A DNA stretch of 52,906 nucleotides, taken from positions 1 through 52,906 of the forward strand of contig JBBDHW010000042.1 in the NCBI GenBank assembly GCA_040880805.1, written 5' to 3'. Of the stretch, positions 1 through 52,906 are shown one piece after another (position 1 is the stretch's first letter; every line of letters starts with the position of its first letter). A program made the translations under genes and the position numbers. The notes below the pieces were generated by a model. The model was not told where the DNA came from. It worked only from the letters and a program-made list of their open reading frames with translations, and searched no databases. This DNA is from Acidimicrobiia bacterium. Its GTDB lineage: Bacteria; Actinomycetota; Acidimicrobiia; IMCC26256; DASPTH01.

Positions 1-438
1 CCGGAAGGCGACCCCTCGGCCTGGTTCACCGCCTACGACTTCCCCGCGATCAAGCTCAACCCGATCCCGTCACGCCCGGTCCCGATCCTCATCGGCGGAC
101 ACTCCGATGCCAACCTGCGGCGCGCCGCTCGCATCGCCGACGGCTGGATGGCGGCCGGCGGTTCGCCGGAGGATCTCACCCAGTGGATCGGCCGCATCCA
201 GGTGCTCCGGCGCGAGTACGGGCGTGAGGGTGAGCCGTTCGACATGTACGCCACGAGTTTCGACTCGTTCAGCGTCGACGGCATCAAACGGCTCGAGGAT
301 CTCGGTGTGACGCACACTTCGGGTGGATTCGGACGCTTCAACCCCTACGGCATCGAAGCGGACCCGGAGACGCTGAAGGAGAAGATCGACAACCTGCGCC
401 GCTACGCCGACGACGTCATCGCGAAGGTGCGGACGTGA
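1..438 (+). CDS. LLM-class F420-dependent oxidoreductase, C-terminal part (cut by window start)
   Basis: The frame is open from the first base and ends with TGA at 436-438, so 145 codons of the C-terminal half are visible. The stretch PVPILIGGHSD followed by RRAARIADGW is the characteristic late motif of bacterial luciferase-like (LLM) flavin/F420 oxidoreductases, and the remaining helices fit the end of that TIM barrel. Family knowledge suggests hydride transfer with reduced F420 or FMN in the cytoplasm; the substrate is unknown. The stop overlaps the ATG of the next gene (TGATG-type coupling), so the two are probably co-translated. The N-terminus and cofactor-specific residues lie outside the window. 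Confidence 0.85.
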   Translation, partial: PEGDPSAWFTAYDFPAIKLNPIPSRPVPILIGGHSDANLRRAARIADGWMAAGGSPEDLTQWIGRIQVLRREYGREGEPFDMYATSFDSFSVDGIKRLEDLGVTHTSGGFGRFNPYGIEADPETLKEKIDNLRRYADDVIAKVRT

Positions 439-1169
439 TGGACGTCGTCGTCGTCGCTTCGACGTACCTCGACGCGCTCGTGTCGCGAGACGCCGACAGT
501 GCGCTGCTCGCGCCTTCCGTCCGACGGACCAACAATGGCGTGTTGGCGGTCGAGGGTGCGGATGCCATCCGCGAGATCATCCGTCACGAGCCGCTCACCG
601 ACATGGGCGGGCGTCGCTGGGTGGTCGACGGCGAACACGCCATCGCGTTCTACGACCTCGAGGCCACAGTGGGCGCCGAGATCTGGCCCGCGTACGTCGC
701 CGAGCACTTCGTCGTCCGCGACGGGCTGATCCAGGAACTCGACATCGTCTTCGTCGGGGATCCGGCGAAGCGGTCCCGTCCGGAACGGCCGGTGCGATAT
801 CCCGATGGCAACGACGCGCGCGACGTGGTGCTCGGCATCGCGCAGGCGTACGTCGCCGCGTTGCAGAGCCACGACGCGTCCGAGGTTCCGCTCGCCGAAC
901 GGGCGTACCGCATCGAGAACGGCGTGTACATGGGGAGCACGGGAGCGGAGATCCGTGCTGCCCTCGAAGATGGTGGCATGAGCATCATCAGCAGGATCGA
1001 GGACTTGCACTGGTACGCGGGCGCGGGAAGCGCGGCCGCGTACTACACGCTGTTCGTCGACGCCGGTGATGCCGGCACTGTTGTATGCAAGATCGGTGAG
1101 CGGTTCCGCGTGTACGAGGGCGAACTGGTCGAGATCGAGGTCGTCTATTCCACGGAGATCGTCGCGTAG
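438..1169 (+). CDS. Tandem NTF2/SnoaL-like domain protein
   Basis: This 243-residue protein is built from two related halves. Residues about 20-115 include RRTNNGVLAVEGADAIREII and residues about 150-240 include YRIENGVYMGSTGAEIRAAL; both continue with the curved beta-sheet pattern of the NTF2-like fold (ending LIQELDIVFV and LVEIEVVYS). NTF2-like proteins act as small-molecule isomerases, hydratases or ligand binders; no catalytic residue can be assigned here. A GTG at 435 directly precedes the ATG at 438; the ATG overlapping the upstream TGA is preferred. Coupling to the upstream F420-type oxidoreductase suggests work on the same substrate (inference). Confidence 0.7.
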   Translation: MDVVVVASTYLDALVSRDADSALLAPSVRRTNNGVLAVEGADAIREIIRHEPLTDMGGRRWVVDGEHAIAFYDLEATVGAEIWPAYVAEHFVVRDGLIQELDIVFVGDPAKRSRPERPVRYPDGNDARDVVLGIAQAYVAALQSHDASEVPLAERAYRIENGVYMGSTGAEIRAALEDGGMSIISRIEDLHWYAGAGSAAAYYTLFVDAGDAGTVVCKIGERFRVYEGELVEIEVVYSTEIVA

Positions 1170-1179
1170 GATCAACCGG

Positions 1180-2535
1180 ATGGTGCGTCTCCGGGCAGCG
1201 TTTCTCGTGGTCGTGCTCATCATGTCGGTGCTCGCGGCCATTCCCGTTGCGCGCGCGGCAACCAATACGACGACACCGGGGTACCAGAGTGTGTTGACCG
1301 GCGCCATCGCCGAGCTCCAGCGCTATTGGGCCCGCGAGTATCCCGATCTCTACGGCGAGCGGTACCAGCCGATTCCTCGCGCGCGCATCATCGCGGCGCG
1401 ACCCGGCGTGAAGATGCCGGCGTGCCAGGGTCACAAGACGGTCTACGCGGACGTCAGGGGGAACGCGTTCTATTGCTTGGAGAGCAACTTCATCGCCTAC
1501 GACGATGTGCAGCTCATGCCGGATCTTGCCGACACGTTCGGAACGTTCTCGGTGGCGCTCGTGCTCGCGCACGAGTGGGGGCACGCAGTCCAGGACCGTG
1601 CCGGCAACGGCGACCAGCAGACCGTCTACATGGAGCAGCAGGCGGACTGTTTCGCGGGTGCGTTCCTCCACCACGTCGCGGAGAACGGCAACTCGTTGAC
1701 GCTCAAACTTGGCGACCTCGAGGCGTCACTGGGCGCGATGCTCATGCTGCGCGACGCGCCCGGACGGTCGGCGGCGGACCCGTCGGCGCACGGCAGCGCC
1801 TTCGACCGGATCGGCGCGTTCCAGGACGGCTTCGAATCGGGCGCCGAGAAGTGTGCGACGTACTTCGACGATCCGCCGGTCCTCGTGGAGATCCCGTTCT
1901 CGAGCGAGGAAGAGGCGCAGAGCCAGGGCGAGGTCAGCGCCGAAGACGTGATCCCTCTCGCGGTGAAGCTGCTGAACGCCTTCTACTCGCAGGTCGAACC
2001 GAACTACGAACCACTCTCACTCCGCGACATCACGTCGTTCGACAGCTCGAAGCGCAGCACCATCCCGAAGTGCGGCCGGACCACGCTCACGCTCAAGCAG
2101 GTGCAGAACCGCGTCTTCTATTGCATCGACGATGGCTACATCGCGTTCGACGACCCATTCCTGCAGCGCATCTACGACGAGATCGGCGACTTCGGCGTGG
2201 CGTCACTCATCGCGAACCCGTGGGCTACGTACGTGCAGACCATCCAGGACATCCCCGGCGTGGCCGGCAACGGTCTCGAAGTGGTCTTCCAATCCGACTG
2301 TTACAGCGGGGGCTGGGCCGCTGCGTTGTTCAACGGTGCCTTGGAGGGTGGGAGCCTGTCGCCCGGTGACCTCGACGAGTTCGTGGAGGCCTTCCTCGTG
2401 TACAGCCGCGCCCGCGGCGTGGAGGCGAACGTGCCGATCACGTTCTTGCGGGTGGAGTTCTTCCGAGTCGGCTTCCTCGAGGGCTACAACGCCTGCAACT
2501 ACGACGACATCGCCGCCGCCGTTGCCAACATCTGA
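1180..2535 (+). CDS. Secreted neutral zinc metallopeptidase-like protein with an inactive second copy
   Basis: The protein has 451 residues from the ATG at 1180, which opens a clear signal peptide (basic MVRLR, hydrophobic core, AAIPVARA cleavage region); longer in-frame starts lie inside the previous gene and would bury it. Residues about 30-230 resemble the neutral zinc metallopeptidase family, with HEWGH at about 131-135 and a downstream EQQADC segment as candidate third-ligand region. Residues about 260-440 repeat the same layout (FYC, then IAFDD, then a helix, then QSDCYSG), but the catalytic helix reads IANPWATYVQ, losing both His and the Glu. The second half is therefore expected to be non-catalytic, perhaps a regulatory or binding copy. 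It acts outside the membrane. Confidence 0.8.
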   Translation: MVRLRAAFLVVVLIMSVLAAIPVARAATNTTTPGYQSVLTGAIAELQRYWAREYPDLYGERYQPIPRARIIAARPGVKMPACQGHKTVYADVRGNAFYCLESNFIAYDDVQLMPDLADTFGTFSVALVLAHEWGHAVQDRAGNGDQQTVYMEQQADCFAGAFLHHVAENGNSLTLKLGDLEASLGAMLMLRDAPGRSAADPSAHGSAFDRIGAFQDGFESGAEKCATYFDDPPVLVEIPFSSEEEAQSQGEVSAEDVIPLAVKLLNAFYSQVEPNYEPLSLRDITSFDSSKRSTIPKCGRTTLTLKQVQNRVFYCIDDGYIAFDDPFLQRIYDEIGDFGVASLIANPWATYVQTIQDIPGVAGNGLEVVFQSDCYSGGWAAALFNGALEGGSLSPGDLDEFVEAFLVYSRARGVEANVPITFLRVEFFRVGFLEGYNACNYDDIAAAVANI

Positions 2536-2560
2536 GGCGGATCTCCGGCCGCTGTCACTT

Positions 2561-3274
2561 TCAGCTGCGCTGGGCGACGACCAGGAGGCGGCGGGACTCG
2601 AAGGTGAACGGCAGCAGCGAGAAGCCGCCGTACCACGCCTCGGGCACGAGACCGGCGGCGCGCAGCATGCGATCGACGTCGGTCGCGGTTTAGAGGCGAA
2701 CACGGTGGGTACGTTCGTGCCGGGATCCCTCCCGGTCCACCCATTGGTGCGTCACCGCGTTGACACCGGTGACGGCGTCGAACTCGCGCAATTGGGTGAC
2801 CAGCGTGCCGTCACTGAGCTCGGACCAGTCGCGCGACGCGTAACGAGCCACGAGGCTGTCGCGGTGGGCAAGCTCCAACACGAACCGACCACCGGGGCGT
2901 AGCGCATCGGCAATCGATTGCAACGCTCGCTGGTTCTCTTCGTCGTCGTAGTACCCCCACGCCGTCAACAGGTTGAGGGCCACATCGAACGCGCGCTCGT
3001 ACGGGATCTCGCGAATGTCACCGTGCACGAATTGGACGGAGACGCCGACGTCGTCGGCCGTTTCGGCCGCGCGCTCGAGGAAGAACTCGGACGAGTCCAG
3101 ACCGACGACGTCGTATCCCGCCGCGGCCAGGCGGACGGAGTGCCGCCCGACGCCACATGCCGCGTCGAGCACGCGGGCCGGTGGATCGGGGAGCAGCGTG
3201 CGCAGCGCGGCAACCTCGAAGTCGGTGTGCTCGTCGTCCGGGAAGCCGAAGAGCTCGGCCTCCAGCGCGCTCAT
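2561..3274 (-). pseudogene. Class I SAM-dependent methyltransferase interrupted by an in-frame TAA
   Basis: Reading down from the ATG at 3274, the protein has a Rossmann methyltransferase core: VLDAACGVGRHS (motif I), VVGLDSS (acidic loop), GDIREIPY, and LRPGGRFVLEL. At 2692-2690 a TAA stops it after 194 residues. The same frame then continues for 42 sense codons to a TGA at 2563-2561, reading TATDVDRMLRAAGLVPEAWY and then FTFESRRLLVVAQRS, exactly the expected C-terminal end of this family. The usual residue at the stop position is Tyr (RLYTATD), so a single TAC or TAT to TAA change explains it. The start is uncertain because the upstream codons look like a foreign remnant. Substrate unknown; probably non-functional or truncated unless the stop is read through or is an assembly error. 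Confidence 0.8.
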
Positions 3275-3378
3275 GGTCTCGCTGATACGCCGGGCCCGCG
3301 TCTCGGGCTTCTTCGCGGAGTCGCGGAGCCACGCGGTCCCGGCTCGACGACCGCGCGGAAGCGCTTGGTGGTTGGCAT
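3259..3378 (-). pseudogene. Remnant of a DUF1905/YdeI-like gene (fused ends, middle deleted)
   Basis: From the ATG at 3378 a 35-codon frame reads MPTTKRFRAVVEPGPRG and then loses similarity before its TGA at 3271. Another frame of the same stretch reads TAWLRDSAKKPETRARRISE. From memory, the first piece resembles the beginning and the second the end of DUF1905/YdeI-type proteins of about 150 residues (which end with a W-I-x-x-AKKPETRARRI pattern). The simplest reading is an internal deletion that joined the two ends out of frame. It lies 9 bases after the crotonase stop and its TGA overlaps the methyltransferase ATG. Family assignment is from recalled motifs only. Confidence 0.5.
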
Positions 3379-3387
3379 GGTGGATGT

Positions 3388-4230
3388 CTACTTGGCCGCG
3401 CGCTCTTCCGCGGTGCGGTAGTCGCCGAACCGTTCGTCGCGCTTCTGCAGCGCGTGGGTGAGCCCCTCGGCGCGGTCTGCCATGAACGCCTGGAACGTGG
3501 CGGTCCGCGTGGCCTGGGTGCAGAGGGGGATGCCCGCCTTGATCGAGTCGCGGAAGCCCATGATCTCCATGGCCTGGTGCACGGTGCGCTTGTTGATCTG
3601 CGCGATGTCGGTGGGGATGTTGGCAACGCGCGATGCCATCTCGAGTGTGCGCTCCTCGAGCTCCGCTGCCGGGAACGCGCGCGTCGCGTAGCCGCATTCG
3701 ACCGCTTCGACGCCGCTCAGCGGGTCGCCCGTGAGCATCATCTCCATGCCCTTGCGCATGCCACACATCCACGCGTGGTACTGCATGTCGGGTGTGCCGA
3801 AGCGCACGGCGGGATACCCGATCTTTGCGTCCTCGGCCACGTACACGAGGTCGCAGCCGGTCGCGAGCTCGCTCCCGCCCGCGAGGCAGTAGCTGTGCAC
3901 TTGGGCGATGACGGGCTTGGCGAGGTCCCAGATGCTCGTCCAGTAGCCGGTGACCTGGCGCTGGAACTGACCTTCACCCGAGGTGAACCAGTCGGCGGGC
4001 GCGCCGGCATCGGGCGGGTCGCCGCCGAGGTCGTAGCCGGCCGAGAAGCACTTGCCCGCGCCGCGGATGATCGACACCCGCACGTCGGGGTCGGCGTCGG
4101 CCTCGCGCAGCGCAAGGATGATCTCGCGGCGCAGAGGCGTGTTGAGCGCGTTGCGCTTCTCGGGGCGGTTCAGTGTGATTCGCCGCACCATCGGCGCGGG
4201 ATCGTCGACCAGGATCACGGAGTAGCTCAC
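3388..4230 (-). CDS. Enoyl-CoA hydratase/isomerase (crotonase) family protein
   Basis: This 280-residue protein starts at GTG 4230, whose GTGA overlaps the stop of the upstream synthetase gene. Crotonase hallmarks are visible: ITLNRPEKRNAL near the N-terminus, the first oxyanion segment GKCFSAGYDL, and CLAGGSELATGCDLVY, which keeps the first catalytic Glu. Where classical hydratases have a second Glu (FGQPEI-type), this protein reads IGYPAVRFG, so that Glu is replaced by Ala. It may therefore run a crotonase reaction other than plain 2-enoyl-CoA hydration. Position directly after an acyl-CoA synthetase suggests it acts on the CoA ester that enzyme makes. Confidence 0.85.
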   Translation of the reverse strand: MSYSVILVDDPAPMVRRITLNRPEKRNALNTPLRREIILALREADADPDVRVSIIRGAGKCFSAGYDLGGDPPDAGAPADWFTSGEGQFQRQVTGYWTSIWDLAKPVIAQVHSYCLAGGSELATGCDLVYVAEDAKIGYPAVRFGTPDMQYHAWMCGMRKGMEMMLTGDPLSGVEAVECGYATRAFPAAELEERTLEMASRVANIPTDIAQINKRTVHQAMEIMGFRDSIKAGIPLCTQATRTATFQAFMADRAEGLTHALQKRDERFGDYRTAEERAAK

Positions 4231-5930
4231 GTCGCCTCCAGTACATGGCTGCGGCCGGCGGCCGCGAACTGTTCCCGCAACGCCGAGGCGTCGTCGGGTG
4301 TGAACGGAACGTACGCCAGCTCGCGGCCCGGGCGCCACCAGATCGGATCGCCGACGGACCAGCGTTCGTGCACGAGTTGACGCTTGAGGATCTTGTTGGT
4401 CTCGGTGACGGGCAGTCGCCCGACGATCCGTACGAACGTGGGCGCCCACTTGGTGCCGAGGTCGTGCTGCTCTGCGAGGAAGTCGACGAACGCGTCCGGA
4501 TCGAAGGCCACACCCGGAGCGAGTTGGATCGCGGCCATCACCCGATCCCCGACTTCGGCGTCGGGCACGCCGTAGACCGCGGGGAGGACTACGGGCTCCC
4601 AACGCAGCAGGATGCGCTCGACCGGTGCCGCCGCGAAGTTCTCGCCGTCGACGCGGATCCAGTCGGCGGTGCGCCCGGCGAAGTAGAAGAAGCCCTCGTC
4701 GTCGCGGTAGGCGAGGTCGCCGGTCCAGTAGGCGCCGTCTCGGTACCGCTCGCGCATCGCCTCCGCGTTCTTCCAGTAGCCCTCGAATCCCTGCGCGGCG
4801 AGGTTGACGATCTCGCCCGTTGCCTCCTCCGCGTTGAGCAGCCTGCCGTTCGTGTCGAAGCGCGCGGGCGGGCACTCCTCGCCCGTCTCCGGGTTGATCA
4901 CCTTGACCGCGTCGGAGCCCTTCCCGAGCGAGCCGACCGGCGTGCCGGGGACGCGGCTGATCGTCGCGCCGGTCTCGGTCTGCCCGTATCCGTCGGTGAG
5001 CGGGCAGGCGAAGCGGGCCTCGAAGCGGCGCATGTCGGCTTCGTTCCCCTCGTTGCCAAACCCGCGAACCAGCGGGTTGTCCGCGTCGTCGGTGTGCTCG
5101 GGCGTGTCGAGGATGTACGCGAGCGGCTTGCCGACGTAGTTGAAGTAGGTGGCGCCGTACTTGCGGACATCGGAAAGGAACGCGGAAGCGGAGAAGCGCC
5201 GCCGCAGCGCCATGGCTGCGCCCGCGACGATCGTCGGCGACCAGGCGGTGAACAGCGCGTTGGAGTGGAACAGCGGCATCGATGCGTAGGTGACATCGGT
5301 GGGCTGGAGTTTCAGCGTGGTCGCCATGGTGGTGGCGATGCGATCGAGTCGCTCTTGCGAGCACACGACCGCCTTCGGCGCGCCAGTCGTGCCCGATGTG
5401 AACAGCAGGAAGATCTGGTCTGACGGCTTCACCGTGGCGGTCGGTAGGGGAGCGTCGGTGAACGGCTCGACGACATCGTCGTACGACGGCTCGTCGATGA
5501 CGAGCACGCGTCCGTCGGCGGCGCCGAGGTCGAGACCGTCGAGCAACTCGAGGTAGCGCGTCTCGGTAACGATGAGCTGGCATTCGGTGTGGTCGATGTC
5601 GCGTTCGAGACCCGCGCCGCGGCGCGTGGGGTTGATGCCGACAATGGTTGCGCCGCACATCGCGGCCGCACCCGACCACATCGAGAAGTCGGGCACGTTG
5701 TCGAGCATCAGACCGATGTGCGGCGCACCGTCGATCCGCATCGCAACGAAGAGCGCGGCGCGCGCGGAGCACGCGCGCACCCATTCGGCGTAGGTCCAGG
5801 ACTCGTCCTCGAAGAGGAGGGCGACGTTGGGATCGCCCGCGCGCGCCTTGACGTGGTCGGCGAAGACCCCCTTCATGGGTCGCTCGCTACTCGGCGGGAT
5901 ACCCGCCTCGCTCGCGCTCGCTCCCGCCAT
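4227..5930 (-). CDS. AMP-dependent acyl-CoA synthetase (fatty-acid-CoA ligase family)
   Basis: This 567-residue protein belongs to the ANL adenylating superfamily. It shows the phosphate-binding loop LFTSGTTGAPKAV (about residue 175), the DGYGQTETGA motif (about 313), WTGDLAYRDDEGFFYFAGR with the hinge Asp region (about 403), and the C-terminal ETNKILKRQL containing the adenylation lysine (about 513). It should activate a carboxylic acid with ATP to an acyl-AMP and then an acyl-CoA; chain type is unknown. The ATG at 5930 directly follows the TAG of the upstream deacylase gene with no gap; a second Met (MKGVFADHV) 18 codons in is an alternative start. It sits between a deacylase and a crotonase in one operon. 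Confidence 0.92.
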   Translation of the reverse strand: MAGASASEAGIPPSSERPMKGVFADHVKARAGDPNVALLFEDESWTYAEWVRACSARAALFVAMRIDGAPHIGLMLDNVPDFSMWSGAAAMCGATIVGINPTRRGAGLERDIDHTECQLIVTETRYLELLDGLDLGAADGRVLVIDEPSYDDVVEPFTDAPLPTATVKPSDQIFLLFTSGTTGAPKAVVCSQERLDRIATTMATTLKLQPTDVTYASMPLFHSNALFTAWSPTIVAGAAMALRRRFSASAFLSDVRKYGATYFNYVGKPLAYILDTPEHTDDADNPLVRGFGNEGNEADMRRFEARFACPLTDGYGQTETGATISRVPGTPVGSLGKGSDAVKVINPETGEECPPARFDTNGRLLNAEEATGEIVNLAAQGFEGYWKNAEAMRERYRDGAYWTGDLAYRDDEGFFYFAGRTADWIRVDGENFAAAPVERILLRWEPVVLPAVYGVPDAEVGDRVMAAIQLAPGVAFDPDAFVDFLAEQHDLGTKWAPTFVRIVGRLPVTETNKILKRQLVHERWSVGDPIWWRPGRELAYVPFTPDDASALREQFAAAGRSHVLEAT

Positions 5931-7652
5931 CTACCGTGCAGTAACGGTTTCGGTGTCGCGCCCCGAACGGAGCACCGTTCCGGGGGTGGCGCCGGTGGGC
6001 TTGCCGTCTTCGACGATCGCGGTGCCGTTCACCAGCACGCGCGCGATGCCGACGGATCCCGCGGTGAGGCGCGCGGATTCGCCGGGCAGGTCGCGCACGA
6101 GGGTGGCTTCCTCGGAGTCGACCGTTGCCGGGTCGAACACCACGATGTCGGCGATTGCCCCCTCGCGGAGCACGCCACGGTCGCGCAAGCCGAACAGCGA
6201 GGCGGGCGCGCTGGTGATGAGCTGCACCGCGCGCTCGAGGCTGACGAGCTGGCGGCCGCGCAGACAGTCGGCGAGAAAGCGCGTCGTGTAGGGCGCGCCA
6301 CACATGCGGTCGAGGTGCGCGCCGGCGTCAGAGCCGCCGATCATCGCGCGCGGGTCGTTCCACACCTGGCGGCGCATTTCCCACGACGCGCCGTCGTCGT
6401 CCTTCGGGACCGGCCACAACACGGTGCGCAGGTCGTCGGCGATCACGATGTCGAGCAGCGTGCCGAAATTCGACTTGCCGCGCTCGGCTGCGATCTCGCC
6501 CACCACTCGCCCGCGCAGGGGTTCGTTCTCGGGGGAGTACACGTCGCCGAGGCGGTAGTCGCCCCAGTCGGCGAGGCGCCGGAACACTCCCGCTTCCTGC
6601 GACAACGACCGCTCGAGCAGCCACACCCGCGTGTCGGGGTCGGACAGTCGCTTGATCCGCTCGGGCACCGGATTTCCCATGACCTCCTGCCAGCCGGGCA
6701 GGAGCCAGATCGCGCAGAAGGTGAGGAAGCTCATGTTCATCGGCACGCCGACCGGCATGGTGAGCGCGACGAGGCGACCGCCGAGCTCTACGGCGCGGTC
6801 GCCGGCGCCGAGTTGGCGCGGAACGCGGTCGGGCTCACGCGAGTCGATGGTGAGCACGTTCCAGTTGAGCGGACGGTCGGCCGCCGCGCTGAGCGTGCCG
6901 AGCAGTTCGATCTCGTCGTCGGAGAACTGGTCGAGGCAGCCCTGCACGATGCCCTCGAGCGTGGTGCCGGGGTGCGCGCCCGTCTCCTCGCACATCGCGA
7001 CCAGTTCTTCGGATGTGGACCAGCGGCTCGCGACCGGTTGGCCGTCGCCGTCGCTGTGCGAGGACGACTGCGTGAACGAGAAACCGAGCGCGCCGGCTTC
7101 GAGGGCCTGCGCGAGCTCAGCGCGCATCGCCGCGATCTGCTCGGGCGAGGCTTCGTTGCCGATCGCGTCGGTGCCCATCACGTAGCGACGGATCGCGCAA
7201 TGGCCGGCGAGGAAGCCCGCGTTCACCGCGATGCCGCCTTCGAAGCGGTCGAGGAACTGGGCGAAGGTCTCCCACTGCCAGTCGGAGCCGTGTTCGAGCG
7301 CCGGGAGGGGCATGCCCTCGACCTTCGCCATCATGCGGCGGAGGTAGTCGTCGTCGCCCGCGCGGAGCGGTGCGAGCGCGAACCCGCAGTTGCCGCCGAC
7401 GACGGTGGTGACGCCGTGCAAGCTCGACGGGCTCGCGGTGGGGTCCCACATGAGTTGGGCGTCGTAGTGCGTATGGGGGTCGACGAAACCGGGAGCGACG
7501 ATGCACCCGGTGGCGTCGATCTCGCGTGCCGCTTCCTCGTGGATCTTCCCGATCGCGACGACGCGGCCGTCTCGGATCCCGACGTCGGCGACGACGCCCG
7601 GCGCGCCCGTGCCGTCGACGACGGTGCCGCCTCTGATGACTTCATCGAGCAA
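5931..7652 (-). CDS. N-acyl-D-amino-acid deacylase-like amidohydrolase
   Basis: The protein is about 573 residues and starts most likely at TTG 7652 (LLDEVIRGGTVVDGTG), with a GGGGG run about 8 bases upstream as ribosome site; no ATG or GTG is available near the natural N-terminus. It shows the amidohydrolase architecture: an N-terminal beta segment, VAPGFVDPHTHYDAQ with the metal-binding HxH (about residue 58), a central TIM barrel, GGSDAGAHLDRM with the metal Asp (about 443), and the closing GAIADIVVFDP. This matches the D-aminoacylase group, which hydrolyses N-acyl amino acids or similar amides. It is first in an operon with a CoA ligase and crotonase, suggesting that a released acid is then activated (inference). 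Confidence 0.85.
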   Translation of the reverse strand: MLDEVIRGGTVVDGTGAPGVVADVGIRDGRVVAIGKIHEEAAREIDATGCIVAPGFVDPHTHYDAQLMWDPTASPSSLHGVTTVVGGNCGFALAPLRAGDDDYLRRMMAKVEGMPLPALEHGSDWQWETFAQFLDRFEGGIAVNAGFLAGHCAIRRYVMGTDAIGNEASPEQIAAMRAELAQALEAGALGFSFTQSSSHSDGDGQPVASRWSTSEELVAMCEETGAHPGTTLEGIVQGCLDQFSDDEIELLGTLSAAADRPLNWNVLTIDSREPDRVPRQLGAGDRAVELGGRLVALTMPVGVPMNMSFLTFCAIWLLPGWQEVMGNPVPERIKRLSDPDTRVWLLERSLSQEAGVFRRLADWGDYRLGDVYSPENEPLRGRVVGEIAAERGKSNFGTLLDIVIADDLRTVLWPVPKDDDGASWEMRRQVWNDPRAMIGGSDAGAHLDRMCGAPYTTRFLADCLRGRQLVSLERAVQLITSAPASLFGLRDRGVLREGAIADIVVFDPATVDSEEATLVRDLPGESARLTAGSVGIARVLVNGTAIVEDGKPTGATPGTVLRSGRDTETVTAR

Positions 7653-7763
7653 CGCAAGACCCCCGCGTACGACGAGAACTGACGAGGCGCCAGAACTGTA
7701 GCCTTGGCCCCCGAACAATCGCCCTGGGGCGGGCATCGCCAAGTACGACGCGAAGGGGACGTC

Positions 7764-9236
7764 ATGGCCGACTGGTCCGACCACGAATGGAAGCTGCTGA
7801 TCGGCGGCGAACTCGTCGACGGTGGGAACGGAACGTCCGCGATCGTGAACCCGGCCACCGAAGCGGTCGTGGGACTCGCGCCCGAGGCATCCGTCGACCA
7901 GGCGCTCGACGCGGCCCGCGCCGCGCAGGAGGCGTTCCCGGCATGGGCCGCTACTCCTGTTGCCGAGCGCGCCGCGCTGCTGCGCGCGGTCACCGAGCGT
8001 CTCATGAAGCTGCAAGCCGACCTCGTGCCCTTGATCATCGCCGAGACCGGTGCCACGGCCACCGTCGGCTCGCGGATGCAGGTGCCGGTCGCGATCGAGC
8101 GATTCGAGCGCTACGCGCGTGACGCCGGCAAGAACCTCGGAATCGCCCTCCCGCCGTCGCCGGTGGCGTCCACGCCGCTCGCGCCGGGTGCGCTCATGGG
8201 CGCGTACGTGAACCGCCAACCGGTGGGAGCGGTCGCGTGCATCTCGCCCTACAACTTCCCGCTCACCAACATCGCCGGGAAGATCGCACCCGCGCTCGCG
8301 GTGGGTTGCACCGTCGTGGTGAAGCCCGCGCCGCAGGACCCTCTGGCGATCCTCGTGCTCGGGGAGATCATGCGCGACGTGGGGTTCCCGCCGGGTGTCG
8401 TGAACGTGGTCACGTCGGCCGCCGTGGCACCCGCGGTGGCCCTCACCGAGACGCACGACATCGACATGGTGTCGTTCACCGGCTCCACCGCCGCGGGGAA
8501 GGCGATCTACCAGGCGGGTGGCGCCACGATGAAGCGGATGTTGCTCGAGCTCGGCGGTAAGGGCGCGGCGGTGGTGTTCGACGATGCCAACATGGACCTT
8601 GCCGTCACCGCGATCGGGAGCGTGTACGCGTTCCACAGCGGGCAGATCTGCACCGCGCCGACGCGAGCGATCGTTCACCGCAGCCGCTACCAGGAGCTGG
8701 TCGACCGGCTCGCGGCGATGGCTGGCGCGCTCCCGGTTGGCGATCCGCTGTCGGAGGACACGATCGTGGGTCCGCTGATCTCGGCGGCGCAGCGCGACCG
8801 CGTGGAGGCCTACGTCGGCGCGGGTGCCGACGAAGGTGCTGAGATCGTCGTCGACGGACGCAATCCCGCCAACGTCGAGCGCGGCTTCTACGTGGCGCCC
8901 ACGCTGCTCGCGTCGTGCACCGCGGAGATGAAGCCGGTGCGCGAAGAGATCTTCGGTCCGGTCGTGGTGGTCGTTCCGTTCGACGACGACGACGAAGCCG
9001 TCGCGATCGCGAACAGCACCGACTTCGGGCTCTACGACTACGTGTTCACCGCGGACAGCGAGAAGGGCTTCCGCACCGCCGGCCGCCTGCGCTCCGGGAA
9101 CGTCGGCATCAACACCGCGCAGCGCAACATGGAAGCGCCGTTCGGCGGGTTCAAGATGAGCGGCATCGGCCGCGACGGCGGCGACTTCGGACTGCTCGCC
9201 TACACCGAGATGCAGTCTGTCATGTGGCCCGGATGA
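7764..9236 (+). CDS. NAD(P)-dependent aldehyde dehydrogenase
   Basis: This 490-residue protein has the normal length and motifs of the aldehyde dehydrogenase superfamily: the oxyanion Asn in SPYNFPLTN, FTGSTAAGK for the cofactor, ELGGKGAAVVFDDA with the general-base Glu (about residue 262), GQICTAPTR with the nucleophilic Cys (about 296), and EEIFGPVVVV late in the protein. It oxidises an aldehyde to the acid in the cytoplasm. The ATG at 7764 has an AAGGGGAC ribosome site at a good distance; an earlier in-frame start at 7704 lacks one. It is divergent from the deacylase operon and followed by a CoA-transferase in the same direction. Confidence 0.93.
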   Translation: MADWSDHEWKLLIGGELVDGGNGTSAIVNPATEAVVGLAPEASVDQALDAARAAQEAFPAWAATPVAERAALLRAVTERLMKLQADLVPLIIAETGATATVGSRMQVPVAIERFERYARDAGKNLGIALPPSPVASTPLAPGALMGAYVNRQPVGAVACISPYNFPLTNIAGKIAPALAVGCTVVVKPAPQDPLAILVLGEIMRDVGFPPGVVNVVTSAAVAPAVALTETHDIDMVSFTGSTAAGKAIYQAGGATMKRMLLELGGKGAAVVFDDANMDLAVTAIGSVYAFHSGQICTAPTRAIVHRSRYQELVDRLAAMAGALPVGDPLSEDTIVGPLISAAQRDRVEAYVGAGADEGAEIVVDGRNPANVERGFYVAPTLLASCTAEMKPVREEIFGPVVVVVPFDDDDEAVAIANSTDFGLYDYVFTADSEKGFRTAGRLRSGNVGINTAQRNMEAPFGGFKMSGIGRDGGDFGLLAYTEMQSVMWPG

Positions 9237-9312
9237 CCACCCCGCACGCAACCTGCGTCGTTCAAGGTCGTAGAGCGACCACAGGTGACGCCGGTTCGAT
9301 CTTGGAGTGACG

Positions 9313-10551
9313 ATGGCTGACCAGAAGGCACCCATGCTCGATGGGATTCGCGTGATCGAGTGTTCGTTGCTCGGTCCGGCGGCGATCACGTCGCACCTCG
9401 TCGACTTCGGTGCTGAAGTGATCAAGGTCGAGGCGCCGTCGGGCGACTACGTGCGGCAGATGACGTGGCCGATGGTCAACGACATCTCGCTCATGCACCT
9501 GCACCTCAACCGGGGCAAGCAGTCGTTGGTGCTCGACCTGAAGGTGCCGGAGGCGATCCAGGTGTTCGAGGCGCTGGTGCGCGAGTCGCACGTCGTCATC
9601 GAGGCGATGCGTCCCGGGTTTCTCGAGAAGCGCGGGCTCGGCTACGCGCGCCTGCGCGAGCTCAACCCCGCAATCGTGATGTGCACGATCTCCGGCTATG
9701 GCGCCACCGGCCCGTACCGCGACCTTCCCAGCCACGGCATCGCGTTCGACGCGTGGGCGGGCACGCTGCAACCGGTCGTCGACGACGAGGGCTTCTGCCA
9801 CATCCCCGACCAGGCGAACATCGGCATCACCGCGGGCCCCGCCTTCGGCGCGATCGGCATCCTCGCCGCACTCGTGCGCGCGGAGAAGACCGGCGAAGGC
9901 GGCAACATGGAGATCGCGCAGTCCGACGCCGCCGCGTACTTCGACTGGTACCGCATCGAGACGTGGAAGGGCTACGACGAGCGTCCCGACACCGAGGTCA
10001 CCGGTAACCCGTCGGACGACTACGAGCGGCGGGCCCCGGGCCTCGGCGGCATGTGGGAGGGCGTGCGCTACCAGTACTACGAGGCGGCCGACGGGCACAT
10101 CCTGTTCATGGCATCAGAGCAGGCGTTTTGGAAGAACTTCTGCGAAGGCGTCGACCGGATGGATCTCTTCGAGAGGTGGCCCGGCAAACGCATCGCCGAT
10201 CACGCTCGCGGCAACAAGGAGCTCCAGGTCATCCTGCGCGACATCTTCAAGACGCGCACGATCAACGAGTGGATCGCGTTTGCCGACAAGCACAACACGA
10301 CGATCGCGCCGGCGAACACACCGCGAACCGTGCGCGACGACCCGCAGTTCCAGGACCGCTTTCGGTGGACGACGCGCGAGCAGACCAGCGCGGAGGAACT
10401 TCTCTTCCCGTTACACGTCGAAGGCGAAGAGCTCCCGGTCCCGATGATGGCACCGACCGTGGGCGAGCACACCGACGAGGTCCTCACCCGCGTGCTCGGC
10501 TACGACGCCGACCGGCTCGCGAAGGTGAGGGCGACCGGCGCGCTGGGGTAG
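9313..10551 (+). CDS. Family III CoA-transferase (CaiB/BaiF type)
   Basis: This 412-residue protein starts at ATG 9313 with GGAG just upstream. The N-terminus GIRVIECSLLGPAAITSHL and then DFGAEVIKVEAPSGDYVR is diagnostic for CaiB/BaiF CoA-transferases; LNRGKQSLVLDLK and TISGYGATGPYRD follow in family order. The candidate nucleophilic Asp lies in AQSDAA at about residue 205. These enzymes move CoA between carboxylic acids through an enzyme-bound anhydride. Following an aldehyde dehydrogenase, it could activate the acid formed by oxidation (inference). Substrates cannot be predicted. Confidence 0.9.
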   Translation: MADQKAPMLDGIRVIECSLLGPAAITSHLVDFGAEVIKVEAPSGDYVRQMTWPMVNDISLMHLHLNRGKQSLVLDLKVPEAIQVFEALVRESHVVIEAMRPGFLEKRGLGYARLRELNPAIVMCTISGYGATGPYRDLPSHGIAFDAWAGTLQPVVDDEGFCHIPDQANIGITAGPAFGAIGILAALVRAEKTGEGGNMEIAQSDAAAYFDWYRIETWKGYDERPDTEVTGNPSDDYERRAPGLGGMWEGVRYQYYEAADGHILFMASEQAFWKNFCEGVDRMDLFERWPGKRIADHARGNKELQVILRDIFKTRTINEWIAFADKHNTTIAPANTPRTVRDDPQFQDRFRWTTREQTSAEELLFPLHVEGEELPVPMMAPTVGEHTDEVLTRVLGYDADRLAKVRATGALG

Positions 10552-10582
10552 CCGCCGGCTGACCGAAGTCGATCAACCCGCC

Positions 10583-11857
10583 TCAGTGGCAGGCGCCCGT
10601 GCCGTTGTCGGTGAACGTGCCGACCGCCGGCCGGAACGCCCACTCATAGCCGTTCGCGCGCAAGGTCAACCGCAAGATGCCGAAGCTCGTCGAGTCACGA
10701 ACCTCGCTGTTCGGCTTCGGGGTGCCGGTGGCGTAATGGGAGCGACCGCCGCTGCCGACTACGAACTGGCGGACGCCGCGAGCGCCGTCCGCAACGCCAC
10801 TCGGGTTCTGGGGCGCAAAGCGCTCGTAGTCGTGGTCGTGGCCGTTGAGCACGACGTCGGCATTCGCGTCATAGAGGGCTTGCCACAGCGCGGCGGTACT
10901 GGCATCGCTGCCGTGCAGACCGGACGAGAACCGGGGGTGGTGCCAGAAGGCGAGGGTGCAGGCTGCAGGATGCGCGCTCAGGTCGGCACGCAGCCACTGC
11001 TCCTGGGCGGAGCCCGCGGCGCAGCCACCGATCGCGGCGCAGTTCGAGTTCAACGCGACGAGGTGCCACGCGCCGACGTCGAAGCTGTAATAGCCCTTCG
11101 TGCGATCGCCGGCCGCCGTGCCGAAGTAGTCGTAGTAACCGGCGGCGCCCGTGGTGCCGTAGTCGTGGTTGCCCGGAACCGGGCGCGTGTTCGCCTTCAC
11201 GCGTCCCCACGATGTCTCGTACGACTGCTGGTACTTGACGAGCGCGCCGTTCTCGTACTGGTTGTCGCCGAGGAGCAGCACTGCCGCGTCGGTTCCGTTG
11301 ACGAGCAGGTCGGAGGTGGCGAGCTGGCGACACTCGGTCGCCGTGCCCTGCCCGCCGTTGTACGCGCTGGAGGTGGGATCGCACGCGATATCGCCGGCTG
11401 CCGCGATAACCGGGTCGCCCGGGAGCGGCGTGACATCGTCGTTGAGAATGGTGCCGACGCCGACGGCTCGTGCGATGGTCGCCCCGGCTGCGTTCGACAA
11501 CCGCACGGAGAACTGCTCGTCGGCTTCGACCGTCGTATCGCCCACCACCGAGACGTTCACCCGCGCGGTGCGCTGACGCTTCGACAGCACCAGTGTCCCG
11601 CTCCGGTCGGTGAAGTCGCCGGGCGAGGTCGCTGAACCCGAGGAGGTCGCGTATGTGACGCTGATCGTGCCCCGAGCCGAACCCGACAAGGCCACCGTGA
11701 AGCTGAAGGTCGAGGTGCCGGCCTGTCCCTCGTTCGCGGCGACGTCGGAGATCGCCAGCGTGGCGTTGGTCGCGCCCGACGCCGGGACGACCCAAAGGCC
11801 GACTGACACCGCGAGCAGCCCGGCGCTTGCCGCCCACACAGTTCGCCGCCGCCTCAT
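10583..11857 (-). CDS. Secreted metallophosphoesterase with N-terminal Calx-beta domain
   Basis: This 424-residue protein starts at ATG 11857 with a GAGGGA ribosome site. A signal peptide (MRRRRTVW, hydrophobic core, VPASGA) precedes a Calx-beta-like domain (about residues 30-135; ATLAISDVAANEG, then DFTDRSGTLVLSKRQR, EADEQFSVRLS and GTILNDD). The rest is a calcineurin-like phosphoesterase with all metal motifs in order: AAGDIACD, LLGDNQY, VPGNHDYG, FWHHPRF, GHDHDYERF. It should hydrolyse phosphate esters outside the cell with two metal ions, possibly for phosphate supply. It converges with the CoA-transferase gene at 10551 and appears monocistronic. Confidence 0.9.
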   Translation of the reverse strand: MRRRRTVWAASAGLLAVSVGLWVVPASGATNATLAISDVAANEGQAGTSTFSFTVALSGSARGTISVTYATSSGSATSPGDFTDRSGTLVLSKRQRTARVNVSVVGDTTVEADEQFSVRLSNAAGATIARAVGVGTILNDDVTPLPGDPVIAAAGDIACDPTSSAYNGGQGTATECRQLATSDLLVNGTDAAVLLLGDNQYENGALVKYQQSYETSWGRVKANTRPVPGNHDYGTTGAAGYYDYFGTAAGDRTKGYYSFDVGAWHLVALNSNCAAIGGCAAGSAQEQWLRADLSAHPAACTLAFWHHPRFSSGLHGSDASTAALWQALYDANADVVLNGHDHDYERFAPQNPSGVADGARGVRQFVVGSGGRSHYATGTPKPNSEVRDSTSFGILRLTLRANGYEWAFRPAVGTFTDNGTGACH

Positions 11858-12017
11858 GCGTCCCTCACCCTCGATCCGGTGCAGCCCGATCTTGTCATCA
11901 ATCGGCAGAATGGAGGCTCGGCTCGAGGAAAAACTCATTGATCACCGTCGATGGTTCCGCGGAACCGTCCGCGATCGAGGGTTCCGTGGCGGCCGCAAAT
12001 TCCGACCTCGACCACAT
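11858..12017. other. 160-base intergenic region with a 14-base perfect palindrome
   Basis: The region lies downstream of the CoA-transferase gene at 12018-13151 and upstream of the metallophosphoesterase gene, both on the minus strand. GGTTCCGCGGAACC at 11953-11966 is a perfect palindrome. Read on the minus strand a T5 run follows about 25 bases later, too far for a textbook terminator. It could be an operator for the phosphoesterase gene or part of a weak terminator. Confidence 0.35.
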
Positions 12018-13151
12018 CTAGGCCAGGACGGCGTCGGTGTGCTCGCCGAGCGCGGGAGCGACGCCGTCGGCGGCGACATGGCCCCAGGTGCCAAAGGTCG
12101 CCGGGTAACGGACCGTGCGGACACGGCCGAAACCGGGCCAGTCGTCCACGCGGTAGAGCTGCGCGTGTTCTACCTGGGGTTCGACGAGGTGCTCGTCCAT
12201 CGTGATGCACCGCGCGGCGGGGACGTCGGCCTCGCGGAAGCACGCGAGCGCATCATCGACGGTGAGCTCGCGCGTGGCCCGTTCGACGGTGTCGAACATC
12301 GCGGCAACAAGCGCCGGCTGGTTCGGTTGGCCGAGAACGTGATCGGTCCATTCGGGGTGGCCGAGGGCACGGAACGTCGCGGCGATCTGCGGTGACGTGA
12401 CCGGCGCGCACACGATCCAACCGTCGAGCGCGCGGACAGGACGGATCGCGGTGGCCTGGAGGTTCTGCGCGACGTCGGGTTGATGGTCGAGGAAGACCCG
12501 GTTGGTGAACAGGTCGGCGAAGTTGATGTAGGCGGCGACGTCGAGCATCGGAACCTCGATGCGATTGCCCGTGCCGGTGTGCTCGCGTTCGAACAGGCTT
12601 GCCAGGATCGCCTGGGTTGCCATCATCGCGACGAGCTTGTCGACCGGATATCCGGGGATCAGCGCGGGCTGTCCGTCGCTGCCCTTGATGGCGTCCGTGA
12701 GGCCGCTCAGGCCCTGGAGCACCGTGTCGAACGCGGGCTCGGAGGCGAGCGGTCCGTCGGGACCGAACCCGGTGACGAAGCATCGCACGAGGCGGGGATT
12801 CGTCGCTTCGAGCACGTCGTCGGACAGTCCGAGAGACTCGGCCACGCCCGCGCGCCAGTTCACGAGGAACACGTCGCTCTCCGCGAGCAACTCGAGCAGC
12901 GCGCTGCGTCCCGACGGATCCTTGAGGTCGAGCACGACGCCGCGCTTCGACCGGTTGCAGTTGGCGAAGACCGCGCTGAAGGGAGTGGTGGGCCGCCCGT
13001 ACCTGCGGAACGGATCGCCCTTCTCGCCCTCGACCTTGATCACGTCGGCGCCGAGGTCGGCCAGCATCATTCCCGCGTAAGGGCCCGCCATGTAGATGGC
13101 GGTCTCGACGACTTTCGTTCCCGCTAGTGGGCCACGCCGTGTGTCGTTCAT
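12018..13151 (-). CDS. Family III CoA-transferase (CaiB/BaiF type)
   Basis: This 377-residue protein starts at ATG 13151 (MNDTRRGPLAGTKVVE). It carries the family signature YMAGPYAGMMLADLGADVIK and KVEGEKGDPFRRYG, then NRSKRGVVLDLKD, CFVTGFGPDGPL and MLDVAAYINF, where Asp at about residue 204 is the likely catalytic residue, nearly the same position as in the other family III transferase at 9313. It ends with the usual FGTWGHVAADGVAPALGEHT region. The reaction is CoA transfer between carboxylates, substrate unknown. It is divergent from the polysaccharide-deacetylase-like gene, with only 36 bases between starts. Confidence 0.9.
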   Translation of the reverse strand: MNDTRRGPLAGTKVVETAIYMAGPYAGMMLADLGADVIKVEGEKGDPFRRYGRPTTPFSAVFANCNRSKRGVVLDLKDPSGRSALLELLAESDVFLVNWRAGVAESLGLSDDVLEATNPRLVRCFVTGFGPDGPLASEPAFDTVLQGLSGLTDAIKGSDGQPALIPGYPVDKLVAMMATQAILASLFEREHTGTGNRIEVPMLDVAAYINFADLFTNRVFLDHQPDVAQNLQATAIRPVRALDGWIVCAPVTSPQIAATFRALGHPEWTDHVLGQPNQPALVAAMFDTVERATRELTVDDALACFREADVPAARCITMDEHLVEPQVEHAQLYRVDDWPGFGRVRTVRYPATFGTWGHVAADGVAPALGEHTDAVLA

Positions 13152-13187
13152 CCCGTCATTCTGGCGCGCTCGGTAACCTCGTGTTCG

Positions 13188-13826
13188 ATGCAGCTGGCAC
13201 TCACCGTCGACGTCGAAGCTCGGCCCCATCCGTGTGTCGACGGCAATTTCCGGGCGATGGTCGACGCGCTCCTGGACGCGGGCGCACCGGCCACCTTGTT
13301 CGTGCAAGGCGGCTGGGTGGAGGAGCGGGCCACCGACGACGAGCTTGCCGCGCTCCAGGCTGACGGCATGGTGGTTGGCCTGCACGGGCACACGCACCGG
13401 GCGTTCACGGAGCTGTCGGCCGACGAGATCGGCGTCGAGCTCGCGAGCTCGGAGGCGGCGCTCACGGACCGCGGGATCACGCCCGTCCGACCGTTGTTCC
13501 GCTTCCCGTATCTCGCGGGGAACACCGACGTGTTCGTCCTCGAGACGGTCCGAGCACTCGGCTGGCGACACGTCGACTGCCACGCGATCGCGTACGACTG
13601 GGAGACCGCGTTGCGCGACGAGCCCGTACGCGTCGCCGCCAACGCGATCCGGGATGTGGAGGCGCGACGCACCGCCGGCGAGGAGTGCGCGATCGTGCTC
13701 CTGCACAGCTGGCCTGATCCAACTCCCGCGACCGTCCGCATCCTGCTCGACTACGCGCGCACGCGCGACGACGAGCTCGTGGCCGTAACCGACCTTCCCC
13801 GCGACGCATGGGACGCGCCGACATGA
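13188..13826 (+). CDS. Polysaccharide deacetylase (NodB-homology) family protein
   Basis: This 212-residue protein has the carbohydrate esterase 4 layout: LALTVDVEA (motif 1 Asp region), APATLFVQGGWVEE (the ATFFV-type strand), VGLHGHTHRAF (motif 2, H-x-x-x-H pair), PLFRFPYLAGN (motif 3 RxPY-like) and CAIVLLHSW (motif 5). Motif 1 has TVDVE rather than TFDD, as in small atypical members. Those usually remove acetyl or formyl groups from sugars or small amides; no signal peptide is visible, so it is probably cytoplasmic. Its TGA overlaps the next ATG (ATGA), coupling it to the split-barrel protein. Confidence 0.8.
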   Translation: MQLALTVDVEARPHPCVDGNFRAMVDALLDAGAPATLFVQGGWVEERATDDELAALQADGMVVGLHGHTHRAFTELSADEIGVELASSEAALTDRGITPVRPLFRFPYLAGNTDVFVLETVRALGWRHVDCHAIAYDWETALRDEPVRVAANAIRDVEARRTAGEECAIVLLHSWPDPTPATVRILLDYARTRDDELVAVTDLPRDAWDAPT

Positions 13827-14275
13827 GCGTTCGGTTGACTCCGGAGGAGGCGTGGGACGTGCTCGCACGCGCACACACGGGAATCCTCACGACGTTGCGG
13901 CGCGACGGGATGCCGATCTCGTTACCGATGTGGTTCGTCGCGATCGACCGCACGATCTGCATCAGCGCGCCCTCGCGCACGAAGAAGCTCTCCCGCGTGC
14001 GGAAGGACCCGCGCGCGTCGTTCCTGGTGGAATCTGGGGAGCGGTGGGCCGAGCTCGAAGCGGTCCATCTCACCGGCCGGATCGAGACGGTGACCGACGA
14101 GGCGGAGATGACGCGGATCGCCGATGCCCTCGACGTGAAGTACGCGGCGTTCCGAACTGCGCCCACCGAGATGTCGCAGGCCACACGCGACCACTACGCC
14201 GGGCGCACATATCTGCGGCTGGTGCCCGACGAGCGGATCCTCTCCTGGGACAACCGGAAGCTGGGTCTCACGTGA
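13823..14275 (+). CDS. Pyridoxamine 5'-phosphate oxidase-like F420/FMN-binding split-barrel protein
   Basis: This 150-residue protein begins at ATG 13823, inside the ATGA overlap with the upstream stop; an ATG at 13808 is possible but less likely. The pattern HTGILTTLRRDGMPISLPMWFVAIDRTICISAPSRTKK (described in pieces: a beta-hairpin, then APSRTKKLSRVRKDPRASFLVE) is typical of PNPOx-fold proteins in actinobacteria that bind FMN or F420. Such proteins reduce small molecules or bind the cofactor; no specific substrate is indicated. It is one of three probable F420/flavin proteins in the first 16 kb. Confidence 0.85.
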   Translation: MSVRLTPEEAWDVLARAHTGILTTLRRDGMPISLPMWFVAIDRTICISAPSRTKKLSRVRKDPRASFLVESGERWAELEAVHLTGRIETVTDEAEMTRIADALDVKYAAFRTAPTEMSQATRDHYAGRTYLRLVPDERILSWDNRKLGLT

Positions 14276-14276
14276 C

Positions 14277-15485
14277 CTACTTCGTAATGCCGAAGCGTTC
14301 GAGACCGAAGGCGCGGATCGCGTTGCCACGGATGAACTTGTAGGTCTCTTCCTCGTTCAGCCCGGCCTCGGAGCAGATCTTCTCGGCGGTCTCCTTGGAG
14401 TGCGGGAACGTGGAGTCGGCGTGTGGGTAGTCGGTCTCGAAGCAGATCTGGTCCATGCCGATCACACTGCGGTTGGCGAGGCCGATCTCGTCGTCGAAGA
14501 TGCAGCCGTAGATCCGCTTGACGTAGCTCGTCGGCCGCTCCGGGAGTGCGGTGCCGAAGGAGTTCGCGCTGCGCTCCTCCCACAGCTTGTCCATTCGCTC
14601 CATCACGTAGGGCATCCAACCGACCTGCCCCTCGCTGTACGCGAGGGTGAGCTCCGGGAAGCGCTCCAGCGTGCCGGAGAAGATGTAGTCGACCATCGAA
14701 CCCATTGCGTTCGAGAACGTGAGCGTGGAGCTCACGATGAACGGCGCGTCGGGTGACGTGGTGGGCATCTTCGAGCTCGAGCCGATGTGCATGCACACGA
14801 CGGTGCCGCTGTCTTGGCACGCGGCGAACACCGGATCCCAGTGCCGGTTCTTGTCGTGGATCGAAGGCAGGCCGAGCGGGAACGGGTTCTCCGGGAAGGT
14901 GACGGCGAAGCTGCCCTTGTTCGCGCAACGCTGGATTTCCTTCACGCAGAGGTCGACGTCCCAGAGCGGCAGCAACGACAGCGGGATGAGCCGGCGCTTG
15001 CCGTCACCCGCGCACCACTCGTCGATCAGCCAGTCGTTGTAGGCCTGCACGCACAGCAGCGCGAGGTCGTGGTCGGCGCGCTCGTAGAACGTCTGCCCGC
15101 AGAAGCGGGGGAGCGTGTTGGGGAAGCAGATCGACGCCTCGGTGTGGTTGGCGTCCATGTCGGCGAGCCGCTCGGGCTGCTTCCAGCAACCGGCCCGGAT
15201 CTCGTCGAACGTGGTGGGCGTGACGTCGAGCTCGGGGAAGCCCACCGCGGCCGACAGCTTCGGGAACGGGTACACGAGGTCGTCGTAGAGCCACCAGTCG
15301 CAGGGCTCGCCACCGTCGACGCCCTTCTCGAACGTGAAGTTGCCGCCTTCGAAATGGAAGATCGCGCTGTCGCGCTCGACGCGAGGTCCGCGGTCGAGGT
15401 ACTTCTCGGGGAGCCGGGAGGTCCAGAGGTCGGGTGGTTCGACGACGTGGTCGTCGACGGAGATGATCAGCGGGATGTGGGCCAT
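14277..15485 (-). CDS. Amidohydrolase-2 family metal-dependent hydrolase
   Basis: This 402-residue protein starts at ATG 15485 (MAHIPLIISVDDHVVEPPDL). The N-terminal DxH pair replaces HxH as in the PF04909-type group; later VVCMHIGSSS supplies a barrel His and CFETDYPHADSTFP carries the metal Asp. The C-terminus KFIRGNAIRAFGLE is the usual closing helix. These enzymes hydrolyse or decarboxylate small carboxylate or amide substrates. It belongs to the same superfamily as the four HAG-type proteins at 19-31 kb but to a different branch. It converges with the split-barrel gene, one base apart. Confidence 0.87.
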   Translation of the reverse strand: MAHIPLIISVDDHVVEPPDLWTSRLPEKYLDRGPRVERDSAIFHFEGGNFTFEKGVDGGEPCDWWLYDDLVYPFPKLSAAVGFPELDVTPTTFDEIRAGCWKQPERLADMDANHTEASICFPNTLPRFCGQTFYERADHDLALLCVQAYNDWLIDEWCAGDGKRRLIPLSLLPLWDVDLCVKEIQRCANKGSFAVTFPENPFPLGLPSIHDKNRHWDPVFAACQDSGTVVCMHIGSSSKMPTTSPDAPFIVSSTLTFSNAMGSMVDYIFSGTLERFPELTLAYSEGQVGWMPYVMERMDKLWEERSANSFGTALPERPTSYVKRIYGCIFDDEIGLANRSVIGMDQICFETDYPHADSTFPHSKETAEKICSEAGLNEEETYKFIRGNAIRAFGLERFGITK

Positions 15486-15553
15486 GGCCTGACATCGTAC
15501 GACCGTTGCGAGGTAGGTTCCCGTTCGGACATCCAACCGACGGAGTACACCGC

Positions 15554-16033
15554 ATGCCGCGCGAACCTCAGCCGAACGAGCCGTTCGACGAACCGCCGTT
15601 CGATCAGATCTCCGGTATCAGCCGCATGCACGTGCAGGCGATGGAGACGATGGACGACGACATGGTGTGGATCGGCGCCGGCATGCACCAGGTGATCATC
15701 TACACGGTCGGTCGCAAGAGCGGAAACGAGCACAAGGTGGCGGTGCCGGTCTGGTACGACGACGACGGCCATCGCATCGTGGTGGCGTCGTACGCCGGCA
15801 ACGAAATGCACCCGCACTGGTACCTCAACCTGGCTGACAGGAACGCGAACCCGGAGGTGCGGGTGAAGGCGCAGGATCACGAGTTCTGGGCCGACGCGCA
15901 GATCCTCGACGGTGCGGACTACGAGGAGATCTGGGCAGCAATCACTGAGGATCGTGCGTACTACGCGAACTATCAGACCCGCACCGACCGCAAGTTGCCG
16001 CTGGTGCGCCTGGTCGAGCTACGCCCGGTCTGA
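15554..16033 (+). CDS. Nitroreductase/quinone reductase family (Ddn-like) F420-type protein
   Basis: This 159-residue protein shows the DUF385/Ddn-like split barrel. After a polar N-terminus it has HQVIIYTVGRKSGNEHKVAVPVWYDDDG, then IVVASYAGNEMHPHWYLNL and NPEVRVKAQ, ending with ITEDRAYYANYQ. The TVGRKSG turn followed by GNEMHPHWYLNL corresponds to the F420-contact region of this family. Members use reduced F420 to reduce quinones or other small molecules. The start at ATG 15554 is chosen because upstream codons look non-coding. It runs in the same direction as the acyl-CoA dehydrogenase, 14 bases ahead. Confidence 0.83.
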   Translation: MPREPQPNEPFDEPPFDQISGISRMHVQAMETMDDDMVWIGAGMHQVIIYTVGRKSGNEHKVAVPVWYDDDGHRIVVASYAGNEMHPHWYLNLADRNANPEVRVKAQDHEFWADAQILDGADYEEIWAAITEDRAYYANYQTRTDRKLPLVRLVELRPV

Positions 16034-16047
16034 GGAGGAGGGTTCTC

Positions 16048-17274
16048 GTGGACATCGGTGACTCTCCCGAGGAAGCGGCGTTCCGCGCCGAAGCGCGCGC
16101 GTTTCTCGAGTGGCACGCGGAGCCGAAGACGCCGGGTGTCAGCAACGTCGACGAGCTGAACCGCCACGACCCGAACTGGATGTTCGAGCACATCGAGCGC
16201 TGCCGCGAATGGCAGCACGTGCTGTACGACAACGGATGGGCCGGCATCACCTGGCCGAAGGAGTTCGGCGGCCGCGGCGGCACGGGCATCCAACAGGCGA
16301 TCTACGCCGAAGAAGAGTCGCAGTTCGACGTGGTGAGCGGAACGTTCACCATCGGGATCGGCATGGTCGCGCCCACGCTCATGGTGCACGCCACGCCCGA
16401 GCAGCAGCAGCGCTACCTCGACCCGATGCTGCGAGGCGACGAACTGTGGTGCCAGCTGTTCAGCGAGCCGGGCGCAGGTTCCGACCTCGCCACGCTCGGA
16501 ACACGCGCGGTGCGCGACGGCGACGAGTGGGTGGTCGACGGCCAGAAAGTATGGAACTCGTACGCGCAGTATGCCGATTGGGGGATCCTGCTCACCCGCA
16601 CCGATCCCGACGCGCCGAAGCACCGCGGCATCACGTACTTCGTCGTCGACATGAAGACACCCGGCATCGACGTGCGGCCGCTGCGCCAGATCACCGGCAT
16701 CGCCCACTTCAACGAGGTGTTCCTCTCCGGTGTGCGTATTCCCGCCGAGAACGTCATCGGCGAGGTGAACGGTGGATGGGCGGTTACGCACACCACGCTC
16801 GGCAACGAGCGCGCGGTCATCGGCGTCGGCGGGGGAGGGCGCAACGCCGACGATGTCATCGCGCTCGCTCGCAGCCGCGGTGTCAACGACGACCCGCGGT
16901 TCCGCCAGGAGATCGTGCAGGCCTACATCCGCACGGCAACGCTCCGGTACATGGGGCTGCGGCTCCGCAGTGCGATGAGCCAGGGTCGCCAGCCCGGGGC
17001 GGAGGCATCGGTGCTCAAGCTCGCGTTCTCGCAGCACGCGGCGCGCACGGGCGACCTCGTCATGAAGATCCTCGGCCCGGAGGCCACGCTGTACGGCGAC
17101 GACGCGCTCGACCAGGCGCGCTGGCAGGACTACTTCCTGAACCAGTTCAACGTGCGGATCGGTGGCGGCACGGACGAGGTGCAGAAGAACGGCATCGCGG
17201 AACGTTCGCTGGGGCTGCCGCGCGACCCGAGTTCCGACCGCGACGTGCCCTGGAAGGATCTGGCCCGCTTATGA
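16048..17274 (+). CDS. Acyl-CoA dehydrogenase
   Basis: This 408-residue FAD enzyme starts at GTG 16048, preceded by a GAGGAGGAGGG ribosome site. Family landmarks: WAGITWPKEFGGRGG, LWCQLFSEPGAGSDLA (FAD/substrate loop), EWVVDGQKVWNSYA, and the C-terminal RIGGGTDEVQKNGIAER. At the position where medium-chain enzymes place the catalytic Glu (YEGT) this protein has Gly (IGGGT), as do many actinobacterial FadE proteins whose base sits elsewhere. It introduces a double bond into an acyl-CoA. ATGA overlap joins it to the next SDR gene, so dehydrogenation and later oxidation are co-expressed. Confidence 0.92.
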   Translation: MDIGDSPEEAAFRAEARAFLEWHAEPKTPGVSNVDELNRHDPNWMFEHIERCREWQHVLYDNGWAGITWPKEFGGRGGTGIQQAIYAEEESQFDVVSGTFTIGIGMVAPTLMVHATPEQQQRYLDPMLRGDELWCQLFSEPGAGSDLATLGTRAVRDGDEWVVDGQKVWNSYAQYADWGILLTRTDPDAPKHRGITYFVVDMKTPGIDVRPLRQITGIAHFNEVFLSGVRIPAENVIGEVNGGWAVTHTTLGNERAVIGVGGGGRNADDVIALARSRGVNDDPRFRQEIVQAYIRTATLRYMGLRLRSAMSQGRQPGAEASVLKLAFSQHAARTGDLVMKILGPEATLYGDDALDQARWQDYFLNQFNVRIGGGTDEVQKNGIAERSLGLPRDPSSDRDVPWKDLARL

Positions 17275-18068
17275 CCACGGTCGCCATCACGGGAGCCGCA
17301 TCGGGAATCGGCGCGGCGACGGCGGCACGGCTCACCGAGCACGGAAGCCGCGTGATCGGTGTCGACCTGCGCAACGCCGATGTCGAGGCTGACCTCGGCT
17401 CTGCCGACGGGCGGCAGCAGGCGATCGCGCGCATCACCGACCTGTGTGACGGCGCACTCGACGGGCTCGTTACCTGCGCGGGTCTCACCGGCCTGCCCAA
17501 CCGGCCCGCGTCCCTGCTGATATCCGTGAACTACTTCGGCACGGTCGAGCTCCTCGCGGGGCTGCGCGACGCACTCGCCGCGGGCACCGAGCCCGCCGCG
17601 GTCGCGATCAGCTCGAACGCGACCACCACGCAGCCCGCGATCTCGCTCGCGCTCGTCGACGCGTGCCTCGGCGGTGACGAAGCTGCGGCGCGTGCGCTCG
17701 CGGGTGACGGCGATTCGCTCCTCACGTACGGCGTCACGAAGCTCGCGGTCGCGCGCTGGATCCGCCGCCACGCGCCAACCGAGGAGTGGGCAGGAGCGAA
17801 CATCCGGCTCAACGCCGTCGCGCCCGGCGCCACGCAAACACCGCTCCTCCAGGAAGGTCTCGACGACCCGATCGTGGGCCCGCTCATCGAGGGTTTCGTC
17901 GTCCCGATCGGCCGCCGCGGCAAGCCCGAGGAGATCGCGGCGCTCATCGAGTTTCTCCTCGGTCCCGACGCCCGGTTCTTCTGCGGCTCCGTCGTGTTTT
18001 GCGACGGCGGCACCGACGCGCTCTTGCGGGCCGACGAGATCCCTCCGCCCTGGCAGCCCGTCCCGTAG
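17271..18068 (+). CDS. Short-chain dehydrogenase/reductase
   Basis: This 265-residue protein begins at ATG 17271, overlapping the TGA of the acyl-CoA dehydrogenase. It has the SDR cofactor motif TGAASGIGAATA, VTCAGLTG in place of NNAG, AISSNATTT with the active Ser, YGVTKLAVARW (Tyr and Lys of YxxxK), and NAVAPGATQTPLL. An insert of about 30 residues between the Ser and Tyr segments resembles that of 3-alpha-hydroxysteroid dehydrogenase-like SDRs. It should oxidise a hydroxyl group or reduce a ketone with NAD(P). Member of the operon 15554-18832. Confidence 0.88.
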   Translation: MTTVAITGAASGIGAATAARLTEHGSRVIGVDLRNADVEADLGSADGRQQAIARITDLCDGALDGLVTCAGLTGLPNRPASLLISVNYFGTVELLAGLRDALAAGTEPAAVAISSNATTTQPAISLALVDACLGGDEAAARALAGDGDSLLTYGVTKLAVARWIRRHAPTEEWAGANIRLNAVAPGATQTPLLQEGLDDPIVGPLIEGFVVPIGRRGKPEEIAALIEFLLGPDARFFCGSVVFCDGGTDALLRADEIPPPWQPVP

Positions 18069-18073
18069 CCGCG

Positions 18074-18832
18074 ATGGGCGCCCTCGACGGTCGGGTCGCA
18101 CTGATCACCGGTGCCGGTGCGGGGATCGGCCGTGCGGCGGCGTTGATCTTCGCCCGCGAGGGTGCGCGGGTCGTAGTCGCCGACATGGACGACACCGGTG
18201 GCGACGAGACCGTCGGTCTGATCGAGAGCAGCGCTGGTGAGGCGACGTTCGTGCACGCCGACGTGAGTCAGGCCGACGAGGTGGAGGCCATGGTGCAGCA
18301 CGCCGTCTCGACGTTCGGCGCCCTCGACTGCGCGTTCAACAACGCGGGCATGGGTACCGGTGGTGCGCCGATTGCCGACTATCCGCTGTCCGAGTGGGAT
18401 CGCGCGATCGGCGTGATGCTCACCGGCGTGTTCCTCGGCATGAAGTACGAGATCCCGGCGATGCTCGCGCGGGGCGGTGGCGCGATCGTGAACACGTCGT
18501 CGGTCGCCGGCCTTACCGGGTATCCCGGCCAATCGGGCTACATCGCGGCGAAGCACGGCGTGATCGGTCTCACCCGTACCGTTGCGCTCGAGTACGGCGC
18601 GCAAGGAATCCGGGTGAACGCGATCTGCCCGGGCACCGCACGCACGCCGATGGTCGCGGGCGCGCTCGACCGCTTCCCCGAGATCGGAGAGCAACTCGTG
18701 AGCCGGCACCCGATCGGGCGCATCGCCGAGCCCTCGGAGATCGCCGAGGCTGCGGTGTGGCTGTGCACCGACGCGGCGTCGTTCGTGCTCGGTACCGCGC
18801 TCTCGGTGGACGGCGGTTACACCGCGCTCTGA
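18074..18832 (+). CDS. Short-chain dehydrogenase/reductase
   Basis: This 252-residue classical SDR has the complete motif set: TGAGAGIGRAA, HADVSQ, NNAGMG, NTSSVAG with the active Ser, YIAAKHGVIGLTRT (YxxxK) and ICPGTARTPM, ending LSVDGGYTAL. It oxidises or reduces an alcohol/ketone with NAD(P). It lies five bases after the preceding SDR gene and closes that operon. Its last 16 bases overlap the TetR gene on the other strand tail to tail. Confidence 0.92.
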   Translation: MGALDGRVALITGAGAGIGRAAALIFAREGARVVVADMDDTGGDETVGLIESSAGEATFVHADVSQADEVEAMVQHAVSTFGALDCAFNNAGMGTGGAPIADYPLSEWDRAIGVMLTGVFLGMKYEIPAMLARGGGAIVNTSSVAGLTGYPGQSGYIAAKHGVIGLTRTVALEYGAQGIRVNAICPGTARTPMVAGALDRFPEIGEQLVSRHPIGRIAEPSEIAEAAVWLCTDAASFVLGTALSVDGGYTAL

Positions 18833-19458
18833 GTCGCGAACGCTGGCGCGGTGAGCAACGCGGTGGTCATGTCGACGAGGTTGTCGATGAACTCTTCCTC
18901 GTCGAGCAGTGGCGCACCGGGTTCGTCGTCGATGATTCGGGCCCGTTCCGCCACCTGCAGCGTGATGAACGTGAGCCCCGCGAGCGCGCGCTCGTGCAGG
19001 ACGCGCTTCGGCAGGTGAGGGACCGCCGAGCGGATCACGTCGGTCTCCGCCTCGAAGCTGATGAGGTCGGGCCGGTCGACCTCGGCGTCGAGATCCGGAC
19101 GCAGCGGGGCGCGGAAGAGGAGTTGGAACGCGATCCGCACGTAGTCGCGGGACTCCTCGGTCGCGAGGTAGCCCGCGATGCGCCGCACGATCGCCTCGAC
19201 CAGGCTGCGAGGTTCGTCGCGGCGCGACCGGAGGTCGGCGCGGATGGCGGCAACCTCGGCATCGGACAGCGCATGCCGGTCGATGACGGCCTTGATGAGG
19301 TCCTGCTTCGAACCGAAGTGGTACTGGATCGCCGACGCGTTCCGCTGACCGGCCCGCTCGTGGATCTCCCGGATCGGGACGTCGATCCCGCTCCGCGCGA
19401 ACAGGTACTCGGCCGCCCGGACGAGCCGGTCGCGGGTGTCGGACGCGTCACGCGGCAT
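18817..19458 (-). CDS. TetR-family transcriptional regulator
   Basis: This 213-residue protein has a TetR helix-turn-helix at the N-terminus: RDRLVRAAEYLFARSG, then IREIHERAGQRNASAIQYHFGSK and QDLIKAVIDRH (about residues 9-63). The C-terminal part is a ligand-binding helical domain of the kind seen in regulators of lipid and xenobiotic catabolism. It follows the amidohydrolase gene by one base and is last of the four-gene operon starting at 22977, so it probably controls that operon and perhaps the divergent amidohydrolase gene at 23081. Confidence 0.92.
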   Translation of the reverse strand: MPRDASDTRDRLVRAAEYLFARSGIDVPIREIHERAGQRNASAIQYHFGSKQDLIKAVIDRHALSDAEVAAIRADLRSRRDEPRSLVEAIVRRIAGYLATEESRDYVRIAFQLLFRAPLRPDLDAEVDRPDLISFEAETDVIRSAVPHLPKRVLHERALAGLTFITLQVAERARIIDDEPGAPLLDEEEFIDNLVDMTTALLTAPAFATQSAV

Positions 19459-19459
19459 C

Positions 19460-20776
19460 TCAGTGCATGCCGGCGCCGGCGACTTCCCTGCCGGTGAGCC
19501 AGGGGCGGCCGACCTCGCGGAGCTCGTCCCACTTCGCGAACACCGACGGGTCGGTCTGTCCGAGCTCCGAGGGCGTGGGCCCGATGCGGTCGGCGAGTGG
19601 TCGGAGCGCTTCGACGTCGAAGCCGTAGAAGTCGGCCTGGTTGAGGCCGAGCATCTTCTCGGTCTCGTCGACGGGGACGTCCCAGAAGCGGTCCTTCAGG
19701 AACTCGCGTGTGTACGGCCAGGTGCCTTCGGGGTGGGGGAAGTCGTTGCCCCACATGATGTTGTCGACGCCGATCTCGTAACGACGGCCGATCTCGCGCC
19801 GGCGCGTGTTCGACGAACCGATCTTGATGTTGCGGTCGAAGTAGTCGCTCGGCCTCATCGAGAGGTTCTTGAAGCGGTTCGCGGTCTTCCGTGCGCCGTG
19901 GTTGCGGTTGTAGACGTCGTCCATCGTCCACAGGAGGTCGGCCGCCCAGAAGCTTCCCGCTTCGGTCACCGCGAACTTCAGGCCCGGGAAGCGCTCGAAT
20001 ACCCCGGAGCAGAGCAGGAACCAGAGCGGTCGCGCCGTCCACCACCGCGTCTCGGCGACGTAGAGACCGTAGAACCCGTCGCCGGTGCCGTAGTCCTGGT
20101 GCGCGCCCGGACCGGAGTGAGTGTGGACCGGCATGTGCAGTTCCTCGCACACCGCCCACACCGGGTCGTAGATGTCGTGCGCGTACGACGGGTACGGCCC
20201 CCACTGCGCGGGGATCAGGACGCCGCCGTGCAGTCCCGACTCGTGCGCGCGACGGATCTCCGTGACCGCGCCGTCGATGTCGCCGAGGATCGGCGCGACC
20301 GCGAGCCCCTTTCGCCGGTCGGGGGAGTGCGCGCAGAGCTCCGCGCACCAGCGGTTGTACGCGCGGGCACCGGCGAGCAGAAGCTCGGGGTCGAGCTCCG
20401 CACCGATCACGAGCCCCGCACCGAAGGGTGCGCCCATGCTGCCGGTGGCGGCGTCGGGACCGGGGAAGATCACCTCGCCCGCCACGCCGTCGTTGTCGAG
20501 CTCCTTGTCGCGCTTCGGTGCGTCCCACCCGCAGCGCAGCCCGCCCTCGTGGAGGCTCTCCTCGCCTTCTTCGTGGCCGAACCACTCTTCCTGGAACTCG
20601 TCGTCACCGCCCATCATCAACGAGCCGCGCTGTTCGCGCATCGCCGCGAGCATTGCCTCGCGCTCCACGAGCGACCGGTCGAACGCGTCGTGGTACTGCG
20701 GGTCGATGTACGGCTTGTAGTCGGGCGTCTCGGGCCCGGCGTGACAGTCGGACGAGATGACGAGGTAATGGTCCAT
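19460..20776 (-). CDS. Amidohydrolase family protein (SSDCHAG type), copy 1
   Basis: This 438-residue protein has N-terminal YLVISSDCHAGP (DxH metal pair), VIFPGPDAATGSM, LLAGARAYNRWCAEL, MPVHTHSGPGAHQDYG with barrel His residues, and IMWGNDFPHPEGTWPYTRE with the metal Asp. The layout is that of PF04909-type metal hydrolases, which cleave C-N or C-C bonds of small carboxylates. It has the same length as, and long blocks shared with, the protein at 21661-22977, so the two are paralogues separated by one SDR gene. The ATG at 20776 follows the SDR stop by 14 bases. Confidence 0.88.
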   Translation of the reverse strand: MDHYLVISSDCHAGPETPDYKPYIDPQYHDAFDRSLVEREAMLAAMREQRGSLMMGGDDEFQEEWFGHEEGEESLHEGGLRCGWDAPKRDKELDNDGVAGEVIFPGPDAATGSMGAPFGAGLVIGAELDPELLLAGARAYNRWCAELCAHSPDRRKGLAVAPILGDIDGAVTEIRRAHESGLHGGVLIPAQWGPYPSYAHDIYDPVWAVCEELHMPVHTHSGPGAHQDYGTGDGFYGLYVAETRWWTARPLWFLLCSGVFERFPGLKFAVTEAGSFWAADLLWTMDDVYNRNHGARKTANRFKNLSMRPSDYFDRNIKIGSSNTRRREIGRRYEIGVDNIMWGNDFPHPEGTWPYTREFLKDRFWDVPVDETEKMLGLNQADFYGFDVEALRPLADRIGPTPSELGQTDPSVFAKWDELREVGRPWLTGREVAGAGMH

Positions 20777-20790
20777 GTGATTGTCTCCCG

Positions 20791-21651
20791 CTATTCAGGA
20801 ATGGTGCCGGCAAGGGCGGCGTCGATCGCGTCGTCACCGAACCGGCTTCGTACGAGCGACTCGAGGTAGGGCGCGCGCGTCAGCTCGGCGCCGCCCTCGA
20901 TGCCGATGCTCTGGCCGGTGACCCACGACGACTCGGGGCCCGCGAGGTACCGCACGCCGGCCGCGATGTCGTCGGGTACACCGGTGCGACCGAGCGGCTT
21001 CTGTTCGAGGAACTGCGCGATCACCGGCGCGTTCTTGAACAAGCCGTCCTTGGTGGTGTCGGTCTTCACGAGACCCGGACGCACCGCGTTCACGCGGATG
21101 TTGAGCGGCGCGAGCTCGAGCGCGGCGCCGCGCACGAGCCCTTCGACGCCCGACTTCGAGGTGTTGTAGATCGCGAGGAACGGCCATGGGATCGTGGCCG
21201 CGTCCGACGAGATGCACACGATCGAACCGCCTCCGCTCTTCGCCATCAACGGCGTCGCGTTCCGGATCACGAGGAACGCCGACACGATGTTTCGGTTGAG
21301 GTCGTCGAGCACCTCGGCGCCGTCGAACATGAGCAGCGGCTTCATCGTGCCGCCGCCGATCACCGAGACGACGATGCCGAAGCGGTCTGCCATGCCGGCC
21401 GCGGTGGACATCGCGTCGCGGAGCGTCGATTCGTCGAGCGCGTCGCCGACGAAGCAGTCGACCCTCGCGTCGTCACCCGCGAACTCGAGGATGTGCTCCT
21501 TCGTGGCAGCGAGTGTGGATTCGGTGCGGCCCATGATGACGACCGCGGCGCCGTCGCGTGCGAGCCATGCCGCGGACGCGCCTCCGATGCCGCCACCGCC
21601 TCCCGTGACGAGCGCGGCTTGACCGGTGAGCGGCTGTTTGTCACGAGGCAT
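20791..21651 (-). CDS. Short-chain dehydrogenase/reductase
   Basis: This 286-residue SDR has TGGGGGIGGASAAWLA (cofactor loop), VCISSDAATIPW with the active Ser, YNTSKSGVEGLVRG with the YxxxK pair, and VRPGLVKTDTT. In place of the NNAG motif it has VIGGGTMK, a change also seen in other SDR branches. A C-terminal extension of about 30 residues follows the usual end. It lies between two paralogous amidohydrolase genes with gaps of 9 and 14 bases, so it likely oxidises or reduces a product or precursor of those enzymes. Confidence 0.88.
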   Translation of the reverse strand: MPRDKQPLTGQAALVTGGGGGIGGASAAWLARDGAAVVIMGRTESTLAATKEHILEFAGDDARVDCFVGDALDESTLRDAMSTAAGMADRFGIVVSVIGGGTMKPLLMFDGAEVLDDLNRNIVSAFLVIRNATPLMAKSGGGSIVCISSDAATIPWPFLAIYNTSKSGVEGLVRGAALELAPLNIRVNAVRPGLVKTDTTKDGLFKNAPVIAQFLEQKPLGRTGVPDDIAAGVRYLAGPESSWVTGQSIGIEGGAELTRAPYLESLVRSRFGDDAIDAALAGTIPE

Positions 21652-21660
21652 GGCGCGCCG

Positions 21661-22977
21661 TCAGCCGACCGGGAGCGGAACGGCTTCGACGCCGGAAAGC
21701 CAGGGGCGGCCTGCCTTCTTCAGGTCGTCCCACTTCATGATGACCGATTCGTCGGTCTGGCCGAGCTCTTCGGGCGTGGGCCCGATGCGTTCGGCGATCG
21801 GCTGCATCTTCGCGAGGTCGAAGTTGTAGAACTCCGCGGCGTTGAGGCCGAGGATCTGCGCGGTCTCGTCTTGCGGCATGTCCCAGAAGCGGTCCTTCAG
21901 GAACTCGCGCGTGTACGGCCAGGTTCCTTCGGGGTGCGGGAAGTCGTTGCCCCACATGATGTTGCCGACGCCGATCTCGTAGCGCCGCGCGAGCTCGCGA
22001 CGGCGCGTGTTCGACGAGCCGATCCCGCAATTGCGGTCGAAGTACTCGCTCGGGAGCATCGTGAGGATCCCGCGCGGGGCGGCCAGCTTGCGCGCGCCGT
22101 GGTCGCGCGTGGCCATCATGTCGAGGCGCCACAGCATGTCGGCGGCCCAGAAGCTGCCGGCCTCGGTGATCGCCATCCGCAGGCGCGGGAAACGCTCGAA
22201 CACGCCCGTGAGGAGCATGAACCACATCGGGCGCGCGGTGAAGAAGATCGTCTCGTAGCCGTAGACGCTCAGCCAGCCGGGGACCTCGCCGTAGTCCTGG
22301 TGTGCGCCGGGACCCGAGTGGCAGTGCACCGGGAGGTCGAGGTCTTGCGCGACGGCCCAGACGGCGTCGTACCGGTAGCTCGTGTACGACTCGTAGGTTC
22401 CCCACTGCGGCGGGATGATGATGCCGCCCCGCAGGCCATCGGCATGCGCGCGCTGAATCTCGCCGATCGCGCCGTCGAGGTCGCCGAGGATCGGTGCCAC
22501 GATCAGTCCGGCGCGTCGCTCGGGGCTCGCTTGGCACAGCTCGGCGGCCCAGCGGTTGTACGCGCGTGCCCCCGCGAGGAGGTGGTCGGGATCGCGCGTG
22601 GCCACCGGGTTGAAGCCGGCACCGAAGGGCGCGCCCATGCTGCCGGTGGCGGCGTCGGGACCGGGGAACACGACCTCGCCGGTGACGCCGTCGTTGTCGA
22701 GCTCGTGGTCGCGCTTGGCTGCATCCCACGCGCCGCGCATACCGATCTCGTGGAGGCTGTTGCCCTCGTCGTCCTCGCCGAACCACTCTTCCTTGAACTC
22801 CTCGTCGCCCATGAACGGCGACATGCCCGCGGCCTCCCGGCGCTCGTCGATCAAGGCCTGGCGTTCCACGAGCTCCTCGTCGAAGTCGTCCCGGTACTGC
22901 GAGTCGAGGAAGTCGCGGTAGACGGGCGAGTTGGGACCCGCGTGGCAGTCGGACGAGATGACCACGTAGTGCTTCAT
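21661..22977 (-). CDS. Amidohydrolase family protein (SSDCHAG type), copy 2
   Basis: This 438-residue paralogue of the protein at 19460-20776 shares MKHYVVISSDCHAGP, KEEWFG, DNDGVTGEVVFPGPDAATG, LPVHCHSGPGAHQDYG and MWGNDFPHPEGTWPYTREFL. Metal-binding Asp/His positions are all conserved. It is first in the operon amidohydrolase, SDR, amidohydrolase, TetR. Two equal-length copies in one operon suggest either a hetero-oligomer or two steps on related substrates (inference). The start at ATG 22977 faces the start of a third amidohydrolase across 103 bases that contain a candidate operator. Confidence 0.88.
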   Translation of the reverse strand: MKHYVVISSDCHAGPNSPVYRDFLDSQYRDDFDEELVERQALIDERREAAGMSPFMGDEEFKEEWFGEDDEGNSLHEIGMRGAWDAAKRDHELDNDGVTGEVVFPGPDAATGSMGAPFGAGFNPVATRDPDHLLAGARAYNRWAAELCQASPERRAGLIVAPILGDLDGAIGEIQRAHADGLRGGIIIPPQWGTYESYTSYRYDAVWAVAQDLDLPVHCHSGPGAHQDYGEVPGWLSVYGYETIFFTARPMWFMLLTGVFERFPRLRMAITEAGSFWAADMLWRLDMMATRDHGARKLAAPRGILTMLPSEYFDRNCGIGSSNTRRRELARRYEIGVGNIMWGNDFPHPEGTWPYTREFLKDRFWDMPQDETAQILGLNAAEFYNFDLAKMQPIAERIGPTPEELGQTDESVIMKWDDLKKAGRPWLSGVEAVPLPVG

Positions 22978-23003
22978 GGGGCTCCCCCTGGGATCACCGG
23001 CAG

Positions 23004-23031
23004 CTTGTCATCGAGGATCTGATGCGACAAG
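23004..23031. promoter_or_regulatory. Candidate operator between divergent amidohydrolase genes
   Basis: CTTGTC at 23004-23009 and GACAAG at 23026-23031 form an inverted repeat whose arms extend inward as CTTGTCATC and GATGCGACAAG (a two-base bulge). It sits between the starts at 22977 and 23081, next to the AT-rich GATTAAATA (23031-23039), a plausible -10 region. TetR proteins bind such dyads; the TetR gene at 18817 ends the leftward operon. Confidence 0.4.
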
Positions 23032-23080
23032 ATTAAATACCACGAACGCGCCGCCGCGTCGAGCCCAAGGGGAGTTCGCC

Positions 23081-24328
23081 ATGACTGCCACCCTGACCGC
23101 CACCGACCACTTCACGATCGTCTCGTCGGACGGCCACGCGGGCGCCGACCTCGATGACTACCGGCCGTACCTCGAGCGGCGCTACCACGACGACTGGGAA
23201 CGGTGGCGCGCCGCGTACGTGAACCCGTGGGCCGATCTGGATCGGCCCGAGCGCACCCGCAACTGGGACAGCGACCGGCGGTTGCGCGAGCTCGACGCCG
23301 ACGGCATCGTGGCCGAGGTCCTGTTCCCGAACACGATCCCGCCGTTCTTCCCGAGCGGCAGCCTGGTTGCGATGCCGCCCACCGCGGAGGAGTACGAGCT
23401 GCGGGCCGCGGGGTTGCGGGCGCACAACCGGTGGATGGTCGACTTCTGTGCCGAGGCGCCGGGTCGGCGTGCCGGCGTCGCTCAGATCCTGCTCAACGAC
23501 GTCGACGCCGCGGTGGAGGAGATCCGCTGGGTGAAGGAATCGGGATTGAAGGGCGGGATCCTGCTGCCCGGCGTTCCGCCCGGCTCACCGATCGAGCCGT
23601 ACCACGCGACGGAGTACGAGCCGATCTGGGCCGCGTGCGCGGAGTACGACGTGCCGATCAACAACCACGGCGGTACTTCGGGTCCCGAGCAGATCGGCAC
23701 GGGGAAGCACCCCGCGTCGGGCGCGCTGTTCTTGATCGAGACGTCGTGGTTCTCGCACCGCACGCTCTGGCAGTTCATCTTCAGCGGGATCTTCGAGCGG
23801 TACCCAACGTTGAAGCTCGCGCTCACCGAGCAGGGCACCGGATGGGTGCCGGGCACGCTCATGATGCTCGACGACTTCCACGCGCGGTTCACGTCCGGCA
23901 AGGACAACATGGAGGTGATGTTCGCGGGCGAGCAGGCGCGCACCCTGTCGATGAAGCCGAGCGAGTACTTCCACCGCAACGTGTTCATGGGGTCGAGCTT
24001 CCTGCGGCCGCAGGAGTGCAAGCTGCGCCACGAGATCGGTGTGGACAACATCATGTGGGGGAGTGACTACCCGCACAACGAGGGCACCACGCCGTACTCG
24101 CGCGAGGCGCTGCGCTACACGTTCGCGGGAGTCGACCCCGACGAGGTGCGGAAGATGCTCGGCACGACTGCGGCGATGGTCTACGACCTCGACCTCGCGC
24201 AACTCGACGCGCTCGCCGAGGGCATCGGGCCGACGGTCGAAGAGGTTGCACGTCCGCTTCCGGCAGACGAGATCCCGGAGCACTCCAGCACCGTGTGGTT
24301 CGAGAAGGTCGAACGCCGCCCGTTCTAG
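23081..24328 (+). CDS. Amidohydrolase family protein (SSDGHAG type)
   Basis: This 415-residue protein starts at ATG 23081 with an AAGGGGAG ribosome site. It has FTIVSSDGHAGADLDDYRPY (DxH), VLFPNTIPPFFP, AAGLRAHNRWMVDF, VPINNHGGTSG and MWGSDYPHNEGTTPYSRE with the metal Asp. It is closest in pattern to the protein at 30223-31515 (both have HAGADL, YEPIWAAC, IMWG and DYPHNEG). The predicted reaction is metal-dependent hydrolysis or decarboxylation of a small molecule. It is divergent from the leftward amidohydrolase operon and apparently monocistronic. Confidence 0.88.
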   Translation: MTATLTATDHFTIVSSDGHAGADLDDYRPYLERRYHDDWERWRAAYVNPWADLDRPERTRNWDSDRRLRELDADGIVAEVLFPNTIPPFFPSGSLVAMPPTAEEYELRAAGLRAHNRWMVDFCAEAPGRRAGVAQILLNDVDAAVEEIRWVKESGLKGGILLPGVPPGSPIEPYHATEYEPIWAACAEYDVPINNHGGTSGPEQIGTGKHPASGALFLIETSWFSHRTLWQFIFSGIFERYPTLKLALTEQGTGWVPGTLMMLDDFHARFTSGKDNMEVMFAGEQARTLSMKPSEYFHRNVFMGSSFLRPQECKLRHEIGVDNIMWGSDYPHNEGTTPYSREALRYTFAGVDPDEVRKMLGTTAAMVYDLDLAQLDALAEGIGPTVEEVARPLPADEIPEHSSTVWFEKVERRPF

Positions 24329-24339
24329 GGACTGACGCG

Positions 24340-25311
24340 TCACGAGCCCGAACTGTTGGCGCGCACGAGAGTGGACGACACGGCGCGGTCGATGACTCGC
24401 TCGGCGGTGTGCACCGCGCGCGGGCCAAGAGTTCGGCGGAGGCCGCCGCGGAGATAGCGGAGGTACTTCCACCGGTACTTCTCGAGCCACTCGCGGTTTC
24501 CGCGGAGTCCGGGATCGTCGAGACGGAGCTGCCATTTGCCGGCGAAGTGCTCGAAGCTTGTGTCGATCCAGTCCTTGCTCCAGCGCAGTGCGAAGTAGGG
24601 CGCGTCGGAGATTGCCAGCGGCGGAGGGGGGAGGTAGGTGACGACCGCCTCGGGTTCGAACCAGCCGCCATCGTGGCTCGCGGCAGCCTGCAGACCGAAG
24701 TCGATGTGCTCGAGCGCGGCGGGCAGCCCGATGTCGAAACCTGCCATGGCGGCGACCACATCGGTTCGGGTGAGCACGCAGTGGAACTCGGCAACTTCGC
24801 AGGGAGCGCGGCGGAACTCGTTGCGCACCTCGGCGAGCGGACGGTCGCAGTAATGGTGCACGTCGACGAGCTGACGGCGACCATCGATGATCTCGATATG
24901 CCCCTCACCCCCTGCCGTGTGTATGACCGGCGAGTTCAAGCTCCCGACGCAGTAGACGGGCGCCACGAACGCCGCGTTCGTCTCGCGTGCGCACCGCAGC
25001 AGCGAGTCGAGCCACCCCTCGGTCACGATGGTGTTGTTGTCGACAAAGGCGACGTACGGAGTGCCGACGTGAGCGAAACCGAGGTTCCTCGCTTTATTTG
25101 GTGAGACGTAGCGGTCGGTGCGCGCGAGCGTAAACCCGGCCTGGCGGGCCCGTGCATCGAGATATCGACGGATCCGCCTCGGCGAGTTGCCATCGACATA
25201 GACGAGGTTGAACGGAACCCGAGTGCAGCTCAGGACGCTCTCGAGCGACGCCTCCGACTGGCTGAAGCTCTCCCGCGGTACGACCACGATCGTCACGTCG
25301 GATCCGGGCAT
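24340..25311 (-). CDS. Family 2 (GT-A) glycosyltransferase
   Basis: This 323-residue protein opens with VTIVVVPRESFSQSEASLES, a variant of the GT2 start, and has FNLVYVDGNSPR, the SPNKARNLGFAHVGTPYVAFVDNNT segment whose DNN corresponds to the metal-binding DxD, and EHIDFGLQAAASHDGGW in the acceptor/catalytic part. GT2 enzymes transfer a sugar from a nucleotide donor in the cytoplasm; no membrane segment is visible. The basic C-terminus (about residues 270-323) may contact membrane or partner. It converges with the amidohydrolase gene by 11 bases and shows no functional link to its neighbours. Confidence 0.85.
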   Translation of the reverse strand: MPGSDVTIVVVPRESFSQSEASLESVLSCTRVPFNLVYVDGNSPRRIRRYLDARARQAGFTLARTDRYVSPNKARNLGFAHVGTPYVAFVDNNTIVTEGWLDSLLRCARETNAAFVAPVYCVGSLNSPVIHTAGGEGHIEIIDGRRQLVDVHHYCDRPLAEVRNEFRRAPCEVAEFHCVLTRTDVVAAMAGFDIGLPAALEHIDFGLQAAASHDGGWFEPEAVVTYLPPPPLAISDAPYFALRWSKDWIDTSFEHFAGKWQLRLDDPGLRGNREWLEKYRWKYLRYLRGGLRRTLGPRAVHTAERVIDRAVSSTLVRANSSGS

Positions 25312-25350
25312 CGCCCCGATTATGCCGCGCGAGCGGTGCGCGTGACGTAG

Positions 25351-25899
25351 TCAGCCGAGAGGCTGGTGGATCGTCTGCGCGGCGCGCGGGTCGTCGGCAC
25401 CTACCAGCCGTTCGAGCTCGCGGAGCGCGTCGGCCGTGTCGAAACCGTCGACCGTGGCGAGCACCTGCTCGATGTCGAGCCAGTCCTTTGGACGGTTGAA
25501 GACTGCCTTGCAGACGACGAGATGTTCGGCGCCGATGATCGGGATCGTGTCAGGACCGAATGGCACTGGAGATGCTTGCGCACGCATTGCGTCGTGGAGC
25601 GCGTCGTAGGCGAAGAAGAGGTCGATCGGGGTGCGGCCCCAGCGACAGCGGACCTGCCCGTCACGTGCGAACGTTGTTCCGTCGAGCGGTGAGGTGTCGA
25701 CGCCGAGCGGACCGAGCACGGCCGCGATCTCGCCCGCGTGCTCGGCAGTGACGAACACGTTGAGGTCGACGTCGACCGTGGTGCGCGGCTCCGCGTAGTA
25801 CGCAAGGGCGAGCGCGCCCCCGAACGCGTGTGCGATGCCCGCGTGCTCGAGCGCGCGGTGGAGCGCCACGACCTTGTCGGGAAGCGACGGTTCCTTCAT
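25351..25899 (-). CDS. Nucleotidyltransferase-fold protein (AbiEii/MNT-like), second gene of a two-gene module
   Basis: This 182-residue protein has the minimal nucleotidyltransferase pattern HAFGGALALAYYAEPRTTVDVDLNVFV: a Gly-Gly helix start followed by the metal-binding DxD, then TPIDLFFAYDALHD with a third acidic residue and HLVVCKAVFNRPKDWLDIEQV, where KxxxxRxKDxxD matches the AbiEii/DUF1814-type nucleotidyltransferases. Members act as toxins modifying tRNA or as other NMP-transferases. Its ATG at 25899 overlaps the upstream TGA by four bases, so it is translationally coupled to the small protein before it. Toxin activity is an inference from organisation. Confidence 0.75.
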   Translation of the reverse strand: MKEPSLPDKVVALHRALEHAGIAHAFGGALALAYYAEPRTTVDVDLNVFVTAEHAGEIAAVLGPLGVDTSPLDGTTFARDGQVRCRWGRTPIDLFFAYDALHDAMRAQASPVPFGPDTIPIIGAEHLVVCKAVFNRPKDWLDIEQVLATVDGFDTADALRELERLVGADDPRAAQTIHQPLG

Positions 25900-26354
25900 A
25901 GCCTTCTGCTACTGGCGCGGCGCGGAACGGGTAACCGGTCAGCGAGCAGCAGCAGATCGCGCAAGGCCTCGCCGCGTTCCTCGAGCGTTGCACCGCTCCA
26001 GGCCGCAGCGGCGCGCACGGAGTCGGACACTTCGACCTCGGGTTCGACGGCTTCCGAGAGCGCGGCGGCGAGCGCCGGGGACGGGCGATGACCCACCCGG
26101 AGCTCGGCGAGCAGGGCGCGCGCCGCGATGTCGACGGGAGACGCGCCGACGCGCACCGGTGCACCGGCACGCCGCGCCGAGTGGACGAGCGCGTGCACGT
26201 CGACGAGCACCTCGGCGCGTTCGATCACGTGCGCGACGACCGCGTCGTCGAGGGTGGTGAACGTGGCGAGCGTGCGGGCGCGTGGGCCACGTGGGGTCGC
26301 GCGAGACTCCCGCACCTCGAACCGCCCCCCCGGCCGCCCGACGACGAACGCCAT
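25896..26354 (-). CDS. Small partner protein of the nucleotidyltransferase (putative antitoxin/regulator)
   Basis: The start is ATG 26354 (MAFVVGRPGGRFEVRES), giving 152 residues; a GTG six codons upstream lies inside the palindrome and is less likely. I do not recognise a named domain. The N-terminus looks like a short beta-sheet unit (GRFEVRES, then RARTLATFTTLDDAVVAHVIERA), followed by Ala/Arg-rich helices (about residues 60-145). Placement directly behind a strong palindrome and in ATGA overlap with a nucleotidyltransferase gene resembles toxin-antitoxin or autoregulated pairs, so an antitoxin or repressor role is the best guess. Confidence 0.55.
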   Translation of the reverse strand: MAFVVGRPGGRFEVRESRATPRGPRARTLATFTTLDDAVVAHVIERAEVLVDVHALVHSARRAGAPVRVGASPVDIAARALLAELRVGHRPSPALAAALSEAVEPEVEVSDSVRAAAAWSGATLEERGEALRDLLLLADRLPVPRRASSRRL

Positions 26355-26376
26355 AGTGGGTAGCTTACCCACTATG
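26352..26376. promoter_or_regulatory. 25-base palindrome covering the start codon of the two-gene module
   Basis: Perfect 11-base arms, CATAGTGGGTA (26352-26362) and TACCCACTATG (26366-26376), flank the centre GCT. The start codon of the gene ending at 25896 (ATG, 26354-26352) lies within one arm. It can act as an operator for autoregulation or, as RNA, hide the start codon in a hairpin. There is no T-run, so a terminator for the upstream gene is unlikely. Confidence 0.75.
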
Positions 26377-26390
26377 CAAGCGGTTTGCTG

Positions 26391-27200
26391 TTACCAGAGC
26401 TGGTCGGTGTAGGTATCGGTGCCCCAGACGGTGTTGATGAACGGCCCGGTCCACACGTGGGTAGCGAGACCGCTCTCCTCGATGGCGTCGCCGATGGTGG
26501 CGTAGCCGTCGGCCCAGTCCTCGGCGGGGTCGTGGTCGAGGAAGTGGAGCTGCAGGAAGCGATCGGGGCCGGCGGCGGGGGCCGCCACATCGGCGGGCCG
26601 GTCGTCGAGCAGCGGCAGCGTCGTCGAGCTCGAGACCAGTTCGGGTCCCCACGGTCGCGACATCGCATCCGGCAGGTACGTCTCCTGGAACCACGCGTCG
26701 ACCTCGTCGTGCGTGTGCCCAACCTTGACGTCGCCGGCGACGACGACGAGCCCGGGGTACTCGTGATCGAGCGCGAGCTCGATCGTGCAGCCGTTCGGAT
26801 CGCGTCGCTTGCTCCACCGGTTCTCGTACAGCAGCGTGTGTATGTGCTGGCGCTCTTCGAACATGCGTCCGTTTGCGTGCAGCCAGTTCACCTGGTCGAC
26901 TGCCCAACGGTTCCACTCGTCGTGGTGGCCTTCGAGCACCCAGTAGATCGCGAGGTACGACCCGGTGAGCGGGTTGGGCGTCATGTCGGTCTCGGCCGGG
27001 TAGCGGAGGTCCTTCAGGCCACGGGTGGCGACGAAGCGATCGCCGGCGAACTGCCACGGGCCGATCATGCAGCCCGCGTAGAAGTGGTCGTGCTCGTACC
27101 ACCGGTTGTACTCGAGCTCGTGACCGCGCGTGGGCTCGACCATCGTGAAGAGCAGCGTGCCGAGCTTGATCGGGTACTCGCGCTTGGCCGGGAGCGGCAT
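26391..27200 (-). CDS. Unknown protein, possible EthD/dimeric alpha-beta barrel-like
   Basis: This 269-residue protein starts at ATG 27200 with a GAGGAGG ribosome site. I cannot assign a family firmly. Segments such as HELEYNRWYEHDHFYAGCM and VDAWFQETYLPDAM look like the W-x-x-x-H helices of EthD-type dimeric alpha-beta barrels, repeated in the two halves (about residues 10-130 and 140-260). No signal peptide or membrane span is present. It is divergent from the VOC gene at 27252, with 51 bases between starts, which suggests shared regulation. The downstream gene begins 36 bases after its stop, at the palindrome. Confidence 0.6.
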   Translation of the reverse strand: MPLPAKREYPIKLGTLLFTMVEPTRGHELEYNRWYEHDHFYAGCMIGPWQFAGDRFVATRGLKDLRYPAETDMTPNPLTGSYLAIYWVLEGHHDEWNRWAVDQVNWLHANGRMFEERQHIHTLLYENRWSKRRDPNGCTIELALDHEYPGLVVVAGDVKVGHTHDEVDAWFQETYLPDAMSRPWGPELVSSSTTLPLLDDRPADVAAPAAGPDRFLQLHFLDHDPAEDWADGYATIGDAIEESGLATHVWTGPFINTVWGTDTYTDQLW

Positions 27201-27251
27201 GACAGACCTCCTCGCGTCCGGTGCGGGCGCCGACGCTACTCTCCCGTCTGA

Positions 27252-27773
27252 GTGGACGGCATTCTCCCGGGCGCGGTACGCCAGAACGGCTACGTCGTGC
27301 GCGATCTCGACCACGCGATCGAGCAGTGGGTCGCCGCTGGTGTCGGACCCTGGTTCACGATGCGGAACGCCGAGCAGTCGGCGATGTTCTTCCACGGCGA
27401 GCGATCGGACCCCACCCTCTCGATCGCGTGGTCGAACTCCGGCGATCTCCAGATCGAGCTCATCCAGCCGCACGGCGACGTTCCCAGCGTCTACCACGAG
27501 TTTCTCGACGCGGGGCACCAAGGCATCCACCACGTCGCGTTCTGGACGGACGACTTCGACGCCGTGATGGCGCGCGCCGCCGAGACGGGCTGGGCGGTCG
27601 TGCAATCGGGTGACGGCGGCGGCGCGACGCGCTTCGCGTACCTGGACATGGGCATCGGAGGGACGATCGTCGAGATCATGGAGCTCAACACGGGAACCCG
27701 GGCCATGAACGACCAGATTCGCGACGCGGCGAACCACTGGGACGGCACCGACCCCGTCCGTCCGCTCTTCTGA
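27252..27773 (+). CDS. VOC-family (glyoxalase/dioxygenase fold) protein
   Basis: This 173-residue protein starts at GTG 27252. It has the paired beta-alpha-beta-beta-beta units of the VOC fold: NGYVVRDLDHAIEQWV, LQIELIQPHG, IHHVAFWTDDFDAVMA and GTIVEIMELN. The second-half His (HHVAFW) and the two Glu positions are kept, but the first-strand His of metal-dependent members is replaced (RQNGYVV), so metal binding may be altered. VOC proteins include epimerases, glyoxalases and dioxygenases. It is first of an operon with a second VOC gene and an acyl-CoA dehydrogenase, where an acyl-CoA epimerase-like role is possible. Confidence 0.83.
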   Translation: MDGILPGAVRQNGYVVRDLDHAIEQWVAAGVGPWFTMRNAEQSAMFFHGERSDPTLSIAWSNSGDLQIELIQPHGDVPSVYHEFLDAGHQGIHHVAFWTDDFDAVMARAAETGWAVVQSGDGGGATRFAYLDMGIGGTIVEIMELNTGTRAMNDQIRDAANHWDGTDPVRPLF

Positions 27774-27777
27774 CGCC

Positions 27778-28236
27778 ATGGCCGACTACACGCCGTCACA
27801 CATCGGGATCTGCGTGAGTGATCTCGATCGTTCCATGCGCTTCTACTGCGAAGGGCTGGGGTTCGAGGTCGCCCAACGCTACGAGCTCGACAGCACGAAG
27901 CTTCCCGGCCTCGAGCGCAGCCTCGAGGTGCGCGCCGACGTCGTCCTCACCTCGCAGCTCATCGAGCGCGACGGGCTGCGCATCGAACTGCTGAAGTTCC
28001 ACGAGCCCGGCGTTGTCGGTTCGCCCTCGACGCGTCGGAACCAGCTCGGCCTCACCCACCTGTGCTTCTACGTCGACAACGTCGACGAAGCCGCGGAGCA
28101 GATGCTCGAGCACGGCGGTTTCGTCCTCGACCAAACGCGTGGCAACCTCGGGACCGACATCGTGTTCCTCATGGATCCCGACGGCGTGCGCATCGAGCTC
28201 ATGCGCGGTGTCCCGCCTCGCGCCACGGATGCCTGA
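27778..28236 (+). CDS. VOC-family (glyoxalase/dioxygenase fold) protein
   Basis: This 152-residue VOC protein keeps all usual metal positions: PSHIGICVSDLDRSMRFY (His), LRIELLKFHEP (Glu), LTHLCFYVDNVDEAAEQM (His) and DGVRIELMRG (Glu). DLDRSMRFYCEGLGFEV is the classic first motif of glyoxalase I-like enzymes and ring-cleavage dioxygenases. It starts four bases after the first VOC gene and its stop overlaps the acyl-CoA dehydrogenase start by eight bases, so the three are one transcription unit. Confidence 0.87.
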   Translation: MADYTPSHIGICVSDLDRSMRFYCEGLGFEVAQRYELDSTKLPGLERSLEVRADVVLTSQLIERDGLRIELLKFHEPGVVGSPSTRRNQLGLTHLCFYVDNVDEAAEQMLEHGGFVLDQTRGNLGTDIVFLMDPDGVRIELMRGVPPRATDA

Positions 28237-29404
28237 CGTAGACCTCGCCGGCGGCGACGATGGCTTCCGGCGGGACGTTGCGGCGTGGCTCGCGGATCAC
28301 GTGGTGGAGGACTACGCCGCGCTCCGTGGACGCGGCGGGCCGGGCGACGAAGACTTCGGGTTCGACGAACGCGTCGCCTGGGAACGCGAGCTCGGACGCG
28401 CGGGCTTCGTGGGGCTCGGGTGGCCAGTCGAACATGGTGGTCGCGGTGCGACCCTCGCGCAACAGATCATCTGGGCGGAGGAGTACGCCCGCGCCGACGC
28501 GCCGGCGCGGGTGAACCACATGGGTGAGAACCTGCTCGCACCTACCCTGATCGAGTTCGGAACGCGTGAGCAGCACGAGCGCTTCCTCCCTCCGATCCTG
28601 GGTGGCGAGGAGCGCTGGTGCCAGGGGTACAGCGAGCCGAACGCGGGATCTGATCTCGCCAACGTGCAGACACGCGCAGTGCTCGACGGAGACGAGTGGG
28701 TGCTCACAGGCCAGAAGGTCTGGACCTCGCTCGCGCACGTGTCGCATTGGTGTTTCGTGGTGGCGCGTACCGACCCTTCGTCGTCACGTCACGCCGGGTT
28801 GTCGTTCCTGCTCGTGCCGATGGAGCAGCCCGGAGTCGAGGTGCGGCCGATCGTGCAGATCACCGGCGGCGGCGAGTTCAACGAGGTCTTCTTCGACGGC
28901 GCGCGCACCCAAGCCGACCTCGTGCTCGGTGAGGTGGGCGAGGGCTGGCGCGTCGCGATGGCTTTGCTCGGTTTCGAGCGCGGCGTGTCCACGCTCGCGC
29001 AACAGGTCGGCTTCGAACGCGAGCTCGACCACGTGTTCGCGCACGCGCGGGCGCGGGGCCTCGACCGGGACCCGGTGGTTCGCCAGCGTCTCGTGGGTTC
29101 GTGGATCGGACTGCGGTTGATGCGGTGGAACGCGCTGCGCAGCATGTCCGCGCGCGGCGTACCGGGCCCGGAGGCGTCGATCTCAAAGTTGTTCTGGGGC
29201 ACCTGGCACCGCGATCTCGGCAACCTCGGCATCGACGTGCTCGGAGCCGAGGGACTCATCGGTGAGACGCTGCCGTACGAGCTCACCCTCGCGCAGAAGC
29301 TCTTCCTGTTCAGCCGGGCCGACACGATCTACGGCGGGTCGAACGAGATCCAGCACAACGTGCTGGGAGAGCGCGTGCTGGGACTGCCGCGCGAGCCGAT
29401 CTAG
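28229..29404 (+). CDS. Acyl-CoA dehydrogenase
   Basis: This 391-residue protein starts at ATG 28229, overlapping the VOC stop. Landmarks: FVGLGWPVEHGGRGATLAQQ, RWCQGYSEPNAGSDLAN, EWVLTGQKVWTSLA, then ITGGGEFNEVFFDG and the C-terminal TIYGGSNEIQHNVLGERVLG. Gly replaces Glu in the medium-chain YEGT position, as in many FadE proteins. It oxidises an acyl-CoA to the 2-enoyl-CoA using FAD and passes electrons to an electron-transfer flavoprotein. No ETF gene is in the window. Confidence 0.92.
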   Translation: MPDVDLAGGDDGFRRDVAAWLADHVVEDYAALRGRGGPGDEDFGFDERVAWERELGRAGFVGLGWPVEHGGRGATLAQQIIWAEEYARADAPARVNHMGENLLAPTLIEFGTREQHERFLPPILGGEERWCQGYSEPNAGSDLANVQTRAVLDGDEWVLTGQKVWTSLAHVSHWCFVVARTDPSSSRHAGLSFLLVPMEQPGVEVRPIVQITGGGEFNEVFFDGARTQADLVLGEVGEGWRVAMALLGFERGVSTLAQQVGFERELDHVFAHARARGLDRDPVVRQRLVGSWIGLRLMRWNALRSMSARGVPGPEASISKLFWGTWHRDLGNLGIDVLGAEGLIGETLPYELTLAQKLFLFSRADTIYGGSNEIQHNVLGERVLGLPREPI

Positions 29405-29417
29405 CGCGGCTCGAGGA

Positions 29418-30149
29418 TCAGGAGATGCCCGGGAGGGTCGTGCGTCCCTCGAGCGAGGCGCGCAGCCCGGCGACGAGCACGTGGATGTGCCGCTCGAACC
29501 AGGCGTCGCGGCTGATCTCGACGGTGTCGGGCATCTCCGCGAAGCGGTCGGCCAGTTGCCACATCAACGGCGCCTCGCTGCGGGAGATGTCGCGGAGCGC
29601 AGCCCGGAACAGCGAGAGTTGGGTGTTGCCGTTGGCAGCCTCGTGGTTGATGCAGTAGTCGCGGCGCACGGAATCGATGGTGGTGGCGACGACGTCGTCG
29701 AAGGCGAGCAGCGCCTCCTTGGGCGAGAACCCGGCCGCGACGAGTCGTTGGAGCGCCCCTTCGACGAGCGGGACGTTGACGAGCCCGTGCGCCGTGATCG
29801 GCGTGGTGTTCACCAGGCGCGGGTTCTGCTGGGCGCGGGCGCGCAACGTGCGGGCGAACGCGAGGAGCCATTCGTCCCAGGCCGCGATGTCCGGGACGTC
29901 GATGCGTTCGAACACCGAAGTACCGACGAGGCCGAGGAGCTCGTCGCGGCTCGACACGTGGTAGTAGAGCGCGGGCATCGCGACACCGAGTCGTTCGGCG
30001 ACCGAGGTCATGGTGACCTGTTCGGCACCGGCTTCGCCCGCCAGTTCCGCGGCAGCGCGCACGATGCTCTCGCGGTCGATACGAGCAGGGCGTCCGGGCC
30101 GGCGGCGCGCCGCCGCGCCCGCCAGTGCGTCAGTGCTCTCGGCTGTCAT
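29418..30149 (-). CDS. TetR-family transcriptional regulator
   Basis: This 243-residue protein begins with a disordered RRRPGRPARI segment, then a TetR DNA-binding domain (REQ-like DRESIVRAAAELAGEAG, MTSVAERLGVAMPALYYHVSSRDEL; about residues 24-72). The C-terminal ligand domain is of the TetR_C type (WDEWLLAFARTLRARAQ and beyond). It is divergent from the amidohydrolase/serine-hydrolase operon starting at 30223 and probably represses it. The 73-base gap includes a weak inverted repeat, GGATA (30159) and TATCC (30186). Confidence 0.92.
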   Translation of the reverse strand: MTAESTDALAGAAARRRPGRPARIDRESIVRAAAELAGEAGAEQVTMTSVAERLGVAMPALYYHVSSRDELLGLVGTSVFERIDVPDIAAWDEWLLAFARTLRARAQQNPRLVNTTPITAHGLVNVPLVEGALQRLVAAGFSPKEALLAFDDVVATTIDSVRRDYCINHEAANGNTQLSLFRAALRDISRSEAPLMWQLADRFAEMPDTVEISRDAWFERHIHVLVAGLRASLEGRTTLPGIS

Positions 30150-30222
30150 CGTCCCGTAGGATACGCGACGCCCAGCAGCATGAGATATCCCTCACCCAAG
30201 TTCACTGCATGAGGTGCGCACC

Positions 30223-31515
30223 ATGACGGAGTCCGACCGGTACATCCTGATTTCCGCGGACGCCCACGCCGGCGCCGACCTCCGCGACTACAAGCAGTAC
30301 CTGGAGTCGAAGTACCACGACGACTTCGAGCAGTGGGCGGCATCGATGGAAGAGGGCTCGCGCATGATGCGAGAGATGATGAAGAGCCTCGGCATGAAGA
30401 AGTCGGTGGGCGTCGACGGCGACCCCGAGGTCGACGCCGATCGCAACTGGAACAGCGAGCGTCGCCTCCGCGAACAGGAGGCCGACGGGTGGGTCGCCGA
30501 GGTGATCTTTCCGAACACGCAGCCGCCGTTCGCGCCGATGGCGCGGAGCCAACTCGAGGCGCCGCCGGTCGGCGACGACAACGAGCACCGCTGGGCGGGC
30601 CTCAAGGCCCACAACCGTTGGCTCGCCGACTACGTGTCGCTCGCGCCCGAGCGTCGCGCCGGGTGCGCGCAGATCTTCCTCGCCGACGTCGCGGGTTCGG
30701 TGAACGAGATCGAATGGGCGGCGGAGCACAACCTACGCGGCGGGATCGTGCTGCCGGGCGCGCCACCCGGCTCCGCGCTCCTCCCGCTGTATGCCGCCGA
30801 GTACGAGCCCATCTGGGCAGCCTGCGAGGCGAACGAGATGCCGGTCAACCACCACAGCGGTGGCGGCTCTCCCGACTACGGCATGCACCCGCCGGCCTCT
30901 ACTGCCATGTTCATGCTCGAGGTCACCTGGTGGGCGCACCGGCCGCTCTGGCAGCTCATCTTCTCCGGCGTGTTCGAACGCCACCCGAACCTGCACTTCT
31001 GCAACACCGAGAGTGGCACGAAGTGGATCCTCGAGACACTGCCGGAGCTCGACAGCTTCTACGAGCGCATGAAGTACGGCCACGGGTCGGAGGTGTTCTT
31101 CGGTCGTGCGGCCACGAAAGACATGTCGCTGCGGCCGAGCGAGTACTGGCGACGCCAGTGTCACGTGGGCGCGAGCTTCTTGCGGCCGAAGGAGTGCGAC
31201 CTCCGTCACGACGTCGGCATCGAGAACATCATGTGGGGCGTCGACTACCCGCACAACGAAGGGTCGCAGCCCTACACCCGTGTGCACCTCCGGCGAACGT
31301 TCGCCGGTGTGCCGCCTGCCGAGGTCGAGCAGCTGGTCACGCTGAACGCGGCGAAGCTCTACAAGTTCGACCTCGACGCGCTCGCGCCGATCGCGGAGCG
31401 GGTGTGTCCCACGAAGGCCGAGGTCAACGAGCCCTTCCCGTGGAGCGAGGTGCCGGAAGAGGCCAAGGAGTGTCCGGGTCTGCACGCGGAGAACCAGAGG
31501 GAGCTGGTGTCATGA
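30223..31515 (+). CDS. Amidohydrolase family protein (SADAHAG type)
   Basis: This 430-residue protein starts at ATG 30223 with GAGG eight bases upstream. It has YILISADAHAGADLRDY (DxH), VIFPNTQPPFAP, WAGLKAHNRWLADY, MPVNHHSGGGSPDYG and IMWGVDYPHNEGSQPYTR. It carries an insert of Met-rich helix (EEGSRMMREMMKSLGMKK, about residues 43-60) absent from its relative at 23081. The ATGA overlap ties it to the serine hydrolase gene, suggesting consecutive hydrolytic steps, under the divergent TetR. Confidence 0.88.
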   Translation: MTESDRYILISADAHAGADLRDYKQYLESKYHDDFEQWAASMEEGSRMMREMMKSLGMKKSVGVDGDPEVDADRNWNSERRLREQEADGWVAEVIFPNTQPPFAPMARSQLEAPPVGDDNEHRWAGLKAHNRWLADYVSLAPERRAGCAQIFLADVAGSVNEIEWAAEHNLRGGIVLPGAPPGSALLPLYAAEYEPIWAACEANEMPVNHHSGGGSPDYGMHPPASTAMFMLEVTWWAHRPLWQLIFSGVFERHPNLHFCNTESGTKWILETLPELDSFYERMKYGHGSEVFFGRAATKDMSLRPSEYWRRQCHVGASFLRPKECDLRHDVGIENIMWGVDYPHNEGSQPYTRVHLRRTFAGVPPAEVEQLVTLNAAKLYKFDLDALAPIAERVCPTKAEVNEPFPWSEVPEEAKECPGLHAENQRELVS

Positions 31516-32735
31516 GTGTCGAAACCAATATTCCGAACATTGGCGGGGCGGTCGAGCCTGGCTTCGAAGGAGTGCGCGACGTGTTCGCGCAGAACTTCGA
31601 GGAGCACGGCGAGATCGGCGCGGGATATTCGCTCTACGTCGACGGAAAGAAGGTCGTCGACATCTGGGGCGGTACCGCCGACGTCAAGACCGGCGCACCC
31701 TATACAGACGACTCGCTGCAGCTCGTGTTCTCCACCACGAAGGGTGCCACCGCGGCATGCGCCAATCTGCTCGCGCAGCGCGGCGAGCTCGACATCGATG
31801 CGCCGGTTGCCAAGTACTGGCCCGAGTTCGCGCAGGCCGGCAAGGAGGAGATCCCGGTGCGGTGGCTCCTCTGTCACAAGGCGGGCCTCCCCGCCTTCGA
31901 CGCGACGCTCACACCCGACGACGTGTTCGCGTGGGATCCCGTGATCCACGCGCTCGAGGTGCAGGAGCCGTTCTGGGAGCCCGGTACCGCGCACGGCTAC
32001 CACGCGGTCACTTACGGCTACCTCGTGGGTGAGGTGGTCCGCCGGATCAGCGGCAAGAGCCTCGGCACGTTCTGGCAGGAGGAGATCGCGGAGCCGCTCG
32101 GGATCGAATTCTGGATCGGGCTGCCTGCGGAGCAGGAGCATCGAGTCGCGCCGCTCGTCGGTACCGGCCGGACCACCGGCGATCTCGACGACGAGACCGC
32201 GCAGTTCGCGGCCGCGGTCATGGGCCCCGACACCCTGGTCGGCCGCGCCATGACGCTCAACGGCGCGCTCGGGTTCCTCGACGACGGCTTCAACACGCCC
32301 GCGCTGCACGCGGCGGAGATGCCTGCGGCGAACGGGATCACCAACGCGCGGTCATTGGCGCGCTTTTACGCCGCGCTCGTGGGCACGGTCGACGGCGGAC
32401 CGAGCGAATCCCTGCTCACGGTCGAGCAGATGGAAGCGGCGCGCACGTGCCAGACCGAGGGTGCCGACCGCGTGCTCTCGTTCCCCGGCATCGAGCTGCC
32501 CACCACGATCGGGCTCGGCTTCTGGACCTCGTCCCTGTTCGCCCCGTACGGCGGCGAGCGCGGCTTCGGCCACTCGGGCGCGGGCGGGTCGGTCGGGTTC
32601 GTCGACCCGGAGGCAGGCATCGCCGGCGGCTACGTGATGAACCGGATGATGCAAGGCCTCGCCGGCGACCCCCGTTCCCGCGGGCTCATCAAGGCCAGCT
32701 ACGACGCCGTCGGCGCCCCGATCGCCTTCGTGTAG
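31512..32735 (+). CDS. Serine hydrolase, class C beta-lactamase/esterase family
   Basis: This 407-residue protein starts at ATG 31512 within the ATGA overlap. The nucleophile motif FSTTKGATAACA (SxxK) lies at about residue 76, YHAVTYGYLVGE carries the Tyr of the YxN/YxS position (about 163), and the third motif appears as FGHSGAGGS (HxG, about 357). This is the pattern of EstB-like esterases and penicillin-binding-protein relatives (PF00144). No signal peptide is visible, so a cytoplasmic esterase or amidase is more likely than a resistance enzyme. Confidence 0.9.
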   Translation: MSVETNIPNIGGAVEPGFEGVRDVFAQNFEEHGEIGAGYSLYVDGKKVVDIWGGTADVKTGAPYTDDSLQLVFSTTKGATAACANLLAQRGELDIDAPVAKYWPEFAQAGKEEIPVRWLLCHKAGLPAFDATLTPDDVFAWDPVIHALEVQEPFWEPGTAHGYHAVTYGYLVGEVVRRISGKSLGTFWQEEIAEPLGIEFWIGLPAEQEHRVAPLVGTGRTTGDLDDETAQFAAAVMGPDTLVGRAMTLNGALGFLDDGFNTPALHAAEMPAANGITNARSLARFYAALVGTVDGGPSESLLTVEQMEAARTCQTEGADRVLSFPGIELPTTIGLGFWTSSLFAPYGGERGFGHSGAGGSVGFVDPEAGIAGGYVMNRMMQGLAGDPRSRGLIKASYDAVGAPIAFV

Positions 32736-32749
32736 CACCCTAAAACGGT

Positions 32750-33595
32750 CTAGGCGATGGGTTTCTCGTCGACGACTCCGGCGTCGATGGCGTCGACGAG
32801 GGCCTGCGCGTGCGGGACCGGGCCGTCCTTCAGACCGGCTTCGTGTCCCTTCGGGATCCCGGCGAACACGTAGAGCTCGTTCGACATGATCGCCTCGCGG
32901 ACTCGACGCCCGCAGTGCGCGGGATCAACGCCGAACGACACCGGCTCGGCCCCGAACGGCTCGTGCGCCTTCGGACCCATGCTCGCAGGGCGGTTGCGCT
33001 GCGCGGCCACGATCTTGGTGTTGAGCATGCCGGGGCACAAGACCGACACGCCGATCGGCGTGTCATCCAGGTTCGTGCGCAAGGTCTCGGTGATGTTCAA
33101 GATGGTCGACTTCGACACGCCGTAGATGCCGCGACCCGACAGCGCGGCAATCGACGCGGTGTTCACGATGTGACCGGGCTCGCCCGCCGCGAGCATGCGC
33201 GGCAGAAACGCGTAGATGCCGTTGAGCACGCCGAACACGTTGACACCGAGGAGCCAGTTCCAGTCTTCGATCTTGAGGTCTTGCATGTCGCCGAAGACCA
33301 GGACCCCCGCGTTGTTGCACAGCACATGGACGGCGCCGAACTCCGCATACGCGGCGTCGGCGAGAGCCTGGACCGACGCGAAGTCGGATACGTCGGTGTG
33401 GACCGCGATCGCCCGCGCGCCGAGGGCTTCCGCCTCGGACGCGACGGCGCCCCCGGCGTCGTCCTCGATGTCGGCGATCACGACGTTCATTCCTGTGCTC
33501 GCGAGCTCGAGCACGATCGCGCGCCCGATTCCGCTTCCACCGCCGGTGACGACGGCCGTGTGTCCGGCAAGATCGTCCATGCTGTCCTCGTCCAT
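32750..33595 (-). CDS. Short-chain dehydrogenase/reductase
   Basis: This 281-residue SDR has TGGGSGIGRAIVLELA, VIADIEDD (acidic residue favouring NAD), HTDVSD, NNAGVLV, NTASIAALSG, YGVSKSTILNITE (YxxxK) and VLCPGMLNTKI. The start is ATG 33595 with AAGGAAG just upstream; a second Met five codons in is also possible. It follows the crotonase stop by 12 bases and likely works with it in one operon, as a hydroxyacyl or alcohol dehydrogenase. It converges with the serine hydrolase gene by 14 bases. Confidence 0.9.
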   Translation of the reverse strand: MDEDSMDDLAGHTAVVTGGGSGIGRAIVLELASTGMNVVIADIEDDAGGAVASEAEALGARAIAVHTDVSDFASVQALADAAYAEFGAVHVLCNNAGVLVFGDMQDLKIEDWNWLLGVNVFGVLNGIYAFLPRMLAAGEPGHIVNTASIAALSGRGIYGVSKSTILNITETLRTNLDDTPIGVSVLCPGMLNTKIVAAQRNRPASMGPKAHEPFGAEPVSFGVDPAHCGRRVREAIMSNELYVFAGIPKGHEAGLKDGPVPHAQALVDAIDAGVVDEKPIA

Positions 33596-33607
33596 CTCTT
33601 CCTTGGT

Positions 33608-34408
33608 TCATGTCCTCGTGTAGTTCGGCGTGCGCTTCTCTGCGAACGCGAGCGGCCCCTCTTTGCCGTCGTTCGTCTGGAACACTGCCTGGCCGTATTC
33701 CCACTCGTGCGCGAGGGCTTCGGCCTCGGTCATGCCGTCGGTCTCGCGCAGGGTACGGAGCACGGCTTCCACTGCGATCGGCCCGTTCTCGGCGATCGTC
33801 GCCGCGATCTCTCTGGCCTTCGTCAACGCCTGGCCGTCGGGCACGACGCGACCGATCAGTCCGATGCGGGCCGCCTCTTCCGCGGTGAGGTGCTTGCCCG
33901 TGAGCAGGATCTCCGCGGCATGGGTATACGGGATCTGGCGCCGGAGCCGCACCGCGGAGCCGCCCATTGGGTAGAGCGACCAGCGCACCTCGCTCACACC
34001 GAAACGGGCCGACTCTCCGGCGATCCGGATGTCGGTCTGCTGGAGGATTTCCGTGCCACCGGCGATCGCGACGCCTTCCACCGCGGCGATGAACGGCTTG
34101 GACGGGCGGTAGAGGCGCAGGATGCCTTTGTACGGAAGGTCGGGATCGGCGGCCATGCGGGCCTGCACGTCGATCTCCGTATCGGCGTCGCCGGCGTCTC
34201 CCGACATCGCCCGGAGGTCGGCGCCCGACGAGAAATTGCCGCCCGCGCCGGTGAGGATCACACAACGGATCTCCGGGTCCTCGTCGGCCTCGACCATCGC
34301 GTCGTACATCCGCACGAGCATCGCCCCGGACAGCGCGTTGTAGCGCTGGGGGCGGTTCATCGTGATCACCATGGTCCTCTCGTCGCGTTCGACGATCGCG
34401 TCGGGCAT
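33608..34408 (-). CDS. Enoyl-CoA hydratase/isomerase (crotonase) family protein
   Basis: This 266-residue protein starts at ATG 34408 (MPDAIVERDERTMVIT). It has ITMNRPQRYNALSG, GGNFSSGADLRAM (oxyanion loop), VAIAGGTEILQQTDIRI with the first Glu, and ARFGVSEVRWSLYPMGG with the second Glu, so unlike the crotonase at 3388 both acid residues of classical hydratases are present. It is first in an operon with the SDR, which would fit hydration followed by oxidation of a 3-hydroxyacyl-CoA. Confidence 0.9.
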   Translation of the reverse strand: MPDAIVERDERTMVITMNRPQRYNALSGAMLVRMYDAMVEADEDPEIRCVILTGAGGNFSSGADLRAMSGDAGDADTEIDVQARMAADPDLPYKGILRLYRPSKPFIAAVEGVAIAGGTEILQQTDIRIAGESARFGVSEVRWSLYPMGGSAVRLRRQIPYTHAAEILLTGKHLTAEEAARIGLIGRVVPDGQALTKAREIAATIAENGPIAVEAVLRTLRETDGMTEAEALAHEWEYGQAVFQTNDGKEGPLAFAEKRTPNYTRT

Positions 34409-34485
34409 CGTGCTCCTCGGAACAGAGGCTGGGGCGGCGTTATCCTGCCTGACGCCAACTTCGCCGTCGAGTCTGCTCACTACCC

Positions 34486-34493
34486 AAGGAGGT
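34486..34493 (+). promoter_or_regulatory. Near-perfect Shine-Dalgarno deciding a GTG start
   Basis: AAGGAGGT lies six bases before the GTG at 34500 and fixes that codon as start of the nitronate monooxygenase-like gene, against longer frames that reach back into the divergent crotonase gene. Confidence 0.85.
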
Positions 34494-34499
34494 CCTGTC

Positions 34500-35615
34500 G
34501 TGCGGACACCGATCTGTGAGCGCCTGGATATCGAGTTTCCGATCTTTGCCTTCTCGCACTGCCGCGACGTCGTCGCCGCCGTGAGCAAGGCGGGCGGCTA
34601 CGGCGTGCTCGGCGCGCTCGCCTACAGCCCCGACCAACTCGAGATCGAGCTGAACTGGATCGACGAGCACGTCGACGGCAAGCCCTACGGCGTCGACATC
34701 GTGATGCCGGCGAAGTACGTGGGGAAGGGTGGCGGCGCGGAGGCGAGCATCACCAGCCTCGACGCGCTCATTCCCGAGGAGCACCGTCAGTTCGTCGAGG
34801 AGCTGCTCGACGAGTACGACATCCCACCGCTTCCCGATGAGCTCCGGGGCGGCGTCGTGAAGGCCGCAGGCCTCAACGTCGACGAGGAGGGGCCCGGACA
34901 GGTGGAGGTGTCGCTGCAGCACCCGGTGTCGATGCTCGTGAACGCGCTCGGCCCGGTGCCGCCGGAGGTGGCCCAGCAAGCACACGACCACGGCATCCTC
35001 GTCGGCGCGCTCGTCGGCGCGCGTGCGCACGCGGAGCGTCAGGTGATGCAGGGCGTCGACGTGCTCGTCGCGCAGGGCACCGAAGCCGGTGGGCACTGCG
35101 GCGAGATCTCCACGATGGTGCTCGTGCCGGAGGTGGTCGACGCCGTCGGTCCCGACGTTCCCGTCCTCGCCGCGGGTGGCATCGGGTGCGGACGGCAGAT
35201 GGCGGCCGCGCTCGCGCTCGGCGCGCAGGGCGTGTGGACGGGCTCGATCTGGCTCACGGTCGCCGAGAGCAACACCTCGGGCGTCACGCTCGACAACCTG
35301 CTCGCGGCCACGTCGCGCGACACGGTGCGTTCGCGCGCGATGACGGGCAAACCCGCGCGTCAGCTGCGTACCGGCTGGACGGACGCGTGGGAGAGGACCG
35401 ACACTCCTGAGCCGTTGCCGATGCCGTTGCAGGGGATCGTCTACGCGGGCGCGGCGCGAAGGTTCAGCCGCGCGCAGAAACCCGAGCTCGCGGGTTCACC
35501 CGTCGGTCAGATCGTGGGCCGGATGAACCAGGTACGGCCGACGCGCGACGTGATCTTCGAGATGGTCGAGGAGTGGATCGAGACGACCGAGCGCCTCAAG
35601 CAGATCGCCGAGTAA
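34500..35615 (+). CDS. Nitronate monooxygenase-like flavoprotein (NMO/2-nitropropane dioxygenase family)
   Basis: This 371-residue protein starts at GTG 34500 (TPICERLDIEFPIFAFSH). It folds as an FMN TIM barrel: VSKAGGYGVLGALAYSP, YGVDIVMP, then VDVLVAQGTEAGGHCG (FMN phosphate/His region) and VPVLAAGGIGCGRQMAAAL, GAQGVWTGSIWL at the phosphate site. Such enzymes oxidise nitronates or act as related FMN oxidases. It has an insertion of about 60 residues (around 75-135, EASITSLDALIPEEHRQF and beyond) relative to compact members. It stands alone, divergent from the crotonase-SDR operon, and converges with the ABC exporter gene. Confidence 0.88.
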   Translation: MRTPICERLDIEFPIFAFSHCRDVVAAVSKAGGYGVLGALAYSPDQLEIELNWIDEHVDGKPYGVDIVMPAKYVGKGGGAEASITSLDALIPEEHRQFVEELLDEYDIPPLPDELRGGVVKAAGLNVDEEGPGQVEVSLQHPVSMLVNALGPVPPEVAQQAHDHGILVGALVGARAHAERQVMQGVDVLVAQGTEAGGHCGEISTMVLVPEVVDAVGPDVPVLAAGGIGCGRQMAAALALGAQGVWTGSIWLTVAESNTSGVTLDNLLAATSRDTVRSRAMTGKPARQLRTGWTDAWERTDTPEPLPMPLQGIVYAGAARRFSRAQKPELAGSPVGQIVGRMNQVRPTRDVIFEMVEEWIETTERLKQIAE

Positions 35616-35633
35616 CACCCAGTGAGCGACGAA

Positions 35634-38600
35634 TTATGTCGTGAGCTCCTTGTCTTTCTCGGTGGCAAGCTCTTCGTCTTGTACGCGCCACAGCCGGTCG
35701 TACGGCCCGCCCGGACGCGCAACCTGCTCTTCGGGGCCTGCGTCGACGACGCGACCTGCGTCGAGCACCACGATGTTGTCGGACTTCACCGCAACGCTCT
35801 CGCGGTGGGTGATCATCAGCGTCGTGCAACGAAGCGCGTGGATTGACTCGACGATGATGTCCTCGACCCCGGCATCGAGCAGCGACGTTGATTCGTCGAG
35901 CACGAGGATGTCGGGCTCCGCTATCCAGGCGCGTGCGAGTGCGACGAGCTGGCGCTGCGCGGCGGTGAGGTTGTGGCCTTCTTCTTCGACGACATGTTCG
36001 AAGCCGCCGGGGAGCACCGACAGCAGATCCCAGGCACCGACCGCGCGGATCGCGCCCTCGACCTCTTCGTCGGTTGCTCCGGGCTTCGCGTAGCGGATGT
36101 TCGAGGCGATCGTTCCCTTGAACACGAACGGGTCCTGCGGCACGATGCCGAGCCGCGGCCCGTAGCTGTCGAGATGGAGCTCGCGGAGGTCGATCCCGTT
36201 GACCGTTACCGATCCCGCGTCGGGGTCGTAGGTGCGGCCGAGGAGTTTGGCGATGCTCGACTTCCCGGCACCGGTGTACCCCACGAGGGCCGTGACCTTG
36301 CCCGGCTCCATCGTGAACGACACGTCGCGCAGCACCGGCCGTGTCGTCTCGGGGTAGGTGAAGCAGACGCCGTCGAACGTGACGGGACCGTCGAGCGGTG
36401 GGCAGTCGCGTGCGGCGACGCTCTCTTCGGGCAGGATGGGCTCGTCGAAGGGCTCGCACAGGCGACGCCACGACACGCGCACGTCGAGGAACTGGTTGTA
36501 GAGCGGCCCGAGTGCCTGCAGCGGTCGGGTTGCGGACGTGGCAAGGAGTTGCACGGTGACGGCCGTGCCGATACTCAGGGTCTGGTCCAGCACCAGCGTG
36601 CCCGCTTTGTAGAGGACGAGCGCGGTGGTCATCGTTCCCATGAACTGCACCACCGCGGTGTGGGAGTTCTGCAGCGTGATGCTCCACCAGCGGGCACGTC
36701 GACGCTCCCAGCTCGCCTCCACGAACTTCTGCGTCTGGATGGCGTGGGCCCCGAGGTGGCGGATCTCGTGGCGCGCGCCGAAGTCTTCCTGGAACTTGCG
36801 GGTGACGACGCCGAGCTCCTCGCGCGACCACTTCAGTGCCCGGTTCGCGAACGGGAGCTGGATGAGCGTGAGGACCAGGATGATGACCGCGAGCGCCAGC
36901 ACCACCGGGATCACACCCGGAGCCAGGATCACGATCGCACCCATGGCGACGATGAAGATCGCGGTGAAGCTCGCGAACCGGAAGGCGGACTCCTGGACGA
37001 AACCGAGGATCTTGTCGAGGTCGGCCACCACTCGCGTGGCCACGTCGCCCGGGAGCTCACGGTCGTAGTAGTTCACCCCGAGCTTGCTCAGGCGGTAGAA
37101 GACGCGACGGCGCAGCACGATGATCACGCTCTGGTTGAACCGCTGCGCGAAGATCCGGAAGTACTTCGACAGGAAGCCCACGCCCACCGCGATGAACACG
37201 AGCATCCCGGCCCAGAAGTACGCCGCGCCCGTGTCCGCGCCGTTGCTGTCTTGGATGATGTCGGTGACCCGGCCGAAGAGGAGGCTCGGCGCCAATTCGC
37301 CGAGTGCCAGGAGTAACACCAGGAACACCGCGACGTACATGGTGCCTTTGAACAACATCGCGATCTTCCGGAAGCGTGGCCGTGTGTCGTCGTCGGTCAC
37401 GCCGTCGGGAATGGTCAGGCTCTCTTTGGTGACTTGGAGCTGGTCGACGAGCTTGGCGAGGATCGGGTCGATGGCGGCGAGACCGGCCGTAGCTCCGGCC
37501 TGGACCTGTATCGCGCCCTCGGCGACTTCGGCTTCCATGCCGACCTGTTCGATGGTGTCGAGCGCCTCGATCGGGTCACCACCGACGACCGCCTCGGCGG
37601 TTTCGGCGGTCACGAGAGTTTCGGCAGTTCCGTCGAGCAGCTCGCTGCGGGCAACGTCCGCGAACGGCTCCACCGTGTCTGCCGGATCGAGGTGGAGCGA
37701 TCGATCGGCCATCTCGGCGAGGCCGGTTCGCCGGGTGATGTAGAGGATGGCGGTCTGGGGCAGGTACTGGCGCACCCGCCGCATGATCTCGATCTCGAGC
37801 GACGGGTTCACCGCCGAGAGCGCGTCGTCGAGGATGAGCACCCGCGGATGGGCGACGAGCGCGCGGGCGAGCGAGACGCGCTGGCGCTGGCCTCCGGACA
37901 CCGTGAGGCCGCGATCGCCGACGATGCCGTCGAGGCCGCCGAGCTCGTCGATCACCTCCCCTGCCCCCGCGGTGCGCATCGCGTCGATCATCGCCTCGTC
38001 GTCGATCTCGCCCCATGCCCCGAGGAGCAGGTTGTCGCGCAGCGTCGCCGCGAGGAGGAGCGGCTCTTCGGACACGACCCTGATCGTCTGGCGGAGCTGA
38101 CCGGGATCGAGATCGGCGAGCGCGATGCCGTCGAGCGATGCGTGACCCTCGTCGGGTTCGACGAGCCCGGAGGCGATCCCGGCGAGCGTCGTCTTGCCGC
38201 AACCGGGAGGACCGCTCACCACGACCAGCTCACCGGGACGAACCTGGAGATCGAGGCCGTGCAGGAAGCGCCGGTTCCCGTAGGTGACCTCGACGCCGTG
38301 GAGCTCGAGTCCGGTGGAGGGGAGCGGGATCATGCGGCCGTCGGTGACCGGTCGCGCGCTGAGTGCGAGCATCTCGGCGAGGCGATCCTGCGCGCTGCGG
38401 AGGTATTGCCAGGCGCTCGCGATCTCACCGAAGGCGCTGGAGAACTGGTTCAACCCCGAGCCGATCTGGAACGCGAGCAGGAATGTGCCGATGGTCAGAT
38501 GACCGGTGCTCATCAGGTACGCGCCGATGGCCAGCAAGCCCGCTTGTACGAGCAAGGGCATCATCTTGAGGTAGATGTCGTAGCCGGCGAGCAGCCGGGT

Positions 38601-39413
38601 GCGGGTCATCGAGAAGCGGAACGCGCGCTCGGTGACGTCGGCGACGCGTGCGCGCTCTTGCTCCTCGCGGCGGAACGCCTTGACGACGCGGATGCCGCGC
38701 ACCGGCTCGTCGATCGCGCTGGTGACCTCGGCGCGCTCGTTGAGCTCCGCCCAGCTCAGTGCCCGCAGTCTCCCGCGGAACTTGTTGACCAGCCAGACGT
38801 TGATCGGGAGCGCGAGGAGCGACACGATGCCCATGAGCGGGCTGATGATGCAGACGATGATCGCGACGGAGAGCAGGATCGGCGTGTAGCCGAGGAGGGT
38901 GGGGAAGACGCGGAGGAGAACGTCGACGAGCTGGATGTCGGTGAGCGAGCGAGTGACGAGCTGGCCGGTCGCGACCGCGTCGAGGCGGCGGAGCTCGGCC
39001 GATTGGATGTGCGTGTAGAGCCACACACGCATGTCGAACTCGATCTGGTACGCGAGCCGGTCGGCGAGCTGCTGCTGGGTGAAGGAGAAGGCCAGTGCCC
39101 AGAGCGCCCAGAACGTGATGTAGCGGACGTAGTCCCAGAGCGGCGCGACCTGGTTGACGATGCCGTTGTCGACCATGCCGCGTGTGAGGTTCGCGACCTG
39201 GAGCAAGCCGATGGTGTAGACGACCATGACGAAGAAGAACCACTTCAGGACCCGCTTCTGGCGGCGAAGCAGCGCCCAGAAGAGCGAGGAGCGCGCGACG
39301 CTGAAGGAGTTCGTGTACTTGCCGAGGAACCTGCGGAACCAGCCGAGGTCCTCTTGCGGACCGCGGTCGGCAGCCTGGAACTCCGGCGTGTGGATGTCTT
39401 CGGTCTGCGTCAC
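35634..39413 (-). CDS. Fused ABC exporter (TMD-NBD-TMD-NBD) with one degenerate ATP site
   Basis: This 1,259-residue protein starts at GTG 39413, overlapping the upstream stop (GTGA). Order: membrane domain 1 (about 45-330), NBD1 (about 375-600), membrane domain 2 (about 700-950), NBD2 (about 1015-1240). NBD1 has Walker A SGPPGCGKTTL, signature VSGGQRQR, but Walker B LILDDALS (Asp for the catalytic Glu) and ITRRTG (Arg for the switch His). NBD2 has Walker A VGYTGAGKSS, intact LVLDEST and MITHRES, but its signature is LTAAQRQ. All changes fall in the same composite site (NBD1 Walker motifs with NBD2 signature), leaving one consensus site, as in heterodimeric exporters. It probably expels a hydrophobic or peptide substrate. 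Confidence 0.92.
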   Translation of the reverse strand: MTQTEDIHTPEFQAADRGPQEDLGWFRRFLGKYTNSFSVARSSLFWALLRRQKRVLKWFFFVMVVYTIGLLQVANLTRGMVDNGIVNQVAPLWDYVRYITFWALWALAFSFTQQQLADRLAYQIEFDMRVWLYTHIQSAELRRLDAVATGQLVTRSLTDIQLVDVLLRVFPTLLGYTPILLSVAIIVCIISPLMGIVSLLALPINVWLVNKFRGRLRALSWAELNERAEVTSAIDEPVRGIRVVKAFRREEQERARVADVTERAFRFSMTRTRLLAGYDIYLKMMPLLVQAGLLAIGAYLMSTGHLTIGTFLLAFQIGSGLNQFSSAFGEIASAWQYLRSAQDRLAEMLALSARPVTDGRMIPLPSTGLELHGVEVTYGNRRFLHGLDLQVRPGELVVVSGPPGCGKTTLAGIASGLVEPDEGHASLDGIALADLDPGQLRQTIRVVSEEPLLLAATLRDNLLLGAWGEIDDEAMIDAMRTAGAGEVIDELGGLDGIVGDRGLTVSGGQRQRVSLARALVAHPRVLILDDALSAVNPSLEIEIMRRVRQYLPQTAILYITRRTGLAEMADRSLHLDPADTVEPFADVARSELLDGTAETLVTAETAEAVVGGDPIEALDTIEQVGMEAEVAEGAIQVQAGATAGLAAIDPILAKLVDQLQVTKESLTIPDGVTDDDTRPRFRKIAMLFKGTMYVAVFLVLLLALGELAPSLLFGRVTDIIQDSNGADTGAAYFWAGMLVFIAVGVGFLSKYFRIFAQRFNQSVIIVLRRRVFYRLSKLGVNYYDRELPGDVATRVVADLDKILGFVQESAFRFASFTAIFIVAMGAIVILAPGVIPVVLALAVIILVLTLIQLPFANRALKWSREELGVVTRKFQEDFGARHEIRHLGAHAIQTQKFVEASWERRRARWWSITLQNSHTAVVQFMGTMTTALVLYKAGTLVLDQTLSIGTAVTVQLLATSATRPLQALGPLYNQFLDVRVSWRRLCEPFDEPILPEESVAARDCPPLDGPVTFDGVCFTYPETTRPVLRDVSFTMEPGKVTALVGYTGAGKSSIAKLLGRTYDPDAGSVTVNGIDLRELHLDSYGPRLGIVPQDPFVFKGTIASNIRYAKPGATDEEVEGAIRAVGAWDLLSVLPGGFEHVVEEEGHNLTAAQRQLVALARAWIAEPDILVLDESTSLLDAGVEDIIVESIHALRCTTLMITHRESVAVKSDNIVVLDAGRVVDAGPEEQVARPGGPYDRLWRVQDEELATEKDKELTT

Positions 39414-42400
39414 GGACGTGCCCCCCCGACGACCCCGGTCGTAGTCGGCCCGGAACGTTCGATGACTTCGCGTGTCGACCCGAGATACGAGGCGACGACG
39501 TGTGGGTGGTTCCGCACCAGCTCCCAGCTGCCGTCGACGACGACGCGACCGAGGTCGCAGGCGATGATGCGGTCGGAGACGGAGCTGACCAGGGGCATGT
39601 CGTGCTCGATGAGCAGGATGCTCGCGCCGGTGATGTCGCGGATGCGGAGAAGCAGCGGACCGAGCGCCTCGGTCTCGCGTTGGGCGATGCCCGACGACGG
39701 CTCGTCGAAGAGAATCACCTTGGGCTCGATCCCGATCTGGCAGGCCAGGTCGACAATTCGGCGGCTCCCGGTCGAGAGATCCGACACGAACTTGTCACGA
39801 TAGTCGTCGAGACCCATCATCGCGATGAGGTCGTCGGCCCGCCGCCCGAGCTTTCGCTCGGCGAGCACGACGTTCGGGAAGTAGAGCATCGAGGGGACGG
39901 GGTCCCAGTAGCGGAGGGGGCGGTCGAGCGCGACACAGATGGCGTGATGCACGGTGAGCCCTCCGAACAGGCGGGCGTCCTGGAACGACCGGGCGAGGCC
40001 GAGCTGGGCGCGCCGCTGCGGCCGCCGCCGGGTGATGTCGTGACCCTCGAGGATGACCTGGCCCGAATCCGGCACGAGGAATCCCGAGATGAGGTCGAAC
40101 AGCGTGGTCTTGCCGGCGCCGTTCGGTCCGACGATGCCGAGGATCTCGCCGTGGTGGAGTTGGATCGACATTTCGTCGACCGCGGTGATCCCCGCGAAAC
40201 GTCGGGTGATGCCGCGGGTCTCGAGAATCACGGGGCGCTCGCCGCGGTTGGCACTCACCTCCTTGTCGGGCGCGCGATCGGCGATCTTGGCAAGTGGCAT
40301 CGGTCGCGCGCCCTCCCCGGCAGTCCCCTCGGCTGACGCGGCGCCCTCGAGGAAGATCGAACGCAGCAGGTCTGGGCGCTCCAACAGCTCCGCGGTGAGC
40401 CCGTGGAAACGGATCGCCCCCTTCTCCATGAAGAACGCCTTGTCGGCGGTTTGCAATGCGACATTCACCGACTGCTCGACGAGGATCACCGTGACGCCCT
40501 GCTCTTTGAACTGCTGGACGACGGCGAGGAGTTGCTCGACGACGAGTGGCGCGAGACCGAGCGACAGCTCGTCGATCATGAGCACGTCGGGCTTGGCGAG
40601 GAACGCCATCGCGAGCGCGAGCATCTGCTGCTGCCCGCCCGAGAGTTGAGCCGCGGGGTCGTTCAGCCTGCTCCGCAGCGCGGGGAAGAGGTTGAGCGCT
40701 TCCCCGGTCGCGGTCTTCGCGTACGCGCGGTCGCGGCGATGCATCCAGAGTGCGACCTTCAGGTTCTCGGCCACCGAGAGCGAAGGGAACACACCCTTGC
40801 CGCCAGGAACCTGGATGACGCCCTTGAGCGCGATGTGGTGCGGGCCCATCCCGCTGATGTCGGTGCCTTCATGGCTGATGCTGCCGCGCTTGGGTGCGAC
40901 GAGGCCCGAGATCGCTCGCAGCACTGTGGACTTTCCGGCGCCGTTCGTGCCGAGGAGTGCGATGGTTTCACCACGGCGCAGCTCGAAGCTGACGCCGAAG
41001 AGCACCTGGACCTGGCCGTACGAGACGTCGACCGACCGCAGGCTGAGTAGGTTCGGCCTGCCGCCGCTCAGACGAAGGTCGGGGTAGCTGAAGTAGTCGA
41101 CGTCGGGCATCGGCCTCGCGGGGAAGCGCTTCAAGAAGTTCGGACCGTGGCGCGACGGCCCCTCGCCGTTCATCGCCACGGCGACCGCGGGTTTCTCCTT
41201 GCCCGTGAGCAGTGTCGGGTCGTCACCGCTATCGGCGATCAGCGACGGGACGACAAGGTTGCGTCGACGCGCCACCGCGCGGAGCCACATGTCGCGCACC
41301 CGGTAGAGCACCGACCCGAGGCCGCCGGGCAGAAGCCAGAGCACGAGGATGAGGCCGATGCCGCTCCCGGCGAATGTGAAGAGGAACCGGAAGCGCTGGG
41401 GCACGATGACGTTGAACCACTCCGTGCTCTTGATGAAAACGGCTCCGAGGATCGCGCCCGGCACCGACCCCAGCCCGCCGACCACCACCATCGTGAGCAC
41501 GCGGATGCTCTCGATGGGAGCGAAGATGTCCTTGCCGAGCGCCTGCTGGTGGAGCACGAGGACTCCACCGGCGAAGGACGCGATGAAGCCGGACAGTGCG
41601 AACGCGAGCAGCTTCGCACGCGTGGGGCTCAGCCCGAACGCCTGCGCATTTCGTTCGTTCTCGCGCGTCGCGATGAGGTCGCGGACGGTCCGCGATCGTT
41701 GCAACCCGCGCACGGCCACGATAACGAGCAGAAGCGCGAAGACGCACACGAAGTAGAAGTCGCGTTCGGGATGCGCGCCGTCGGCGCCGATCCCGATATG
41801 ACCGAACGGCGTCCATTGCGGGAAGCGCGTGACGCGATCGAAGAGGTCGTCGGGCAAGAAGTCGAACTTGATGCCCAGGAGGCTCTGCTCGCGGTTCAAC
41901 AGGAACGACGACGTCGCCACCGCAAACGCCAGAGTGGTGACGGCGAGCATCAATCCTTTGATGCGGAGTGCCGGCAAGCCGATGATGATGGACGCGACCG
42001 CTCCGACCGCGCCCGCGAGCAAGAAGCTGACGAACGGATCGAGATGCCAGTGCACGTTGGCCGCGCCGGCCGCCGCCGAACCGATGGCGACGAACGCGAC
42101 TTGGCCGAGGCTGATCTCGCCGGCCCACCCGGTGAGGAGCACCAGGGAGATCGCGACGATCGCGTAGATCATCACCGCGGCCGCGAGGTTGGTGTCTTTC
42201 TCGCTGAGCAGGAAGGGTAAGTAGACGAGGAAGCCGACGAAGAGCACGCGCAGCCCACGCAGCGTCCACTTGACCTCGGGAAGCCGTAGCAGCTCGCGCG
42301 GGATCGGCCGGATGTTCGCCGCGTTCTGCCAGCTCGAGATCGCCTGGTCCTCGACGCGCGACTCGCGGTGACGCCGCTGGAGCAGCAGCGCCCCGATCAC

Positions 42401-43366
42401 GATCACGAACATGATGGGATCGACGAGCTCGCCCGAACCCTTGTTCCACACCACGATCGCTTCGACCGCGCCGAGTCCGCACGAGGCGAGGAAGATCGTG
42501 ACGAAGTTCTCCATGCGGCCGATCACCGCAGCCGTGAGCGCTCGCAGCAAGATCGTTGGTCCGAACGCGGATCCGAGTGGCAGACCGATGATCCCGGCTC
42601 TGAGGATCAACGAGATCGTCGCGAGGAGCGTGGCGATGACCCACGCGATGTTGTGCGTGAAGCCGACGTTCACGCCGAGGAGCGACGCGCGGTCGGAGCT
42701 CTCCGAACTTGCTCGCAGCGCGATTCCCATGCTCGTGAAGCGCAGGAACGCGAACAGACCCAACACCGCGAGGATCGTGGTGATCACCGCGATGAGCTCG
42801 TTGGCATGGAAGATGACGGGGTTGATCTCGAAGCTGAAGTCGAATGGCGGGGTGTACTGCTGCTGGGCAAGGTCGGTGCCGCCAGTGATCAGCTGGAGCA
42901 AGTACGGGAGCGCAACGCCGAGGCCGGCGAGCAATTGCGCGAGCCCGATCGTGACGACCATCAGGATCAGCCGTGGCGCCTTGCTGAAGCGCCGGATGAT
43001 CACGAACTCGATGAGCACGCCGAGCACGACCGCGACGATCAACGAGAGCGGTACTGCCACCCAGAACGACCATCCGATCGTCGGCAGCGTGATCAGGGCC
43101 ACCGCGAGGCTCGCGGGAACCGCGCCGAGGTCGGCCTGCGCGAAGTTGATGACCTTGTTGGCCCGGTAGATCAGGGCGAGGCCGAAGGCCATGAGCGCGG
43201 TGAGCGACCCGATGATGAAGCCGTAGACGAGCTCGCCCGCGGGCATGTCCCAGCCCCATACCAATTGTGGGACGAAGTAACCGAACGCGGCGACCGCGAC
43301 CGTGATGGCGATGAACCGGAGCGTGCGATTCTCGCCGACGTTGCGTACTCCGGTGGTCACGCTCAT
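39410..43366 (-). CDS. Four-module branched-chain amino acid-type ABC importer: LivH-LivM-LivF-LivG fused in one chain
   Basis: This 1,318-residue protein starts at ATG 43366. Residues about 1-335 are a LivH-type permease (AFGLALIYRANKVINFAQAD); about 370-690 a LivM-type permease (LLTGWAGEISLGQVAFVAIG); about 765-1010 a LivF-type ATPase (LLGTNGAGKSTV, AQLSGGQQQMLALAM, LMIDELSLGLAP); about 1045-1300 a LivG-type ATPase (VGPNGAGKTTLF, DLSTGSRRIVDLA, ILFDEPSSGIA, LIEHDMPL). All four cytoplasmic and membrane subunits normally come from separate genes. Both ATPases look intact. The frame is continuous. The likely solute-binding partner is at 50312. The gene is joined by four-base overlaps to a lipoprotein gene upstream and the exporter gene downstream. 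Confidence 0.93.
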   Translation of the reverse strand: MSVTTGVRNVGENRTLRFIAITVAVAAFGYFVPQLVWGWDMPAGELVYGFIIGSLTALMAFGLALIYRANKVINFAQADLGAVPASLAVALITLPTIGWSFWVAVPLSLIVAVVLGVLIEFVIIRRFSKAPRLILMVVTIGLAQLLAGLGVALPYLLQLITGGTDLAQQQYTPPFDFSFEINPVIFHANELIAVITTILAVLGLFAFLRFTSMGIALRASSESSDRASLLGVNVGFTHNIAWVIATLLATISLILRAGIIGLPLGSAFGPTILLRALTAAVIGRMENFVTIFLASCGLGAVEAIVVWNKGSGELVDPIMFVIVIGALLLQRRHRESRVEDQAISSWQNAANIRPIPRELLRLPEVKWTLRGLRVLFVGFLVYLPFLLSEKDTNLAAAVMIYAIVAISLVLLTGWAGEISLGQVAFVAIGSAAAGAANVHWHLDPFVSFLLAGAVGAVASIIIGLPALRIKGLMLAVTTLAFAVATSSFLLNREQSLLGIKFDFLPDDLFDRVTRFPQWTPFGHIGIGADGAHPERDFYFVCVFALLLVIVAVRGLQRSRTVRDLIATRENERNAQAFGLSPTRAKLLAFALSGFIASFAGGVLVLHQQALGKDIFAPIESIRVLTMVVVGGLGSVPGAILGAVFIKSTEWFNVIVPQRFRFLFTFAGSGIGLILVLWLLPGGLGSVLYRVRDMWLRAVARRRNLVVPSLIADSGDDPTLLTGKEKPAVAVAMNGEGPSRHGPNFLKRFPARPMPDVDYFSYPDLRLSGGRPNLLSLRSVDVSYGQVQVLFGVSFELRRGETIALLGTNGAGKSTVLRAISGLVAPKRGSISHEGTDISGMGPHHIALKGVIQVPGGKGVFPSLSVAENLKVALWMHRRDRAYAKTATGEALNLFPALRSRLNDPAAQLSGGQQQMLALAMAFLAKPDVLMIDELSLGLAPLVVEQLLAVVQQFKEQGVTVILVEQSVNVALQTADKAFFMEKGAIRFHGLTAELLERPDLLRSIFLEGAASAEGTAGEGARPMPLAKIADRAPDKEVSANRGERPVILETRGITRRFAGITAVDEMSIQLHHGEILGIVGPNGAGKTTLFDLISGFLVPDSGQVILEGHDITRRRPQRRAQLGLARSFQDARLFGGLTVHHAICVALDRPLRYWDPVPSMLYFPNVVLAERKLGRRADDLIAMMGLDDYRDKFVSDLSTGSRRIVDLACQIGIEPKVILFDEPSSGIAQRETEALGPLLLRIRDITGASILLIEHDMPLVSSVSDRIIACDLGRVVVDGSWELVRNHPHVVASYLGSTREVIERSGPTTTGVVGGARP

Positions 43367-43884
43367 AGATCGCTGCAGTCCTTGCCCTCGGGGAGCACGA
43401 CGTTCTCGCCCGAGCTCTGTTGCTGCTCACACTCGAGCTGCGCCCGCGTCTTACCCGTGTTCAGGCTGGTACACGCTCGTGACTCGATCGCGCCGTCTTC
43501 GGTGACCTTGAACGGCGCGTGCGGCCAGGTCGAGTCTTCGCGGGCGTGGACGTCGACGGAAAGGAAACCGTCGCTGCTCTTGATGTCCGTCGTAGCCCAG
43601 GTGCCAATCTCGCCTTTGTCGTGCGGGGCGTCGTCGTCGAGGTGCAATTCCGCGCTCACGAACGTGTAGTCGGCGCCCTTCAAGTGCACCATCTTCCCGT
43701 TGCGGAGCTTCGCCTTGGCGTCGGGCTCGATCTTCCCCTGGATGGCGCTGATCGCTTCGTCGGGCGCGCCGATACAGTGCTGCACGGACTGTTTGGGGTT
43801 CCCGCATGCGGCTGCGACCGCCGCAAGCGCGACCGTCAGAGCGGCAATGATCGCGACTCGACGCGTCCCCCCTCGTCGCCTCAC
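43363..43884 (-). CDS. Small lipoprotein of unknown function, first gene of the ABC operon
   Basis: This 173-residue protein starts at GTG 43884 with a GGAGG ribosome site. MRRRGGTRRVAIIAAL, a hydrophobic run and AAVAAAC form a type II signal peptide with lipobox Cys at about residue 27, so it should be anchored outside the membrane. The mature part holds four more Cys (QHCIG, RACTS, LECEQ, KDCSDL), consistent with two disulfides. I recognise no family. Its TGA overlaps the ATG of the fused Liv gene, so it is probably an accessory of that importer or of the exporter. It is too small to be a periplasmic binding protein of the Liv type. Confidence 0.75.
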   Translation of the reverse strand: MRRRGGTRRVAIIAALTVALAAVAAACGNPKQSVQHCIGAPDEAISAIQGKIEPDAKAKLRNGKMVHLKGADYTFVSAELHLDDDAPHDKGEIGTWATTDIKSSDGFLSVDVHAREDSTWPHAPFKVTEDGAIESRACTSLNTGKTRAQLECEQQQSSGENVVLPEGKDCSDL

Positions 43885-44087
43885 GAGCGTCCTCCAGAGA
43901 CCAAGGCGTTTCGACGCAGGGTGCGACCATGGTCAGTACGCAGCCATGCGCGGGCCGCCGACCGAATCGGCAGTCCGACCGCCAGTTTCTCGCGCGTCGG
44001 GGGGCATGTAAAGCCGAGCGCGTTTTCGCACTCGTGCATCGAATCTCCGATTCGACTAGAAAACTCATCGGACCGGAGGAGGCACCC
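43885..44087. other. 203-base divergent intergenic region with a 7-base-arm dyad
   Basis: This is the largest gap in the window, between the ABC operon (left) and the Rid gene (right). TCGAATC (44039-44045) and GATTCGA (44049-44055) around TCC form a perfect dyad about 30 bases before the Rid start, a possible operator. An in-frame extension of the Rid frame back to 43929 is open but has low-complexity coding character and no ribosome site. Confidence 0.45.
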
Positions 44088-44483
44088 GTGGGAGCAACGA
44101 AGGACGCCCGGTCGTTCGGGAACATGATGGAAGAGGCCTACGGCTTCAGCCAGGCGGTGAAGGTCGGCGACACCATCTATGTCTCCGGCCAGACCGCGAT
44201 GGGCGATGACTTCACCGCGATCGGCGGGAACGACATGGCAGCCCAGATGCGGGAGGCGTACGCCGCGATCGGCCGCGTTCTCGCCATGTTCGGCGCCGGG
44301 TTGAGCGACGTGGTGGAGGAAACGTTGTTCGTCACCGACATGACGGCAGCAGTGACATGCGCGAAGGAGGTGCGCGGCGAAGCGTACGGCGGAACGTTCG
44401 ACGTTGCGAGCACTGTGATCGGTGTGCAGGCGCTCGGTTCACCCGATCTCATGATCGAGATCAAGTGCGTCGCACGAACTTGA
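44088..44483 (+). CDS. Rid-family (RidA/YjgF-like) protein
   Basis: This 131-residue protein starts at GTG 44088 with GGAGG eight bases upstream. It shows the Rid pattern: GFSQAVKVGDTIYVSGQTAMGDD, MAAQMREAYAAIGRVLAMFGAGLSDVVEETLFVTDM and GSPDLMIEIKCVA. Members of the RidA branch hydrolyse reactive enamines and imines using an Arg near the C-terminus; here the corresponding segment reads PDLMIEIK without that Arg, so it may belong to a different Rid subfamily. It precedes the SnoaL-like and aminotransferase genes by seven bases, and an enamine-related role beside a PLP enzyme would be sensible. Confidence 0.85.
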   Translation: MGATKDARSFGNMMEEAYGFSQAVKVGDTIYVSGQTAMGDDFTAIGGNDMAAQMREAYAAIGRVLAMFGAGLSDVVEETLFVTDMTAAVTCAKEVRGEAYGGTFDVASTVIGVQALGSPDLMIEIKCVART

Positions 44484-44490
44484 ACACCTG

Positions 44491-45735
44491 ATGAGCGCGC
44501 ACGACGCCGTGCAGCTTCTCGCCGACCGCGACGAGATCCACGACATCGTGATGCGTTACGCGGCAGGCGTCGATCGCCGCGACATGAAACTCGTGGGCTC
44601 GTGCTTCGCGCCCGACCTCGAGGTCGTCGGATGGGGTGGAGGGTTCACCGACCGCGACTCGATGCTCACCTACATCTCCGGTGTCGCGATCTTCCACACG
44701 ACGATGCACATGTTCGGAAACCAGTACATCGAGGTCGACGGCGACACCGCGCACGTCGACACCTACGCGATGCTCACCCACCACAGCGACGATGCCAACG
44801 GTGTGACGCACGAGCTCAACGTCAGCCGCGGACGCTACGTCGAGGATCTCACCCGTCGCGACGGGCGGTGGGTCATTACGCGCCGCGGGGGCGATCCGGT
44901 CTGGGCGCCGACGGGTGTGACGAAGGCGACGACCGACGTTCCCGCGACGCAGTGGCTCCTCGATCGTGCCGAGATCCACGATCTGATGATGCAGTACGCG
45001 CTCGGCGTCGATCTGCGCGATTACGACCGCATCCGGAACTGCTTTGCGTCGTCGTTCCGAGCGTCGTACGGCTCGCGCGAGTTTACGGATGCCGACGAGC
45101 TGATCGAGTTCATCTCCGGTGTCGAGCACTTCCCGTCGACGACGCACTTCCTCGGCACGCAGCTCGTCGACGTCGATGGCGACGACGCGTGGATGCAGAC
45201 GTACTCGCTGATCACTCACCGTCCGAACGAGGATGATCCCTCGGCGGACTGGGTGGCGGCTGGCCAGTACGTCGACCGCCTGCTGCGCGAGCACGGGCGG
45301 TGGCGAATCGCGGAGCGCGGCTCGTCGGCCCGGAGCACTCGACCAGAACCGCCGGTCGCGCCTACTACCGACGACCCGCGCGTACAGCAGCTCCTCGACC
45401 GCGGCGCGATTCACGACGTGATCGTCTCTTCGGCGCTCGCAATGGACCGTGAGAACGGGCGGACGCGACACTTCCTCAACAACGAGCTGGTCGCGATCGA
45501 GGGCGACGAGGCCACGGCGGAGACCTACATGTATGTCACAGAGCAGCAGGACGACGGGCGCCCGTCGCCGTGGAGCAAGGGCGCCCGGCGTTGGCTCGAC
45601 CGCTTCCGGCGCGTCGACCGCCGCTGGGTGCTGGAGGAACGACAGGAACTGAGCAACCGCGTGGCGGAGGAGCTGTTGATCACCGCCGACGAGGCTGCGA
45701 CGCGCGCAGGGAGCAGGAGGAGTCGTGATGGTTGA
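44491..45735 (+). CDS. Triple SnoaL/NTF2-like domain protein, third copy shortened
   Basis: This 414-residue protein carries three successive SnoaL_4-type units. Unit 1 (about 8-135) has DRDEIHDIVMRYAAGVDRRD; unit 2 (about 152-270) has DRAEIHDLMMQYALGVDLRD; unit 3 (about 298-395) has DRGAIHDVIVSSALAMDREN. Units 1 and 2 keep the full sheet (MFGNQYIEVDGDTAHVDTYA and FLGTQLVDVDGDDAWMQTYS). Unit 3 jumps from ALAMDREN to RTRHFLNNELVAIEGDEATA, missing about 45 residues. Related proteins act as cyclases, isomerases or hydroxylation partners. It overlaps the aminotransferase start by eight bases. Confidence 0.78.
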   Translation: MSAHDAVQLLADRDEIHDIVMRYAAGVDRRDMKLVGSCFAPDLEVVGWGGGFTDRDSMLTYISGVAIFHTTMHMFGNQYIEVDGDTAHVDTYAMLTHHSDDANGVTHELNVSRGRYVEDLTRRDGRWVITRRGGDPVWAPTGVTKATTDVPATQWLLDRAEIHDLMMQYALGVDLRDYDRIRNCFASSFRASYGSREFTDADELIEFISGVEHFPSTTHFLGTQLVDVDGDDAWMQTYSLITHRPNEDDPSADWVAAGQYVDRLLREHGRWRIAERGSSARSTRPEPPVAPTTDDPRVQQLLDRGAIHDVIVSSALAMDRENGRTRHFLNNELVAIEGDEATAETYMYVTEQQDDGRPSPWSKGARRWLDRFRRVDRRWVLEERQELSNRVAEELLITADEAATRAGSRRSRDG

Positions 45736-46966
45736 CGTGAGCGAACGCATCGAAGGGCTCGTGTCGGAGAGCGTGAAGCGGGTTTCGAGACGAGGTGGTG
45801 ACTTCGAGTTTCCTGCCGACCTCAAGATCAGGTGGGCTTTCGAAGCGGGGTTGCCCGACCCGGCGACGTTCCCCCTCGACGACCTCGAACGGCTCACGGC
45901 CGACGTGCTCCACGACGATGCCGCGGACGCGCTGCAGTACGGCTCGCCCGGGAGCAACGGCATCGGCTGGGGCTACGAGATCCTGCGCGACCGAATTGCG
46001 GAGCGCACGCTCCGGATCGAAGGTCGCGAGGTCGACCGTCGTTCGGTGATGCTCACACTCGGCGGGGTGCAGGCGATCACGCTCGCGTGCCGCGCCTTCC
46101 TCGACGAGGGCGACCTCCTCGCGGTCGAAGCGCCCACGTGGGGAGCTGCGCTCGGTGCGGCGCGCCAGTCCGGCGCCGAGGCGTTGGCGATCCCCATGGA
46201 CGCCGAGGGCATGCAGGTCGACGTGCTCTCCCAGGAGCTCGCTCGACTCGAGGGTGAGGGCAAGCGCCTCAAGATGATCTACACCATCGCGACGTTCAAT
46301 ACGCCGACCGGGTGGAGCCTGTCGTTGCCGCGTCGGCGGAAGCTGCTCGAGCTCGCCAACCGATACGGGTTCATCGTGCTCGAGGACAACGTGTACGGCG
46401 AGCTGCGGTACGAAGGCGAGACGATCCCCACGCTCTTCGCGCTCGACGAGTCGGGACTCGTCGTCAAGATCGACAGCTTCAGCAAGATCCTCGCTCCCGC
46501 GCTGCGGTTGGGCTGGGTCACCGGCGATCCCGAGGTGATGCGCGCGATCGGCGCGGTGAAGGGCGATCTCGGCGTGAGCCAGTGGCTCGCCCGTGTCGTG
46601 GTTCGGTTCATGGACGAAGGCAAGCTCGACCCGCACGTTGCAATGGTGAACGAGCTCTACCGGGAGAAGCGCGACATCGCCGTGCGAGCACTGCGCGATG
46701 AGTGCGGGCCGTGGGTGAATTTCGACGTTCCCGAGGGCGGCTTCTTCATCTGGATCGAGCTGTCGTCCGACGTCGACGGTGAGCAGGTGATGCAGAAGGC
46801 GTTCGCGGAGGGTGTGATGTGCCGACCGGGTGAGCGGTTCTTCGGCGAGACCGACGCCGACGCGCACAAGCAGTGGTTCCGCCTCGCGTTCATCATGGTG
46901 CCGAAGGACGAGCTCGAGCGGGGGATCACTGCGCTCGGCAAGGCCATCGCCGACAGCGCGCGCTGA
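45728..46966 (+). CDS. PLP-dependent aminotransferase, class I/II
   Basis: This 412-residue protein starts at ATG 45728 with AGGAGGAG five bases upstream; GTG 45725 is a weaker alternative. It has LQYGSPGSNGIGWGYEILRD, VMLTLGGVQAITLACRAF, FNTPTGWSLSLPRRRKLLEL, VLEDNVYGELRY and KIDSFSKILAPALRLGW, with the PLP lysine at about residue 253, and a late FRLAFIMV substrate Arg. The pattern resembles MocR-like and 2-aminoadipate-type aminotransferases without the GntR domain. It transfers an amino group between an amino acid and a keto acid. It is coupled to the SnoaL-like gene and followed by an SDR gene. Confidence 0.9.
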   Translation: MVDVSERIEGLVSESVKRVSRRGGDFEFPADLKIRWAFEAGLPDPATFPLDDLERLTADVLHDDAADALQYGSPGSNGIGWGYEILRDRIAERTLRIEGREVDRRSVMLTLGGVQAITLACRAFLDEGDLLAVEAPTWGAALGAARQSGAEALAIPMDAEGMQVDVLSQELARLEGEGKRLKMIYTIATFNTPTGWSLSLPRRRKLLELANRYGFIVLEDNVYGELRYEGETIPTLFALDESGLVVKIDSFSKILAPALRLGWVTGDPEVMRAIGAVKGDLGVSQWLARVVVRFMDEGKLDPHVAMVNELYREKRDIAVRALRDECGPWVNFDVPEGGFFIWIELSSDVDGEQVMQKAFAEGVMCRPGERFFGETDADAHKQWFRLAFIMVPKDELERGITALGKAIADSAR

Positions 46967-46984
46967 GTCGGCGGACGCGCCGCC

Positions 46985-47764
46985 ATGCGAGGGCTCGACA
47001 GCAAGATCATCGTCGTCGCCGGTGGAGGGACCGCCGACGCGGGTCCGGGCAACGGCGCGGCCACCGCGATCCGTCTCGCCGACGAAGGTGCGTTCGTGGT
47101 GGTGGGCGACCTCAGCGGTGACGCGGCGAACGCCACCGTCGCGTCCATCCACGCGCGCGGCGGACGGGCGGTGCCGCTCGAGTTCGACATCGCCGAGGAC
47201 AAGTCGGTCCGCGCGCTCATGTCATGCGCGCTGGAGCACTACGGCGGCGTCGACGGTTTGCACGTCAACGCGGCCGACATCTCACCCGAGGTGCTCGGTG
47301 TCGACGGGGAGACCGACCTGCTGACCATCCCGCTCGACGTGTGGCAGCGCACCCTCGACGTGAACCTCACCGGCTTTCTGCTGATGGCACGCGCGGTGAT
47401 CCCGCACCTGCTCGAACGCGGTGGGGGAGGGATCACGAACACGGTGTCGGACGCGATCTACGCAGGAGAACGCGTGCGGGTGGCGTATGCAGCCACGAAG
47501 TCGGCGCTCACGGCGGTGACACGCCACATCGCGACACGCTGGGGCCGTGACGGCATCCGGTGTAACTCGATCTCACCAGGAATCATCGCCCGGAACGACG
47601 AGATCGCCGAGGCGATGCAAGCGACGCACCGCGGTGAGCCCCGGTCGCCGCGTGCCGGCCGCCCCGACGACATCGCCGCGATCGCCGCCTACCTGCTCTC
47701 CGACGACGGCGCCTGGGTGAACGGTCAGGTGTGGAGCGTGAACGGCGGCCGAATGCTCAATTGA
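46985..47764 (+). CDS. Short-chain dehydrogenase/reductase with an unusual cofactor loop
   Basis: This 259-residue protein keeps the SDR fold signals VNLTGFLLMARAVIPHLLE, YAATKSALTAVTRHIA (YxxxK) and SISPGII, and ends VWSVNGGRMLN. Its glycine motif is stretched: AGGGTADAGPGNGAATA instead of TGxxxGIG, and NNAG is replaced by VNAADIS. The active-Ser strand reads ITNTVSDAIY. Cofactor binding may therefore differ from classical members. It follows the aminotransferase gene by 18 bases. Its stop shares an eight-base palindrome with the stop of the opposing hydrolase gene. Confidence 0.85.
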   Translation: MRGLDSKIIVVAGGGTADAGPGNGAATAIRLADEGAFVVVGDLSGDAANATVASIHARGGRAVPLEFDIAEDKSVRALMSCALEHYGGVDGLHVNAADISPEVLGVDGETDLLTIPLDVWQRTLDVNLTGFLLMARAVIPHLLERGGGGITNTVSDAIYAGERVRVAYAATKSALTAVTRHIATRWGRDGIRCNSISPGIIARNDEIAEAMQATHRGEPRSPRAGRPDDIAAIAAYLLSDDGAWVNGQVWSVNGGRMLN

Positions 47765-49064
47765 GCTCGCGCGCCTCGCGCGCGTCGGGTTCGAGCAGGA
47801 AGCCCCCGGCGACCGCTTCGTCGGCCGCAGCGTCGAAGCATGCGAGGTAGTCGTCGCGTGTCGGGTAGAGCGCGGCAAACTTCTCGGGCGGGAACGGCTT
47901 CACAAAACCGCGCAGCGCGCATGACTGCGGTGTGCCGACCGGTCCGTACTGCGCGGTGGGCACGACGATGTGGGGGAGCCGGATGCCGCCGAGTGCGTTG
48001 CCGTGCTCGTCGCGATCGATCTCGCCGTCTGCGTTCATCGAGATGCGGGGAAGCTGCGGCGCTGCGCCGCCGCCGCGTGCCCAGCCGCGTAGGTGCGCGA
48101 GTGCGGCGTTCTCGACGTAATGGAACGGCATGTCGTTGACCGCGCAGTCGCATCCGGGCATCTCGTGGCCGAGATCGCGCGCGAACTGGGCCTTCAGCGT
48201 GCGCTCGACGTACTCGTCCTGGTGCGTAGAGCCCGCGACCTCCCAGAGCCGGAAGCGCTCCGAATCGGGTTGGCGCGCGAGCCAGGACCGGAGGGTGTCG
48301 AACTCCGACTCGAGCACGACGACCGGCGCGGAGGAGTCGGTGCGGAACGTCAGCGGATCGGGCATTACGACGTCAGCGGCGAGCGGAGGGGACGAGGTAC
48401 CGACGCGGCCGTGCACGAGGAAGCCGTCGATCGCGCCAACGAGTGGGTGTACTGCGTTGACATAGGTGACGAGTCGGTTCGCAGACTGTGACGCTCCGGC
48501 CGCGACCACGACGTCGACCGGAGCCTGCGCGGTGAGCGCGCCGTCGCGAGCCATGCGCGCTGCCGCCGTGAAGATCCCGTACGAGAGGTCGTCGTTCGGG
48601 ATGTGGAGCTCGCGGTAGCGGCCGGGATCCCAGAGCTCCAACGGTTGCGAGAAGCCCGCCATCAGCGGCGGACCGTTCACGCCGGCGCGCTGTGCCGACA
48701 CGCCCACCCAGGTGTTCCCGTCGCGCATGATCTCCACGTGGCTCTGCGCCCACACGGGATCGAGGTCGATCCCACCGCTCACGTTGAACCACTCGAGCAC
48801 GACCGTGCCGTCGGAGCGCGCGGGATCGGTCGGTCGCCGTACGAGCAGGCGCGTGCAGAACTCCTCGCTTCCTGTGGCAACCACCGACCAGTGGCCGTCT
48901 CCGCCGAGCGAACTGTCCCGCGCGGGTCCGTAGGTCGACGCATCACCCCGGAGGAACCACTCCTCCTCGACGTAGCCGTGTTCGGCAAGATCGAAGGTTG
49001 CCGACGCGAATGGCCGGCCCTTTGCGCCGTCGGAAACCTCATTCGACGAGCTGAGTTGCGTCAT
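47757..49064 (-). CDS. Alpha/beta-hydrolase-domain protein
   Basis: This 435-residue protein starts at ATG 49064, five bases after the acyl-CoA dehydrogenase stop. It matches a large actinobacterial family annotated as alpha/beta hydrolase domain: VVLEWFNVSGGIDLDPVW, GNTWVGVSAQRAGVNGPP, then VVVAAGASQSANRLVTYVN, where GASQS carries the candidate nucleophile, and a late STHQDEY with a candidate His. The C-terminus GFLLEPDAREARELN is charged. No signal peptide is seen. The predicted role is hydrolysis of an ester or related substrate, co-transcribed with an acyl-CoA dehydrogenase. Confidence 0.75.
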   Translation of the reverse strand: MTQLSSSNEVSDGAKGRPFASATFDLAEHGYVEEEWFLRGDASTYGPARDSSLGGDGHWSVVATGSEEFCTRLLVRRPTDPARSDGTVVLEWFNVSGGIDLDPVWAQSHVEIMRDGNTWVGVSAQRAGVNGPPLMAGFSQPLELWDPGRYRELHIPNDDLSYGIFTAAARMARDGALTAQAPVDVVVAAGASQSANRLVTYVNAVHPLVGAIDGFLVHGRVGTSSPPLAADVVMPDPLTFRTDSSAPVVVLESEFDTLRSWLARQPDSERFRLWEVAGSTHQDEYVERTLKAQFARDLGHEMPGCDCAVNDMPFHYVENAALAHLRGWARGGGAAPQLPRISMNADGEIDRDEHGNALGGIRLPHIVVPTAQYGPVGTPQSCALRGFVKPFPPEKFAALYPTRDDYLACFDAAADEAVAGGFLLEPDAREARELN

Positions 49065-49069
49065 CGCGA

Positions 49070-50242
49070 TCAGTAGCTCCTCGGGAGGCCCATGATGGTC
49101 TGCGCGATGTAGTTGAGCGTCATCTCCTGAGTGACCGGTGCGATGCGTTGCAGGCGCGCCTCGCGCCAGTAGCGCTCCACGTGGTACTCGTTCGCGTAGC
49201 CCATGCCACCGAGCGTCTGCATCGCGCGGTCGGCCGCGAAGAACGACGCCTCCGCCGCGAGGTACTTCGCGCTGTTCGCCGCCTCGCCGCATTCGAGCCC
49301 GGCGTCGTAGCGACGGCCTGCGTGCAGCGCCATCATCCACGCAGCTTTCAGCTGGATGCGCGCCTGCGCGAGTGGATGGCTGATCGCCTGGTTCGCGCCG
49401 ATCGGGCGGTCGAACACGATGCGTTGCTTCGCGTACGTCGTCGCGCGGTCGAGCGCGACCTCGCCGATGCCGCATGCTTCGGACGCGAGGAGCACGCGCT
49501 CGGGGTTGAGGCCGTGGAGGATGTGCCGGAACCCTTCGTTCTCGGTGCCGACGAGCCGCCAGTCCTCCACCGGCAGCCCGTCGTAGGCGACCTCGCACGA
49601 CGCGACCGCGTTGCGGCCGACCTTGGGGATCGCGCGGATGTCGACGTAGTCGGGATCGAGGTCGGCGAGGAACAGGCTGAGACCGCGCAGCCCGCTGTCC
49701 GTGCCGCCGGTCCGCGCGAGCAACAGCACGACTTCGGATTCGAGTGCTTTCGACGTCCAGATCTTGCGTCCGTGGATGCGCCATCCACCCTTGCCGTCGG
49801 GCTCGGCGCGCGTCGCGATCCGGCCAGTGTCGGTTCCCGCGTCGGGCTCGGTCACGCCGAACGCGACGTGGAGCTCACCGGCGGCCGCACGCGGGAGGAA
49901 CGTCGCCTTCAGCTTGTCGTTGCCGAACTTGACAACGGGATTGAGGCCGAAGATCGTGAGGTGGAGCGCCGAGCAGCCGTTCATGGCCGCGCCGCTCGCG
50001 GCCACCTCGTGCAGGATCACCGCCGCGTCGGTGATGCCGCGCCCGCCGCCGCCGTACTCCTCGGGGAGCGCGATGCCGACCCAGCCCCCCTCGGCCATCC
50101 GCGCGTAGAAGTCCCACGGAAACTCGTGCTCGTGGTCGCAGCGGGCCCAGTAGTCGTCGTCGAAACCCGAGCAGAGGTCGCGGATCGCCTCTGCCATCAG
50201 CCGCTGGTCCTCATCGAGCAGCTCGTCGTCCCAATCGCTCAT
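49070..50242 (-). CDS. Acyl-CoA dehydrogenase
   Basis: This 390-residue protein starts at ATG 50242. Landmarks: WVGIALPEEYGGGGRG, LHVAFGVTEPDAGTDTG (FAD/substrate loop), WRIHGRKIWTSKALES, ERVLLASEACGIGEVAL and FDRPIGANQAISHPLA, then MGYANEYHVERYWREARL. The C-terminal catalytic region reads RIAPVTQEMTLNYIAQ instead of IYEGTSEI, so the medium-chain type Glu is absent. It desaturates an acyl-CoA with FAD. It is first in the operon with the alpha/beta hydrolase gene and divergent from the solute-binding protein gene. Confidence 0.92.
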   Translation of the reverse strand: MSDWDDELLDEDQRLMAEAIRDLCSGFDDDYWARCDHEHEFPWDFYARMAEGGWVGIALPEEYGGGGRGITDAAVILHEVAASGAAMNGCSALHLTIFGLNPVVKFGNDKLKATFLPRAAAGELHVAFGVTEPDAGTDTGRIATRAEPDGKGGWRIHGRKIWTSKALESEVVLLLARTGGTDSGLRGLSLFLADLDPDYVDIRAIPKVGRNAVASCEVAYDGLPVEDWRLVGTENEGFRHILHGLNPERVLLASEACGIGEVALDRATTYAKQRIVFDRPIGANQAISHPLAQARIQLKAAWMMALHAGRRYDAGLECGEAANSAKYLAAEASFFAADRAMQTLGGMGYANEYHVERYWREARLQRIAPVTQEMTLNYIAQTIMGLPRSY

Positions 50243-50311
50243 GAGCCAGGAGCGTACGAGATCGCTCTGCGCGAGACTCGTCTGGAGAGCGAGTGACGTT
50301 GGGGGGATTCG
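50243..50311. promoter_or_regulatory. Divergent promoter region with nested dyads
   Basis: TCGCTCT (50262-50268) and AGAGCGA (50286-50292) form 7-base arms around an inner CGAG-A-CTCG (50272-50280). Starts on both sides are within 25 bases, so a regulator bound here could control both the acyl-CoA dehydrogenase operon and the solute-binding protein gene. A 10-base palindrome, GCTCATGAGC (50237-50246), also covers the start codon on the minus strand. Confidence 0.35.
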
Positions 50312-51946
50312 ATGGCAGTACGTCGGTGGTTGCTGGGGGTGTCTGTCGCGGCGCTTGCGACGTCGGTGGTGTTCACAGCCGGCGGGAGCGCGGTTGCAGC
50401 GAAGGCTGCCGGAGGATCCGGGGTCGGCACGAAGGAGGCGCTGGCGCAACCGGACTGTGACCCGAATACCGGGCGTCTCCAGTTCCAGTTCTACGGCGCA
50501 GCACCCTGTGTTCGTGCGTGGAAGGACGGCGCGGACAATGGTGGTGCTACCGCGCAGGGCGTGAGCGCCGACTCCATCAAGGTCGTCGTGCTGGTCCCAC
50601 CGGAGGACAAAGACAAGTCGTCCGTCAATGGCGGTATCAAGAATCAGGCGACGGGCGCGAACGGGCTGTCGAAGGACGCAGTGCTCGACGAGAACGCGGT
50701 GCTCGCGCACTCGTACCACACGTGGGGCCGCACGGTGGAGTACGAGTTCGTCGAGGCGACCGGCACCGACGAGACCGCGCAACGCGCCGACGCGGTGGCC
50801 GTGGTCGCGAAGCAGCCGTTCGCGGTGATGGACACCGCGGTGTTCGCGAGCGGCGGCGGCGGTTTGGTCTTCCAGCAAGCGGTCGCCCGGGCGGGAGTAC
50901 CGGGAAACCCGCCGCCGGTCACGCCGACCGAGATGCTGAAGCCGTACGAGGTGAACATGGCCGAGTGGGTCGGCAAGGAGCTCATCGGCGGCAAGGCGCA
51001 GTTCGGCGGGGACGCGGTCAAGACCAAGAAGCGTGTGTTCGGGGTGATCTACCCCTCCGGCTCGACCGGCATGGACATCAGTGTCTTCACCAAGGAGTTC
51101 GCCAAGTACGGCGGGAAGATCGCGCCCAACGCGATGGTGTCGTACACCACGCCCACCGACGTCACCGCGCAAGCGTCGGCGTTCCAGGAGCAAGGCAGGA
51201 CCCTGATCGCAAAGCTGAAGCAGGCGGGTGTCACCAGCATCGTGGACCTTGCCTCGGCGGGGATCACCGCCAGCGCGACCGGCACCTTCACGAAGGAAGC
51301 CACCTCCCAAGACTGGTTCCCCGAGTGGCTCGTGTCGGGCGTTCCCTACGAAGACCTCGACTTCTTCGCGCGGACGTTCGACCAGACGCAGTGGGCGCAC
51401 GCGTTCGGTGAGGTGTGGTTCACGCCCTTCGTGGCGGGCGGGGCCAGCGACGCACTGACCAGCGAGTTCCAGTGGTACTGGGGCAAGACGCAGGGGACGC
51501 ACTCGCCGGGCGTGTTCTCGCTCGTGTACCGGCTCTACAACGGAGTCCAGCTGGCGGGGCCCAACCTCACGGCGAAGACCTTCCGCGCTGCGCTCGTCGA
51601 CTTCCCGGCGAGCGGTGGGGCATTCCAGAACATGATCACGAACCTCGAAACCGGCATTCCTCCGGCGCCAATCCCGGTACGCGGCACCGCGCTCGGTTGG
51701 TGGAACCCGAAGGCGATGGGCGGGTCGAACCAGATCGGGCTCTTGGGGACCGGTAAGTACGAGTACCTCAACGGGGGCAAGCGGTATCTGACCGGCCAGT
51801 ACCCGAAGAAGCTGCAGCCGTTCTTCCAGGAGGAGGGGTCGATCCTGCAGTTCGACGCCATCCCCGAGCAGGACCGCGTCGGTCCGTACACCTGCGACGG
51901 CTGCCCGACCACGGGTGGCAATCAGACGCCGGCCGCGGCGAGTTAG
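50312..51946 (+). CDS. Branched-chain amino acid-type ABC solute-binding protein
   Basis: This 544-residue protein starts at ATG 50312 with a signal peptide (MAVRRWLLGVSVAAL, core, GSAVAAKA). The mature part fits a large Leu/Ile/Val-type periplasmic binding protein: VSADSIKVVVLVPPEDKD, YHTWGRTVEYEFVEATG, then VFGVIYPSGSTGMDISVFTKEF and LIAKLKQAGVTSIVDL. It has paired Cys near both ends (PDCDPN, APCVRA; YTCDGCP), probably disulfides. It is longer than classical members (about 350-400 residues). It is the only binding protein in the window and the natural partner of the LivHMFG fusion, although about 7 kb away. Confidence 0.83.
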   Translation: MAVRRWLLGVSVAALATSVVFTAGGSAVAAKAAGGSGVGTKEALAQPDCDPNTGRLQFQFYGAAPCVRAWKDGADNGGATAQGVSADSIKVVVLVPPEDKDKSSVNGGIKNQATGANGLSKDAVLDENAVLAHSYHTWGRTVEYEFVEATGTDETAQRADAVAVVAKQPFAVMDTAVFASGGGGLVFQQAVARAGVPGNPPPVTPTEMLKPYEVNMAEWVGKELIGGKAQFGGDAVKTKKRVFGVIYPSGSTGMDISVFTKEFAKYGGKIAPNAMVSYTTPTDVTAQASAFQEQGRTLIAKLKQAGVTSIVDLASAGITASATGTFTKEATSQDWFPEWLVSGVPYEDLDFFARTFDQTQWAHAFGEVWFTPFVAGGASDALTSEFQWYWGKTQGTHSPGVFSLVYRLYNGVQLAGPNLTAKTFRAALVDFPASGGAFQNMITNLETGIPPAPIPVRGTALGWWNPKAMGGSNQIGLLGTGKYEYLNGGKRYLTGQYPKKLQPFFQEEGSILQFDAIPEQDRVGPYTCDGCPTTGGNQTPAAAS

Positions 51947-51964
51947 GGCCCGAAGGAGCGTGGC

Positions 51965-52906
51965 GTGGGCGATCGGCGCAGGTTGCGAGAGATCGTCGCG
52001 ACGACCCTGCTCGTGCTCGGGGGTATCGGGCTCGTCGTCGCGAGCACGGGCTGGTGGCTCGAGCGGAGCTTCCTCGACACGTCGAGGTTCACCGGAACCG
52101 CGAACAAGCTGCTCGACCAGGACGAGGTGCAAGCGGAACTGGCGAGCGTGCTCGTGCGGCAGCTCTCGGATCAGGCCGGCACCGATCTCCAGATCGCGCA
52201 GCCGTTCCTCGCGAGCATCGTCGGCCAGGTGGTGGAGAGCGACGCGTTCCGCGCGGTGTTCGACGAGGCGCTCTCGAACGCGCACCGTGTGCTCGTGGAC
52301 CGTGGGACCGAGACCATCATCCTGAACCTCACGGCGGCGTACGACCAGATCAAGGGTCCGCTCGCGCAGGTCGCGCCCAACCTCGCCGACGAGCTTCCGA
52401 GCCGCAAGCAACTCGAAGTCGTGCTGCTCCACCGGTCGGAGCTCACGACGGTATGGGACACGATCGACGAGGTGAAGCACGCCGTGCTGCTCGTGACCGT
52501 CGCGTCCGTGTTGCTCCTCGCGGCCGGCGTTGCCATCGCGGTCGAACGGTGGCGCGCGCTCGCGCGGGGCGCGTGGATCGTCGCGGCGTCGGGCGCGGTG
52601 CTGGTCCTGGCGCTGCTCGTCGCACGGGCCGTGATCCGCTCACGAATCTCCGACGGGCGGCTCGCCGACGCGGTGGTGGCGTCCTACCGGGTGATCACCA
52701 CACCGCTGGTGGTGCAGTCGGTGATCGTGGTCGTGCTCGCCGTCGTCGTCGGGTTCGCCGCGCGCTTTACCGCGAGTGCAGGCCTCCCCGCATGGCGCCC
52801 TGCCGCTCAAGGTGCGTGGGAGCGCGTCGTGGGTGCAGTGCCCACCGAGGGATCGCCGTCCGCCGTCGCCCGCCTGCGACTCCCGGCTCCGCGCGTGGAG
52901 TCGCGA
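51965..52906 (+). CDS. Membrane protein of unknown function (cut by window end)
   Basis: The frame opens at GTG 51965, with AAGGAG seven bases upstream, and stays open to the last base (314 codons). It reads MGDRRRLREIVATTLLVLGG, a first membrane span, then about 130 extracellular residues (SFLDTSRFTGTANKLLDQDE and LASVLVRQLSDQAG), followed by three further spans (VLLVTVASVLLLAAGVA, GAVLVLALLVA, SVIVVVLAVVVGFAA). This layout resembles actinobacterial integral membrane proteins of unknown function. It starts 18 bases after the solute-binding protein stop, so it may be co-transcribed. Confidence 0.7.
   Translation, partial: MGDRRRLREIVATTLLVLGGIGLVVASTGWWLERSFLDTSRFTGTANKLLDQDEVQAELASVLVRQLSDQAGTDLQIAQPFLASIVGQVVESDAFRAVFDEALSNAHRVLVDRGTETIILNLTAAYDQIKGPLAQVAPNLADELPSRKQLEVVLLHRSELTTVWDTIDEVKHAVLLVTVASVLLLAAGVAIAVERWRALARGAWIVAASGAVLVLALLVARAVIRSRISDGRLADAVVASYRVITTPLVVQSVIVVVLAVVVGFAARFTASAGLPAWRPAAQGAWERVVGAVPTEGSPSAVARLRLPAPRVESR

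Follow-up and report, generated by a model that had tools for sequence, protein, structure and literature searches.

The class I SAM methyltransferases of the Methyltransf_25 family (PF13649) are one of the two protein families to which the locus described here can be compared, and they have in common with its methyltransferase gene the SAM-binding core, the overall fold and the ending, whereas the gene lacks the N-terminal block of the family and meets a TAA codon 42 codons before its end. The best solved-structure match, by sequence as well as by fold, is 9ri2, the bacillithiol methyltransferase NmbA of Chlorobaculum tepidum (27% identity). The other family is that of the YdeI/OmpD-associated proteins, composed of a DUF1905 (PF08922) and an OmdA (PF13376) domain. 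The locus retains the C-terminal region of these proteins, AKKPETRARRI, and a matching start peptide, while about 325 central bases are gone, the two pieces stand in different frames and DUF1905 is not matched. Ordinary bacterial pseudogenes arise by nonsense mutation and deletion, and the locus resembles them: parts are missing, there is a nonsense codon, the neighbours are uninterrupted and the genome has a similar gene at another place; nothing sets it apart from them. The stretch analysed, called here the window, is a contig of 52,906 nucleotides from an Acidimicrobiia bacterium, whose draft genome of 3.49 Mb in 69 contigs is 95.4% complete. Its positions 2561-3378, on the minus strand, are read as two gene remnants left by decay, one of a YdeI-type gene and one of a methyltransferase gene, with a probability of roughly 0.7. 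No account of this locus was found in those parts of the literature that the search made available.

The methyltransferase frame and its in-frame TAA

The preliminary description of the locus had proposed that a single TAA splits an otherwise intact methyltransferase frame, and the split itself was confirmed, with exact coordinates: the minus-strand frame runs from an ATG at 3274-3272 to a TAA at 2692-2690, continues for 42 sense codons (2689-2564) and closes with a TGA at 2563-2561, so that it is open over about 230 codons save for one stop. The part before the stop (2693-3274) is a class I SAM methyltransferase by its match to Methyltransf_25 (E 6.1e-21, 75.4 bits, cut-off 27), a score that places the SAM-binding core well above the Pfam threshold, and the SAM-binding half is complete there. 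The complete fold of the family is not contained in one open frame, the last helix and the last two strands lying after the TAA. The substrate was not named by the NCBIfam models, none of the 25 shown reaching its cut-off for the methyltransferase. The body that can be assigned to the family from the Methyltransf_25 match and the homologue alignment, without the N-terminal block, spans 2693-3256 on the minus strand.

The sequence after the stop (2561-2689, minus strand; 42 codons and the TGA) had been described as the expected ending of the family, and this was upheld by the alignment of the homologues, which runs through it, and by a structure model that places part of the core fold there. 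The model, predicted with the stop read as Y, has a mean pLDDT of 90.6, and in it the tail folds as core methyltransferase, with block means of 91-97, the elements after the stop being a helix (197-206) and two strands (209-215 and 229-236), that is, the last helix and the last two strands. The 42 codons total +19.2 bits under a codon-usage model trained on the window, which is above chance; by itself, the tail matches no Pfam model.

For the residue column at the stop, 60 loci were compared, of which 56 match at E 1e-5. Of the 56 matches, two belong to the window and 19 stop short of the column. The remaining 35 hold F in 20 cases, Y in seven, W and L in two each, A, D and T in one each, and a gap in one. 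All nine closest homologues, the comparison with which had been called for at the outset, run through the position of the TAA with sense codons, three of them with Phe (L039, L011, L012) and six with Tyr (L010, L040, L041, L042, L043, L044). A truncation common to the relatives was, therefore, rejected. The earlier statement that the family has Tyr here, one base change from the stop, is correct in that Tyr occurs; the column is, however, one of Phe or Tyr, and in the nearest relative, L039, Phe is encoded here by a codon that differs from TAA at two bases. A single change from Tyr is possible, and would need an ancestor with Tyr at this place.

Probable remnants of a YdeI-type gene in front of the methyltransferase

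The word "intact" could not be kept for the rest of the frame, because the N-terminal block is gone and the tail of an OmdA domain stands in its place, the YdeI gene being itself without its middle. The block is present in nine of nine aligned homologues and absent from the window; in seven of the nine it carries a Trp motif and in two (L011, L012) a different one, the compared frames running from stop to stop with putative start codons. In the structure model, residues 1-10 have a mean pLDDT of 52, versus 85-97 in the next nine ten-residue blocks. The peptide upstream of and across the presumed ATG, ...WLRDSAKKPETRARRISETMSALEA, forms the C-terminal end of an OmdA domain, and the ATG at 3272-3274 (minus strand), which had been taken for the start of the methyltransferase, lies inside this OmdA-derived piece.

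The piece, assigned by its Pfam match to 3257-3349 on the minus strand, is in frame with the methyltransferase. As a 36-residue peptide (3245-3352) it matches OmdA at E 1.4e-6 with 28.6 bits (cut-off 25.6), the match ending at 3257 and covering, in part, profile positions 30-59 of 60; a search of the genome with the same profile gave 28.8 bits over 3257-3373. In three of four ways of cutting the peptide the score is under the cut-off, with 24.5 and 25.2 bits for shorter pieces and 23.9 bits inside a 220-residue frame. The 24.5 bits are obtained without the last ten residues (MSALEAELFG), and since the score falls with their removal, the OmdA-derived part seems to continue beyond the ATG at 3274, ending at about 3257. 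The junction with the methyltransferase lies near 3257-3245, and its exact base is inferred.

The in-frame fusion, with its own ATG at 3274 and a complete SAM-binding half behind it, might be taken for a working, remodelled protein, in which the OmdA tail supplies a new N-terminus and the methyltransferase, now short, ends at the TAA, and the excess of third-position differences from L039 (see below) would agree with it. Such a protein would, however, be without the helix 197-206, the strands 209-215 and 229-236 and the N-terminal block, the fusion is found in none of the nine aligned homologues, and what follows the TAA can still be recognised, a remainder that a gene settled at the shorter length would have no need to retain; this makes a functional remodelling very unlikely. 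A two-piece enzyme, with the OmdA tail as its new N-terminus and with the tail translated separately from an ATG at 2668-2666 and reassembling with the body, is hardly conceivable. Under the reading as decay, the product up to the TAA, if translated, would most likely be non-functional, since it lacks the last helix, the last two strands and the N-terminal block.

The other end of the YdeI-type gene was located at 3328-3378 on the minus strand, where an ATG at 3378 opens MPTTKRFRAVVEPGPRG, in a frame that differs from everything downstream. The fragment with this 17-residue start piece (w-3274-3387) is not significant versus the full-length YdeI profile (E 22), and the start peptides of the window were, for this reason, ranked with a profile of 13 N-terminal columns from 24 YdeI-type relatives: among 3165 start-codon peptides, MPTTKRFRAVVEPGPRG is the first, with 19.3 bits, the next having 11.6. 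In the six-frame translation of the window, the full-length profile matches best the frame that holds the OmdA piece (E 0.0009). The joint between the two pieces falls within 3350-3316, the last bases of the first overlapping the range of the second.

The size of the missing middle was estimated from the spacing of two motifs, RF and AK..ETR, which stand 122-126 residues apart in nine relatives with a usable anchor and 47 bases apart in the window, so about 325 bases are gone between the pieces, a number that shifts the frame and corresponds to the different frames in which the pieces are observed. The C-terminal motif was matched by 47 rows; 34 of them had no N-terminal anchor and four (L092, L095 and L126, which are one gene, and L145) had a spurious one, and with these dropped the nine remained. 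No DUF1905 match was found ahead of the OmdA piece; within the genome, this domain is matched on contig C28 alone, the contig that carries the one other frame with both DUF1905 and OmdA, without a stop. With this second frame in the genome, loss of the YdeI gene at the locus would be tolerable.

Neighbouring genes, stop usage and relatives

The genes on both sides are uninterrupted. Upstream lies an enoyl-CoA hydratase/isomerase gene (ECH_1; 3388-4236, minus strand), one open coding frame by the coding scan and Pfam, whose region 3391-4224 is matched by relatives at 65% over nearly the full length. The convergent neighbour (1171-2535, plus strand), also one open coding frame, encodes a putative neutral zinc metallopeptidase (PF04228), for which the second half of the profile is matched. 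The metallopeptidase protein also re-matches its own gene (1171-2532) at 28% identity with its residues 39-228, which suggests, from the sequence, an internal repeat in that gene.

The codon-usage scan of the window delimited 47 coding segments, 44 of which are closed by a stop and score above 40 bits; in five of these, the methyltransferase among them, the stop is TAA, so that within the window TAA terminates four other strong coding segments. The in-frame continuation was scored after 45 of the 47 segments (all but the tail itself and the final segment, which is open-ended), and a run of at least 15 bits follows eight of the 45, the methyltransferase included. The other seven continuations are read as the next gene. 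In four of these pairs the two members carry different Pfam families, one pair, at 26393, matches no Pfam model, and two, 5970/4254 and 50423/51989, were judged from their gene-sized continuations. This control, which covers stop splits only, revealed no further gene of the window divided by a stop.

A second TAA split, at 26393-26391, was considered and set aside. In the region 25899-27203 (minus strand), a segment of 270 residues is followed by 164 open in-frame codons that show some coding signal; Pfam gave no match to either part or to the two read through as one, and the parts, read by eye as different proteins, are probably two genes. The segment 25354-25881 (minus strand), adjacent to a gene for a family 2 glycosyltransferase, has a weak match to an AbiEii nucleotidyltransferase (PF08843, E 4.8e-5, 23.8 bits, cut-off 22.5).

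The use of TAA in the window bears on the proposal, also made in the preliminary description, that the stop may be read through. Readthrough or recoding of the TAA to give a full-length enzyme would agree with a frame open on either side of it and with a recognisable tail. However, the codon is an ordinary stop for the four other strong segments, the RNA around it folds no better than its shuffles (z +1.37; 185 of 200 shuffles at least as good), the closest homologues have sense codons at the position, and the damage at the N-terminus would persist even if the stop were passed. Recoding was rejected on the stop usage in the window and the lack of an RNA structure at the stop; the proposal, left without support, is considered highly improbable.

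In the genomes searched, the locus shows no conservation. Among 61 genomes searched, the source included, the best methyltransferase identity outside the source is 38%, and none of the genomes returned shares the genus or family of the source, the nearest being of the same order, so that a whole copy of this locus was not seen; among 58 genomes of the order, a threshold of 1e-25 is passed by the source and a single other. The closest methyltransferase, at about 60% identity, is that of L039, an Actinomycetota draft genome from another collection, to which 111 of 187 residues are identical in the body and 19 of 42 in the tail. The differences at the first, second and third codon positions number 57, 45 and 106 in the 187 codons of the body and 17, 15 and 24 in the 42 codons of the tail, an excess at the third position that is clear in the former and weaker in the latter; it would mostly reflect the time before the decay. 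By eye, the frames upstream of the homologue in L039 (1243-2538) look like a transposase. The methyltransferase homologue of L044, an Armatimonadetes draft genome, also has an in-frame TAA, which lies at a different position (3148-3150), in the SAM-binding core.

The surroundings of the locus were compared through the ECH gene, which is matched in 21 other genomes, 19 of which gave a locus with about 1.5 kb of flank per side (less at contig ends). Neither a methyltransferase nor a YdeI gene lies within this flank in any of the 19; the ligase gene adjoining ECH is also not found there, and the neighbourhood is, therefore, not conserved. In plasmid records, the methyltransferase has 153 matches, every one at less than 60% identity and the best-ranked at 32%, and a YdeI protein has 13, also below 60% throughout; no mobile source for either gene was identified among these matches.

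Gene decay as the best explanation

Relative to whole homologues, the locus carries inactivating lesions, as pseudogenes do, and of the explanations first offered for the stop, recent decay is the one that holds up, there being damage at the front of the methyltransferase and in the YdeI gene besides the stop. A class I SAM methyltransferase gene would have stood after a small YdeI-type gene (DUF1905 and OmdA), both presumably whole and adjacent in the ancestor. One deletion, out of frame and about 325 bases long, would have removed the inside of the YdeI gene; another would have taken its end together with the front of the methyltransferase and joined in frame what was left; and a nonsense codon would have arisen 42 codons before the natural end of the methyltransferase. 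The sequence itself shows the pieces, their frames, the stop and the portions that are absent when homologues are compared. The order of these lesions, like the loss of function, is inferred. Three lesions within 818 bases, between two uninterrupted genes, make decay the best explanation. The frame being open but for one stop, the decay may be recent, or the body may still be under selection.

An error of assembly or sequencing, in which the stop, and perhaps the deletions as well, would be artefacts of the draft (a wrong consensus base, a joint between strains), is given some weight, the source being a draft genome in 69 contigs and L044, another draft genome and one of the nine closest homologues, also having an in-frame TAA. 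On general grounds, however, a wrong base together with two adjacent domain-sized gaps is unlikely, and the presence of three separate lesions within the 818 bases, with no further stop-split gene found in the window, leaves an artefact rather unlikely.

Read as decay, the locus shows that, where genes have decayed, the one stop that is seen at first can be a smaller lesion than any of the others present. Its meaning is mostly one of caution: a gene caller could list here a methyltransferase of 194 residues that starts at an ATG from the remnant of another gene.
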